Origin: Acidimicrobiaceae bacterium
Lineage (GTDB): Bacteria > Actinomycetota > Acidimicrobiia > Acidimicrobiales > RAAP-2
Length of the DNA stretch: 54,875 nucleotides
Assembly (NCBI GenBank): GCA_027306525.1
Contig: DAHUZM010000105.1
Location: forward strand, 1 to 54,875
Direction: 5' to 3'
The notes under the pieces are model-generated. The model did no database searches. It had not been told where the DNA came from and worked only from the letters and a program-made list of their open reading frames with translations. This document shows positions 1-54,875 of the stretch, one piece after another. Both the position numbers and the translations under genes were made by a program. How positions within the stretch are numbered: position 1 is the first letter of the stretch; the number at the start of each line of letters is the position of its first letter.

Positions 1-883
1 GCGCGAACCGAAGACCTGTCACCTTGGGCCTGGATGCTACGACGCCGTTCTCCGCGAGGATCTTCTTTCCGGTCTTCCCGAGCAGGAATTTGACGAAGGC
101 GATCGCAGCGGCCTCGTGCGGGGCCCGGTTGAGAAGGGTGATCGTGAAGTCGGCCGCCGACGAGGTGCCCGTCAACGGGACGGTCTTCAGCTTCGCCGCG
201 GCCGCCTCGACCTTGTAGAAGAAGCCGGCGTCGAGTTGCCCGGCCTGCAACTCACCCACCAAGGCCTCCTCGGGGAACACGTTGGTCTGTTCGCGCGTCA
301 GCGTCTTGAGCCGCGGCAGGTGGTGGCGCGCGGCCACCTGTTCGAGCGCCTTGTCCGCGAGGACGCCCTTCGGGTCGAGCGTGGGGTCGGTCCGACCGAG
401 CCTGAAGCCGGGTTGGTCGACGACCTCGTACCAGGGCTTGGTCCGCAGGTCCGTCGCGAAGCTGCTGTTCGGGTTGTAGCCGAGGACGAGGGGCGAGCTC
501 GCGAACTGCGCGTACCACGAGACCCAGTTGCCGTGCGCGCTGCCCTCCAGGGTCGCGTTCACGGCGGGCGCTGCGCTGATGAACACGTCCGCCTGGATCG
601 TGCCCCCCGAGATGCTGCTCGCGAGCGCGGTCGACCCCATCGAGATGTTGTTGAGCGTGTACCCCGTCGCCCGGTGGAATGCGCCGGCCACCCGGTTCTG
701 CATGAGGTCCTGAAGGGACCCGGCCGAGAGCACCGTCACCGATCCGGTGGCGACGGCGGAGGCCGAGCCCGGAGCGCCGGCGCACACCAACGAGCCGGCG
801 ACGAGGAGGGTCACCCCCAGGGTGCCGAGGCGCACGGTCCTCCGAGCGGGGGCGGGCTGAGGCGGATGTGACCCACGTGGCAT
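1..883 (-). CDS. modA: Molybdate/tungstate ABC transporter substrate-binding protein (ModA/WtpA-like), C-terminus beyond left edge
   Basis: Reverse-strand reading from ATG at 883: signal-peptide-like N-terminus, then GSVTVLSAGSLQDLM..., ...FRLGRTDPTLDPKG...; open to the window edge so absent from the ORF track; next to moa genes. Confidence 0.85.
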   Translation of the reverse strand, partial: MPRGSHPPQPAPARRTVRLGTLGVTLLVAGSLVCAGAPGSASAVATGSVTVLSAGSLQDLMQNRVAGAFHRATGYTLNNISMGSTALASSISGGTIQADVFISAAPAVNATLEGSAHGNWVSWYAQFASSPLVLGYNPNSSFATDLRTKPWYEVVDQPGFRLGRTDPTLDPKGVLADKALEQVAARHHLPRLKTLTREQTNVFPEEALVGELQAGQLDAGFFYKVEAAAAKLKTVPLTGTSSAADFTITLLNRAPHEAAAIAFVKFLLGKTGKKILAENGVVASRPKVTGLRFA

Positions 884-1026
884 CGGAAAAGTGTACAAGA
901 CGGCATTTGCAAGCAGTTCTCCTGAGAGAGCTGGCATAACGGAGTCAGATCGGCTATCTCGCTTGTACTTGCGGGGAGTCGTGTCGGAGCCAGCCGGGAA
1001 TCGATGTCCGTCATATGGTCTCCACC

Positions 1027-1431
1027 ATGCCGAACTACGGGATTGGCCAGGCCGCCGAGGTGCTCGGGGTGAGCAGCGACACGATGCGCCGGATGGCCGA
1101 CGCCGGCCAGGTGAAGGTGGTGCGCACGGCTGGAGGCAGACGGTCGGTGGACGGCGAGGACCTGGCCCGCCTGGCGGTCGAGGTGGCGACGAAGGACCAG
1201 GCGGGGCGCGAGCGTGCGCAGTCGGCGCGGAACCGCTTCGCCGGCATCGTGACCCGGGTCGTCCGCGACACCGTCGCGGCACAGGTCGAGGTGCAGTCCG
1301 GTCCGCACCGCTTCGTCTCGTTGATCACCCGCGAGGCCGCCGACGAGCTCGAGCTGGCTCCCGGCGTGCTGGCCGACGTGGTTATCAAGGCGACCAACGT
1401 CGGCATCGAGCTGCCACGACGAAGGGCGTAG
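1027..1431 (+). CDS. Helix-turn-helix protein fused to a TOBE/Mop molybdate-binding domain
   Basis: MPNYGIGQAAEVLGVSSDTMRRMADAGQVKVVRTAGGRRSV (MerR/excisionase-like HTH) followed by ARNRFAGIVTRVVRDTVAAQVEVQSG...VVIKATNVGIEL (Mop/TOBE). Confidence 0.85.
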   Translation: MPNYGIGQAAEVLGVSSDTMRRMADAGQVKVVRTAGGRRSVDGEDLARLAVEVATKDQAGRERAQSARNRFAGIVTRVVRDTVAAQVEVQSGPHRFVSLITREAADELELAPGVLADVVIKATNVGIELPRRRA

Positions 1432-1491
1432 TCCCTGGACGAGGCGTCATTGCCCCGTGGGCGACCGATGGCCCACCGCTAGGGTGGTCTG

Positions 1492-1962
1492 GTGGGTCAC
1501 GACGACTGGATCGAACTCACCTCCGGTGAGATCCCACTGGCCGAGATCGCCGCCTGGGTCGTGCGCCCGGGCTGCGGGGCCGTCGACATCTTCTGCGGCA
1601 CCGCGCGCGAGCAGTCCGACGACCGCAAGGGGGTCGAGAGGCTCGAGTACGAGGCCTACGAGCCCTTCGTCGTCCCGAAGATGAGCGAGATCGCGACCCA
1701 GGCCCGCCGTCGCTGGCCGCAGGTGGGCCGGCTCGCGCTGGTGCACCGCGTGGGCCCGGTCGTCATCGGCGAGGCCTCGGTGCTCATCGCGGCCTCGACC
1801 CCCCATCGCCCCGAGTCCTTCGACGTCGTCCGCTGGTGCATCGACACATTGAAGGCCACGGTCCCGATCTGGAAGCGCGAGATCTGGGAGGGCGGCGCCG
1901 ACTGGGGGCTCCATGCCCAGGTGCTCCCCGAGGTGGCCGAGGTGCCGGGGCCCGACCGATGA
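1492..1962 (+). CDS. moaE: Molybdopterin synthase catalytic subunit MoaE
   Basis: GCGAVDIFCGTAREQSDDRKGVERLEYEAYEPFV... and RLALVHRVGPVVIGEASVLIAASTPHR; GTG start; ATGA overlap with moaA. Confidence 0.93.
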   Translation: MGHDDWIELTSGEIPLAEIAAWVVRPGCGAVDIFCGTAREQSDDRKGVERLEYEAYEPFVVPKMSEIATQARRRWPQVGRLALVHRVGPVVIGEASVLIAASTPHRPESFDVVRWCIDTLKATVPIWKREIWEGGADWGLHAQVLPEVAEVPGPDR

Positions 1963-3020
1963 CCGAGCGCGCACCGGTCCCCGTCACGCTCGGACCCCGG
2001 CCGAAGCCGACCGGGTCGGACACCGACGATCCCCGCCTGGTCGACCGCTTCGGGCGGGTGCACCGGGACCTGCGGATCTCGATCACCGACCGCTGCAACC
2101 TCCGTTGCGTCTACTGCATGCCCGAGGAAGGGGTCGTGTTCGCGCCGCGGAGCAAGAACCTCACCTATGAAGAGCTGACCCGGATTGCGCGGGTGGCGCG
2201 GGACCTCGGGGTGAGCCGGGTGCGCATCACCGGTGGTGAGCCGCTCGTGCGCCGTGGCGTGGAGTCGTTCGTGGAGAGCCTGGCCGCGCTCGGCTTCGAC
2301 GACGTGTCGATGACGACCAACGGCATCGGCTTGGAGCGCAGGGCGAAAGGCCTCGCCGACGCGGGCCTCCAGCGCGTGAACATCAGCTGTGACTCGCTCC
2401 GGCCGGAGCGGTTCCCAACCATCCGGCGTCGCGGTCAGCTCGCACCGGTGCTGGCGGCGATGGATGCGGCGGAGCGGGCCGGCCTCGCCCCGCTCAAGGT
2501 GAACGTCGTCGTGGTGGCGGGCATCAACGACGACGAGATCGCCGACTTCGCAGGCTTCGCCCGGTCCACCGGTCGGATCGTCCGCTTCATCGAGTACATG
2601 CCCCTCGACGGCGCCGGTCGCTGGGACCGCGCGAGCGTCGTCTCGGCCGATCACATCGTCGAGACCATCGCCGAGCGCTGGCCGCTCGAGTCGGTCGTCC
2701 CGACGGACGCCGATCCGTCCGCCCCCGCGACCCGCTATCGGTTCACCGACGGGGTGGGTGAGATCGGCGTGATCCCGACGGTCACGAAGCCCTTCTGCGG
2801 CACCTGCGACCGGCTGCGGGTGACGGCGGACGGCGCCATCCGGAACTGCCTGTTCGCCAACGAGGAGACGCCGCTGCGCGAGCTCATCCGCGGCGGGGCG
2901 GGCGACGAGCAGATCGCGCTCGCGCTTCGCAGGGCGGTGAACGCCAAGCTGCCCGGACACGGGATCAACGATCCGGGCTTCCTCCGGCCCGCCCGCTCCA
3001 TGTCCATGATCGGCGGGTAG
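1959..3020 (+). CDS. moaA: GTP 3',8-cyclase MoaA (radical SAM)
   Basis: RISITDRCNLRCVYCMPEEG (CxxxCxxC), TGGEPLVRRG, C-terminal Fe-S CGTCDRLRVTADGAIRNCLF. Confidence 0.96.
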   Translation: MTERAPVPVTLGPRPKPTGSDTDDPRLVDRFGRVHRDLRISITDRCNLRCVYCMPEEGVVFAPRSKNLTYEELTRIARVARDLGVSRVRITGGEPLVRRGVESFVESLAALGFDDVSMTTNGIGLERRAKGLADAGLQRVNISCDSLRPERFPTIRRRGQLAPVLAAMDAAERAGLAPLKVNVVVVAGINDDEIADFAGFARSTGRIVRFIEYMPLDGAGRWDRASVVSADHIVETIAERWPLESVVPTDADPSAPATRYRFTDGVGEIGVIPTVTKPFCGTCDRLRVTADGAIRNCLFANEETPLRELIRGGAGDEQIALALRRAVNAKLPGHGINDPGFLRPARSMSMIGG

Positions 3021-3257
3021 TTGCCGAGCGTTCTGTTCTTCGGTCCCGCCCGCGACGCCACCGGCACGCGGGCGACGCTCATCGAAGGCCGCACCCTCGG
3101 CGAGGTGGTCGCATCGACCGTCGAGCGCTACGGCGAGGAGCTCGCCCGGCTCATGCCCACCTGTCGGGTGTGGCTCAACGGCGAGCCGGCGACGCCCGAG
3201 ACCCCGGTCAAAGAGAACGATGAGATCGCGCTGCTCCCGCCCGTGTCGGGGGGCTAG
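3021..3257 (+). CDS. moaD: Molybdopterin synthase sulfur carrier subunit MoaD
   Basis: Small ubiquitin-like protein ending ...LLPPVSGG; TTG start directly after moaA. Confidence 0.92.
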   Translation: MPSVLFFGPARDATGTRATLIEGRTLGEVVASTVERYGEELARLMPTCRVWLNGEPATPETPVKENDEIALLPPVSGG

Positions 3258-3735
3258 CCCGCCGAGGGGTGCGGATCCTGGTCCCCGCCCAAGAGTGCGC
3301 GCGCAGGGGGGAGCACGTCGAGCACGGCGCCGAGGCACTCGGTCGCCCCGCCCGGCGAACCCGGGACGTTGAGGACGAGCGAGCGTCCGAGGGTCCCGGC
3401 GACCGCCCGGCTCAACCGGCCGAGCGGACTCACGGTCCGCATGGCCTCGGCGAGCCCGGGCGCGCCGCGCTCGATTACGAGGAGCGTCGCTTCGGGCGTG
3501 ACGTCGCGTGGCCCGAATCCGGTCCCGCCGGTCGTGACGACGAGCCCGTCGAACCCCGAGCAGAGGGAGCGCAGCGTCGCCGCGATCGGCTCGAGCTCGT
3601 CGGGGCACACGACGCGATCGACGACCTCGTAGCCCTCGGCGGTCAAGAGCTCGGCCAGGGCCGCGCCCGAGCGATCTTCCCGGGTCCCGGCCACCACCCC
3701 GTCGGACACCGTCAGGACCTTTGCCCGGCGCTGGG

Positions 3736-3739
<4 letters not shown>
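3254..3739 (-). CDS. mogA: Molybdopterin adenylyltransferase, MogA/MoaB family
   Basis: RAKVLTVSDGVVAGTREDRSG..., VVTTGGTGFGPRDVTPEAT, NVPGSPGGATECL; TTG start inferred at 3739, overlapping moaC stop. Confidence 0.88.
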
Positions 3740-4230
<491 letters not shown>

Positions 4231-4239
4231 GGGCCGATG

Positions 4240-5496
4240 CTAGGGAAACGCGGCGCTCGGCGGCGCCCCGAATCCGAGACGGTCGGGGTCGAGGAGGAGG
4301 ACGTCGACCGGTTCGCCGGCCCTGACGCCGGTCCCCTCGGGCAGCACCGCCAGGCCGTTCGCCTGGGCCATGGCCAGCAGCTGGTGCGAGTCCTGGCCGC
4401 CCGACGGGCGGACGTGCAGGTGGCCGGCCGAATCGACCTCGGCGACGACCCTCGTGAAGTGGGTCTTGCCGTCGGGCTCACGGGTGAGGTCGACGTCGGC
4501 GATCGCCGACAGCGCAGGCTGGACCAGCTGGCTGTGCCCGGCCATCTTGCGGAGCGCCGGCCGTGCGAACAGCTGGAACGACACCATCGAGGACACCGGG
4601 TTTCCCGGAAGACCGAAGACCGGGACCCGTCCGTCGACCAGCGCGAAGGCGAGCGGCTTGGCCGGGCGGATGGCGACCTGCATCCAGTGCATCTGCGGCC
4701 CGCACATGTCCTGCAGGACGATCCGGACGATGTCGAGGTCGCCGACGCTCACCCCGCCGCTCGTGACCAGCGCATCGCATCGGTTGGCGGCTCGCTCGAT
4801 CGTCTTGCGCAACGTCGCGGCATCGTCGGGGATGATGCCGTAGTCGACGATCGGGTAGCCGGCGCCCTCGAGCAGGGCTGCCAGCACCGGGCGGTTGCCG
4901 TCGCGTATCGCCCCCCGGGGCAGCGACCCCGAGCCCTCCCGCAGCTCGTCGCCCGTCGAGAGGAGCCCGACGGTCGGCGGTCGATGCACCTCGACGCTCT
5001 CGACGCCGATGCGGGCGAGGACGCCGAGGTACGCCTCGCTGAGGACGGTCCCAGCGGGAACGACCTCGCTGCCGGCGGCGATGTCGCTGCCCGGCAGCCG
5101 GACCGCGGTGCCCAGTCCCACGGCCACCTCGACGAGCACCGCCCGGCCGTCGTCCTCGACGCGCGTGCGCTCGACCATGCAGACGGCGTCGGCCCCGTCG
5201 GGCAGGGGCGCACCGGTCATGATCCGCACCGCCTGGCCCGGGCCCACCTCGACCGCGCGGCCGTCGCCCGCCATGACCGAGTCGACCACCGGGAGGAGGA
5301 CCGGCGCCCGGGCGACGTCGGCCGAACGCAGTGCGAAGCCGTCCATCGACGAGGTGGAGAAGGGCGGGACGTCTTCGCCGGACACGATCGCCGCAGCGCT
5401 CACCCGTCCGAGGGCGGCCCGCAGCGGCCGGCGCTCACCCTCGAGGATGGGGCACGCCGAGACGATCAGCTCGCGTGCCTCTTCGAGCGAGATCAA
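4240..5496 (-). CDS. moeA: Molybdopterin molybdotransferase MoeA
   Basis: PPFSTSSMDGFALR, TGAPLPDGADAV, STGDEL, TSGGVSVGDLD, VFGLPGNPVSSMVSF. Confidence 0.96.
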   Translation of the reverse strand: MISLEEARELIVSACPILEGERRPLRAALGRVSAAAIVSGEDVPPFSTSSMDGFALRSADVARAPVLLPVVDSVMAGDGRAVEVGPGQAVRIMTGAPLPDGADAVCMVERTRVEDDGRAVLVEVAVGLGTAVRLPGSDIAAGSEVVPAGTVLSEAYLGVLARIGVESVEVHRPPTVGLLSTGDELREGSGSLPRGAIRDGNRPVLAALLEGAGYPIVDYGIIPDDAATLRKTIERAANRCDALVTSGGVSVGDLDIVRIVLQDMCGPQMHWMQVAIRPAKPLAFALVDGRVPVFGLPGNPVSSMVSFQLFARPALRKMAGHSQLVQPALSAIADVDLTREPDGKTHFTRVVAEVDSAGHLHVRPSGGQDSHQLLAMAQANGLAVLPEGTGVRAGEPVDVLLLDPDRLGFGAPPSAAFP

Positions 5497-5511
5497 CGGT
5501 GAAGAACGCCT

Positions 5512-6198
5512 TCAGCGGCGACGGCGCCGCAAGAAGCGGAAGGCGCCGAGCAGGGCGAACCCGATGACGAGGGGAAGGATCCTCTTCAGCACCGATCCAC
5601 CGGCGACGTCGAGGAGGTCGACGGGCTTCGCCGGCGCCGAGTCGATGGCCCGGGGCCCAGGATCGGTGCTCACCGTGGTCACCCCCGCGCCACCCCCCGC
5701 CCCTGTGTTGGAGCCACTCGAGGCGTCCTCGAGGGCGCTCGGGGGCCCAGCGGGCTCCGAGAGCACGCTCTCTTCGAGCTCGCGGACGAACTGATCGAGG
5801 ATCTTCGCGCTCACCTCGGCCATCGCGCCGCGCCCGAATTGGGCAACCTTGCCGCTGATCTCGAGGTCGGTTGCGATCCGCACCTGGGTCCCGGCCGCGT
5901 CCTGGACGAGGGTCGCGGTGACCGTTGCGCTGGCTGCGCCCTGGCCCTTGGTGTCGCGGCCCTCGGCCCGCAGCACGGCGCGGTGGCCCTCCTCGTCGAG
6001 CTCGACGATCTTGGCCGCGCCCTTGTACTGGGCGGTGATCGGCCCGACCTTCACCTTCACGACGCCGCGATACTCCTCGCCCTCGACCTCGAGGAGCTGC
6101 GCACCGGGCATGCACGGGGCGATCCGCTCGAGATCGGTCAGCACCGCCCACGCGTGCTCGATCGGCACCGAAACTTGAAAGTCATGGTTCAGCTCCAA
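5512..6198 (-). CDS. coxG: CoxG-like SRPBCC-domain protein with C-terminal membrane anchor
   Basis: MELNHDFQVSVPIEHAWAVLTDLERIAPCMPGAQLLEVEGEEYRGVVKVKVGPITAQYKG...; C-terminal hydrophobic segment then RRRRR. Confidence 0.88.
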   Translation of the reverse strand: MELNHDFQVSVPIEHAWAVLTDLERIAPCMPGAQLLEVEGEEYRGVVKVKVGPITAQYKGAAKIVELDEEGHRAVLRAEGRDTKGQGAASATVTATLVQDAAGTQVRIATDLEISGKVAQFGRGAMAEVSAKILDQFVRELEESVLSEPAGPPSALEDASSGSNTGAGGGAGVTTVSTDPGPRAIDSAPAKPVDLLDVAGGSVLKRILPLVIGFALLGAFRFLRRRRR

Positions 6199-6743
6199 CG
6201 CGCCAGGTCCTCCACGGTGTCGATGTCAATTGGCCGCCCGGGACACGGTACTTCTTCGACCAGATCGGGATGCTGCCGCTGGAGGATGCGGGCCCCCTCG
6301 TCGCCGTCGAGGGGTAGCAACGGCCACACCGAGGCGGCGAGGCGCGTCGGCGGTCTGCGCTCGCCCTCGAACGAGGCCACGGCGATCGGGCTCGCCGAGT
6401 CGGCCACGGCCCGCCAGGCCTCCGAGGGGACGAGAGGCTGATCGCCGAGGCCGATGACCACCGCGTCGAATCGCCCGCTGGCCCAGGCCACGGCGGCCTG
6501 GAGCGAGGTCGCCTGGCCGTTTTCGAAACGGGGGTTCTCGATCACCACCACGCCATCGGGCAGGGCCGGCCTGAGGTCGACCGCGCCCATCACGAGCGCG
6601 GTCGCATCGAGACCGGCCCCAAGGGCGCGCTCGACCGCCCACCAGACGAGTGGGCGGCCCCGGAACGGCGCCAGGAGCTTGTGCCCCGCTCCGGTGAACC
6701 GGGTCGCCGAGCCGGCGGCGAGGATCACGGCGGCCGCGCTCAC
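6189..6743 (-). CDS. MobA/MocA-like nucleotidyltransferase (molybdenum cofactor cytidylyl/guanylyltransferase)
   Basis: VILAAGSATRFTGAGHKLLAPFRGRPLVWWAVERAL..., VVIGLGDQPLVPSEAW. Confidence 0.85.
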   Translation of the reverse strand: MSAAAVILAAGSATRFTGAGHKLLAPFRGRPLVWWAVERALGAGLDATALVMGAVDLRPALPDGVVVIENPRFENGQATSLQAAVAWASGRFDAVVIGLGDQPLVPSEAWRAVADSASPIAVASFEGERRPPTRLAASVWPLLPLDGDEGARILQRQHPDLVEEVPCPGRPIDIDTVEDLARWS

Positions 6744-7591
6744 AAGGCGCGGTTATGCCGGTGGATGGGTCCCGAGCTTGCGCTGAGCGTCACCGCAGCG
6801 TCGGTGCCACTCTGCGCCGCAATGATCTCGGCGCAGATCGACACCGCGGTCTCCTCGGGCGTCCGTGCGCCGATGTCGAGGCCGATCGGTGCACGGACCC
6901 GCGCCAGCTGCTCCTCGGTCACGCCCGCCTCGCCCAAGCGCAGGTTCCTCTGCTCGGTGGTCCGGCGTGATCCCATCGCACCGATGTAGCCAACGTCGGT
7001 CTCGAGGGCGGCGATGATGCCCGGGACGTCGAACTTGGCGTCGTGGGTGAGCACGCACACCGCGTCGCTCGGACCGAGCTCGGGCGCGACCCGTCGCAGG
7101 TAACGGTCGGGCCATTCGGCCACCACCTCGTCCGCGTCTGGGAACCGCCGTGCCGTCGCGAACACCGGCCGGGCATCGCACACGACGACCCGGTACCCGA
7201 GGACCCTTGCCATCGACGCCAGGGCCGCGCTGAAGTCGACCGCTCCCAGGATGATCATGCGCGGTTGAGGGCTGAAGGCCTGGATGAACACACCCACGGC
7301 CTCCTGTCCGATCTCCCCGTGGACCCCGTAGTGGACGAGTGCGTTCCGACCCATCGCAAGAGCCCCGCGCGCGTCCCGTGCGGCCGACGAGTCGAGGCCC
7401 GGCTCGCCCAACGACCCCACCGGCTCGCCGCCCCGCCCGACGAGCAGCTTGCCCCCGAGCCCGGTCATGCCGGGCGCGGTCACGACCGTCGCCAGGGCGA
7501 CCGGTTCGTCGCGGCGTAGTGCGTCGCGGAGGACCTCGTACACCCCGAGCGCCCGAGCACCCCCCGCCGGCGCGTCGTGCCCCTCTACCAA
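6740..7591 (-). CDS. XdhC/CoxF family protein (C-terminal Rossmann module)
   Basis: ...MIILGAVDFSAALASMARVLGYRVVVCDARPVFATARRFPDADEVV...; GYIGAMGSRRTTEQRNLRL. Confidence 0.87.
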   Translation of the reverse strand: MVEGHDAPAGGARALGVYEVLRDALRRDEPVALATVVTAPGMTGLGGKLLVGRGGEPVGSLGEPGLDSSAARDARGALAMGRNALVHYGVHGEIGQEAVGVFIQAFSPQPRMIILGAVDFSAALASMARVLGYRVVVCDARPVFATARRFPDADEVVAEWPDRYLRRVAPELGPSDAVCVLTHDAKFDVPGIIAALETDVGYIGAMGSRRTTEQRNLRLGEAGVTEEQLARVRAPIGLDIGARTPEETAVSICAEIIAAQSGTDAAVTLSASSGPIHRHNRAL

Positions 7592-7899
7592 TCCAGGGGC
7601 TCCACGAAGATCGTGAGCGTCCCACCACAGGTCAGCCCGACGGCGAAGGCCTCGTCGTCGGAGTAGCCGAAGGTGCGGAGTCGTGGCTCACCGCTCGAGA
7701 GCACCTCGAGCGCCTCGGTCACGACGGCGCCCTCAACGCAGCCTCCCGACACCGAGCCCGCGACCTCTCCGTCCTCGCTGACCGCCATGGTGGCACCCGG
7801 CCCCCGCGGGCCGGATCCGAGCACATCGACGACCGTGGCCACGGCGACCCGTCGGCCACCGGCCCGCCAGCGCTCGATGTCGTCCAAGACGTCCTTCAT
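7585..7899 (-). CDS. XdhC/CoxI N-terminal domain protein
   Basis: MKDVLDDIERWRAGGRRVAVATVVDVLGSGPRGPGATMAVSEDGEVAGSVSGGCVEGAV...GLTCGG. Confidence 0.87.
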   Translation of the reverse strand: MKDVLDDIERWRAGGRRVAVATVVDVLGSGPRGPGATMAVSEDGEVAGSVSGGCVEGAVVTEALEVLSSGEPRLRTFGYSDDEAFAVGLTCGGTLTIFVEPLDW

Positions 7900-7915
7900 C
7901 CTTGGCTCCTTCGAA

Positions 7916-9031
7916 TCAGTCCGCGAGCGCGCCCAGCAGTTGGTCGAGCGAGGCGACGTTGTGACCCGGCAGGAAGCGGTCCACATAGGGAAGGGCTGCC
8001 GCCATGCCCCGGGTCAAGGGCTCATAGCCGGGGCTCGCCTTGAGCGGGTTCACCCAGATCACCTGATGGGCCACCCGGTGCAGCCGTGCCATCTGCGATC
8101 CCAGCTCGTCGGGGTCGCCCCGGTCCCAGCCGTCGGAGAGGATGACCACCTGGGACCCGCGGGCCATGCCGCCGATCCCGAAACGGTCGTTGAACTCGCG
8201 AAGGCCGTCGCCGAGCTTCGTCCCGCCGGACCAGTCCGGCACCACCGCCGACGCGGCCACCATGGCGGCGTCGGGGTCACGCGAGGACAGCTGACGGGTG
8301 ATGCGCGTCAGGCGCGTCCCGAGCGCAAAGGCCTCCACGCGTGTTCGCCCGGCGACGACGACGTGGGCGAACCGCAAGATCGCGCGGGCGTAGGGCTCCA
8401 TCGACCCGCTGACGTCGGCGACGAGGACCACCTTGCGAGCGCGCGGGAGCCGGCGCATCGCTTCGAGGTGGGCGATCTCCCCGCCGCTGCGCATCGATCG
8501 TCGGATCGTCGAAGCGATGTCGGGGCGGGTGCCCGAGCGAGCGGCGCGCCAGCGGTGCGATCTGCGGATGGCCTCGGTGGCCGGCATGTCGCGCATGATC
8601 GCCATCGCCTCGGCCAGCTCCTCGGGGGTGCACTCGGCGAAGTTCTTCTCGCGCAACACCTCGACCCTGCTGTAGCTGAGCGACCCCGCTCGCGCTGAGC
8701 CAGACGCGTCCCTGTCGGCGTCGACGCGGAGCCCTTCGGAGGAGAAGTGCGTTGCTGCGTCCTGCTCGTTGTGCGTGTCGCGCTCGGCGAGGCCCCAGTA
8801 CGAAGCGAACGCGCGGTCATAGACCTCGATGTCCTCGGGCCTTCGGACCAGCGTCGCCCGGCCCGCCCAGTACAGCGAGCCGGTGCGATCGGCTCCGAGG
8901 AGGTCGAGCGCACGGACGAAGGTGAAGACGTCGGCGACCGGGGTGCGCAACCCCTGGGCGCGCAGCACCCGGCAGAACCCGACGACCACGCGGATCGGGG
9001 CGTCCGAATCGAGTAGGTCGAGCTCACCCAC
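7916..9031 (-). CDS. coxE: CoxE-like von Willebrand factor A domain protein
   Basis: VVLVADVSGSMEPYARAILRFAH (MIDAS motif) and CoxE-like N-terminus; adjacent to MoxR ATPase. Confidence 0.9.
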   Translation of the reverse strand: MGELDLLDSDAPIRVVVGFCRVLRAQGLRTPVADVFTFVRALDLLGADRTGSLYWAGRATLVRRPEDIEVYDRAFASYWGLAERDTHNEQDAATHFSSEGLRVDADRDASGSARAGSLSYSRVEVLREKNFAECTPEELAEAMAIMRDMPATEAIRRSHRWRAARSGTRPDIASTIRRSMRSGGEIAHLEAMRRLPRARKVVLVADVSGSMEPYARAILRFAHVVVAGRTRVEAFALGTRLTRITRQLSSRDPDAAMVAASAVVPDWSGGTKLGDGLREFNDRFGIGGMARGSQVVILSDGWDRGDPDELGSQMARLHRVAHQVIWVNPLKASPGYEPLTRGMAAALPYVDRFLPGHNVASLDQLLGALAD

Positions 9032-9944
9032 CGGTCACCGCCGAGGCGATCAGCGCCCCGAGCTCGGGTCGGACCCGCTCGGCGTCCTCGCGGTACTTGA
9101 GCACCGCGCCGAGCGTGCGAGACGCACTCTTGGGGTCGAGGGCGTCTCGGCCAAGCGCGTGCAGCGCTCGCGCCCAGTCGATGGCCTCGGCGACCCCCGG
9201 GGACTTGTAGAGGCCCATCGTGCGAAGTCCCTGGACGGCGGTCGTCACCTGACGAGCCAGTTGCTCGCCGGCCTCGGGGACCCGGGTCAAGACGATGGCG
9301 ACCTCTCGGTCCAAGTCGGGGTGTTCCACCCAGTGGTAGATCGCCCGTCGCTTCAGGGCGTCGTGCACGTCCCGGGTGCGGTTCGAGGTGAGGACCACGA
9401 CCGGCGGGACCGCCGCATGGAAGGTCCCGATCTCGGGAACCGTCACGGTGAAGTTGGCCAGGACCTCCAAGAGAAAGGCCTCGAACTCGTCGTCGGCCCG
9501 GTCGATCTCGTCGATGAGGAGCACCGACGGCGCCTGCCTGGCGTCCGTGCTGCCGGCGATCGCCTGCAGGATCGGCCGGCGGATCAAGAAGCGCTCGGAG
9601 AACAGCTCGTCCTCGCCGACCGGGGTGGCCTCGCCGGGGCGGTCATGGGCCCGGATGTAGAGCAACTGGCGCTGGTAGTCCCACTCGTAGATGGCCTGAT
9701 GAGCGGCGATTCCCTCGTAGCACTGCAATCGAATGAGCTCGGCACCGAGCCATTGGGCGAGCGCGTGCGCGACCTCGGTCTTTCCGACCCCGGGCTCGCC
9801 CTCGAGGAAGAGGGGCCGCCGGAGCTGGATGGCGAGGAAGATCGCCGTCGCCAAGCCCTCGCCGGGCAGATAGCCCCGCCCGCGGAGGGCGGTCTCGATC
9901 TCGTCTGGCGTTGCCGGTGGCGTCCACGCCCCCCGAGGAGTCAC
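9024..9944 (-). CDS. coxD: CoxD-like MoxR family AAA+ ATPase
   Basis: PLFLEGEPGVGKTEVAHALA (Walker A), VLLIDEIDRADDEFEAFLLEVL (Walker B); GTG start inferred at 9944. Confidence 0.9.
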   Translation of the reverse strand: MTPRGAWTPPATPDEIETALRGRGYLPGEGLATAIFLAIQLRRPLFLEGEPGVGKTEVAHALAQWLGAELIRLQCYEGIAAHQAIYEWDYQRQLLYIRAHDRPGEATPVGEDELFSERFLIRRPILQAIAGSTDARQAPSVLLIDEIDRADDEFEAFLLEVLANFTVTVPEIGTFHAAVPPVVVLTSNRTRDVHDALKRRAIYHWVEHPDLDREVAIVLTRVPEAGEQLARQVTTAVQGLRTMGLYKSPGVAEAIDWARALHALGRDALDPKSASRTLGAVLKYREDAERVRPELGALIASAVTGG

Positions 9945-10153
9945 GCTCAGAGCGTAGTGGTGCTCGCGCCGAGCCCATCTGAGCAGGCACGGAGGGCCCC
10001 ATCGGGGGTCGGCGTCCCAGCGGTGCCCCCTCGACGCCGCTGGCCTCACCGCTCGAGGCGTTGAGCGATCGCCCAAATCGCCGAGTCGGCGGCGCGCGGA
10101 GGGCACCACTACGATGCCCGCGGAAGCACCGGCTCGACCCGGGGGGAACCCAA

Positions 10154-11029
10154 CTGAAGCCTTCTCCGTTCGCATATTTCGCGCCGGCATCGCTCGACGA
10201 GGCGTTGGCGCTCCTCGCAGAGCACGGCGACGACGCCAAGTTGCTCGCCGGTGGGCAAAGCCTGGTGCCCCTCCTCGCGCTGCGGCTCGCGTCACCCTCG
10301 GTGCTGATCGATCTCGGAAGCGTGCCCGGACTCGACTACATCCGGGGCGACGATGGTCACCTGGCGATCGGGGCGATGACGCGCGAGCGGACCGTCGAGC
10401 GCTCCGACCTCGTCAAGTCCTCGGTCCCGCTGCTCTCCGAGGCGATGCCACTGATCGGACATCTCGCCATTCGCAACCGGGGCACGCTTGGCGGCAGCAC
10501 GGCGCACGCCGACCCCTCCGCCGAGATCCCGGCGGTCGCGGTCGCGCTCGACGCGCAGGTCACGGCGACGAGCAGCAAGCGCGGCGAGCGGACCATCCCC
10601 GCCTCCCAGTTCTTCCAGGGGTTCTTCACTACGGCGCTCGAGCCAGATGAGGCGCTCACGCAGGTGCGCTTCCCGGTGGCGGGCCCTGGGACCGGTGTGG
10701 CCTTCGAAGAGGCCACACGCCGCCACGGCGACTTCGCCATGGTGGCGGCGGCGGCGGCGGTGCGGATCGACGACGGACGCATCGGGGATGCACGGATCGT
10801 CACCATCGGCGTTTCCGATGTGCCCGTCCGGTGCCGGGAGGCCGAGCAGGCGCTGATCGGCGTCGAACCCCTCGCCTCGGCATTCGAGGAGCCGAGCTCC
10901 CTCGCCGCCAGCGCGTGTGATCCACCGTCGGATCTCCATGGAACGAGCGCCTATCGCAAGCACCTGATCCGGGTGCTCGTGCGGCGAGCGTTGGAGAAAT
11001 CAACAAGACGTCCCAAGGAGCAGACTTGA
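10154..11029 (+). CDS. coxM: Molybdenum hydroxylase medium (FAD-binding) subunit, CoxM-like
   Basis: LKPSPFAYFAPASLDEALALLAEHGDDAKLLAGGQSLVPLLALRLA...IRNRGTLGGSTAHADPSAEIPA; apparent CTG start with GGGGGG upstream (in-frame TTG at 10061 is the alternative). Confidence 0.9.
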   Translation: MKPSPFAYFAPASLDEALALLAEHGDDAKLLAGGQSLVPLLALRLASPSVLIDLGSVPGLDYIRGDDGHLAIGAMTRERTVERSDLVKSSVPLLSEAMPLIGHLAIRNRGTLGGSTAHADPSAEIPAVAVALDAQVTATSSKRGERTIPASQFFQGFFTTALEPDEALTQVRFPVAGPGTGVAFEEATRRHGDFAMVAAAAAVRIDDGRIGDARIVTIGVSDVPVRCREAEQALIGVEPLASAFEEPSSLAASACDPPSDLHGTSAYRKHLIRVLVRRALEKSTRRPKEQT

Positions 11030-11514
11030 ACACGATCGATGTCGAGCTGACCGTCAACGGAGAGCGCCGTTCGGCGACCGTCGATCCGCGCAAGACCCTC
11101 GCCGATGTCCTCCGCGACGACCTCGAGCTCACCGGGACCCATGTCGGCTGCGAACACGGTGTCTGTGGGGCCTGCACCGTGCTCATCGACGGCCAGGCGG
11201 CCCGTTCGTGTCTGACGTTCGCAGTACAGGTACGCGGTTCGCAGATCACGACGATCGAAGGTCTCGCCAACGACGGGGAGCTGAACCCGCTGCAACAAGC
11301 GATGGTCGACAGTCACGGGTTCCAGTGTGGCTTTTGCACGCCGGGGTTCTTGATGCAGATCACCGCCCTGCTCGCCGACAACCCGACGCCGAGTGAGCCA
11401 GAGGTGCGCGAAGCGCTGTCAGGGAACGTCTGTCGCTGCACCGGGTATCAAAGCATTGTCGTCGGCGTGTTGCGCGCCGCCGGCGGGTCCTCGATCGCGA
11501 CGAGCGCACACTAA
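11026..11514 (+). CDS. coxS: Molybdenum hydroxylase small (2Fe-2S) subunit, CoxS-like
   Basis: HVGCEHGVCGACTVLIDGQAARSC and QCGFCTPGFLMQ...GNVCRCTGYQSIV. Confidence 0.95.
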   Translation: MNTIDVELTVNGERRSATVDPRKTLADVLRDDLELTGTHVGCEHGVCGACTVLIDGQAARSCLTFAVQVRGSQITTIEGLANDGELNPLQQAMVDSHGFQCGFCTPGFLMQITALLADNPTPSEPEVREALSGNVCRCTGYQSIVVGVLRAAGGSSIATSAH

Positions 11515-11524
11515 GGGAGCAACG

Positions 11525-13858
11525 ATGTCCACTGAGGTTGCCCAGCGCTACGTGGGGGCGTCGGTCGCCCGATCCGAGGATCCTCGGATCCTCACCGGCG
11601 GGGGGAAGTACGTCGACGACGTGAAGCTCCCCGGCATGCTGCACGCGGCCTTCCTGCGGAGCCCGTTCCCGCACGCCAAGATCGTGAGCATCGACGCCAG
11701 CGCGGCCCGCGAGGCCGAGGGCGTCGTCCTCGTCTATACGGGCGAGGACCTCGAAGCGATGATCAGGCCTGGTCCCTACGGGATCTCCCTCATGATGAAC
11801 CAGGACAAGCCGGCGTTCTCGTGCCTCGCGACCGACAAGGTGCGCCTGGTCGGCGACCCGGTGGCGTTGGTGGTGGCCGAGAGCCGTTACCTCGCCGAGG
11901 ATGCTATCGAGCTGATCGACGTCGACTACGAGGACCTGGCCCCCATTGCGACCTACGAGCAGGCGCTCGACCCGACCAACCCGCCCATCTTCGAGGACCT
12001 CGGATCCAACGTGCTGGCCGAGTCGGATCTCCACACCCACGGTGATGTCGAGGGCGCGTTCGCGCGTGCCGATCACGTCCTGTCGGTGAGGATCAACCAG
12101 CACCGTCATCAGAACGTGCCGATGGAGACGCGCGGGTTCCTTGCGAGCTACGACCGCGAGGCGGATCACCTCCTCGTCTGGTCGGCGAATCAAGGTGTCC
12201 ACCTCGCGTTGCACATCCTCGCCGGCCGGCTCGGCCTTTCGCCCGAGAAGATCCGAGTCCGAACGGCCGACGTGGGCGGATCGTTCGGCCTGAAGATCGG
12301 CGCGACACGCGAGGAGGTCGCCGTTGCCGCTGCGTCGATGGCGCTCGGACGGCCGGTCAAGTACATCGAAGACCGCTACGAGAACCTCATGGCGTCAGGG
12401 CAGGCACGTGAGGAGTACCTCGACGTCGAGGCCGCCTACAGCGACGACGGGGACATCCTCGGCATGAAGGTGCACATGGTGGTCGATGCGGGGGCCTACC
12501 CCGGCATGGCCGCCGCCCTGCCCACGATGGTCGAGGGGATGCTCCCAAGCGCCTATCGCATCGGCGCGCTCGAGTTCCGCTCGACCGTGCTCGTCACGAA
12601 CAAGGCCACCTACGTCGCCTATCGGGGGCCGTGGGCCGTCGAGACCTTCGTGCGGGAGCGAGTCGTCGACCTGGTCGCCCGGGAGCTCGGGATGGAACCC
12701 TTCGAGATCCGCATGCGCAACGTCGTGACCAGGGGCGAGGAACCGACGAGCATGATCACCGGCCGCAGCCTGGACGGCGTCACGGTGAGAGAGTCGCTCG
12801 AGCGGATGGCCGAGACGGTCGACATCCCCGCCTTCCGCCGGCGCCAGGAGGCCGCCAGGGCCGAGGGCCGTTACCTCGGACTCGGGATCGCGTCCTACAT
12901 CGAGGCCGCTCCCGGTCCGCGGGCGGGGCAGTCGCCGCTCGGCCTGGAGCAGATGCGCATGGAGCTCGACGGGGACGGCAAGCTCCTCGTCTACACCGGG
13001 CAGATGCCCCACGGGCAGAGCCACGAGACCACCCTCGCCCAGATCGCAGCCGACGAGTTCGGGGTGCGCTTCGAGGACGTCCGAGTGGTCGTCGGGGACT
13101 CCGACCTCGTCCCGCCCGGCTTCACCGGCGGCAGTCGCTCGGCGACCATGGCCGGCGGGGCGGCCCTCACCACGGCCCGGGCCTTGCGGGCCAAGGTGCT
13201 CGAGCTCGGTGCGCACCTGCTCGAGGCGAACGTCTCGGACCTACGAATCGAAGACGGAGCGATCTCCGTTGCCGGGGTCCCGTCGAGTGCCATGGGACTC
13301 GCCGAACTGGTGGCGGCGGTGCAAGAGCCGGGGCGGCTCCCAGAGGAGGTCGACACCGAGTTGAAGGTGGCGAATTCCTATGACGGCGGAGCCGGCGGCT
13401 GGTCCGGGGGCACCCATTGCGCCATCGTGGAGGTCGACGTCGAGACCGGGCTCGTCACCTTCGAGCGCTACGTCGTGACCGAGGACTGCGGGAAGCTGAT
13501 CAACCCGGCTGTCGTGGACGGCCAGGTCCGCGGGGGCGTGGCCCAGGGTGTCGGCGCCGTGCTGCTCGAGCGCGCCGCGTACGACGAGCGCGGGAACTTC
13601 CTTGCCGCCACGTTCATGGACTACCTCATGCCGACGACGATGGACGTCCCCAACATCGAGATCTCGCATCTCGAGACCATCCCGCTCGATCCCGACGTCA
13701 ACTTCCGAGGGATCGGTGAGGGCGGGATGATCGTGGCTCCGGCAACGATCGTCAACGCGATCGAGGACGCCCTGGCCCCCCTCGGCGTCCGGATCCACGA
13801 GCAGCACCTCCCCCCGGCCCGCATCTTGGAGCTGGCGGGAGTCGTTGAGCCCGAGTGA
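11525..13858 (+). CDS. Molybdenum hydroxylase large subunit (xanthine dehydrogenase / CoxL-like family)
   Basis: YVGASVARSEDPRILTGGGKYVDDVKLPGMLHAAFLRSPFPHA...; GGSFGLKIG; AYRGPWAVETF; GIGEGGMI near the C-terminus. Confidence 0.93.
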   Translation: MSTEVAQRYVGASVARSEDPRILTGGGKYVDDVKLPGMLHAAFLRSPFPHAKIVSIDASAAREAEGVVLVYTGEDLEAMIRPGPYGISLMMNQDKPAFSCLATDKVRLVGDPVALVVAESRYLAEDAIELIDVDYEDLAPIATYEQALDPTNPPIFEDLGSNVLAESDLHTHGDVEGAFARADHVLSVRINQHRHQNVPMETRGFLASYDREADHLLVWSANQGVHLALHILAGRLGLSPEKIRVRTADVGGSFGLKIGATREEVAVAAASMALGRPVKYIEDRYENLMASGQAREEYLDVEAAYSDDGDILGMKVHMVVDAGAYPGMAAALPTMVEGMLPSAYRIGALEFRSTVLVTNKATYVAYRGPWAVETFVRERVVDLVARELGMEPFEIRMRNVVTRGEEPTSMITGRSLDGVTVRESLERMAETVDIPAFRRRQEAARAEGRYLGLGIASYIEAAPGPRAGQSPLGLEQMRMELDGDGKLLVYTGQMPHGQSHETTLAQIAADEFGVRFEDVRVVVGDSDLVPPGFTGGSRSATMAGGAALTTARALRAKVLELGAHLLEANVSDLRIEDGAISVAGVPSSAMGLAELVAAVQEPGRLPEEVDTELKVANSYDGGAGGWSGGTHCAIVEVDVETGLVTFERYVVTEDCGKLINPAVVDGQVRGGVAQGVGAVLLERAAYDERGNFLAATFMDYLMPTTMDVPNIEISHLETIPLDPDVNFRGIGEGGMIVAPATIVNAIEDALAPLGVRIHEQHLPPARILELAGVVEPE

Positions 13859-14214
13859 GCGTCAGATCTCCGGCGCCGGTGCGTCACCGGTCGCGAGGAG
13901 ATCGGGTGCGAGCAGCGGCCAGCGCCCTCGCTGACGGCATGCCGACCTGAAGAGGGAGGCGGCCGCGAACGGTGCGAGCGCGCCCATCGCGAGCAGCCAT
14001 GCGGAGGTCGCATCACGGGGTTGGCATGCGCCTCCTGCGCGATCCGGCCGCAGCCGTGCCGCGGCGCGCAGAAGCGATGATCCTCGTGGCGAGCCCCTTC
14101 GGTTCGAGGAGGGCGCTGCTCGCTCGTCGCGCCGCATGGACGGGGCGGGCGCTCGCCTGGGCCGCCCGCCCCCTCTGGCATAGGGTGCGACCCTTGAGGT
14201 GAAGGAGGGGTCCG

Positions 14215-15192
14215 ATGGAGCGCTTTGAGGGTCGCATCGCCGTCGTCACCGGCGGGGGGACGGGCATGGGGCGGGCACTGGTCCGCCAGCTGGCCAAGGA
14301 GGGATGCCACGTCGCGACCTGCGACGTGTTCGACGAACCGATGGCCGAGACCAAGGATCTCGCCCTCGAAGCGGCGCCCGAGGGCACCCGGGTCACCACC
14401 TTTCGCGCGGACGTCTCGGACGAGGGCCAGGTGCGAGCGTTCCGCGATGCCGTCGAGCGGGAGCACGCCACGGAGCACATCCACCTGTTGTTCAACAACG
14501 CGGGCATCGGCGGTGGGGGATCGATGATCGCCGACGACCGCAGCACCTGGGAGCGAACCTTCGGGGTCGACTGGGGCGGGGTCTACCACTGCACCCGCAC
14601 CTTCCTCCCCATGCTGATCGCGGCCGAAGAGGGGCATCTCGTCAACACGAGCAGCCTGAACGGCCTGTTTGCCTCGATCGGACCGATGACCCCCCACACC
14701 GCCTACAGCGCCGCGAAGTTCGCCGTGCGGGGATTCTCCGAGGCCCTCATCGCCGACTTCCGGGTGAACGCGCCGCACCTGCGCGTCTCGGTGGTCATGC
14801 CCGGGCACATCGGGACCTCCATCGTGCTCAACTCGGCGAAGGCGCACGGGAACTCGGCCGACGACATGACCGAGGAGGACCTCGAGCGCTTCCGCAGGCA
14901 GCTCAACCGCCAGGGACTGCCGGCCGACGGGATCTCCGACGAGGACCTGCGCAAGGGCGTCCAGATGTTGGGGGAGCAATTCCGGGACAACGCGCCGACC
15001 TCGGCGGAGGAGGCGGCCAAGATCATCTTGGACGGGGTGCGGGCGAACCGGTGGCGCATCATCGTCGGCCACGACGCCGAGGTCATCGACGCCGAGGTCC
15101 GCAAGGACCCCGAACACGCCTATGACGTCGACTTCTGGGAGAACATGCGCTCGCGGGGCCTCTTCGGCCTCTTCGGCGCGCCCGCCGAGTAG
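14215..15192 (+). CDS. SDR family NAD(P)-dependent oxidoreductase
   Basis: VVTGGGTGMGRALVRQLAKEG (TGxxxGxG), NNAGIGGGG, YSAAKFAVRG (YxxxK). Confidence 0.92.
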   Translation: MERFEGRIAVVTGGGTGMGRALVRQLAKEGCHVATCDVFDEPMAETKDLALEAAPEGTRVTTFRADVSDEGQVRAFRDAVEREHATEHIHLLFNNAGIGGGGSMIADDRSTWERTFGVDWGGVYHCTRTFLPMLIAAEEGHLVNTSSLNGLFASIGPMTPHTAYSAAKFAVRGFSEALIADFRVNAPHLRVSVVMPGHIGTSIVLNSAKAHGNSADDMTEEDLERFRRQLNRQGLPADGISDEDLRKGVQMLGEQFRDNAPTSAEEAAKIILDGVRANRWRIIVGHDAEVIDAEVRKDPEHAYDVDFWENMRSRGLFGLFGAPAE

Positions 15193-15810
15193 CTACCAGC
15201 GGGAGCGGTGCACGGCCCCGGCCCCGGGGCCTGGCCGGCGCCGGAGCGAGCGCGAGGGCCGGTCCGCTCCATCTGGGTGGCCGAGCAGCACCGCGCCGAA
15301 CATCCGCCAGCCTTCTGGGACACCGAGCGCCGCGAGGAGCTCGGTCTCGCCGCGGAAGACCCCGAGGAAGGCGGCGCTGAGACCCTCGGCGGTCGCGCCG
15401 AGAAGGAGCAGCATCGTCGACATCCCGGCGTCGCCCCACCAATAGGGGACGGGCCACGCAGACTCGGGATCGTCGCTCTCGCCTCGCCCGAGGCCCGACC
15501 CGGCCTTGTCGGGCTCCCCGTAGCGCTCGATGTACTCGGCGGGTGAGCACAGCGAGAGGGCCACCACCGGGGCCCGCGCGAGGTGCTGGTACCGGCCCCG
15601 CCCGCTCCGCCAGGACTCGTCGGTGCTGAGCGCCCAGTACGTCTCGGTCTCCTCCCCCTCGAGGACGAGCCATGCCACCCCGCGGGTATTGCCAGCCGAC
15701 GGCGCCCGAAGGGCGGCCTCGAGCAGCCGGTCCACGACCGCCCGATCGATCGGCTGGGCGGCGAAGCTGCGGATCATGCGCCGGCGCCGGATTGCCTCGG
15801 CGAGCTCCAT
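15193..15810 (-). CDS. Nitroreductase family protein
   Basis: MELAEAIRRRRMIRSFAAQPIDRAVVDRLLEAALRAPSAGNTRGVAWLV...GATAEGLSAAFLG. Confidence 0.9.
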   Translation of the reverse strand: MELAEAIRRRRMIRSFAAQPIDRAVVDRLLEAALRAPSAGNTRGVAWLVLEGEETETYWALSTDESWRSGRGRYQHLARAPVVALSLCSPAEYIERYGEPDKAGSGLGRGESDDPESAWPVPYWWGDAGMSTMLLLLGATAEGLSAAFLGVFRGETELLAALGVPEGWRMFGAVLLGHPDGADRPSRSLRRRPGPGAGAVHRSRW

Positions 15811-15918
15811 TGTGGTGGTCCTCCTCGCCCCGCCGGGTGGCCCGAGCCGGGAATGTTGAGCGCGCTGGTAGGGTTTTACTCCGAGCAATGTCGGCGAGCT
15901 GCCCGAGGTGCCTGATCC

Positions 15919-17076
15919 ATGCCTAGCCCGAGAGACCTGCTGAACGCAGCAAAGGCCGCGATCGTCGAGGTCGAGCCAGACGAGGCGGTCACCCGGCTCA
16001 ACTCCTCCATCTTCTTGGACGTCCGGGAGCCAGAGGAGTACGACCAGGGTGCGATTCCTGGCGCCGTCCACCTGCCGCGGGGGAACCTCGAGTTCCAGAT
16101 CGAGGGCCGCGTCCCGACGAAGGACGCGCCGATCGTCGTCTACTGCGCCGGCGGGGTGCGCTCGGCCTTCGCCGCCCAGACGATGCAGGCCCTCGGCTAT
16201 TCCGACGTCTCGTCGCTGATCGGCGGGTTCAACCGCTGGAAGGACGAGGGCCGCCCTTGGTCGACCCCGGCCACGCTCAGCCCCGAGCAGCGCAACCGCT
16301 ACCAGCGCCACCTCCTCCTGCCCGAGGTGGGCGAGGTCGGCCAGCAGAAGCTGCTGGACTCCAAGGTGCTCCTCCTCGGCGCGGGCGGGCTCGGCTCGCC
16401 CGCCGCCCTGTACCTGGCAGCGGCAGGTGTGGGGACCATCGGCATCATCGACATGGACGTCGTCGACGCCTCCAACCTGCAGCGCCAGGTGCTCCACAAC
16501 ATGGATCGGATTGGCGAGCGGAAGGTGGACTCGGCGAAGAAGACGCTCACCGCCATGAACCCCGACGTGAACGTGTCGACCTACGACGTCCGCCTCGGGG
16601 CCGACAACATCTTGGACATCATCGACGGCTACGACGTCATCGTGGACGGCACGGACAACTTCCCGACGCGCTACCTCGTGAACGACGCCTCGCTCTTGAA
16701 GCGGATCCCCGTCGTCCACGGCTCGATCTTCCGCTTCGAGGGCCAGGTGACCGTCTTCGACCCCTACAACGGGCCCTGCTACCGCTGCCTCATCCCCGAG
16801 CCGCCGCCCGCCGAGCTCGCGCCGTCGTGCTCCGAGGCCGGCGTCCTCGGCGTGCTTCCCGGGATCGTCGGCTCGATCCAGGCCCTCGAGGCGCTCAAGA
16901 TGCTGCTTGGCCTGGGCGACCCGCTCGTCGGCCGGTTGCTCGCCTTCGACGCGCTGGAGGAGACCTTCCGGACCTTCAAGGTGCGCCGCGACCCCGAGTG
17001 CCCGGCGTGCGGACCCAACGCGGGCGAGATCGTGATCGCAGAGTACGACGAGCTCTGCATGCCCCACCCCCGCTGA
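15919..17076 (+). CDS. moeZ: Rhodanese-ThiF fusion, molybdopterin-synthase adenylyltransferase MoeB/MoeZ family
   Basis: N-terminal rhodanese (LDVREPEEYDQGAIPGAVHLPRG, VVYCAGGVRS) then ThiF/MoeB (LLGAGGLGSPAALYLAAAGVGTIGIID, CYRC...CPAC Zn pairs). Confidence 0.93.
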   Translation: MPSPRDLLNAAKAAIVEVEPDEAVTRLNSSIFLDVREPEEYDQGAIPGAVHLPRGNLEFQIEGRVPTKDAPIVVYCAGGVRSAFAAQTMQALGYSDVSSLIGGFNRWKDEGRPWSTPATLSPEQRNRYQRHLLLPEVGEVGQQKLLDSKVLLLGAGGLGSPAALYLAAAGVGTIGIIDMDVVDASNLQRQVLHNMDRIGERKVDSAKKTLTAMNPDVNVSTYDVRLGADNILDIIDGYDVIVDGTDNFPTRYLVNDASLLKRIPVVHGSIFRFEGQVTVFDPYNGPCYRCLIPEPPPAELAPSCSEAGVLGVLPGIVGSIQALEALKMLLGLGDPLVGRLLAFDALEETFRTFKVRRDPECPACGPNAGEIVIAEYDELCMPHPR

Positions 17077-17367
17077 GGCGCAGGAGCACCGAGCGGTCGC
17101 CTGAGGCGCTCGAACGCCCACCGGCGCCCATGCGATGGCCTCACCTCCCCTCGAGGCCGATCGTCCGCCGACGTAACCGGCTCTTCGGATTTGAGCGGGG
17201 TCAGGTGATTCCGACCTCCCGGTGTGCTGGCGAAAATTCCTGCGCCTCGACCGGCACCTTGGGGGCAGGGGTCACGGAACATTCGGCCCGCGGATATGGG
17301 ATACGCAGGCATCGGCGTCACACCGGTCTGCGATCCTTCGTAGACGCATCGATCGAAAGCAGGTCGT

Positions 17368-17571
17368 GTGGAGGAGGAACCAGCATCCGGACCGCCTGGC
17401 GGCATAGCCCTGGGACTCGAGGAAGCGCTCGACCTGTTGGCTGCCCTCGAAGACGCCAGGGACGTCCTCGTCGATACGGACCACCTGTCGGTCCTGGCGC
17501 AGGTGGAGGACCAGATCCAGCGTCTCAGTCGTAAACTTGGCTTCGACCAGGGAGGGCACGATGCCATCTGA
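17368..17571 (+). CDS. Small hypothetical protein, overlapped by downstream HTH gene
   Basis: 67 aa GTG ORF with preceding AGGTCGTG context, 11-nt overlap with 17561 HTH ORF. Confidence 0.5.
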   Translation: MEEEPASGPPGGIALGLEEALDLLAALEDARDVLVDTDHLSVLAQVEDQIQRLSRKLGFDQGGHDAI

Positions 17572-17728
17572 ACTGCTCAGGGCTTCAGAAGCCGCTCGTC
17601 GTCTAGATGTGCCGACCAAGGAGCTGCTGCGACTCATCCAGCAGCGGAAACTGCGCTATGAGATGGTCGACGGGATCGCCCATGTGCCCGTGGACGCGCT
17701 CGAGGAGTATCGAGCAAAAGCCTCCTGA
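17561..17728 (+). CDS. Small helix-turn-helix (excisionase-like) DNA-binding protein
   Basis: MPSELLRASEAARRLDVPTKELLRLIQQRKLRYEMVDGIAHVPVDALEEYRAKAS; AGGGAGGG RBS. Confidence 0.65.
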   Translation: MPSELLRASEAARRLDVPTKELLRLIQQRKLRYEMVDGIAHVPVDALEEYRAKAS

Positions 17729-17796
17729 GCGATCGGGGCGGCTGCGCACCGGACGCCGGTCGGGAGGCACGGCATGGGGGTGACCTCCGTCACGAT

Positions 17797-18174
17797 TCAG
17801 TCCTCGCCCTCCAGGGCCTGCAGGACGCAGAACTCGTTTCCGTCCGGGTCGACCATCACAACCCAGCTGACGTCGGCCCCTTGACCGACGTCAGCGCGAC
17901 GGGCTCCGAGCGACTCGAGCCGGGCGACCTCCGCGGCCTGTTCCTTGGGCCGCAAGTCGAGATGGAGACGGTTCTTGCCAGCCTTCTCCTCAGGGACGCG
18001 GAGGAACAGGAGATCAGGTGCCACACCGTCTTGGGGACTGCCCATGGGTGGCTCGAGCACGACCTCGTCGTGCTCTTCATGCGTTCTGCGCCATCCGAGT
18101 GCTGCTTGCCAGAAGGTGGCGAGGCGCGAAGGGTCGGTCGTGTCGATGCACATGCACTGGATGCCAAGCGGCAA
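17797..18174 (-). CDS. VOC family (glyoxalase/bleomycin-resistance-like) protein
   Basis: MPLGIQCMCIDTTDPSRLATFWQAALGWRR...NRLHLDLRPKEQAAEVARLESLGARR...VMVDPDGNEFCVLQ. Confidence 0.9.
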   Translation of the reverse strand: MPLGIQCMCIDTTDPSRLATFWQAALGWRRTHEEHDEVVLEPPMGSPQDGVAPDLLFLRVPEEKAGKNRLHLDLRPKEQAAEVARLESLGARRADVGQGADVSWVVMVDPDGNEFCVLQALEGED

Positions 18175-18257
18175 GTTCTGGCTGTCCCACTATCACGGCC
18201 GTGGCTATGCGCCGCGTGCCCTCTACCGCCGGATCCGGGCGACCGCGAAGTGGGTGC

Positions 18258-18587
18258 TCAGCGGCCGCAGTCAACGGCGACTTCGAGCGCCTCGCAAAGC
18301 TGCCGCATCCTGACGTCGGCGAGGCGCCCGATCCGTTCGGTGAGCACGCCGATGGCGACGCTCTCGATGGAGTCCAAGTTGGCCACGCAGTGCCGTGGCA
18401 CAGGGTCGTCGCCTGGTTCGAGGACGACCTCACTGGGCAGGCCACGGATCGTCGTGGTGCACGGAGCGATGACCGCCCGCCGTAGGCGAGGAATGGCGGC
18501 GTCACGCGACAACACAACCACCGGCCTGCGGCCAATGTCCGGAAGCTCACACCACCAGACGTCGCCCCGCGCGGGCAACGAGCTCAT
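18258..18587 (-). CDS. mazF: MazF/PemK-like endoribonuclease toxin
   Basis: [51 protein letters not shown]...[10 protein letters not shown]... Confidence 0.88.
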
Positions 18588-18820
18588 GACGCGGCTGCCG
18601 CGGCTCGGAACGATGCGAGATCACCCCACTCGTCGTCTTCGTCAAGCGGATGGTCGTCGTACGAGCCGTACGCTGCGTCGACTTCGGCGGCACGGTGTCG
18701 AGCGAGGAAGGCCGCCAAGGCGTCGTCGACAAGTGCTGAATCCGGCACGCCCGCTTTCACCCCCCGCGCCTGCTCGAGAAGTTGCTGGTCCACGGTGGTG
18801 CTGATCCTCACGCGGGGCAT
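18584..18820 (-). CDS. MazE-like antitoxin
   Basis: [56 protein letters not shown]...; overlaps the mazF start. Confidence 0.8.
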
Positions 18821-19126
18821 GCCATAACTATAGCATGCGTGTGCCACGACTAGCGCGATCCTCCGCGGTTCCCTGACCCCTACCAACGCCGGCGTTGTCG
18901 GCCTGGACTCGCCCGAAACGCCGGCCTTGGGACGCGCTCGGCGCTGCCGGTGTGGGAGCGATCTGTCGCGACCTGGGTGGGACGGTCCGCACTCCGAGCC
19001 GTCGATATGGCCGGCCGAGCGGCCTCAGGGCCGACACTTCTGTGCGGTCAATCTGGGCAGGGATCGGCATTTGAGCAACGCAACGGGTTCGGCCCTACCG
19101 GTCCCTGGCCGTTGGCGAGATCGAGC

Positions 19127-20362
19127 TCAGTCGGAACCTCGGTGCGCGAGGATCGCGGCGCGGCCCGTGCTGCTCGAAACGCGGGCCTCCCCGCCGATCA
19201 GACGTGGCGTCTCAGCGCCGCCGCGCGTTTCCGCAACAGAGCTGGCTGCCTCGCCGCGGGAAACATCCGCTCGAGCGGATCGCGCCTTGCGGGACGGGCG
19301 CTGGTCCCGGAGGACGAGCCACCAAATGCAGGCGCCCACGAGGACGAGGGCGAGGGCAACGAAGATTGCCGTCTCATACCACTGGAAGGGCCAGTAGCGG
19401 CTGGCGGGTTGATAGGTGAGGATGTCGCGCAGGTGCAGGTGTCGAGCACACGCGTTGAAGGCCTGGGCGAAGGTTCCCGCCGTGCCCTCCCTGCCACCGG
19501 GAAGGTGGACGCCAGGGCAGCTGCCAACGGCAGGGATCGAGACGGCACCGCCGTTTGAGATATGGAGACCGAGCGCCCCGTTCTGGCCGATCCCGCCGTT
19601 CTCGCCGACGATCCGCCCGTTGCCGGCAATCGTCTGGCTCGAAAGAACCCAGCTGCCCGGAGGTCCGGTCCCCGATCCGCCGCTGTTCGGATTTGCGCCC
19701 GCCATGGTGAGCGGCGTCACGATCCGACGCGGGCTCGAGAGAACGGGCCGAACCCAGTAGGTCGCGGCGAGCCGGGCACCGAGGAAGCCGACGAGGGTGA
19801 GCGCCATCGCGGGGATCGTTCGGCGGATGAGCACTCCGAGCCCCACGCCGAGAGCGAAGCCGAAGGCGGCGTAGCCGACGGGGGTGATCCCGCGGACACC
19901 GAACATCGCCGGGGAAAGGCGGTTGAGGTTGAGCCGGTCGATCGGAGCGAACCACCAGGTGACCAACAAGCTGAGGATCCCGGCGGCAGCCATGGCGACC
20001 AGGCCGACGAGCGCGAGCCTGGTACAAAGCCAGCGCAGGCGACTGACGCTCTGGGTCCACACGAGTCGGAAGGTTCCGGTCTCGATCTCGCGAGCGACGA
20101 GGGGCGCGCCGAAGAAGACGCCGATGAGTGCCGGTGCGACGAGCACCACCGGAGGAAGCGACGCCTGCAGAAAGTGATCGCTTTTGAGGAAGGCGGTCGT
20201 CGCCGTCGAGCAGTCGTGGAGACTCCCACAGGACGCGACCGTCGTCCGGTAGAGGTCGTGCAGTTGCCTTCCGGTGACGAGGACCGTCACGGCCAAGGCT
20301 GCCAGGAGGCCGACGACGATTGCACCTTGCAGGCGGAACTGTCGCAACGCGAGGCGGATCAC
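19127..20362 (-). CDS. ABC transporter permease
   Basis: Multiple hydrophobic segments (IVVGLLAALAVTVLVTG; VVLVAPALIGVFFGAPLVAREIETGTFRLVWTQSVSR); overlaps the ABC ATPase stop. Confidence 0.85.
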   Translation of the reverse strand: MIRLALRQFRLQGAIVVGLLAALAVTVLVTGRQLHDLYRTTVASCGSLHDCSTATTAFLKSDHFLQASLPPVVLVAPALIGVFFGAPLVAREIETGTFRLVWTQSVSRLRWLCTRLALVGLVAMAAAGILSLLVTWWFAPIDRLNLNRLSPAMFGVRGITPVGYAAFGFALGVGLGVLIRRTIPAMALTLVGFLGARLAATYWVRPVLSSPRRIVTPLTMAGANPNSGGSGTGPPGSWVLSSQTIAGNGRIVGENGGIGQNGALGLHISNGGAVSIPAVGSCPGVHLPGGREGTAGTFAQAFNACARHLHLRDILTYQPASRYWPFQWYETAIFVALALVLVGACIWWLVLRDQRPSRKARSARADVSRGEAASSVAETRGGAETPRLIGGEARVSSSTGRAAILAHRGSD

Positions 20363-21252
20363 GGTCCCACCGCAGTCAGCTCTGGCCGGCTGGCGCGTGC
20401 TTGGGCGCGCGTCATGTAGGCGAGCACGAGGTCCTCGAGATTCAGTTGTTCCACCGCCCAGGACGGATCGAGGATTGCCTCTTCGGTCCTCACCACAAGC
20501 GTGCTCTGTCGGTCGGTGTGGCTCATGGTGACGACCTCCTCGTCTGCCGGAAGCGAACGCGGATCACGTCGTGGCCCGATCAGGCGTCGATGGGTGGCGA
20601 GCAAGGTGTCGATCGGACCTGCAACCTGTATGCGTGAGCCGGCGAGGACCACGACGTAGTCGCACACCCGCTCGAGGTCGGCGACGAGGTGTGACGAGAG
20701 CAGGACGGTGACGCCGGCCTCGGCGACGATCTCCATCAGCCCCTCGAGGAACTCGCGCCGGGCAAGCGGGTCCAGGCTCGCGACGGGCTCGTCGAGGATC
20801 AGCAGTTCCGGCCGCTTGGCGATCGCGAGCGTCAGGGCCAGCTGTGCGCGCTGACCCCCAGAGAGACTCCCCGCGTGCTGGTGAGGTTCGAGACCGAGGC
20901 GTTGGACGCGTTGGTCGGCGAAGGGCCCGTCCCACGTCGGGTTGAGCCATGCACCGAGGCGCAGGTGATCCGCGATCGAGAACGATGCGTAGGTTGGAGC
21001 TTCCTGCGCCACGAATCCGACGCGACGCAGTTGAGCGGGGCTCTCGGCGGGACGGCGGCCGAGCACCTCGATCGTGCCTGCGCTCGGCGCGAGCAGCCCG
21101 GCTGCCAGCTGCAACAGCGTGGACTTGCCAGCACCGTTCGGCCCCACAAGTCCGACGACGTGGCCGGTCGGGATGGCGAGCGTGCACTCCGACAGGGCCC
21201 AGCGCCGGCCAAAGCGCCGGCCGAGCGCGTGGGCCTCAATGGCAGTCGTCAC
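20359..21252 (-). CDS. ABC transporter ATP-binding protein
   Basis: GLVGPNGAGKSTLLQLAAGL (Walker A), LSGGQRAQLALTLAIAKRPELLILDEP (signature, Walker B). Confidence 0.93.
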   Translation of the reverse strand: MTTAIEAHALGRRFGRRWALSECTLAIPTGHVVGLVGPNGAGKSTLLQLAAGLLAPSAGTIEVLGRRPAESPAQLRRVGFVAQEAPTYASFSIADHLRLGAWLNPTWDGPFADQRVQRLGLEPHQHAGSLSGGQRAQLALTLAIAKRPELLILDEPVASLDPLARREFLEGLMEIVAEAGVTVLLSSHLVADLERVCDYVVVLAGSRIQVAGPIDTLLATHRRLIGPRRDPRSLPADEEVVTMSHTDRQSTLVVRTEEAILDPSWAVEQLNLEDLVLAYMTRAQARASRPELTAVGP

Positions 21253-21638
21253 GCGACGCCCTCCGTGGTCGAGCGGAAGGTGTCCCGGTAGAGGGCCTCG
21301 ATGCTTTCGTCGTCGAGCCCGGCCCGCCGCGCCTTCGCGAACCAACGACGCAGGTCCTGGCGCAGGCCGGCATGTGCTGCGAGCGAAGCGTCGCTCAACG
21401 TGGCGGTGATGAAGGTGCCGATGCCTGGGCGCGCCGCCGCAAGGCCACGTAGCTCGAGCTCCTTGTATGCCTTGAGCACCGTGTTGGGATTGATCGCCAA
21501 TGAGCCGACTGCCTCCTTCACCGTCGGGAGCTGGTCTCCCTCGCGCAGCAGGCCCAGTCGGAGCGCATGTCGCACCTGCTGGACGATCTGCAGGTACGGC
21601 GAAACCCCAGAGGTGGAGTCCAGGTGGAACTCGATCAT
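21249..21638 (-). CDS. GntR family (YtrA-type) transcriptional regulator
   Basis: MIEFHLDSTSGVSPYLQIVQQVRHALRLGLLREGDQLPTVKEAVGSLAINPNTVLKAYKELELRGL. Confidence 0.92.
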   Translation of the reverse strand: MIEFHLDSTSGVSPYLQIVQQVRHALRLGLLREGDQLPTVKEAVGSLAINPNTVLKAYKELELRGLAAARPGIGTFITATLSDASLAAHAGLRQDLRRWFAKARRAGLDDESIEALYRDTFRSTTEGVA

Positions 21639-21658
21639 GAGGACTCGCTTTCTCTATC

Positions 21659-21668
21659 TACCTAGGTA
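21659..21668. promoter_or_regulatory. Candidate GntR operator (TACCTAGGTA palindrome) upstream of the gntR-ABC operon
   Basis: Perfect 10-bp palindrome 21 bp upstream of the GntR ATG. Confidence 0.45.
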
Positions 21669-22043
21669 ACTTTACGGCTAAGTAGCCGCCGGAGCAAGCC
21701 TGGCCATGCGCCGAGCGAAGCGTTGCCAACCTGGCGCGACGGTGACTGGGAGTGCGCTCTCCGGGACCGGTCACACCGAGCGGACGGGCGCTCTATACGG
21801 GGAAGCAGAACTCGCGAGCCGGTGCGCCCGGCAGGTGGACATAGCGCGTCGTCTGGCCCGCCAGGAGGCGCTCGCCGAATCGGCGTTCGGGTCGGGGGTG
21901 TCTGCATGCCGAACAGCGCCCAGAATGCGCGCCCCCTATCCGCGTGCGTCTGACGCCGCGCGGGTGTGGCCTACCGCCGGCTTGGCGCGCGTCGACGGGG
22001 GCTCGACGAAACGGGCGAGGCGGCGGTGCGAGACTGCCCGTCG

Positions 22044-22622
22044 ATGACCGCATCTTGGGAGCTCCTCGGTCAACGCCCGGGCCCGATCGGCTACCTGAGC
22101 GTTGTCACCAACACGTACCGGCTGCCTGACGGCTCGGTCGCCGACTGGGACATCCTGGCGGCACCCGACTCGGTGGCGGTTCTCGCGCTCACCGGAGACG
22201 ACCAGGTGGTGCTCGCACGCCAGTACCGGCCTGGTCCCGATGCCGTGCTGGACGAGCTCCCGGGCGGCATGATCGACGCCGGAGAGTCGCCGCGAGATGC
22301 AGCCGTGCGTGAGCTGCGTGAAGAGACCGGTTACCGGGGCGACGTCTCGATTGTCGGGTACACCTTTGTGGCCGCCAACTCGACGAGACGGAGTTGGGTC
22401 TCGATCGCTACCGGATGCGTGTGGGTGGCCCACCCGGAGACCGAGCCGTCCGAGTTCTGTGAGCCCGTTCTCGTGTCGCTGGCCGAGTTCCGCACGCTCT
22501 TGCGATCAGGACAGATGACCGACGTCGGTCTCGCGTACATGGCCCTCGAGTCGATGGGTCTCTTCGGCCAGGGGCACGAGGCCGAGGATCTCGGTCCGAG
22601 CAGCATCCCCTATCAGCGGTAG
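22044..22622 (+). CDS. NUDIX hydrolase
   Basis: ELPGGMIDAGESPRDAAVRELREETGY (Nudix box GX5EX7REUXEEXGU). Confidence 0.92.
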   Translation: MTASWELLGQRPGPIGYLSVVTNTYRLPDGSVADWDILAAPDSVAVLALTGDDQVVLARQYRPGPDAVLDELPGGMIDAGESPRDAAVRELREETGYRGDVSIVGYTFVAANSTRRSWVSIATGCVWVAHPETEPSEFCEPVLVSLAEFRTLLRSGQMTDVGLAYMALESMGLFGQGHEAEDLGPSSIPYQR

Positions 22623-22714
22623 CCAACTCGAGGGAGGCCCGCGCCTGTCGTCGGCACGTCGGCACGTCGGCTGCAATCAACCTGCCCCCGACGCCGGGGA
22701 TCGCACAGCTCCGG

Positions 22715-23155
22715 TTATGCCGGTGGATGCGCGACGTAGGCCGTCTTTTCGTCCCCAGAGAAGCCGCAAGCGCGATAGAAGACGTGAGTCGCCGGCTTGC
22801 GGGAACCAGCGAGGAGCATGGCCTTGTAACAACCAGCGTCCCATGCCGCCTGGAGGGTTCCGGCCATGATCTGCTTGCCGAGGCCCTTGCCGCGACGGCT
22901 CTCTTCAACGACGACGTTCTCGATGACGGCGTAGGGCGACGCTGACCTGGTCATGTTGGGGATGATGTTCAGGTAGGTCGTGGCGACGACGGCGCCATCT
23001 TCCTCGAGCACGAACAGATGGAGGCCTCTTGCCGCGAGGATCTGTTCGAAAACTTCCGCAACCGAGCCGTTCTGCACCACCGGGTCTGCTGGCTGCAGCT
23101 GACGGTAGAGCGATAGGACGGCGTCGAGATCGCCGCGTCGTGCTTCACGGAACAT
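22715..23155 (-). CDS. GNAT family N-acetyltransferase
   Basis: MFREARRGDLDAVLSLYRQLQPADP...VIENVVVEESRRGKGLGKQIMAGTLQAAWDAGCYKAMLL. Confidence 0.92.
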   Translation of the reverse strand: MFREARRGDLDAVLSLYRQLQPADPVVQNGSVAEVFEQILAARGLHLFVLEEDGAVVATTYLNIIPNMTRSASPYAVIENVVVEESRRGKGLGKQIMAGTLQAAWDAGCYKAMLLAGSRKPATHVFYRACGFSGDEKTAYVAHPPA

Positions 23156-23445
23156 GGCAAACGCTACCAACAGCGGGACGAATGGAGACGATTGTGGACG
23201 ATCACGAATCGGCACAGCCCCCCTCTCGCGGACAGCCGCGTCTCACGGAATGCAGCTCCAGATCGACGTCGCGCGTATCACTGTCCCGTATCCGCACTCG
23301 ACGAATGGGGCGGCACCTGCCCCCGATCGCCGGATCCCGGTCGTCGTCAGTGCTGGCCCTTCTTTCAGGGGATCGGTCCAGCGGGCGTAGCCATGTCGAA
23401 CCGCGCGATCGTCCCGAAGAAACCCGTCACAGCGACGACTGGGCT

Positions 23446-24666
23446 TCAGCCGGTGAGCTGGCGGCGGCGGTAGCGCAGCTCGGAGACCGTGTCGGCCAGC
23501 ACCTTCCCCTTGAAAGGCAGGCGGCCTTGTTCGAGCTCGGCGCAGAGATTCGCTGTGCCCGACAGCACCTGATCGAGAACCCGTAGCGCCGTCTTCTCGG
23601 GCAGATCGATGGCAACGGCGAAGTCGAGAAGACATTTCCGGGAGATGCCCTGGCGCTTCCCTGCGAGCGGCAACGCCAGAGTCCGGTCGTTGTAGAAGGC
23701 GGTGGACGGTAAGTCGTAGGCGGGCGACACTTTCCATTCTCCGTCGCGACTCCGTAGTACCGAGACGTTCTTGGCGTGAACATCCCCGTTCCCGGTCACC
23801 CAGGCGAACACCAGCTGCCGGTAAACGTCTCGGCGGGCCACAGCGCGCGCTGGGCACAGCTCTGCCACGCGAGTCACGACCTGCTCGGAGCTGATGTTGT
23901 ACTTGTCGGCGGGCCACAGGCCAAGCAGCTGGCAGGCGTCCTCGCACGCCAAAGCCACTGTCGTACCGTCCTCGCCTGAGATCCGGTCGAAACGACGGAC
24001 CAGCAACCCGGGCCGGCCGTCACGGTCGCGGACCAGCTGAGCGTCGGCCACTGGCATCTTCAGTTGCTTCGCCAGGTCCAGGAAGTACGCCTCGTTCTCC
24101 ACCACGTGGGGGTATTCGGGTGGGTCGATCTTCAAGATCCACCGATCCGTCGCCCGGCCAACCGGCACCGAGATCATCCGGGCCGACACCTTGTCCTGCA
24201 CTCCCGGGATAGCCACCGGATCCACCATTCCCGCCTCGGCCAAGAGATCTGAGAACAACACCTCCTCGAAAGAATGCTCTACCGACACCAGCGGCTCTGC
24301 GGGGGATGGCACAAGCCCCTCCGGCACAATCTGTACGTCGCCTACCGGGTCACGCCCGACCGCCAGTAGTAACGAAAGCTCATCGTCGGCCGAAGTCTTG
24401 ACCGCCCGGCGCAGGCTGGACAGGCGGCGGCCTTCGGGCAAAAGCCCGGCGAAAAATGGTGGCACGGCACCGGCCGGGGTGACCAGTCCGTCCACATCGA
24501 ACCCGAGGCTGGTGGCCACCGGCGGCCTGCCCGATGCCACGTATTCCGGCAGATAAGCGAACTCGACGCCGGCATTGGTGCGGCGCAGCCTGGCGGCCAG
24601 GTATCCGGCCTTGTACACGTCCGCGACTACGACCGAGCGGATCGCGGACAGCTCCGGGCCAGTCAC
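23446..24666 (-). CDS. hipA: HipA-like serine/threonine kinase toxin
   Basis: GVQDKVSARMI, LLVRRFDR, WVTGNGDVHAKNVSVL, VSPAYDLPST catalytic motifs; overlaps hipB. Confidence 0.93.
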   Translation of the reverse strand: MTGPELSAIRSVVVADVYKAGYLAARLRRTNAGVEFAYLPEYVASGRPPVATSLGFDVDGLVTPAGAVPPFFAGLLPEGRRLSSLRRAVKTSADDELSLLLAVGRDPVGDVQIVPEGLVPSPAEPLVSVEHSFEEVLFSDLLAEAGMVDPVAIPGVQDKVSARMISVPVGRATDRWILKIDPPEYPHVVENEAYFLDLAKQLKMPVADAQLVRDRDGRPGLLVRRFDRISGEDGTTVALACEDACQLLGLWPADKYNISSEQVVTRVAELCPARAVARRDVYRQLVFAWVTGNGDVHAKNVSVLRSRDGEWKVSPAYDLPSTAFYNDRTLALPLAGKRQGISRKCLLDFAVAIDLPEKTALRVLDQVLSGTANLCAELEQGRLPFKGKVLADTVSELRYRRRQLTG

Positions 24667-24869
24667 GGCTGGCGGACCTTCACCACCACCTCGAGACCGA
24701 GGGTGTCCAGCACATCGAAGACCTTGTCGAGCCGGGCCGAGACCTTGCCGTGTTCGAGAGCGCGCAGGAAGCGCACCGACACCCCGGCCAGTTCGGCTAG
24801 CTCCTCCTGGCCGAGGCGCAGCGCCTTGCGGCGGTTCTCGATTGTCGTTCCCAACTCCGTGGCGTTCAT
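24663..24869 (-). CDS. hipB: HipB-like HTH antitoxin
   Basis: MNATELGTTIENRRKALRLGQEELAELAGVSVRFLRALEHGKVSARLDKVFDVLDTLGLEVVV. Confidence 0.92.
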   Translation of the reverse strand: MNATELGTTIENRRKALRLGQEELAELAGVSVRFLRALEHGKVSARLDKVFDVLDTLGLEVVVKVRQP

Positions 24870-24882
24870 TGGTGAACTCCCG

Positions 24883-25083
24883 AAGCGGCACGATCGTGCC
24901 GCTTCATTCAGGATAGCGCAGACCGGCGCCCACACACGGAGTAAATCGGCACGACCGTGCCGCTCTAGCCTTTCCAGTGGTGCTGCAAGGCGTCTTCTCG
25001 CCAAAAAGGGCAAGATCGTGCCGATTTTCGCCGCTCAGCAGTTCGGGGAAGCCCCAGCAACGCGAACCGGCAAGATCGTGCCG
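24883..25083. promoter_or_regulatory. Array of four palindromic operator candidates upstream of hipBA
   Basis: Cores at 24886-24901 (CGGCACGATCGTGCCG, inside 22-bp perfect palindrome AAGCGGCACGATCGTGCCGCTT at 24883-24904), 24947-24962 (CGGCACGACCGTGCCG), 25008-25023 (GGGCAAGATCGTGCCG), 25068-25083 (CGGCAAGATCGTGCCG); centre spacing 61/61/60 bp. Confidence 0.85.
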
Positions 25084-25151
25084 AAACTTGAGCAATGCGG
25101 AGAGTTCCACTCCTCAGCGCGTCCCGAAACGAGCGCCCCATATCTCCGCCG

Positions 25152-25585
25152 TCAGCGCCAACTCATACTGCCCCACTCCGCCGGATCGGCAGGAGGGACC
25201 TGGCCTTCAGAAAGGTCTGCAAACCCCAGAAGGAACAGCCCGTAATCGCGGGCAGTCGTGATGAGCGGCCGGTAGCCGTGCAGACCCTCTTCCGGCTCGT
25301 CCAGCCGGGTGTCAGTCATCCCGATCGGGGAGAACACGAGCTCTCGAGCGAGGTCGGTGATGGGCCGGCCAGCCTGGGCCTCGATGGCTTCCTGGAGCAG
25401 GACGAAGCCCTCTCCCGAATATCCCCACTGCTGGCCCGGAGGTCGGATCGGCCTGAGGTCTTCACCTTCCGGGCGCCAGTTGGGCAACCCGGTCGTGTGC
25501 GAGAGGGCGTGGCGGGCGGTGATCCCGCTCCAGAGGGGCTCATCGAGATCGGCCAGCACGGTCAGGGCCAGATGTCCCACGGCAC
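25152..25585 (-). pseudogene. Truncated beta-lactamase-family serine hydrolase fragment
   Basis: LDEPLWSGITARHALSHTTGLPNWRPEG...QWGYSGEGFVLLQEAIEAQAGRPITDLARELVFSPIGMTDT; N-terminal part replaced by istB sequence. Confidence 0.75.
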
Positions 25586-25993
25586 CGCCTTGCCCTGTTC
25601 GCAGGCTGCCATGCCGAGGCCGATGAGCAGGTGGCTCTTGCCGATCCCACTGTCGCCCAAGAACACGATCGGATCGCCGCTGGCCAGGTAGCTGCCCGAA
25701 GCCAGCATGGCGATGGTGGCCGGGTTCACACTCGGGGCGGCGGCCAGATCGAAGTCAGCCAGTCGTTTGACGCGAGGGAAACGGGCCTCATGGACCCGAC
25801 GCTGGCGACGGCGCTCGGCCCGTTCGTCGACTTCGGCCGAGAGCGTCTCGGCCAAGAACCCCAGATACGTGGTCTGCGAGCGCTGGGCCACCTCGGCCAA
25901 GCGCACGCACTCGGCGCGCACCGTCGGTAGGTGCAGCTCCCTGGTGGAGGCCCCGATGGACGCCTGGGCGGCGGTGTCGGTCATCTTGGCCAT
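25580..25993 (-). pseudogene. istB: istB helper ATPase, truncated after Walker A region
   Basis: TYLGFLAETLSAEVDERAERRRQRRVHEARFPRVKRLADFDLAAAPSVNPATIAMLASGSYLASGDPIVFLGDSGIGKSHLLIGLGMAACEQGKAV then switches to unrelated sequence. Confidence 0.85.
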
Positions 25994-27523
25994 CAGCCGA
26001 CGTCCAGAAGTCCGTCATAACCGCTCAATGTCGGCGCCGGACGGTCGAAGGCAGCCAACGACTCGCTGATGACGGCCACCGGTTCGGTTCGCCCGAGGGA
26101 ACGCCGGGCTTCGACTGCCACCACGTCGGGGTCGAGCGATCCGACCTCGATGGCTCGTTCGAGACCCGAGACGACAGCGTCGTTGGGCATCGCGCGGTGC
26201 AACAACAGCACGGCGATCATGGCCCTGGTTCCCGCTCCATCGCCGTGGGCCCGACGAGCCAAGTCCCAGAAGCGTTGATGGGCGGAGCTGAAGGCACCGC
26301 TGCGTCGGGCCGCCACCAGCGCGCTGACTCCGGCCAGAGCGCCGGGCTCGAGGGAGAGGACCTCGAGATAGTGGTCGAGGTCGAGGACCTCTGCTCCTTT
26401 GCCCTGGGCCCGTTGGTGGCGGGCCACAACCGTGCTGCTGTCGAGCGCACTGACGTGGTCGGCACCGAGGAGGACGTCGATGCGGCGTCCGGCATAGCGC
26501 ACCGGCACCGAATAGACACACTGCCGCACGCAGATCCTGCTCTTGGTGTCGACCCGACAGTTGAGAGCGAGTGCCACGTCGAAGGGCTCGTCGGGCAACG
26601 AGGACAACAGGGCCTGTTCGGCTGAGAAGTGCTTGGCCACACTCAAACGGCGTCCTTCGATGTGGCGACGGTCGTCACGCTCGTCACCGGCGGCCACGAG
26701 CTCGTTGAGCTCGGCCATCGAAGACACATCGGGCACCGGGACCATATGACGTCGGCGGAACCGTCCCACCTCTCCTTCGACATCGCCCTTCTCGTGGGCA
26801 CCTTTGACGCCAGGCAGGCAGAAGAAGGACTCGAAGCCGTAGTGGCTGCGCATGGCGATGAAGCGCTCGGTCTCGATGCGGCCCCGTCCCTTCATGACCC
26901 GCACCACCGCCGGCTTGAGGTTGTCATAGCGGATGCGTCGAGGCACCCCACCGAAGTGGGAGAAGGCAAGACGTGACCGTCGCGGAAGACCTCTTGGGCC
27001 TGGTTGAAGTAGACCCGGTGGAACCCCTTGCCCGAGGCCGAGAGCCGCATGACGAACATCCAGGCAGGGACCAAGGCACCGTCGAGGGAGAAGTGGACCT
27101 GGCCGAAGTCGACCTCGGCCTCGTCGCCCAACGGGTGGGCCTGGGGCACGCAGACGTCGGGCAATGAGAGCGAACGCTGCTTCTTGCGCGAGCCGATGTA
27201 GCGGCGCACCGTCGACTCGCTGATGTCGGCGTCGTGCTCATCGACCAGGCGTTCGAAAATCCGCCGTGCCGTGTGACGTTGCTTCTTCGGCACCGCCTCG
27301 TCGGCCGCCAGCCAGGTATCGATGGTCGCTTTCCACGGCCCGAGCGACGGAGAGGATCGCTCTTTCAATTCCTCGGCGGAGGCACGGCCGATTCGAGCGC
27401 CTGGCGCACCGTCCTTCGGTGCACTTTGAAGCGGCGGGATCACTCCCGCACGGAGGGATCGTCCCTACCTGCTTGCGCCTTGCGGATCTCCTCGAACAGC
27501 TCCACTTTCGACCTCGTCGCCAT
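25993..27523 (-). pseudogene. istA: istA transposase disrupted by in-frame stops and frameshifts
   Basis: Frame fragments MATRSKVELFEEIRKAQAGRDDPSVRE*SRRFKVHRRTVRQALESAVPPPRN*, ...SLGPWKATIDTWLAADEAVPKKQRHTARRIFERLVDEH...DFGQVHFSLDGALVPAW..., and AFSHFGGVPRRIRYDNLKPAVVRVMKGRGR... in different frames. Confidence 0.85.
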
Positions 27524-27586
27524 AGACCCCAGGTTCCAGCCCACCGCTCTTCAGCTGGTGGATCTCGCCAGTGCTGGACTCCAGGT

Positions 27587-27630
27587 GGGGCCAGTTTCCA
27601 TGATCACGGCGGGGCCTATTCAGGTGATCA
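27587..27630. repeat. Imperfect terminal repeats of the IS21 remnant
   Basis: GGGGCCAGTTTCCATGATCA (27587-27606) and GGGGCCTATTCAGGTGATCA (27611-27630), 24-bp period. Confidence 0.65.
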
Positions 27631-27635
27631 CAGCC

Positions 27636-27904
27636 AGCCCATCGGGCAGTCTGTCCCGTACTGGCCCATTCCCGGGCATCACGACATCACGAACGACCCC
27701 CCTGCGGGGATGTTCGCCGAGGAGGAGGTCTCCATGTCAGGCCCCGCCGGGACCCTGTTCGCCTTCCGGAGCGACGTGCTGCACCGTGGGTCGGCCATGA
27801 CCGGTGAACGGTCAAGCCGGTTCGCGCTCCTCGCCGACTACGACGTGTGGGGACCGCGCTGGACCGGTCGAGTCGCCTGGGCCGACCTGACGCCCTACAG
27901 CTGA
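27636..27904 (+). pseudogene. C-terminal fragment of a phytanoyl-CoA dioxygenase (PhyH)-like protein
   Basis: ...EEEVSMSGPAGTLFAFRSDVLHRGSAMTGERSSRFALLADYDVWGPRWTGRVAWADLTPYS; upstream part replaced by IS21 sequence. Confidence 0.65.
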
Positions 27905-28018
27905 GGGGAACCAGCTTGATCGGTGACCCTGCCTCAATAAGTCCGTCGACGAAACAGCGTGAATCCCGCCCCTACCGCGCCGGCGAAGGGAGGGTTGCCA
28001 CTTCAGGCTTGTAGACCG

Positions 28019-28942
28019 TCAGGCATCAAACCCCACCAACCTGGCACTGTGGTTCCACAAGCGTTCACAACGCTGGACGTCCGTGGTGTGGGGTGCAGTC
28101 TCGACCGCCGCCCGGTCGACGAAGAAGCGGCCGGACACCCCCTCGACCTCTTGAGCGGTGGCGAGCCATGCCGGGGTGTCGGCTCCAACGTCGGCGGCCG
28201 GTCGATCGTCGGGCTCGGTCCAGCCCAGGGGGGTACGCCGGCCGGGCTGCGGCCCGGGCGGGGCCAGTGAGCCGCTGCGGAAGGCCTCCCTCACGAGGGC
28301 ACCGAGCCCCGGCAGCTCCCGGCTCAGACCGGTGCCGCTGATGATGCCGGGGTGCACGCCGTTGACGGTGACGCTGGTACCGGCCAACCGGCGGGCCAGT
28401 TCGAAGACGAACATGGCGTTCATGTTCTTGGTCTGGCCATAGGCGAAGAAGGGCCGCAGCTCGACCGGCTCCCCCAGTCGTTCGGGATCGCTGAATAACA
28501 GGTCGTCGAGATCGACGGGCCGGCGCCCCAGGGAGACCGGGTCGGCGCCCACCACGATCAATCGAGCCCGCTCCAGGTGGGGAGCCAGGCTGCGCAGCAA
28601 CAGATAGGGGGCCAGATGGTTGACCGCCAGCACCCGGGGCAGACCGTCCGAGGTCATGCGGTCCAGACCCGTCACGAGAGCGGCATTGCTGATGACGACG
28701 TCGGGCTTGGGCCCGGCCAGTATCCGCCCGGCCAGAGCCCGGACCTCGGCCAGTTCGGCCAGGTCAGCCCGCTCCAGGATGAGCTCCGCTCCCGGCACGG
28801 CAGCGTTGATCCGCTCCTGGGTCGCCTTCAGCCGCTCGTCGCTGCGGCCCACCACGGTCACGGTCAGCCCTTCGCCTGCCAGCCGGCGGGCGATGGCCTC
28901 GCCGATCCCGTTGGTCGCTCCGGTTATGACGGCGTGAGTCAT
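28019..28942 (-). CDS. SDR family oxidoreductase
   Basis: MTHAVITGATNGIGEAIARRLAGEG, YGQTKNMN (YxxxK). Confidence 0.92.
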   Translation of the reverse strand: MTHAVITGATNGIGEAIARRLAGEGLTVTVVGRSDERLKATQERINAAVPGAELILERADLAELAEVRALAGRILAGPKPDVVISNAALVTGLDRMTSDGLPRVLAVNHLAPYLLLRSLAPHLERARLIVVGADPVSLGRRPVDLDDLLFSDPERLGEPVELRPFFAYGQTKNMNAMFVFELARRLAGTSVTVNGVHPGIISGTGLSRELPGLGALVREAFRSGSLAPPGPQPGRRTPLGWTEPDDRPAADVGADTPAWLATAQEVEGVSGRFFVDRAAVETAPHTTDVQRCERLWNHSARLVGFDA

Positions 28943-28977
28943 CGGTCCTCCTGTGCAAGAAGTGGTCGCTGTCAGCA

Positions 28978-29026
28978 GTTGACAGCGTCAACCTCACCTT
29001 CGCACCATGGCGTTGACACTGTCAAC
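28978..29026. promoter_or_regulatory. Two TetR-type operator candidates in the divergent SDR/tetR intergenic region
   Basis: GTTGACAGCGTCAAC (28978-28992) and GTTGACACTGTCAAC (29012-29026): same GTTGAC-N3-GTCAAC palindrome twice. Confidence 0.75.
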
Positions 29027-29046
29027 CAGTCAGTAGCCTTTGAGGG

Positions 29047-29619
29047 GTGACCTCCACCCGGGACCGGCTCATCGACGTCGCCACCCGCCTCCTGGACGAA
29101 GGGGGACCGGCGGCGGTCACGCTGCGGGAGGTGGGGAGGCTGGCCGGGGTCTCCCACAACGCCCCCTACAAGCACTTCGCCGACAAGGAGGATCTCCTGG
29201 CCGCCGTGGCCGCCCGCCAGTTCGGCCGGCAGGGCCGAACCCGGACCAGCCAGCCGGCCGCCGCTGAGGGGTTGGAGAGACTGCGGGCCATGATGGGCGG
29301 CTACGTGCGGTGGGCCTTGCGCTACCCGGCCCGCTTCAAGCTCACGTACGGGTCATGGTCGACGGACTCCGCCGAGTTGGGCGCGGCGGCCAGTGTTGCC
29401 CGCCAAGCGCTGGTTGACACAGTGCGAGCGGCACAGGCAGCTGGTGACCTGCCCGCCGGGGACTCCGAACGGGTGGCCGCCCTGGTGCACGCCACCGCCC
29501 ACGGAGCAGTGGACTTGGCCCTGAGCGGCCATCTGTCCAAGACCGGCAAGGGCCACGCCAGCCCCGAAGATCTAATCGACGACCTGCTGGAGTACCTGGG
29601 TTCGCGATCGGGCGCCTAA
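29047..29619 (+). CDS. TetR/AcrR family transcriptional regulator
   Basis: TRDRLIDVATRLLDEGGPAAVTLREVGRLAGVSHNAPYKHFADKEDLLAAVA. Confidence 0.94.
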   Translation: MTSTRDRLIDVATRLLDEGGPAAVTLREVGRLAGVSHNAPYKHFADKEDLLAAVAARQFGRQGRTRTSQPAAAEGLERLRAMMGGYVRWALRYPARFKLTYGSWSTDSAELGAAASVARQALVDTVRAAQAAGDLPAGDSERVAALVHATAHGAVDLALSGHLSKTGKGHASPEDLIDDLLEYLGSRSGA

Positions 29620-29818
29620 CGATCGGGCGGAGCGACTTCAGTACTGGGATCAGATCGAGAGCGTTGGCGCTACCGCCCCCATAACCCGTGCGACCGCTCT
29701 CGGCCAACTCGCCCATACCGCCGGCCTGGGGTCACACCACGCGTCCCTGCTCATCAGCGGCGCAGCACAGTGATGACCCTGAGTGGGGCGTATGACATTC
29801 TGCGTTACAGTGGCGCTC

Positions 29819-30058
29819 ATGGCAAGGGCGATCTCGGTCAGGCTCGACGACGAGGCGGAGCAAGCATTGCGCACGCTGGAAGCGACGGGGCTCAGCCAGT
29901 CTGACGCCATCAGGTCGGCGTTACTTGCGTCGGCTCGTCGGTTGCGCCGTCGACGCGAACTTGCCGCGGAGGTTGCCGCGTTGGAAGCGGACGAGGCGGA
30001 CCGCGCCGAGATGTTGGCAGTGGCCGAGCTGATGGAGGCCATACGTGCTGCGCGGTGA
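29819..30058 (+). CDS. Ribbon-helix-helix antitoxin
   Basis: MARAISVRLDDEAEQALRTLEATGLSQSDAIRSALLASARRLRRRRELAAEV; overlaps downstream toxin by 14 nt. Confidence 0.8.
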   Translation: MARAISVRLDDEAEQALRTLEATGLSQSDAIRSALLASARRLRRRRELAAEVAALEADEADRAEMLAVAELMEAIRAAR

Positions 30059-30362
30059 CGTCCACCGGTTCCGGTTACCCCGTGGTGCGGGTCACGAACA
30101 GCAAGGCGAACGCTACGGCGTCATTCTTCAGGCAAACGAGCTTCTTCCTCGATCGGTCGTCATCGTTGCCCCGACGTCGAAAAGTGCGCGTCCGGCATCC
30201 TTTCGGCCTGAGGCGCACGTCGGGGGGAGCGTCACGCGAGTGCTGGTGGAGCAGCTGGGTGCGGTCGATGCGCAGCGGCTTGGTGACCTCGTCGGACACC
30301 TCACCCACGAGGAGATGTGGGGCATCGATGAAGCGCTCGTGACCGTCTTTGGTCTGGCATAG
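30045..30362 (+). CDS. MazF/PemK-like toxin
   Basis: MLRGDVHRFRLPRGAGHEQQGERYGVILQANELLPRSVVIVAPTSKSARPASFRPEAHVGGSVTRVLVEQLGAVD. Confidence 0.82.
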   Translation: MLRGDVHRFRLPRGAGHEQQGERYGVILQANELLPRSVVIVAPTSKSARPASFRPEAHVGGSVTRVLVEQLGAVDAQRLGDLVGHLTHEEMWGIDEALVTVFGLA

Positions 30363-30409
30363 GAGCGGGCTGCGAACCTGGCCCAATAACCCAGTTGGCG
30401 GTCGGGGTG

Positions 30410-30854
30410 CTACTGCCCTCTACCGCCGGGTCGGGGGGGCGGTCGATCTGGGTCACTCGGAAGCGGCTGTCGAGGCTGGTGGTCACCTGTCGTCGAGTTG
30501 GCTGAGTTTGCGCTCCACGTGCCGCCAGCGACGTCAAGCATCACCCGTTCCGCCTCGTCGACCGACGGGTAGGGCGACCACTCGCGGTCGTTCAGCTCGA
30601 TGAAGATCCGCAGGGCCACCCACGCTGCCCGCTTGTTGCCGTCGGGAAGAGGATGATTCTTCGTGAGGCGGGTCACGAGAACCGCCGCCTTGTCGACGAA
30701 GTCGGGGTAGAGGTCGGTCTCACCCCATCCTGGCTGTGGGGCGTGGAGCGGCAAGGTCGAGGTTCGCGACCCGGATGGCCGTCTCGACGTCGAGGCCGGT
30801 CACCTCCGTCACGATGGCCAGATAGTCGGCGAGATCCAGGTAGTAGACGATCAC
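30410..30854 (-). pseudogene. doc: Doc/Fic-family toxin, apparently frameshifted
   Basis: VIVYYLDLADYLAIVTEVTGLDVETAIRVANLDLA in one frame, LHAPQPGWGETDLYPDFVDKAAVLVTRLTKNHPLPDGNKRAAWVALRIFIEL (Fic-like motif HPLPDGNKR) in another. Confidence 0.75.
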
Positions 30855-31060
30855 CGAGCGAGGCGCTCGAGCAGCTCCCGGTCCTCTTTGATGATCCGAC
30901 GGACTCTGGCCTTGAAGGCGGGGTCGCGACGACGGCGTTCGACCGCTTCGGCGAGCGCTCTGCGAACCGTCTCGTTGAGGCTCGTGCCCTCAGCCCGGGC
31001 CAGAGCTTCTGCGTCGGCTGCGTCCTCATCGGAAAGCCGCACCGTGAAGTTCTTAGGCAT
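30851..31060 (-). CDS. Ribbon-helix-helix antitoxin paired with Doc
   Basis: MPKNFTVRLSDEDAADAEALARAEGTSLNETVRRALAEAVERRRRDPAFKARVRRIIKEDRELLERLAR. Confidence 0.8.
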   Translation of the reverse strand: MPKNFTVRLSDEDAADAEALARAEGTSLNETVRRALAEAVERRRRDPAFKARVRRIIKEDRELLERLAR

Positions 31061-31247
31061 GGTGTCATGATACCAGCACACCACGGTACCTCTGGGGCCG
31101 GCGCCCCTATCGGCAGACGAGCTCGCTCGTCGACGCGTCCCAGTCCGCCGGGTTGGCGGGGCATGTTCTGATCTCGGCTCCGTCGATTGCTTGCTCTCGC
31201 GAGCGGTACACCCCGCTCAGATCCGAAGAGCCACGTAACCTGGCGCG

Positions 31248-32843
31248 GTGAGCCCAGCGGACGAAGAGCGCGACAAGAGGAGCACCGACTCTGGCATCGA
31301 GGTGCGGTCCGTGTACCGGGCCGCCGACCTTGAGGACTGGGACCCCGATGCCAAGCTCGGAGAGCCCGGCCAGGAGCCCTACACGCGCGGGGTGCACGCC
31401 GAGATGTACCGCAGGCGTCTGTGGACGATGCGCCAGTACGCGGGGTTCGGGACGGCCGAGGCGACCAACGCCCGTTTCCAGTTCCTCCTGGCGGCGGGCC
31501 AGACCGGCCTGTCGTGCGCCTTCGATCTGCCCACCCAGATGGGCTACGACTCGGACCACCCCCGCGCCGAGGGGGAGGTCGGCAAGGTCGGCGTGGCCAT
31601 CGACTCGCTGGCCGACATGCGGCTCCTCCTGGCCGGGTTGCCGCTCGACAAGGTCACCACGTCGATGACGATCAACTCGACGGCCGCCATCCTCCTGCTC
31701 CTCTACCAGTTGGTCGCCGAAGAGCAGGGGGTGCCCGGGGACAAGCTCGGCGGGACGATCCAAAACGACATCTTGAAGGAGTACGTCGCCCGGGGCACCT
31801 ACATCTACCCGCCCCGACCTTCCATGCGGCTCATCACCGACACCTTCAACTACTGCGCCGAGCACCTGCCGAACTGGAATACGATCTCGATCTCGGGATA
31901 CCACATCCGCGAGGCAGGCTCGACAGCGGTCCAAGAGCTCGCGTTCACGCTGGCCAACGGCATCGCGTATGTCGAGGCGGCCATCGCCGCCGGCCTCGCC
32001 GTGGACGCGTTCGCGCCCCGGCTGTCGTTCTTCTGGAACGCGCACAACAACCTCTTCGAAGAGGTGGCGAAGTTCCGGGCCGCACGGCGCATGTGGGCCC
32101 GGATCATGACCGAGCGCTTCGGAGCGAAGGACCCGCGCGCAAAGATGCTCCGCTTCCACACCCAGACCGGCGGCTCGACCCTCACGGCCCAGCAGCCCGA
32201 GGTGAACATCGTGCGCGTGTCCATCCAGGCGCTCGCCGCCGCCTTGGGCGGGACCCAGAGCCTGCACACCAACGGCTTCGACGAGGCCCTTGGGCTCCCG
32301 ACGGAGCGGGCCGCCAAGCTGGCCCTCCGGACCCAGCAGGTGATCGGGTTCGAGTCGGGCGTGTCCGACACCGTCGACCCCCTTGCCGGCTCGTACTACG
32401 TGGAATCGCTCACCGACGAGGTCGAGCGGGCGGCCCTCGAGTACCTGGAGCGCATCGACAAGATGGGCGGCGCGGTGGCGGCGATCGAGGCCCGATTCAT
32501 GCAGGGCGAGATCGAGCAGGCCGCCTACAGCTACGCCAAGGCGGTGGAGGACGGGGAGAAGGTGGTGGTCGGGGTCAACCGCTTCGCCGATGACGCTCAC
32601 GAGCCGGCGGAGGTCTTCCCGATCGACGTCGAGCTCCAACGGGCCCAGATCGACCGCACCGGCCGGGTGCGCGCCGAGCGCGACCAGCGTGCCGTCGACG
32701 CGGCGCTCGAGCGTGTGGCCAAGGCCGCCGCCGGGACCGAGAACCTGCTCGTGCCGATGAAAGAAGCCCTGGCAGCCATGGCCACGCTCGGCGAGGTGTC
32801 CGACGTGCTGCGGGCCGAGTTCGGCGTCTACCAGCCGGTCTAG
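31248..32843 (+). CDS. Acyl-CoA mutase large subunit (methylmalonyl-CoA mutase family)
   Basis: [61 protein letters not shown]...[29 protein letters not shown]; ends before a B12-binding domain. Confidence 0.94.
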
Positions 32844-33070
32844 CTCGAGGACACGCTCCCTCGGTCGCCCGATCTCCTCAACGAACGGCGGTCGGCCGGC
32901 CGAGCGCCGCCGGGGTCGGGCTCGACGAGGGCAAGAGCGACGACGAATCGAACATTGGCCTCGCACGCCCGACGGCGCGCGGTGCCCGACGGCGGCCGGG
33001 GTTCACGAGTCCACTCAGCGTGCGTGTCGAAGTCGCACGTGGACGGCGGGGGTCCCGGCCGGGTGGTCGC

Positions 33071-34264
33071 TCAGCGGGCGAGAGCCCGATGTCCTCTTCG
33101 CCCGAGGAGCCTGTCTCGAACGTCGGCGTTCGCGGCGGCGTCGATCGCGGTCCAGGCCAGCGCGAGCGCACCGTCGAAGAGTGCGTTGTCCGCCGAGGGA
33201 GTGACGCACGCTGCGGCAAACTCGTGTTGGTGGTTGACGGCGCCCTTGGCGTCGATCCCGATCATCGGGTGGATGGTCGGCACCCGGAGCGACACGTTCG
33301 CCATGTCGGTCGAGGCGGTGGGGAGCGGCTCGCCGGCGTCGTCGGCGGCGAAGCTCCGCCCGAGCGCCTCGGCGTTCGCCCGGTACGCCGCGAGCAGGTC
33401 GGGGTCGGACTCCATGTGGGTGTAGGGCGGTGAGAGCTCCTCGAAGCGCACCTTGGCCCCGGCCGCGAACGCGCCGGCCTCGAAGCAGTGGCGCACACGG
33501 GGCTCGAGTGCCTCCAGGCCCTCGATCGTGCGCGCCCGGCACATGAACCGCCCCGTCACCTGGGCGGGGATGATATTGGCAGCCTTCCCGCCGTCGAGGA
33601 TCACCCCGTGCGCCTGGTCGCCCGGCCGGAATTGTTGGCGCAGGAGACCGAGCGCCACCTCGGCGACGATCATCGCGTCGGCCGCGTTGATCCCTTCGTA
33701 GGGTGCGGCCGACGCGTGCGCCTCCTTGCCCTCGAAGTGCACGTCGAAATGCGAGACCGCGAGGCACTGCGCCGCGAGGCGGTCGTTCGGCCAGGGGTGC
33801 ACCATCATCGCGAGGTGCGCGTCGTCGAAGGCGCCGCGCTCGAGCATCAGGACCTTGCCGCCGCCGCCCTCCTCGGCCGGGGTCCCGAGCAGCTCCACGC
33901 TGATCCCGACCTCGTCGGCGACCTCGGCCAGGGCCAGGGTGGCCCCGAGTGCGGACGCAGCGATGATGTTGTGCCCGCAAGCGTGCCCCACCCCGGGCAA
34001 TGCGTCGTACTCGGCGCAGATCGCAACCCGGAGCGGCCCGCTCCCGGCGCGCGCCGAGAACGCGGTGGGCAATTCGCAGATCCCCTCTCGGACCTCGATC
34101 CCGTGGGCCCCGAGGGACTCGGCGAGGCGTTCGACGGCGTGATGCTCTTCGAAGGCGGTCTCGGGGTGGTCGTGGATGTCGTGGCTGAGCTCGACGAGCT
34201 GGGAACGCTCGCGCTCGAGGACCGCCCGGGCCCGTTCCTTTGCCTCGCTGACGTGGGTGCTCAC
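33071..34264 (-). CDS. M20 family amidohydrolase/peptidase
   Basis: AICAEYDALPGVGHACGHNIIAASALGATLAL, GTPAEEGGGGKV, HFEGKEAHASAAPYEGINAADA. Confidence 0.92.
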   Translation of the reverse strand: MSTHVSEAKERARAVLERERSQLVELSHDIHDHPETAFEEHHAVERLAESLGAHGIEVREGICELPTAFSARAGSGPLRVAICAEYDALPGVGHACGHNIIAASALGATLALAEVADEVGISVELLGTPAEEGGGGKVLMLERGAFDDAHLAMMVHPWPNDRLAAQCLAVSHFDVHFEGKEAHASAAPYEGINAADAMIVAEVALGLLRQQFRPGDQAHGVILDGGKAANIIPAQVTGRFMCRARTIEGLEALEPRVRHCFEAGAFAAGAKVRFEELSPPYTHMESDPDLLAAYRANAEALGRSFAADDAGEPLPTASTDMANVSLRVPTIHPMIGIDAKGAVNHQHEFAAACVTPSADNALFDGALALAWTAIDAAANADVRDRLLGRRGHRALAR

Positions 34265-34274
34265 GTGCTCCGGT

Positions 34275-36038
34275 CTACTCGATGACGACCACGACGTCGC
34301 CGCCGCCGACCGAAGCACCCTCGGCGACCCGCACCTCTTGCACGGTGCCGCTCTTGTCGGCGGCGATCGCGTTCTCCATCTTCATCGCCTCGAGGACGCA
34401 GACCGTCTGGCCGACCTCGACGGCGTCCCCCACCGAGACGAGGACCCGGACGATGGTGCCCTGCATCGGCACGGCCACGTTGCCCGATCCCGTCGTCGCG
34501 GCAGGAGCGTGCGAGCGCGCCCGGCGCGCCGGCTGCCTCCCCGCGCCGCCCGCGCTCGCGCCTCCCTGTTCGGCCGCCGGGACCCACAGCTTCACCCGGT
34601 AGAGGCGGCCGTCGACCTCGGCCGTCACCTCGCGCAGCACCTTCTCGGGGCCGTCGGGCTCGGGATCGCCCGAGGTGGACGAGCTCGAAACCCCAGAGAG
34701 GTCGAGCCGGTCCTCCACCCAGCGGGTCGAGTGCTTGGCCTCGGCGAAGTCGGGGTGGCTCAGGATCGCGACATCGGCCGGGATCGTGCTCGCCACCCCC
34801 TCGATGCGGGTCTCCTCGAGCGCCCGGAGCATGCGTCGACGGGCCCCCTCTCGGTCCTCGGCCCACACCGAGAGCTTCGCCATCAGGTTGTCGTAGTGCT
34901 GGCTCACGGCGTCGCCGGCCTCATAGCCGGTGTCGAAGCGCACGCCGGGCCCGGCCGGCGCGTCGAAGCGCAGGATCGTCCCGGGCGAGGGGAGGAACCG
35001 CCCACCGCTCGGGTCCTCGGCGTTCAGGCGCACCTCGATGGCGTGCCCGAACCGTCGGACCTCCTCTTGCTTGAAGTCGATCGCCTCTCCGCTCGCGATC
35101 TTGAGTTGCCAGGCGACGAGGTCGAGGCCCGTCACGAGCTCCGTGATGGGGTGCTCGACCTGGAGCCGGGTGTTCATCTCCAAGAAGTAGAAGGAACCGT
35201 CTTGGTAGAGGAACTCGACGGTGCCGGCGTTCGTGTAGTCGCACGCCCGAGCGACCTTCACCGCCGCCTCGCCCATGGCCACTCTGATCTCGTCGGGGAA
35301 GTCGGGGGCGGGGCACTCCTCGATCAGCTTCTGGTGGCGCCGTTGGGGCGAGCAGTCGCGCTCGCCGAGCCACAGGGTGTTGCCGTGGCCGTCGGCGAGC
35401 ACCTGCATCTCGATGTGGCGGGGCCACTCGAGGTAGCGCTCGAGGTAGATCTCGCCCCGGCCGAAGGACGCCTGCGCCTCGCGCTGGGCCGATGCCATCG
35501 CGTCGGCGGCGTCGGCGGCGCTCGCGACGACCTTCATCCCCCGCCCGCCGCCCCCATACGCGGCCTTGATCGCGACGGGCCAGCCGAACTCCTCGCCGAA
35601 GGCGACGATCTCGGCCGGGTCGGTGACCGACTCCGAGCGGCCGGGAACCCCGGCGACCTCCGCCCGCTCGGCGGCGAGCCGGGCGCTGATCTTGTCGCCC
35701 ATCGTCTCGATCGCGGCCGGTGGGGGGCCGATGAAGGTGACCCCCTTGTCGATGATGGCTCGGGCGAAGTCGGCGTTCTCCGAGAAGAACCCATAGCCGG
35801 GGTGGACCCCGTCGGCGTCGCTCTGCTCGATGGCGCGCAGGATCGCCTCCACGTTGAGGTAGCTCTCGGTCGCCGTCTGGCCGCCGAGCGCGTAAGCCTC
35901 GTCGGCCATCCGGACATGGAGCGCGTTGCGATCGAGCTCCGAGTAGACGGCGACCGTGCCGACGCCCAGCTCCCGGCACGTGCGCATGATGCGCACGGCG
36001 ATCTCGCCCCGGTTCGCGATGAGTACCTTGTTGAACAC
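34275..36038 (-). CDS. Acetyl/propionyl-CoA carboxylase alpha subunit (biotin carboxylase + biotin carrier)
   Basis: MFNKVLIANRGEIAVRIMRTCRELG, YGGGGRGMKVV, EMNTRLQVEHPITE, VLEAMKMENAI biotinylation motif. Confidence 0.95.
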   Translation of the reverse strand: MFNKVLIANRGEIAVRIMRTCRELGVGTVAVYSELDRNALHVRMADEAYALGGQTATESYLNVEAILRAIEQSDADGVHPGYGFFSENADFARAIIDKGVTFIGPPPAAIETMGDKISARLAAERAEVAGVPGRSESVTDPAEIVAFGEEFGWPVAIKAAYGGGGRGMKVVASAADAADAMASAQREAQASFGRGEIYLERYLEWPRHIEMQVLADGHGNTLWLGERDCSPQRRHQKLIEECPAPDFPDEIRVAMGEAAVKVARACDYTNAGTVEFLYQDGSFYFLEMNTRLQVEHPITELVTGLDLVAWQLKIASGEAIDFKQEEVRRFGHAIEVRLNAEDPSGGRFLPSPGTILRFDAPAGPGVRFDTGYEAGDAVSQHYDNLMAKLSVWAEDREGARRRMLRALEETRIEGVASTIPADVAILSHPDFAEAKHSTRWVEDRLDLSGVSSSSTSGDPEPDGPEKVLREVTAEVDGRLYRVKLWVPAAEQGGASAGGAGRQPARRARSHAPAATTGSGNVAVPMQGTIVRVLVSVGDAVEVGQTVCVLEAMKMENAIAADKSGTVQEVRVAEGASVGGGDVVVVIE

Positions 36039-36212
36039 CAGTCCCTCTCAGCCGCCCGTCGTCGGACCGCGCGGTGCCGCCACGACCAGGGGCGTCTTCG
36101 GGCAAATACACTGGCACGGCTCCGAGGGTGGTCGCCATGTGGGGAGCCAGCCACGAGGAGGACGTCGATCGTGCCTGGGGAAGGCCCGCGGAGGCCCGAG
36201 GGGCGCCGCTCG

Positions 36213-36950
36213 ATGTTCACCGACGTCCGTTGGTTCGCCGAGCTGGGCTCCACCAACACCTGGCTCCTCGAGGCCGCTGCGGCGGGGTGCGCCGAGGGGA
36301 CCGTCGTGGTCGCCGACCGTCAGTTGGCGGGCCGCGGGAGGCTGGGCCGGGTCTGGACCTCGGAACCCGGCTCCGGGCTGCTCACCTCGATCCTGTTCCG
36401 GCCGGCGCTCGGGGCCTCCGAGCTCTTCTCGGTCGCCGCGGCCGTCACCCTCTCGGCACTCGACGCCGTCGAGGCCGTGGCGGGGGTGCGGGCCGGAGCC
36501 AAATGGCCCAACGACCTGGTGGTTGACGACGCGAAGCTCGCCGGCGTGCTCTCCGAGACGAGCGGCGTCGGCTCGGGGCGGCCCGCCGTGGTGGTCGGCA
36601 TCGGCATCAACGTCGGCTGGCCGATGCCCGGTCCCGACGCCGAGGCGCTCGGGGCGACCTGCTTGGAGGGCCTGAGCGGCCGCCATATCGATCGAAGGGA
36701 GCTCCTCGAGCAGATGCTCGATGCGCTCGCGCCCCGCCGGCCGCTCCTCGAGGAGGCCGAGGGTCGGGCGTCGCTCGTCCGCGACCTCGCCGGGCGGACG
36801 GTGACGATCGGCCGCGCCGTGCGTGTGGAGCTCGCCGATGCGTCCTTCAGCGGGATCGCGACGGAGCTCGACGACACCGGCCGGCTCATCGTGGAGGGGG
36901 CGGCGGGCCGAAGGGTCGTCTCGGTGGGGGACGTCGTCCACCTGCGTTGA
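36213..36950 (+). CDS. birA: Biotin--[acetyl-CoA-carboxylase] ligase BirA
   Basis: FAELGSTNTWLLEAAAAG, DRQLAGRGRLGRVWTSEPGSGLLTSILFRP, KWPNDLVVDDAKLAGVLSE, VVVGIGINVGWP. Confidence 0.94.
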   Translation: MFTDVRWFAELGSTNTWLLEAAAAGCAEGTVVVADRQLAGRGRLGRVWTSEPGSGLLTSILFRPALGASELFSVAAAVTLSALDAVEAVAGVRAGAKWPNDLVVDDAKLAGVLSETSGVGSGRPAVVVGIGINVGWPMPGPDAEALGATCLEGLSGRHIDRRELLEQMLDALAPRRPLLEEAEGRASLVRDLAGRTVTIGRAVRVELADASFSGIATELDDTGRLIVEGAAGRRVVSVGDVVHLR

Positions 36951-36989
36951 GCGCAGGCGGCCCCGGGCGGTGCCGTAGGCTGGCCTCCC

Positions 36990-37994
36990 ATGCGGCTCCT
37001 CGTGACCGGTGGGGCTGGTTTCATCGGCTCCAACTTCGTCCGGCACTGGGTGCACGAGCATCCCGACGACGGCGTGGTGGTACTCGACGCCCTGACCTAC
37101 GCGGGCAACAGGGCGAACCTCTCGGGGCTCGGGGTCGAGCTCGTGCACGCGGACATCGCCGACGGCGCTGCGGTGGGGCGGGCGCTCGAGGACCACGGGA
37201 TCGACACGGTGGTGCACTTCGCCGCCGAGTCCCACAACAGCCGGGGCGCACTCGACCCCGGCATCTTCTTCCGTACCAACGTGGTGGGCACCCAGGTCCT
37301 CCTCGAGGCGGCACGCCGCAACGGCGTGGCGCGCTTCCACCACATCTCGACCTGCGAGGTGTACGGGGAGCTCGCGCTCGATGCGCGGCACGCCTTCAGC
37401 GAGGAGAGCCCGTATCGCCCGCGCACGCCCTACAGCGCGTCGAAGGCCGGAGCCGACCACGCGGTGCGCGCGTACGCCGCGACCTTCGGGCTCCCCGTCA
37501 CCATCACCAACTGCGCCAACAACTACGGCCCGTACCAGTTCCCCGAGAAGCTCGTCGCGCTGTGTGCGACAAGGGCGCTCGACGACCGGTCGCTGCCGCT
37601 CTACGCATCGCTCGCCAACAAGCGTGAGTGGCTGCACGTGGCCGACCACTGCCGGGCGATCGAGGCGGTCCTCGAGCGCGGTCGGGTAGGCGAGACCTAT
37701 CTCGTCGGCAGCGGGGTGGAGGCAAGCATCGAGGAGATCGCAGACCTCGTCCTCGAGGCGGCGGGCAAGCCGCAATCGCTGAAGAAGATCGTCCCGGACC
37801 GACCCGGCCACGACACGAGGTACCTGCTCGACTCGTCCAAGCTGTGTGGCGAGCTCGGCTGGTCGCCGACGATCGAGCTCGGGGAGGGCATCGCGGCGAC
37901 CGTCGACTGGTACGCCCGGCACCGCTCCTGGTGGGAGCCGCTGCTCGCGGGCGCATCGGTGGACGAGCACGCGTGGGCGAGTGCGGGTCGCTGA
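36990..37994 (+). CDS. rfbB: dTDP-glucose 4,6-dehydratase family protein
   Basis: MRLLVTGGAGFIGSNFVRHW, HHISTCEVYGEL, YSASKAGADHAVRAY, NNYGPYQFPEKL. Confidence 0.88.
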   Translation: MRLLVTGGAGFIGSNFVRHWVHEHPDDGVVVLDALTYAGNRANLSGLGVELVHADIADGAAVGRALEDHGIDTVVHFAAESHNSRGALDPGIFFRTNVVGTQVLLEAARRNGVARFHHISTCEVYGELALDARHAFSEESPYRPRTPYSASKAGADHAVRAYAATFGLPVTITNCANNYGPYQFPEKLVALCATRALDDRSLPLYASLANKREWLHVADHCRAIEAVLERGRVGETYLVGSGVEASIEEIADLVLEAAGKPQSLKKIVPDRPGHDTRYLLDSSKLCGELGWSPTIELGEGIAATVDWYARHRSWWEPLLAGASVDEHAWASAGR

Positions 37995-38015
37995 GCGTCT
38001 CGTCCCGCCGTCTCC

Positions 38016-38864
38016 ATGCGTGTCCTCGTCACGGGAGCCGCCGGCCAGCTCGGTCGGGCGGTCGCCGATCGGTTCGAAGCGGCCGGTGACGACGTCGTGC
38101 GCGCGACGCACTCCTCGATGCCAGTTGAGGACCGCCGGGTGGTCGACGCCACGCTCGACGCGGTGCACCCCGACGTGGTCGTCCACTGCGCCGCGATGAC
38201 CAATGTCGACCGTTGCGAGGAGGAGCCCGACGCCGCCGAGGCGACGAACGCGCTCGGCACCGAGCACGTCGCGGACGCCGCGGCGCGTGTCGGCGCCCAC
38301 CTCCTCTATGTGTCGACCGACTACGTCTTCGATGGGACGGCCGCGTCGCCCTACCGGGTGTCGGACGAATGCAATCCCATCTCGGTCTACGGGGCGACGA
38401 AGCTCGCGGGGGAGCGAGCCTGCCCGACCGGGGCGACGATCGTGCGCACGGCATGGGTCGCCGGTGCCCATGCGCCGAACTTCGTGACGACGGTGCTCGA
38501 ACTGGCCGAGCGTGACGGGGAGCTGCGCTTCGTCGACGACCAGCGCTCGACCCCGACCTTCTGCGCCGATCTCGCTCCGGCGTTGGTGCGCTTGGCCACC
38601 GACCGCCGCGTCGGCTGTTTCCATGTCACCAACGGCGGGCAGGCGAGCCGCTACGAGCTCGCCCGCGAGACCGTCGCGCTCGCAGGCGGCGACCCCCGAC
38701 GAGTCGTGCCGATCGCGACGGCCGATCTCTTTCCCCCGCGACTGGCTCGGCGGCCCGCCTATTCGGTGCTCGACAATTCGGCCTTCGTGGCGGCGGGATA
38801 TGACCCGCTCCCCGCATGGCGCGACGGGTTGGCCCGCCTCGTCTCCCAGCTGAGAGTGGCATGA
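38016..38864 (+). CDS. rfbD: dTDP-4-dehydrorhamnose reductase family protein
   Basis: MRVLVTGAAGQLGRAVADRFEAAG, YVSTDYVFDGTAASPYRVSDECNPISVYGATKLAGE. Confidence 0.9.
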   Translation: MRVLVTGAAGQLGRAVADRFEAAGDDVVRATHSSMPVEDRRVVDATLDAVHPDVVVHCAAMTNVDRCEEEPDAAEATNALGTEHVADAAARVGAHLLYVSTDYVFDGTAASPYRVSDECNPISVYGATKLAGERACPTGATIVRTAWVAGAHAPNFVTTVLELAERDGELRFVDDQRSTPTFCADLAPALVRLATDRRVGCFHVTNGGQASRYELARETVALAGGDPRRVVPIATADLFPPRLARRPAYSVLDNSAFVAAGYDPLPAWRDGLARLVSQLRVA

Positions 38865-39778
38865 CCACGACAAGGGCGCGCAGCGCCGCGGTCGTGGTCG
38901 ACTACGACGCCGGTGCGTACCTCGCCGAGTGCGTGCGCTCGCTCGGCACCGAGGGCGTCGCCCAGCTCGTAGTCGTCGAGAACGGCGATGCGGCGGCCGC
39001 TCGTGTCGCCCTCGATCGCGGTGGGCTGCGCGAGACGCCGCTCCTCGTGACGGGCCGCAATCTCGGGTACGGGGCCGGGGTCAACCGGGGCCTCGCTGCG
39101 ATCGAGCGGGGGGAGTACGTGCTCGTCTGCAACCCGGACCTCGTCGTGCACGCCGGTGCGCTGCGCCCGCTCGAGGCCGCCCTGGACGACCACCCGGCCT
39201 GGGCCATCGTGGGGCCGCGGATCATGACGCCCGAGGGCGAGGCATATCCCTCGGCCCGCCTGTTCCCGACCCCGTGGGTCGCGGCCGGCCACGCCTTGCT
39301 CGGGGTGCTGTTCCCGGGCAACGGTTTCACCCGCCGCTACCGCACCCCGGATCTTCAGGACAAGGCGACCGAGGTCGACTGGGTCTCGGGCGCATGCTTC
39401 CTCGCGCGCCGTCGTGCGCTCGAAGAGATCGGGGGGTTCGACGAGAGCTATTTCATGTTCGCGGAGGACATGGATCTGTGCTGGCGGGCTGGGGCCGCCG
39501 GTTGGAGGGTCGGATTCGAGCCCGCCGGCGCGGTGACGCACCACCACGGGATCTCCCGGCGACGCCACCCCTACCGCATGGCGCTCGAGCATCACCGCGG
39601 TGCGCTGCGCTTTGCCTCACGCTCGACGTCGGGGCTGAGGCGCCTCCTGCTGCCGCTTGCCGCGCTCGGTCTCGGCGCTCGCCTGGCCGCGGTGTGGGCG
39701 TCGATGGCGCTCGGCGAGCTGCGCTCGAGGTTCGGCCGCACGCGACCCATTCGCGAAGCGGATCGATCGCCTTTCTAG
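38861..39778 (+). CDS. Family 2 glycosyltransferase (rhamnosyltransferase-like)
   Basis: AAVVVDYDAGAYLAECVRSL, GRNLGYGAGVNRGLAAIERGEYVLVCNPDLVV, WVSGACFLARRRALEEIGGFDESYFMFAEDMDLCWRA. Confidence 0.92.
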   Translation: MTTTRARSAAVVVDYDAGAYLAECVRSLGTEGVAQLVVVENGDAAAARVALDRGGLRETPLLVTGRNLGYGAGVNRGLAAIERGEYVLVCNPDLVVHAGALRPLEAALDDHPAWAIVGPRIMTPEGEAYPSARLFPTPWVAAGHALLGVLFPGNGFTRRYRTPDLQDKATEVDWVSGACFLARRRALEEIGGFDESYFMFAEDMDLCWRAGAAGWRVGFEPAGAVTHHHGISRRRHPYRMALEHHRGALRFASRSTSGLRRLLLPLAALGLGARLAAVWASMALGELRSRFGRTRPIREADRSPF

Positions 39779-39804
39779 ACTGACCCCTCGCAAAAGAGGA
39801 GGTC

Positions 39805-41112
39805 ATGAGCGTGCGGGTTGGCAACCCCCCGGAGCTGGCGAAGGCGCGAGCACTGCCCTTGCACGCACCGCTGCGCGCGGACGTGCCGGTGCCGAGCGCC
39901 GAGCCGGCTCCCCCCTTGCTCGGCGCACCGGTGCCCCGTCCCGAGCAGGGGCACCCGGCCGTGGCCTTCGTGGACGACGGGGCGCTCACGCCGTTCGTCC
40001 AGCTCGCGGTCGCGCTGCGACGCGCCGGATATCGCACCGTGCGCGTGACCACGGCTCGCCGCTCCATCGGCTCCGCGTTCACGCGGCGCTTCGCCTTCGA
40101 CCGCCTGTGCCACGTGGACGCGTCGGAGATCGAGGCGCTCGACCTGCTGCTCGCCGATGAGGCGCTCGTCGACGTCCACTGCGTGGAAGGGCTCGCCCCC
40201 AGCGCATACCGTGCCCTCGACCGGCTGCCCGGCGCGCCCCGGGCAGGTTGGCGGAACCGAGGGGACCTCGTCGACAAGGCGAACATGGTCCGTCTGTTGC
40301 GCTCGGCTGGGATCGCCCACCCCGACACGCTCCCGGGGACCGCCGACCCCGCCGAAGCGGCGCGCACGCTTGGCCTCCCGGTCGTCGTGAAACCGAGGGT
40401 CGGTGCCTTTGGACGGGGGGTCTTCATGGCGAGAAGCGTCGAGGAGCTCGAGCACCAGCTCGCCTCGGTCCCTCGGCAGGACACGCAGCTCGAGGCCTAT
40501 GTCGAGGGGGTGCCGGTCAACTACTGCGCGGTGGTCGGCGCCGGCGCCGAACGGGATATGACCTATCGGACGCTTCGGCGGGGCGGCGGCCCGTGCTCTC
40601 CTTCGAGCGCGATCGAGTGCTACCGCGACGACGCCCTGTCCGAGATCGGCCGGCGCCTGGCCGCGGTGCTCCCGTGTGAGGGCTTCGTGAACGTCGATGC
40701 GATCAAAGACGCACGCGGCCGGTACTTCGTCCACGACGTCAACCTGCGCGTGTGGGGGGCGCTGTTCGCCGCCTGGAGCGCGGGCTACGACCTGACCGGC
40801 GCCTATCTGCGCTGGCTGTCCGATCAGGTCCGCCGCGGCGTCGGCGACCGCTCCCGCGTCGCTTTCGTCTTCCCAGACAGCGCCACCGCGGCGATCCTGG
40901 CGAACCGGCGCCGGCCCGACCTGCGCACGGTGTGCCGGCAGCTGCGTGCCTATCGCCAGCTGCTCGGTCTCGGCTACGCCGTTCGGGAGCTGGCCGGCCT
41001 GGTGCGGGGGTTCGTCCTCGGTCCCCGGGCGCCCCGCTCCCAGGCACGAGGGGCGTCGACTTCACCCCCGCCACCCGAGCGTTCGGGGGCCCTTGGCACG
41101 GGACCTGCCTAG
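39805..41112 (+). CDS. ATP-grasp domain protein
   Basis: RGDLVDKANMVRLLRSAGIAHPDTLPGTADPAEAARTLGLPVVVKPRVGAFGRGVFMA... ATP-grasp fold signature. Confidence 0.82.
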   Translation: MSVRVGNPPELAKARALPLHAPLRADVPVPSAEPAPPLLGAPVPRPEQGHPAVAFVDDGALTPFVQLAVALRRAGYRTVRVTTARRSIGSAFTRRFAFDRLCHVDASEIEALDLLLADEALVDVHCVEGLAPSAYRALDRLPGAPRAGWRNRGDLVDKANMVRLLRSAGIAHPDTLPGTADPAEAARTLGLPVVVKPRVGAFGRGVFMARSVEELEHQLASVPRQDTQLEAYVEGVPVNYCAVVGAGAERDMTYRTLRRGGGPCSPSSAIECYRDDALSEIGRRLAAVLPCEGFVNVDAIKDARGRYFVHDVNLRVWGALFAAWSAGYDLTGAYLRWLSDQVRRGVGDRSRVAFVFPDSATAAILANRRRPDLRTVCRQLRAYRQLLGLGYAVRELAGLVRGFVLGPRAPRSQARGASTSPPPPERSGALGTGPA

Positions 41113-41441
41113 GATTGGCCCCGGGCTGCGTGCGGGTCTGTGGTTGCAAGTCGATGCCAGTCGCAGGCGAAACGACCCACGTAAGGCAACTCGTGGTTGC
41201 TGAGCATGGTGCGATTTAGATGTAAGCCCTGCCCGCCCCTCCCGAGACTCGGGTCGTGGCGGAGACGGGGGGATGCGGACCAGTTCCGGGGTCGAAGGGT
41301 CGAGCACCGCCGACCCCGGGCCCGTCAACCCCGCAGCAGGCGAGTGTGGGGCCAAAGACCAGGTCAGCCGCACGCAGCCCGGCTCCCATGCCCTGGAGTG
41401 GGACCTTTCCTGCGAGAAGAGACCGGTAGGATCGCCGAGAA

Positions 41442-44205
<2,764 letters not shown>

Positions 44206-44219
<14 letters not shown>

Positions 44220-45354
44220 GGCCACCGGGCCCGAGCACCGAGACTTCGCGACCGAGCTCGAGAACCTGAGCGAACGGATCGACGAGGCACGCGGGTACTT
44301 GGACATCGAGTCGCTCGCGACGCGGCGCCAGGAGCTCGAGGCCGAGTCGGCACGCCCGGACCTGTGGGAGGACCCCGATCGGGGCCGGGCCGTCGCGACC
44401 GAGCTCGGCCGGGTCGCCGACGACCTCGACCGATTCGCCGAGCTCACGAGCGGGCTCGAGGACGCCCGGGTCCTCCATGAGCTCGTGGCCGAGGCCGAGG
44501 CCACGGATGCGGCGGACGAGGGCCTGGCCAAGGAGCTCGGTGACACCCTCGACATGCTCGGGCATCGGCTCGCGCAGCTCGAGCTGCGGTCGTTGCTCTC
44601 GGGGGACTACGACGAGCGCGACGCGGTGGCCGAGGTTCACGCGGGAGCCGGGGGCACCGACGCGCAGGACTGGACCGAGATGCTGCTGCGCATGTACACG
44701 CGCTGGGCAGAACGGCGAGGATTCTCCATCGAGATCGACGAGGTCACCGAGGGCAAGGAGGCGGGCCTCTTGTCGGCGACGTTCATCGTCCGGGGCCGGT
44801 TCGCGTTCGGCCTGCTCTCGGCCGAACGCGGGGTGCATCGCCTCGTGCGCATCTCGCCCTTCGACTCCCAGAGCCGGCGACAGACCAGCTTCGCGTCGCT
44901 CGACGTCATCCCGTTCTTGGAAGACCTCTCCGACGAGGTCGACATCGACGAGAAGGATCTGCGGATCGACACCTACCGCTCCTCGGGGGCGGGTGGCCAG
45001 CACGTCAACAAGACCGACTCGGCGGTCCGGATCACCCATCTCCCGACCGGGATCGTGGTGGCCTGCCAGAACGAGCGCAGCCAGCACCAGAACAAGGCGC
45101 GCGCCATGCAGATCCTGGCGGCCAAGCTCGCACAGCGGAACCGGGAGGAACGTCGGGCCGAGATCGACGCGATCGGTGGCGAGCGCACCGAGACCGCGTG
45201 GGGGAACCAGATCCGCTCCTACACGCTGGCGCCGTTCCAGCTGGTGAAGGACGTCAGGACCAGGTTCGAGACCGGAAACGTCGACGCCGTGCTCGACGGC
45301 GACCTCGACGCCTTCATCGAGGCCGAGCTTCGCCGACGTCGGGCACTCGGCTGA
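44206..45354 (+). CDS. prfB: Peptide chain release factor 2
   Basis: RISPFDSQSRRQTSFASL (SPF), SSGAGGQHVNKTDSAVRITHLPTGIVVACQNERSQHQNK (GGQ). Confidence 0.96.
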
Positions 45355-45660
45355 GCCCTCGGGGCGACTGCCCGAGGCAGACGTCGCCACCTGCGACTGA
45401 TCGCGCCATCGTGCGCTGGCAGTGTGACGGTTCCCCGTATTTGATGACGAATCGTCACCCCGTGCTGCCGCGGAACCCCAGGCCAGCCCGGGTGGAGGCC
45501 GAACGCGTTGGTGTCGCGAAGCGTCCCGTGGCGCGGTTTGCATCACGGAGGCGGATCGCACTCGATAGGCTTGCGCCGGTCCGATGCTTCTTCGAACGTC
45601 CACCGTGCGCGGTGATCACCACCGGCGAGAGACGTTCAGCGGTGTGACGGACGAGGCAGC

Positions 45661-46392
45661 ATGATCCGTTTCGACAACGTCACCAAGGTCTACAAGAACG
45701 GCACCGTCGCGGTGCGCAGCGTCTCGCTCGACATCCAGAAGGGCGAGTTCGTCTTCCTCGTGGGCCCGTCGGGATCCGGCAAGACGACCTGCATCCGCAT
45801 GCTCTTGCGCGAGGAGCTCCCCGACCGTGGCCGCATCTGGGTCGCTGGACGCGAGATCATCCACATGCCCAAGTGGCGGGTCCCCTATCTCCGGCGCAAT
45901 GTGGGCTGCGTGTTCCAGGACTTCCGCCTGCTGCCGAACAAGACGGTGTTCCAGAACGTGGCGTTCGCCCTCGAGGTCATCGGCCGCCCGAAGAGCGTGG
46001 TCGAGACCCAGGTGCCGCAGGTCCTCGAGCTCGTCGGCCTGTCCAAGAAGCGCGACAACCTCCCCCACGAGCTCTCCGGTGGCGAGCAACAGCGGGTCGC
46101 TGTGGCGCGCGCGTTCGTCAACCGCCCGCTCATCTTGTTGGCCGATGAGCCGACCGGGAACCTCGACCCGGGGACGAGCCAGGGCATCATGCGTCTCTTG
46201 GACCGCATCAACCGCACCGGCACCACGGTGGTCGTGGCCACCCACGACGCAGCGCTCGTCGACTGGATGCGACGCCGAGTGGTCGAGCTCGACCAGGGGA
46301 CGATCGTGCGCGACCAGGCGCGCGGCGTCTACGGCATCGACGCGACGACCGGATCGGTTCCGAGGACCGAGGTCGGGGCCCGCCGCAGCTGA
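45661..46392 (+). CDS. ftsE: Cell division ATP-binding protein FtsE
   Basis: [85 protein letters not shown]. Confidence 0.95.
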
Positions 46393-46393
46393 C

Positions 46394-47278
46394 ATGCCGC
46401 TGTCCGCCGACTACATCGCGCGCGAGACCGCCACCAACCTTTGGCGGAACCGCCTCATGACGATCGCCGCCGTGCTCACCGTCGCGGTCTCGCTCGCCCT
46501 CGTCGGAGCGGCGCTCTTGTTGAAGCAGGGCGCCTCCAACGCCGAGAACTACTGGCAGCGAGGGACCCAGGTCACGGTGTGGATGAAGGCCTCCGCGAAC
46601 GGCTCGGAGAGCCATGCCGTCGGGAGCGAGCTCAAGCAGCTGCCCTATGTCCACGCCTGCAGCTATCACAGCCAGCTCGCCGACTACCACGAGGCCAAGA
46701 CGCTGCTCTCGCCGGGTGAGTTCCAGGCCCTGACGGTCCAGACCACGCCGGCCTCGTACCGCTGCACGCCGAACCAGCCGCAGTACGCGCAGGCGGTGTA
46801 CAACCGCTTCAACGGTCAGCCGGGTGTCCTCAAGGTGTCTGCGCCCTTCTCGCAGATCCACACGATGGAGGAGACGATCACCGTCCTCCAGTGGGTCTTC
46901 TTGTCGGTGGCGCTCGTGCTCCTGCTCTCAGCGGGCGTGCTCATCTTGAACACCATCAGGATGGCGATCTTCGCCCGCCGCCGGGAGGTGTCGGTGATGA
47001 AGCTGGTCGGGGCGACCAACTGGTTCATCCGGCTGCCCTTCATGTCCGAGGGGCTGGTCCAGGGCCTGATCGGCTCGGTCGTTGCCGCGGCGGTCGTCTT
47101 CGGCCTCCACGCGCTGTTGAACAGCTTCGCCAACCCGAACAATCCGGGCACCGTCTTGTACCAGATGCGCCTGTCGGGATGGGAGCTGTTCGGCACCGAC
47201 TTCGTGGTGGTTCTCATCGGCGCCTTGATCGGCTCGGTGGGCTCAGCGATCGCCATCCGCCGCTTTCTCGACGTCTAG
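46394..47278 (+). CDS. ftsX: Cell division permease-like protein FtsX
   Basis: MPLSADYIARETATNLWRNRLMTIAAVLTVAVSLALVGAALLL..., ILNTIRMAIFARRREVSVMKLVGATNWFIRLPFMSEG. Confidence 0.94.
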   Translation: MPLSADYIARETATNLWRNRLMTIAAVLTVAVSLALVGAALLLKQGASNAENYWQRGTQVTVWMKASANGSESHAVGSELKQLPYVHACSYHSQLADYHEAKTLLSPGEFQALTVQTTPASYRCTPNQPQYAQAVYNRFNGQPGVLKVSAPFSQIHTMEETITVLQWVFLSVALVLLLSAGVLILNTIRMAIFARRREVSVMKLVGATNWFIRLPFMSEGLVQGLIGSVVAAAVVFGLHALLNSFANPNNPGTVLYQMRLSGWELFGTDFVVVLIGALIGSVGSAIAIRRFLDV

Positions 47279-47474
47279 ATCGCCACTCTTCGCGGTCACC
47301 GGCGAGCTGGCCTGCGGCGTTCGACCATCCACGAACGAACCACGCTCAGGCCGTAGCGTTTCACCGACGCTGAATACGGGGTACGCGAGGCACCGCGGTC
47401 AGACCCGTGTGTGTCGTGTGCTTCGGTCACGTCGAGCCCGCTCGTCGGTGCGGGCGTAGAAAGCGAGGAACCTG

Positions 47475-49682
47475 GTGAAAACACTGTTGTCGAGCGCTCG
47501 CCGGTGGTTGGCGGTTTGGGCCGCCTTGCTACTCGGAGTCGGGGGCGCTGCAGCCTTGGGGGTTGGCCCGGCAAGCGCTCTCACTAATGGCGCGGGCAAT
47601 TTTGCAATTGCCTCGCCGTCGACTGCGCCGACGATCCTGACCGGGACGAACAACCAGTCGGCCTCGAACATCACCTTCGACGTCGTGAACGACTGGGGGA
47701 CCAGCACCAACACGGTGACCCTTACGGTGTCCCCGAACGGCCAAGCCTCGAACAACTGCACGACCGGCAACGACGTGGTGTTTGCCGGAACCCCCACGGC
47801 CAAGGCCGGGACGGGGTCCGGGAACGAGGCCGCCCCGACGGTGTCGGTCGGCGTGAGCCAGAACTCGGCCGACACGGCTTGCGGCTCCAACAATGACGTC
47901 TTGACCCTCACCTTCACCCCGGCGCCCGCCTCCGGGACGGCTACCGACACCTTCCCGGTCACCGTCTCTGGCATCGCCTACAACGTGGGCTCTGCGGCGA
48001 GCGTCGGCGCGGTCACGCTCAACTACGAGACGACCATCCCGACCGCAGTCTCCTCGCCGACCCCGACGGGGACCTCCAACGCGACGGTGGCGACCAAGGC
48101 CAACGCCGGGGCGACGGGGAACAACCCCCAGACCTACGTCACCGTCGGCGGCACCGGAGTCGTGAGCGACATCGTCGTCACCGAGGCCGCCAAGGCGCAG
48201 GTGGGGGCCGAGCTGTGCATCACACCGATCTCGGGCGTGACCACGTTCAGCTTCAGCGGCACCGCTCCGACCGTGACCGTGACCCCGTCGGGGACCGGCA
48301 TCACGAGCGCGACGGCGTCGATCGTCGGCGGCGTCATCGAGATCGCGGTGGCAGGTGGTCCGTCCACCGCACCGGCCACGTTCACGGTCCACGGCGCGTC
48401 GGTGACCAACGGGACCACCAGCGGGCTCGCACAGGCATCGGTGAGCACCGGGGCCTCGTGTCCGGGATCGAGCGTGATCCAGTCCTCGGTTCCGATCTTC
48501 AACTCCGCTCCGACGCTCAACAGCGCGATCGCCGGCATCGACATCGACGCCACCGCGATCAACGAGCTCGAGACGACCTATCCGGTGAGCGGCGGCTGCC
48601 TGCCGTCGGCTGCGAAGAACTCGGTGATCCTCGCCACCGACCAGAACTTCCCCGACGCGCTGGCCGCGAGCTACCTCGCCGGCTACCTGCACACGGGCAT
48701 CTTGTTGACGCCGACGGCGAACCTCTCCTCTGAGACCCAGGCGGCGCTGCAGGCCGAGGGCATCACCAACGTCTACGTGGTCGGTGGACCGTTGGCGGTC
48801 AGCCAGAACACCATCAGCCAGATCCAGGCGACGCCTGCCTACACCTGCGGCGGGCCGGGTGTCGGCACCAAGACGGGCGGCAACATCCAGGTGACCGGAC
48901 CGATCTACGGCCAGACCCAGTACGACACGGCCGAGCAGATCGCGGCGACCCCGCCGGTGTCCTACGTGGCCTCGCTCGACCTGGCCGGTGCCTACGCGGG
49001 TCAGTACAACGACACCACGGGGAACCAGTCCTCGACGCCCACCGCCGCCGGCGCACTCTCGACGGCGATCATCGCCTCGGGCGCGAACTTCCCCGACGCC
49101 TCGGCGGCGAGCGTGATGGCGTACCACGACCACATCCCGCTGCTCTTGACCGACCCGAGCTCGCTGTCGACGCAGGCTTCGGCTGGCCTGTCGGCACTCG
49201 GGATCAAGCAGGTGATCGTGCTCGGCGGCCCGCTCGCGGTCTCGAATGCCGACGTGACGGCGATCCAGGGAATGGGGATCTCCGTGATCCGGATCGCGGG
49301 CCAGGACCCGACCGACACCGCCCAGATGCTGGCGTCCTTCGAGCTCAACCAGCAGGGCACGACCTACTCGGGCCTCGGCTGGGGAACGTCGTGGGGAGGC
49401 ACCGTCATGGTGGCTCGGGGTGACTTCTACTCCGATGCCCTCGCCGGGAGCGTGCTCGATGCAGTCAACACCCAGCCCCTGGTGCTGACCGCCAATCCCT
49501 CGACGGTCGGCACCTACCTGGCGGCGTTCCTCGGTTCGGGTGGGAGCACCGCCGGGATCGACAACCTCAACAACGTCGTGGGATCCAGCGGCAACATCAA
49601 GGCGATCCAGCCTCTCGGGGGCCCGCTGGCGCTCAACGCGACGACGCTGTCGGCGATGGTGACCGACGTCGCCAACGGCTAG
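47475..49682 (+). CDS. Secreted cell wall-binding repeat 2 (CWB2) surface protein
   Basis: N-terminal signal peptide; three CWB2-like repeats (ATDQNFPDALAASYLAG...VYVVGGPLAV; ASGANFPDASAASVMA...VIVLGGPLAV; ARGDFYSDALAGSVL...QPLGGPLAL). Confidence 0.88.
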   Translation: MKTLLSSARRWLAVWAALLLGVGGAAALGVGPASALTNGAGNFAIASPSTAPTILTGTNNQSASNITFDVVNDWGTSTNTVTLTVSPNGQASNNCTTGNDVVFAGTPTAKAGTGSGNEAAPTVSVGVSQNSADTACGSNNDVLTLTFTPAPASGTATDTFPVTVSGIAYNVGSAASVGAVTLNYETTIPTAVSSPTPTGTSNATVATKANAGATGNNPQTYVTVGGTGVVSDIVVTEAAKAQVGAELCITPISGVTTFSFSGTAPTVTVTPSGTGITSATASIVGGVIEIAVAGGPSTAPATFTVHGASVTNGTTSGLAQASVSTGASCPGSSVIQSSVPIFNSAPTLNSAIAGIDIDATAINELETTYPVSGGCLPSAAKNSVILATDQNFPDALAASYLAGYLHTGILLTPTANLSSETQAALQAEGITNVYVVGGPLAVSQNTISQIQATPAYTCGGPGVGTKTGGNIQVTGPIYGQTQYDTAEQIAATPPVSYVASLDLAGAYAGQYNDTTGNQSSTPTAAGALSTAIIASGANFPDASAASVMAYHDHIPLLLTDPSSLSTQASAGLSALGIKQVIVLGGPLAVSNADVTAIQGMGISVIRIAGQDPTDTAQMLASFELNQQGTTYSGLGWGTSWGGTVMVARGDFYSDALAGSVLDAVNTQPLVLTANPSTVGTYLAAFLGSGGSTAGIDNLNNVVGSSGNIKAIQPLGGPLALNATTLSAMVTDVANG

Positions 49683-49698
49683 CGCGAAGCACACCGAA

Positions 49699-49738
49699 GA
49701 CATGAAGAAGGGCCCCTTCGGGGGCCCTTCTTCATGTC
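49699..49738. terminator. Perfect 18-bp stem with TTCG tetraloop between convergent genes
   Basis: GACATGAAGAAGGGCCCC-TTCG-GGGGCCCTTCTTCATGTC. Confidence 0.88.
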
Positions 49739-49781
49739 CATGGGTCGATTCGTTCAGGGCCCCGCCCCGATGGCGCCGGCC

Positions 49782-50525
49782 TCAGGTGAGTCCCCTTGCC
49801 AACATGGTCAGCGCCTCGCCGTAGGCGCGTGCCGCCGCCTCTTCGTGATAGGCGGCGCCCGGAACGGCAAACCCGTGGTTGGCGCCCGGGAGCACCTCGG
49901 CCAAACCGTGCGGGCCAAGCGCCTGCACGGCGTCGATGAGCGGGCGGTTCAGCGTCGCGGATTGCATCTGGTCCAGCTCGCCGATGCCGACGTAGAGGAA
50001 GCCGGGGAACCCTTCGACCGCCCGGTGCGGTGAGTCCTCGCCCTCGGTCACACAGAACGAGGGATGGAAGAGGATGCCGACATTGAACGCGTCCCGATGG
50101 CGAGCAAGGGTGCTCAGCACCGAACGGGCGCCGATGCAGTACCCCACGCAACCCATGGGACCGCGACGTGCGACGGGGTCGCTCGCCAGGGAGCCGAGGA
50201 CCGCCTCCACGTCGCGCTGCACGAGGTCCTCCGTCGTGTCGAAGAAGACCTCCTGGAGCCGTCGGCGGTCCTCGGGACTCGCGTCGGGGCCCATCATCGT
50301 CCGAAGGTCGAGGACGAGGAGCGTGCCGTGCCTGTGGTAGCGGTCGTGGGCAACGACGTAGTACCCAGCCTCACTGATCCGCGACATTGCCTGGCGCGAC
50401 GCGTCGTCAAGGCCTGGACCGTGGTGGAACGAGAGCACCACCGGAAACGGCCCATCACCTTCTGGGTGCGCGACGGCGATGCGCATGTCGCCATCGTCGG
50501 TCGGGATGGTTCGGATCTCGTGCAC
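49782..50525 (-). CDS. Dienelactone hydrolase family protein
   Basis: FPVVLSFHHGPGLDDASRQAMSRISEAGYYVVAHDRYHR..., GCVGYCIGARSVL, LPGANHGFAVPG. Confidence 0.93.
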   Translation of the reverse strand: MHEIRTIPTDDGDMRIAVAHPEGDGPFPVVLSFHHGPGLDDASRQAMSRISEAGYYVVAHDRYHRHGTLLVLDLRTMMGPDASPEDRRRLQEVFFDTTEDLVQRDVEAVLGSLASDPVARRGPMGCVGYCIGARSVLSTLARHRDAFNVGILFHPSFCVTEGEDSPHRAVEGFPGFLYVGIGELDQMQSATLNRPLIDAVQALGPHGLAEVLPGANHGFAVPGAAYHEEAAARAYGEALTMLARGLT

Positions 50526-50670
50526 CGGCGACACTCTCCCTGGTCGACAACGGCGGCAGGGTAACACGGTCCTCGCTGGGCAAGGTTGGCGAGGAGGAAG
50601 GCAGCCTTGGCCCGCAATGAGGAGCAACGAACCAGCGAAGCCGTTGCTCCTCGGGCCACGTGGGCCAGGT

Positions 50671-50976
50671 TCAGACCGCCGCTTCCAGGGGGTGGTTCAC
50701 GCCCGAACCGGTCCACGAGAGCGGCACCCCGGCCGCGTGGGCCATGTCTTGGATGCATGTCAACGCCGTCGCGCCGTCGTCATCGATCACGCGCAAGCCA
50801 TCGATGTCGACAGTGAGCCTGGTGGGCGCGTCCTTCAAGAGCTCCTCGACCGCCTCGACGACATGGACGCGGGTCCGAGCATCGAGGCTCCCCGCACAGC
50901 GAAGCGACCTTGGCTCGTTTTCGAGCGTCAGCTCGAGGACGGGTTGGACTGCTGCGATGTCGGGTGGGTATGCCAC
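50671..50976 (-). CDS. STAS domain protein (anti-sigma-factor antagonist-like)
   Basis: LELTLENEPRSLRCAGSLDARTRVHVVEAVEELLKDAPTRLTVDIDGLRVIDDDGATALTCIQDMAHAAGVPLSWTG. Confidence 0.75.
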   Translation of the reverse strand: MAYPPDIAAVQPVLELTLENEPRSLRCAGSLDARTRVHVVEAVEELLKDAPTRLTVDIDGLRVIDDDGATALTCIQDMAHAAGVPLSWTGSGVNHPLEAAV

Positions 50977-51328
50977 GGGCCTGTGTCCTTCTCGGAGGTG
51001 GCGAACGGGGCACCGACAACGTCTCGCCCGCCACATGGCTGACCGGATCGGTCCTCGATCCGAAGACAATCTGCTCCCCAAAGAGGTTCGACAACAGGGG
51101 CTTTGGTCCTGACCACGGCCCGGGTCCCCGTCCGCTCCACCGGGGCCACGAGTGCCGGGTCGGCCGCAGCGATCTCTGAGTCCTCCAGGAGGGTGCGAGC
51201 GAGCGCTCGGGGCGGGGGCATGTCGACAGGCTGGGACGGGGTGTGCCAGGTGTCGGTCAGGTCGCGAGCAAGGCGGATGGGCCACCGTGGTGCCCGGCCG
51301 ACGCGCCTATCCGAATCGAGGAGCCCCC

Positions 51329-51766
51329 ATGACCACGACGATCACCTTGATGGGCAACCTGACCCGAGATCCCGAGATCCGCTACACCGGGGACGGTCAG
51401 GCGACGAGCACGCTCGCCGTCGCCGTCAACCGCCGCTGGCAGGACCGCACGACCAAGGAGTGGGAGGAGTCGACGTCGTTCTTCGACGTCGTCTGTTGGC
51501 GTGAGCTTGCCGAGAACGCCGCGGTCAGCCTCGTGAAGGGGGCGCGCGTCGTGGTCACGGGGCGTCTCGAGCACCGGACGTGGGAGTCGAGCGACGGCGA
51601 GCAGCGAGCCAAGGTGGAGGTCGTGGCGGACGACATCGGCCCGAGCCTGCGCTTCGCCACGGCCGAGGTCCAGCGTAGCGAGCGCCGGACCGCCGAGCCC
51701 GAGCCGCAAGGGGAGGCCGAGCCGGCCCCCGAGCCGCCCGCTGCGGCGCGACGAACGAGGAAGTGA
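51329..51766 (+). CDS. ssb: Single-stranded DNA-binding protein
   Basis: TTTITLMGNLTRDPEIRYTGDGQATSTLAVAVNRRWQDRTTKEWEESTSFFDVVCWRELAENAAVSLVKGARVVVTGRLE. Confidence 0.95.
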   Translation: MTTTITLMGNLTRDPEIRYTGDGQATSTLAVAVNRRWQDRTTKEWEESTSFFDVVCWRELAENAAVSLVKGARVVVTGRLEHRTWESSDGEQRAKVEVVADDIGPSLRFATAEVQRSERRTAEPEPQGEAEPAPEPPAAARRTRK

Positions 51767-51782
51767 GGGGCCGGGCCCGGGA

Positions 51783-52181
51783 TCAGCCCTCGGGCTCGAA
51801 CTCCAGGGACAGGGAGTTCACGCAGAAGCGCTGCCCGGTCTCGGTCGGACCGTCGTCGAAGACGTGGCCGAGGTGCCCCCCGCAGCGGGCGCAGACGATC
51901 TCGGTCCTCACCATCCCAAAGGAGCGGTCCGTGTGCTGCTCGATGGTGCCGTCGTCCATCGCCCGGTCGAAGCTCGGCCATCCCGAACCCGACTCGAACT
52001 TGTGCTCAGTCGAGAAGAGCGCCGCCCCACACCCGGCGCAGTGAAAGACGCCGTCCGAGTCGACGTGCAGCAGCTTGCCTGACCATGCCGGTTCCGTGGC
52101 GCTCTTTCGGAGCACCTCGAACTGGTCGGGGCTCAGCCCGTCTCGCCACTCCTTGTCGGTGAGCTCCACCTCACGGGTCAT
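51783..52181 (-). CDS. msrB: Peptide-methionine (R)-S-oxide reductase MsrB
   Basis: CAGCGAALFSTEHKFESGSGWPSF, CARCGGHLGHVFDDGPTETGQRFCVNSLSLEF. Confidence 0.96.
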   Translation of the reverse strand: MTREVELTDKEWRDGLSPDQFEVLRKSATEPAWSGKLLHVDSDGVFHCAGCGAALFSTEHKFESGSGWPSFDRAMDDGTIEQHTDRSFGMVRTEIVCARCGGHLGHVFDDGPTETGQRFCVNSLSLEFEPEG

Positions 52182-52307
52182 CGCCGGTCCTCTCAGTTGA
52201 TCTCCAGGTGACGGTAGCGACTCCCACGCCTCCGTCGACCGCACCACATCATGACGCGATTCATGCATCTTGACCAGGTGATTCGCCGCTTCGATAGCAT
52301 CGAGGAG

Positions 52308-53051
52308 GTGAGGGGGGTCGTGCTGGCCGGTGGCACCGCCACGAGGCTGTATCCCCTGACCCGCATCACGAACAAGCACCTCCTGCCCATCTACGACCGA
52401 CCCATGATCCAGTGGGCGATCGAGGCCGTCGTCATGACCGGGATCACCGAGGTCATGCTCGTCACCGGGGGCACGCACGCCGGCGAGTTCCTCCGGCTCT
52501 TGGGAGACGGTCACGACTTCGGGCTCGAGCGCCTGACCTACGCCTACCAGGACGGGCCGGGCGGCGTGGCCCAGGCCCTCGGCCTCGCCGAGCGATTCGC
52601 CCGCGACGAGCCGGTGCTGGTGATGCTGGCCGACAACATCATCGAACGCACCGTGACCCCGACGGTCCGAGCCTTTGCCGAGGACCCCCGGGGCGCCCGG
52701 ATCGTGCTGAGCGAAGTCGCCGAGCCCGAGCACCTTCGGCACCTCGGGGTCGCACAGTTCGATCAGGAGGGCCGGGTGGCCAGGATCGTGGAGAAGCCCG
52801 AGGATCCTCCGAGCCGGTTCGCCGTCACCGGGGTCTATTGCTACGACGCCTCGGTCTTCTCGGTCGTTGCTGGGCTCAAGCCATCGAACCGCAACGAGCT
52901 CGAGATCGCCGACGTCAACAACCACTACGCCGAGCGCTGCGAGCTCGCCTTCGACGTGCTCGAGGGATTCTGGGGCGACGCCGGCGAGTCGATCGACGCG
53001 TACTACGCGGTGAACGACTTCGTCCGCGCGCATGGCGCGAACAAGGGTTAG
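52308..53051 (+). CDS. rfbA: Glucose-1-phosphate thymidylyltransferase-like nucleotidyltransferase
   Basis: RGVVLAGGTATRLYPLTRITNKHLLPIYDRPMIQWAIEAVVMTGI, EKPEDPPSRFAVTGVYCYD; exact start uncertain (ATG 52251/52263 also possible). Confidence 0.88.
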   Translation: MRGVVLAGGTATRLYPLTRITNKHLLPIYDRPMIQWAIEAVVMTGITEVMLVTGGTHAGEFLRLLGDGHDFGLERLTYAYQDGPGGVAQALGLAERFARDEPVLVMLADNIIERTVTPTVRAFAEDPRGARIVLSEVAEPEHLRHLGVAQFDQEGRVARIVEKPEDPPSRFAVTGVYCYDASVFSVVAGLKPSNRNELEIADVNNHYAERCELAFDVLEGFWGDAGESIDAYYAVNDFVRAHGANKG

Positions 53052-54875
53052 GCCTGCTCTCCGGCGTCGTCGGCGACGGTCCGCCGGGCCGCCGTGCGAT
53101 CGACGAGCTGGCGCACCAACGCCGCGACACCCGCCCCGTCGAGACCCAGCTCGGCCAGGAGATCATCTGGCCGGCCCTGGGGGATGTAAGCGCGCGGAAT
53201 GCCGAGGTTGGAGAACCTGGGCGTCGCCACGCCCTCGCCCTCGGCCCAGGCGCTCACGCCGTCGGTGAGGAACATGCCGGCGCCTCCGAAGCGCATGCCG
53301 TCCTCGACGCTCACCACGAGGTCGTGGGCGGCGGCGTCGGCCAAGAGGTCAGGGTCGGTCGGGCTGACCACCCGGACGTCCCACACGGTCGCCCGGATCC
53401 CCTCGCGTGCGAGCTCGGCCGCCGCCTCCTCGCAAGCCTCGAGCATCTTGCCCACGCCCAAGAGGCAGACCGAACCGTCGCCGTCCAGCACCTTCCTGGC
53501 GTGGAGCCCCACGCCGATCTGGTTGGCGGAGCGTCGAGCGGGCGGCGGCGTGGTCGGGAAGCGGATGGTGGCCGGGCCGTCGAGGCTGAGCGCCTCGTTG
53601 AGCATGACCGGTATCTCCTCGGCCGACGAGGGTGCGAACACCGTCATGTTCGGCACCGAGAGGGCCAGCACCATGTCCCAGCTGCCGTGGTGGCTCGGGC
53701 CGTTCTCACCGGTGATCCCCGCGCGGTCGAGCACGAAGACGACCGGGAGCTGGTGCAGGCCGACATCGAGGTTGGCCTGGTCGAACGCCCGCGAGAAGAA
53801 GGTCGAATAGACCGCGACCACCGGCTTTCGGCCACCCATGGCCAGCCCGGCGGCAGCGGTCACCTCGTGCTGTTCGGCGATCCCGACGTCGAAGAAGCGA
53901 TCGGGGAACCGGGCCTGGAAGGCGAGTAGGCCGGTCGGCCCGGGCATGGCCGCGGTCATGGCCACGATGTCGGGATCCTCCTCGGCGGCGGCGATAACCG
54001 CCCGGGTGAAGGCGTCGGTGTAGCTCGCCGGCGGGATGTCAGCGGCAACCGGGTCCAGCGTGGCGTCGGGAGGCGCCGAGCCCTCCGACGCCGCGTCGGG
54101 GACGGCCACGCGGGTCGCCTTCACGTCATGGAGGCGCTGGACCTCGTCCTCCTCGGCCGGCGCATACCCGCGTCCCTTCTGGGTGAGCACGTGCACCACG
54201 ATCGGGCCGTCCCACTCCGCCGCGTTCGCAAACGCCTGTTCCATCTGGGCGATGTCGTGCCCGTCGATCGGGCCGGCGTAACGCACGCCCAGTGCCTCGA
54301 AGAAGACGTGGGGGGCGACGATCTCGCGCAGTGCGCTCGTGAGGCCGAGCACACCCGAAGCGGCCATCTCGCCCACCGCCGGGATGTTGCGGATCCGGCG
54401 GCCGACCCTTTGGCGGGCCTGCACGTAGGTCCGGTTGAGCCGGAGGCTGGTCAGGCTCTGGGAGAGGTGCGAGACGGTGGGCGCGTAGGAGCGGCCGTTG
54501 TCGTTCAAGACGACGACGACCCGCCGGTTTGCGTGCCCGAGGTTGTTGAGGGCCTCGTAGGCCATGCCCCCGGTCAGCGCACCGTCGCCCACGACCGCGA
54601 CCACCCGCCGGGAGCCGCCCGAGCCCACCAGCTCGCCGTTGAGCTCGAATGCGGTCGCGAGGCCGTGTGCGTACGAGAGGGCGGTGGACGCGTGGCTGTT
54701 CTCGATCCAGTCGTGGTCGGACTCGCCGCGATTGGGATACCCCGAGAGGCCACCCTCCTGGCGGAGGTCGGCGAAGCGGTGCCGACGCCCGGTGAGGAGC
54801 TTGTGCACGTAGGCCTGGTGGCCGGTGTCCCAGAGGATGGCGTCGCGCGGCGAGTCGAAGACCCGGTGCACGGCG
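53048..54875 (-). CDS. dxs: 1-deoxy-D-xylulose-5-phosphate synthase, N-terminus beyond right edge
   Basis: ILWDTGHQAYVHKLLTGR, VGDGALTGGMAYEALNNLG, GPIDGHDIAQME, FDVGIAEQHEVTAAAGLAMGGRKPVVAVYSTFFSRAFDQ. Confidence 0.96.
   Translation of the reverse strand, partial: AVHRVFDSPRDAILWDTGHQAYVHKLLTGRRHRFADLRQEGGLSGYPNRGESDHDWIENSHASTALSYAHGLATAFELNGELVGSGGSRRVVAVVGDGALTGGMAYEALNNLGHANRRVVVVLNDNGRSYAPTVSHLSQSLTSLRLNRTYVQARQRVGRRIRNIPAVGEMAASGVLGLTSALREIVAPHVFFEALGVRYAGPIDGHDIAQMEQAFANAAEWDGPIVVHVLTQKGRGYAPAEEDEVQRLHDVKATRVAVPDAASEGSAPPDATLDPVAADIPPASYTDAFTRAVIAAAEEDPDIVAMTAAMPGPTGLLAFQARFPDRFFDVGIAEQHEVTAAAGLAMGGRKPVVAVYSTFFSRAFDQANLDVGLHQLPVVFVLDRAGITGENGPSHHGSWDMVLALSVPNMTVFAPSSAEEIPVMLNEALSLDGPATIRFPTTPPPARRSANQIGVGLHARKVLDGDGSVCLLGVGKMLEACEEAAAELAREGIRATVWDVRVVSPTDPDLLADAAAHDLVVSVEDGMRFGGAGMFLTDGVSAWAEGEGVATPRFSNLGIPRAYIPQGRPDDLLAELGLDGAGVAALVRQLVDRTAARRTVADDAGEQA

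Follow-up and report, generated by a model that had tools for sequence, protein, structure and literature searches.

Work by Black in 1994 and by Schumacher in 2009/2015 is reported, as cited in PMC3376134, to have placed four operators of the form TATCCN8GGATA in the hipBA promoter of Escherichia coli K-12. The four E. coli operators are bound cooperatively by HipB, and binding of HipBA bends an E. coli operator by 70 degrees (PMC3376134). In Legionella the hipBST promoter has three evenly spaced operators, i.e., 18-nt sites with 53-bp gaps, each of which is bound by HipB (PMC10653801). The Caulobacter promoters of hipBA1 and hipBA2 carry three palindromic sites each (PMC8545095), at intervals called consistent with the higher-order complex of E. 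coli (PMC7029023); no general spacing rule is given in these descriptions. Multi-operator hipBA promoters are already known, and the case for HipBA as a higher-order promoter complex has so far rested mainly on E. coli.

The window, i.e., the whole stretch of 54,875 nucleotides analysed here, comes from an Acidimicrobiaceae bacterium. Its hipBA locus resembles that of E. coli K-12 in having four palindromic sites upstream of hipB, but the operators differ in sequence, with a specific CGATCG-like centre, and in their spacing of 60–61 bp. The literature searched gave no description of an operator set for this actinobacterial Y4mF/HipA branch. To our knowledge the operator sequence, the 60–71 bp spacing in hipBA and the stepwise spacing series described below are new within that literature.

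The hipBA locus and its four palindromes

An HTH antitoxin gene lies directly upstream of a HipA-family kinase gene and overlaps it (the GTG start of hipA overlaps the TGA stop of hipB), which is the arrangement of a type II hipBA module. HipB scores 73.6 bits against TIGR03070, where the cut-off is 71.65 bits, and HipA also exceeds the cut-off of TIGR03071, so that the pair falls in the group of Y4mF-family antitoxins with HipA. The window HipB is shorter than E. coli HipB with its 88 residues (W88, 16-residue C-terminal tail; PMC3376134). The region contains:

23446–24666, minus strand: hipA, HipA-family Ser/Thr kinase toxin (HipA_C 8.9e-45, Couple_hipA 3.4e-17)
24663–24869, minus strand: hipB, 68-aa HTH antitoxin of the Y4mF family (TIGR03070 above cut-off; HTH_3)
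24882–24905, no strand: O1, hipB-proximal operator, perfect 24-bp palindrome GAAGCGGCACGATCGTGCCGCTTC (16-bp core 24886–24901), centre 24893.5
24910–24915, minus strand: probable -10 element TATCCT, 19 bp upstream of the O1 centre, with no convincing -35
24947–24962, no strand: O2, operator CGGCACGACCGTGCCG, centre 24954.5, 61 bp from O1
25008–25023, no strand: O3, operator GGGCAAGATCGTGCCG, centre 25015.5, 61 bp from O2
25068–25083, no strand: O4, operator CGGCAAGATCGTGCCG, centre 25075.5, 60 bp from O3

The original prediction of four near-identical palindromes upstream of hipBA, spaced 61/61/60 bp, was confirmed at these centres. The motif proposed for them, CGGCA(C/A)GA(T/C)CGTGCCG, describes the four sites except that the third copy starts GGGCA and has one mismatch. 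The hipB-proximal copy had been taken for a 22-bp palindrome 14 bp upstream of the ATG, whereas it is a perfect palindrome of 24 bp that ends 12 bp before the start codon (24867–24869). With up to one mismatch allowed, the motif is matched seven times in the window, counting both strands, and every match is one of O1–O4, while shuffles lead one to expect 0.03. In the bacterium's own genome (190 contigs, 2.9 Mb, 89% complete) the exact 16-mer CGGCACGATCGTGCCG occurs at O1 alone. A dispersed genome-wide repeat was rejected as the looser GGCANGANCNTGCC forms outside O1–O4 are isolated and mostly asymmetric. The locus has the several palindromic sites, upstream of hipB and specific to it, that are expected of multi-operator autoregulation by HipB. 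O1–O4 do not match TATCCN8GGATA, a consensus that reflects the E. coli protein's own specificity and is not general to HipB operators.

The spacers between the sites are unique, as had been claimed, with 30–41% identity and alignment scores that differ from those of shuffles by no more than about 1.2 sd. This bears on the idea that the array is the relic of a tandem duplication of a 61-bp unit and that its even spacing is a matter of history and not of function. Such an origin would explain why the motifs of an array are nearly identical and equally spaced, but it leaves a significant similarity between spacers to be expected where none is found, and in relatives whose HipA is only about 45–60% identical to that of the window the spacing stays within about 1 bp or moves by about a turn. 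We regard a mere relic as highly improbable, and the dissimilar spacers led us to reject it as a sufficient cause.

Spacing of palindromes in related promoters

Relatives were gathered by searches with TIGR03070 and with a HipA alignment, plus plasmid and viral records, the viral collection yielding few (7 loci). In a first survey of 116 distinct hipB-hipA upstream regions a strongly paired repeated dyad, i.e., one with at least six conserved dyad pairs, was found in 75 (65%), compared with 5 of 319 control segments drawn from the same loci. A separate pair test found any pair in 80 real loci versus about 0.6 loci per shuffled set; the repeated dyad was absent in eleven scanned loci. Most of the relatives' promoters have two to four evenly spaced palindromes, the arm sequence of which varies between lineages, and comparison of upstream regions thus did reveal a conserved spacing. 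An exact search for this motif pair, run over 397 genomes from the phylum, returned six places. Three are palindromic, all beside hipBA and all 61 bp apart, i.e., the window and, in a single relative, one pair upstream of hipB and one downstream of hipA; the other three were judged by eye to be repetitive or non-palindromic. The second 61-bp-spaced pair of this relative (L038/L193), just downstream of hipA (G051:C6:75636-75712), is the only case of such sites downstream of hipA among 76 loci checked.

Good adjacent spacings fall into five classes in 161 of 167 cases, with means of 27.2, 38.8, 49.6, 60.6, and 71.3 bp and hence a step of about 11 bp. With each HipB cluster (50% identity) contributing one value for every spacing group, the best-fitting period was 11.1 bp (R 0.67), and 0 of 20,000 null draws were as high (p<5e-5). 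A second test on the quality spacings gave a period of 11.0 bp (bootstrap 10.8–11.2) and an offset of 0.52 turn, which becomes 0.73 turn if 10.5 bp is taken as the pitch; it groups values by nearest class before averaging and so slightly favours the series, which the cluster-collapsed test avoids. The E. coli operator spacings, re-measured as 28/39/28, are members of the same stepwise series. The Legionella hipBST sites, about 71 bp apart from centre to centre, also fit it, although that system is tripartite, has another operator sequence and has been suggested to work by intermediate occupancy instead of cooperativity (PMC10653801).

Of 80 comparisons between spacings of the same array, 64 agree to within 1 bp and 9 differ by 9–11 bp. 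In mixed arrays a difference of 9–11 bp is frequent, examples being those of E. coli (28/39/28), Devosia (40/50) and the relative L031 (42/31/42). On the HipA tree the members of the 71-bp class make up a single clade with full support, which the drawing places inside the 60-bp group; a shift of roughly one turn would fit this. Off-series spacings of 31, 42, 54, and 66 bp also occur, some of which are doubles or weak sites, and those of 54 and 66 bp are single cases. Three loci of one hipB group (L031, L033, L158) have spacings of 31/41/42 bp, which are out of the main phase and internally one turn apart; in this group the HipA genes are, at least partly, split.

The spacing had been interpreted as about six helical turns with all sites on the same face. 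This is not supported, as a pitch of 10.5 bp makes 5.8 turns of 60.5 bp and as spacings that follow 27 + 11n bp leave neighbouring dyads offset by about 0.5 turn if the pitch is 11.0, or 0.73 turn if it is 10.5, and not by whole turns. With a dyad offset of a half to three-quarter turn, strict same-face spacing at 10.5 bp/turn was rejected. It is conceivable that a single rule, 27 + 11n bp (n = 0 to 4), governs the spacing in hipBA-type promoters of different phyla. On this view HipBA complexes form a regular nucleoprotein array with helical phasing, and spacings evolve for the most part in whole turns as operator and recognition helix drift together; we give this generalization an even chance. 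Arrays in several phyla that differ mainly by one-turn steps suggest that bound repressor complexes need a fixed mutual orientation. Since such steps occur in separate lineages, the higher-order model can be put to the test through evolutionary comparison and with simple insertion mutants.

Candidate reader, promoter and mode of repression

In what follows E is the conserved glutamate of LE(H/x)GK in HipB, and operator positions are numbered from the dyad axis. Arginine at E-6 goes with G at operator position 6 in 37 of 37 cases, and its absence with absence of that G in 6 of 6. Arginine at E-3 goes with G at position 7 in 27 of 29 cases, compared with 3 of 14 for other residues (Fisher 4e-6, the counts being inflated by related sequences). 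A tree-corrected test of co-variation rests on three supported independent pairs, i.e., too few independent changes, and part of the association between helix and operator may therefore be shared ancestry. The variation of operator letters with recognition-helix residues points to HipB as the reader. It is also hard to reconcile with palindromes that serve another regulator which controls hipBA as well, and so is the finding that palindromic motif pairs in the 397 genomes occur only beside hipBA; we give such a regulator very little credence. The proposal that these are operators of the locus' own HipB or HipBA, with a recognition sequence unlike that of E. coli, is supported as a prediction from sequence. 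The findings also suggest a code that links the HipB recognition helix to the operator, from which one could predict regulons as well as cross-talk among copies of hipBA.

The -10-like TATCCT that had been noted beside the proximal site is present on the minus strand, and relatives have such an element at the same position. A consensus scan of the window promoter yields no sigma-70-type site, and a good -35 is absent. Among 43 relatives' loci with distinct helices and 58–74 bp spacing, promoter-like sequence is enriched in the O2–O1 interval (z about 7), with the -10 commonest around 20 or 32 bp upstream of the centre of O1, and the O3–O2 interval of the same relatives has no such enrichment. 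In relatives with 60–71 bp spacing the predicted core promoter thus tends to fall between O2 and O1, the sites nearest hipB. This location is what one would expect if RNA polymerase alone set the spacing, O2 and O1 bracketing a promoter of fixed size and HipB dimers acting independently. O3–O2 and O4–O3 are, however, equally spaced, yet O3–O2 is without promoter-like signal, and other lineages have 27, 39, or 50 bp with steps still about 11. We consider it unlikely that polymerase is the sole determinant.

Autorepression of hipBA by HipB or HipBA through a helically phased operator array is the best reading of the sequence, and we are fairly confident of it. A HipB dimer, alone or complexed with HipA, would bind each palindrome through its recognition helix. 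Filling of O2 and O1 should block RNA polymerase as these sites tend to bracket the core promoter in the 60–71 bp relatives, and O3 and O4 would lengthen the array upstream. The fixed helical phase of neighbouring sites (28, 39, 50, 61, 71 bp) is most simply explained by contact or co-bending in one orientation, i.e., bound complexes may touch each other or bend the DNA together and be functional in one relative orientation only, and autorepression would thereby become cooperative and switch-like. Binding, repression and inter-site contact are all steps that we infer. Contact over about 40 bp would need DNA bending or looping. Cooperative binding or looping at O1–O4 is plausible, and on contact between neighbouring HipBA complexes our judgement is evenly divided.

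HipA and flanking DNA

In the window HipA, D295, N300, and D318 align with the catalytic and metal-binding motifs of E. coli HipA, and the ILK lysine (K179) is present. The P-loop serine that is autophosphorylated in E. coli HipA (ISVAGAQEK) is replaced by alanine, with the catalytic residues retained; the same position is alanine or glycine in all four relatives aligned with the window HipA. The KVSA serine near the P-loop is conserved in an alignment of seven HipA rows. Upstream of the operators, positions 25152–26946 contain a beta-lactamase-like fragment and partial IS21 istB and istA genes, which indicates that the region was struck by an insertion element. Elsewhere in the same genome (G000:C100:9201-10135) a second HipB-like HTH precedes a HipA-like stretch that contains two stop codons, and the two are probably what is left of another hipBA copy.
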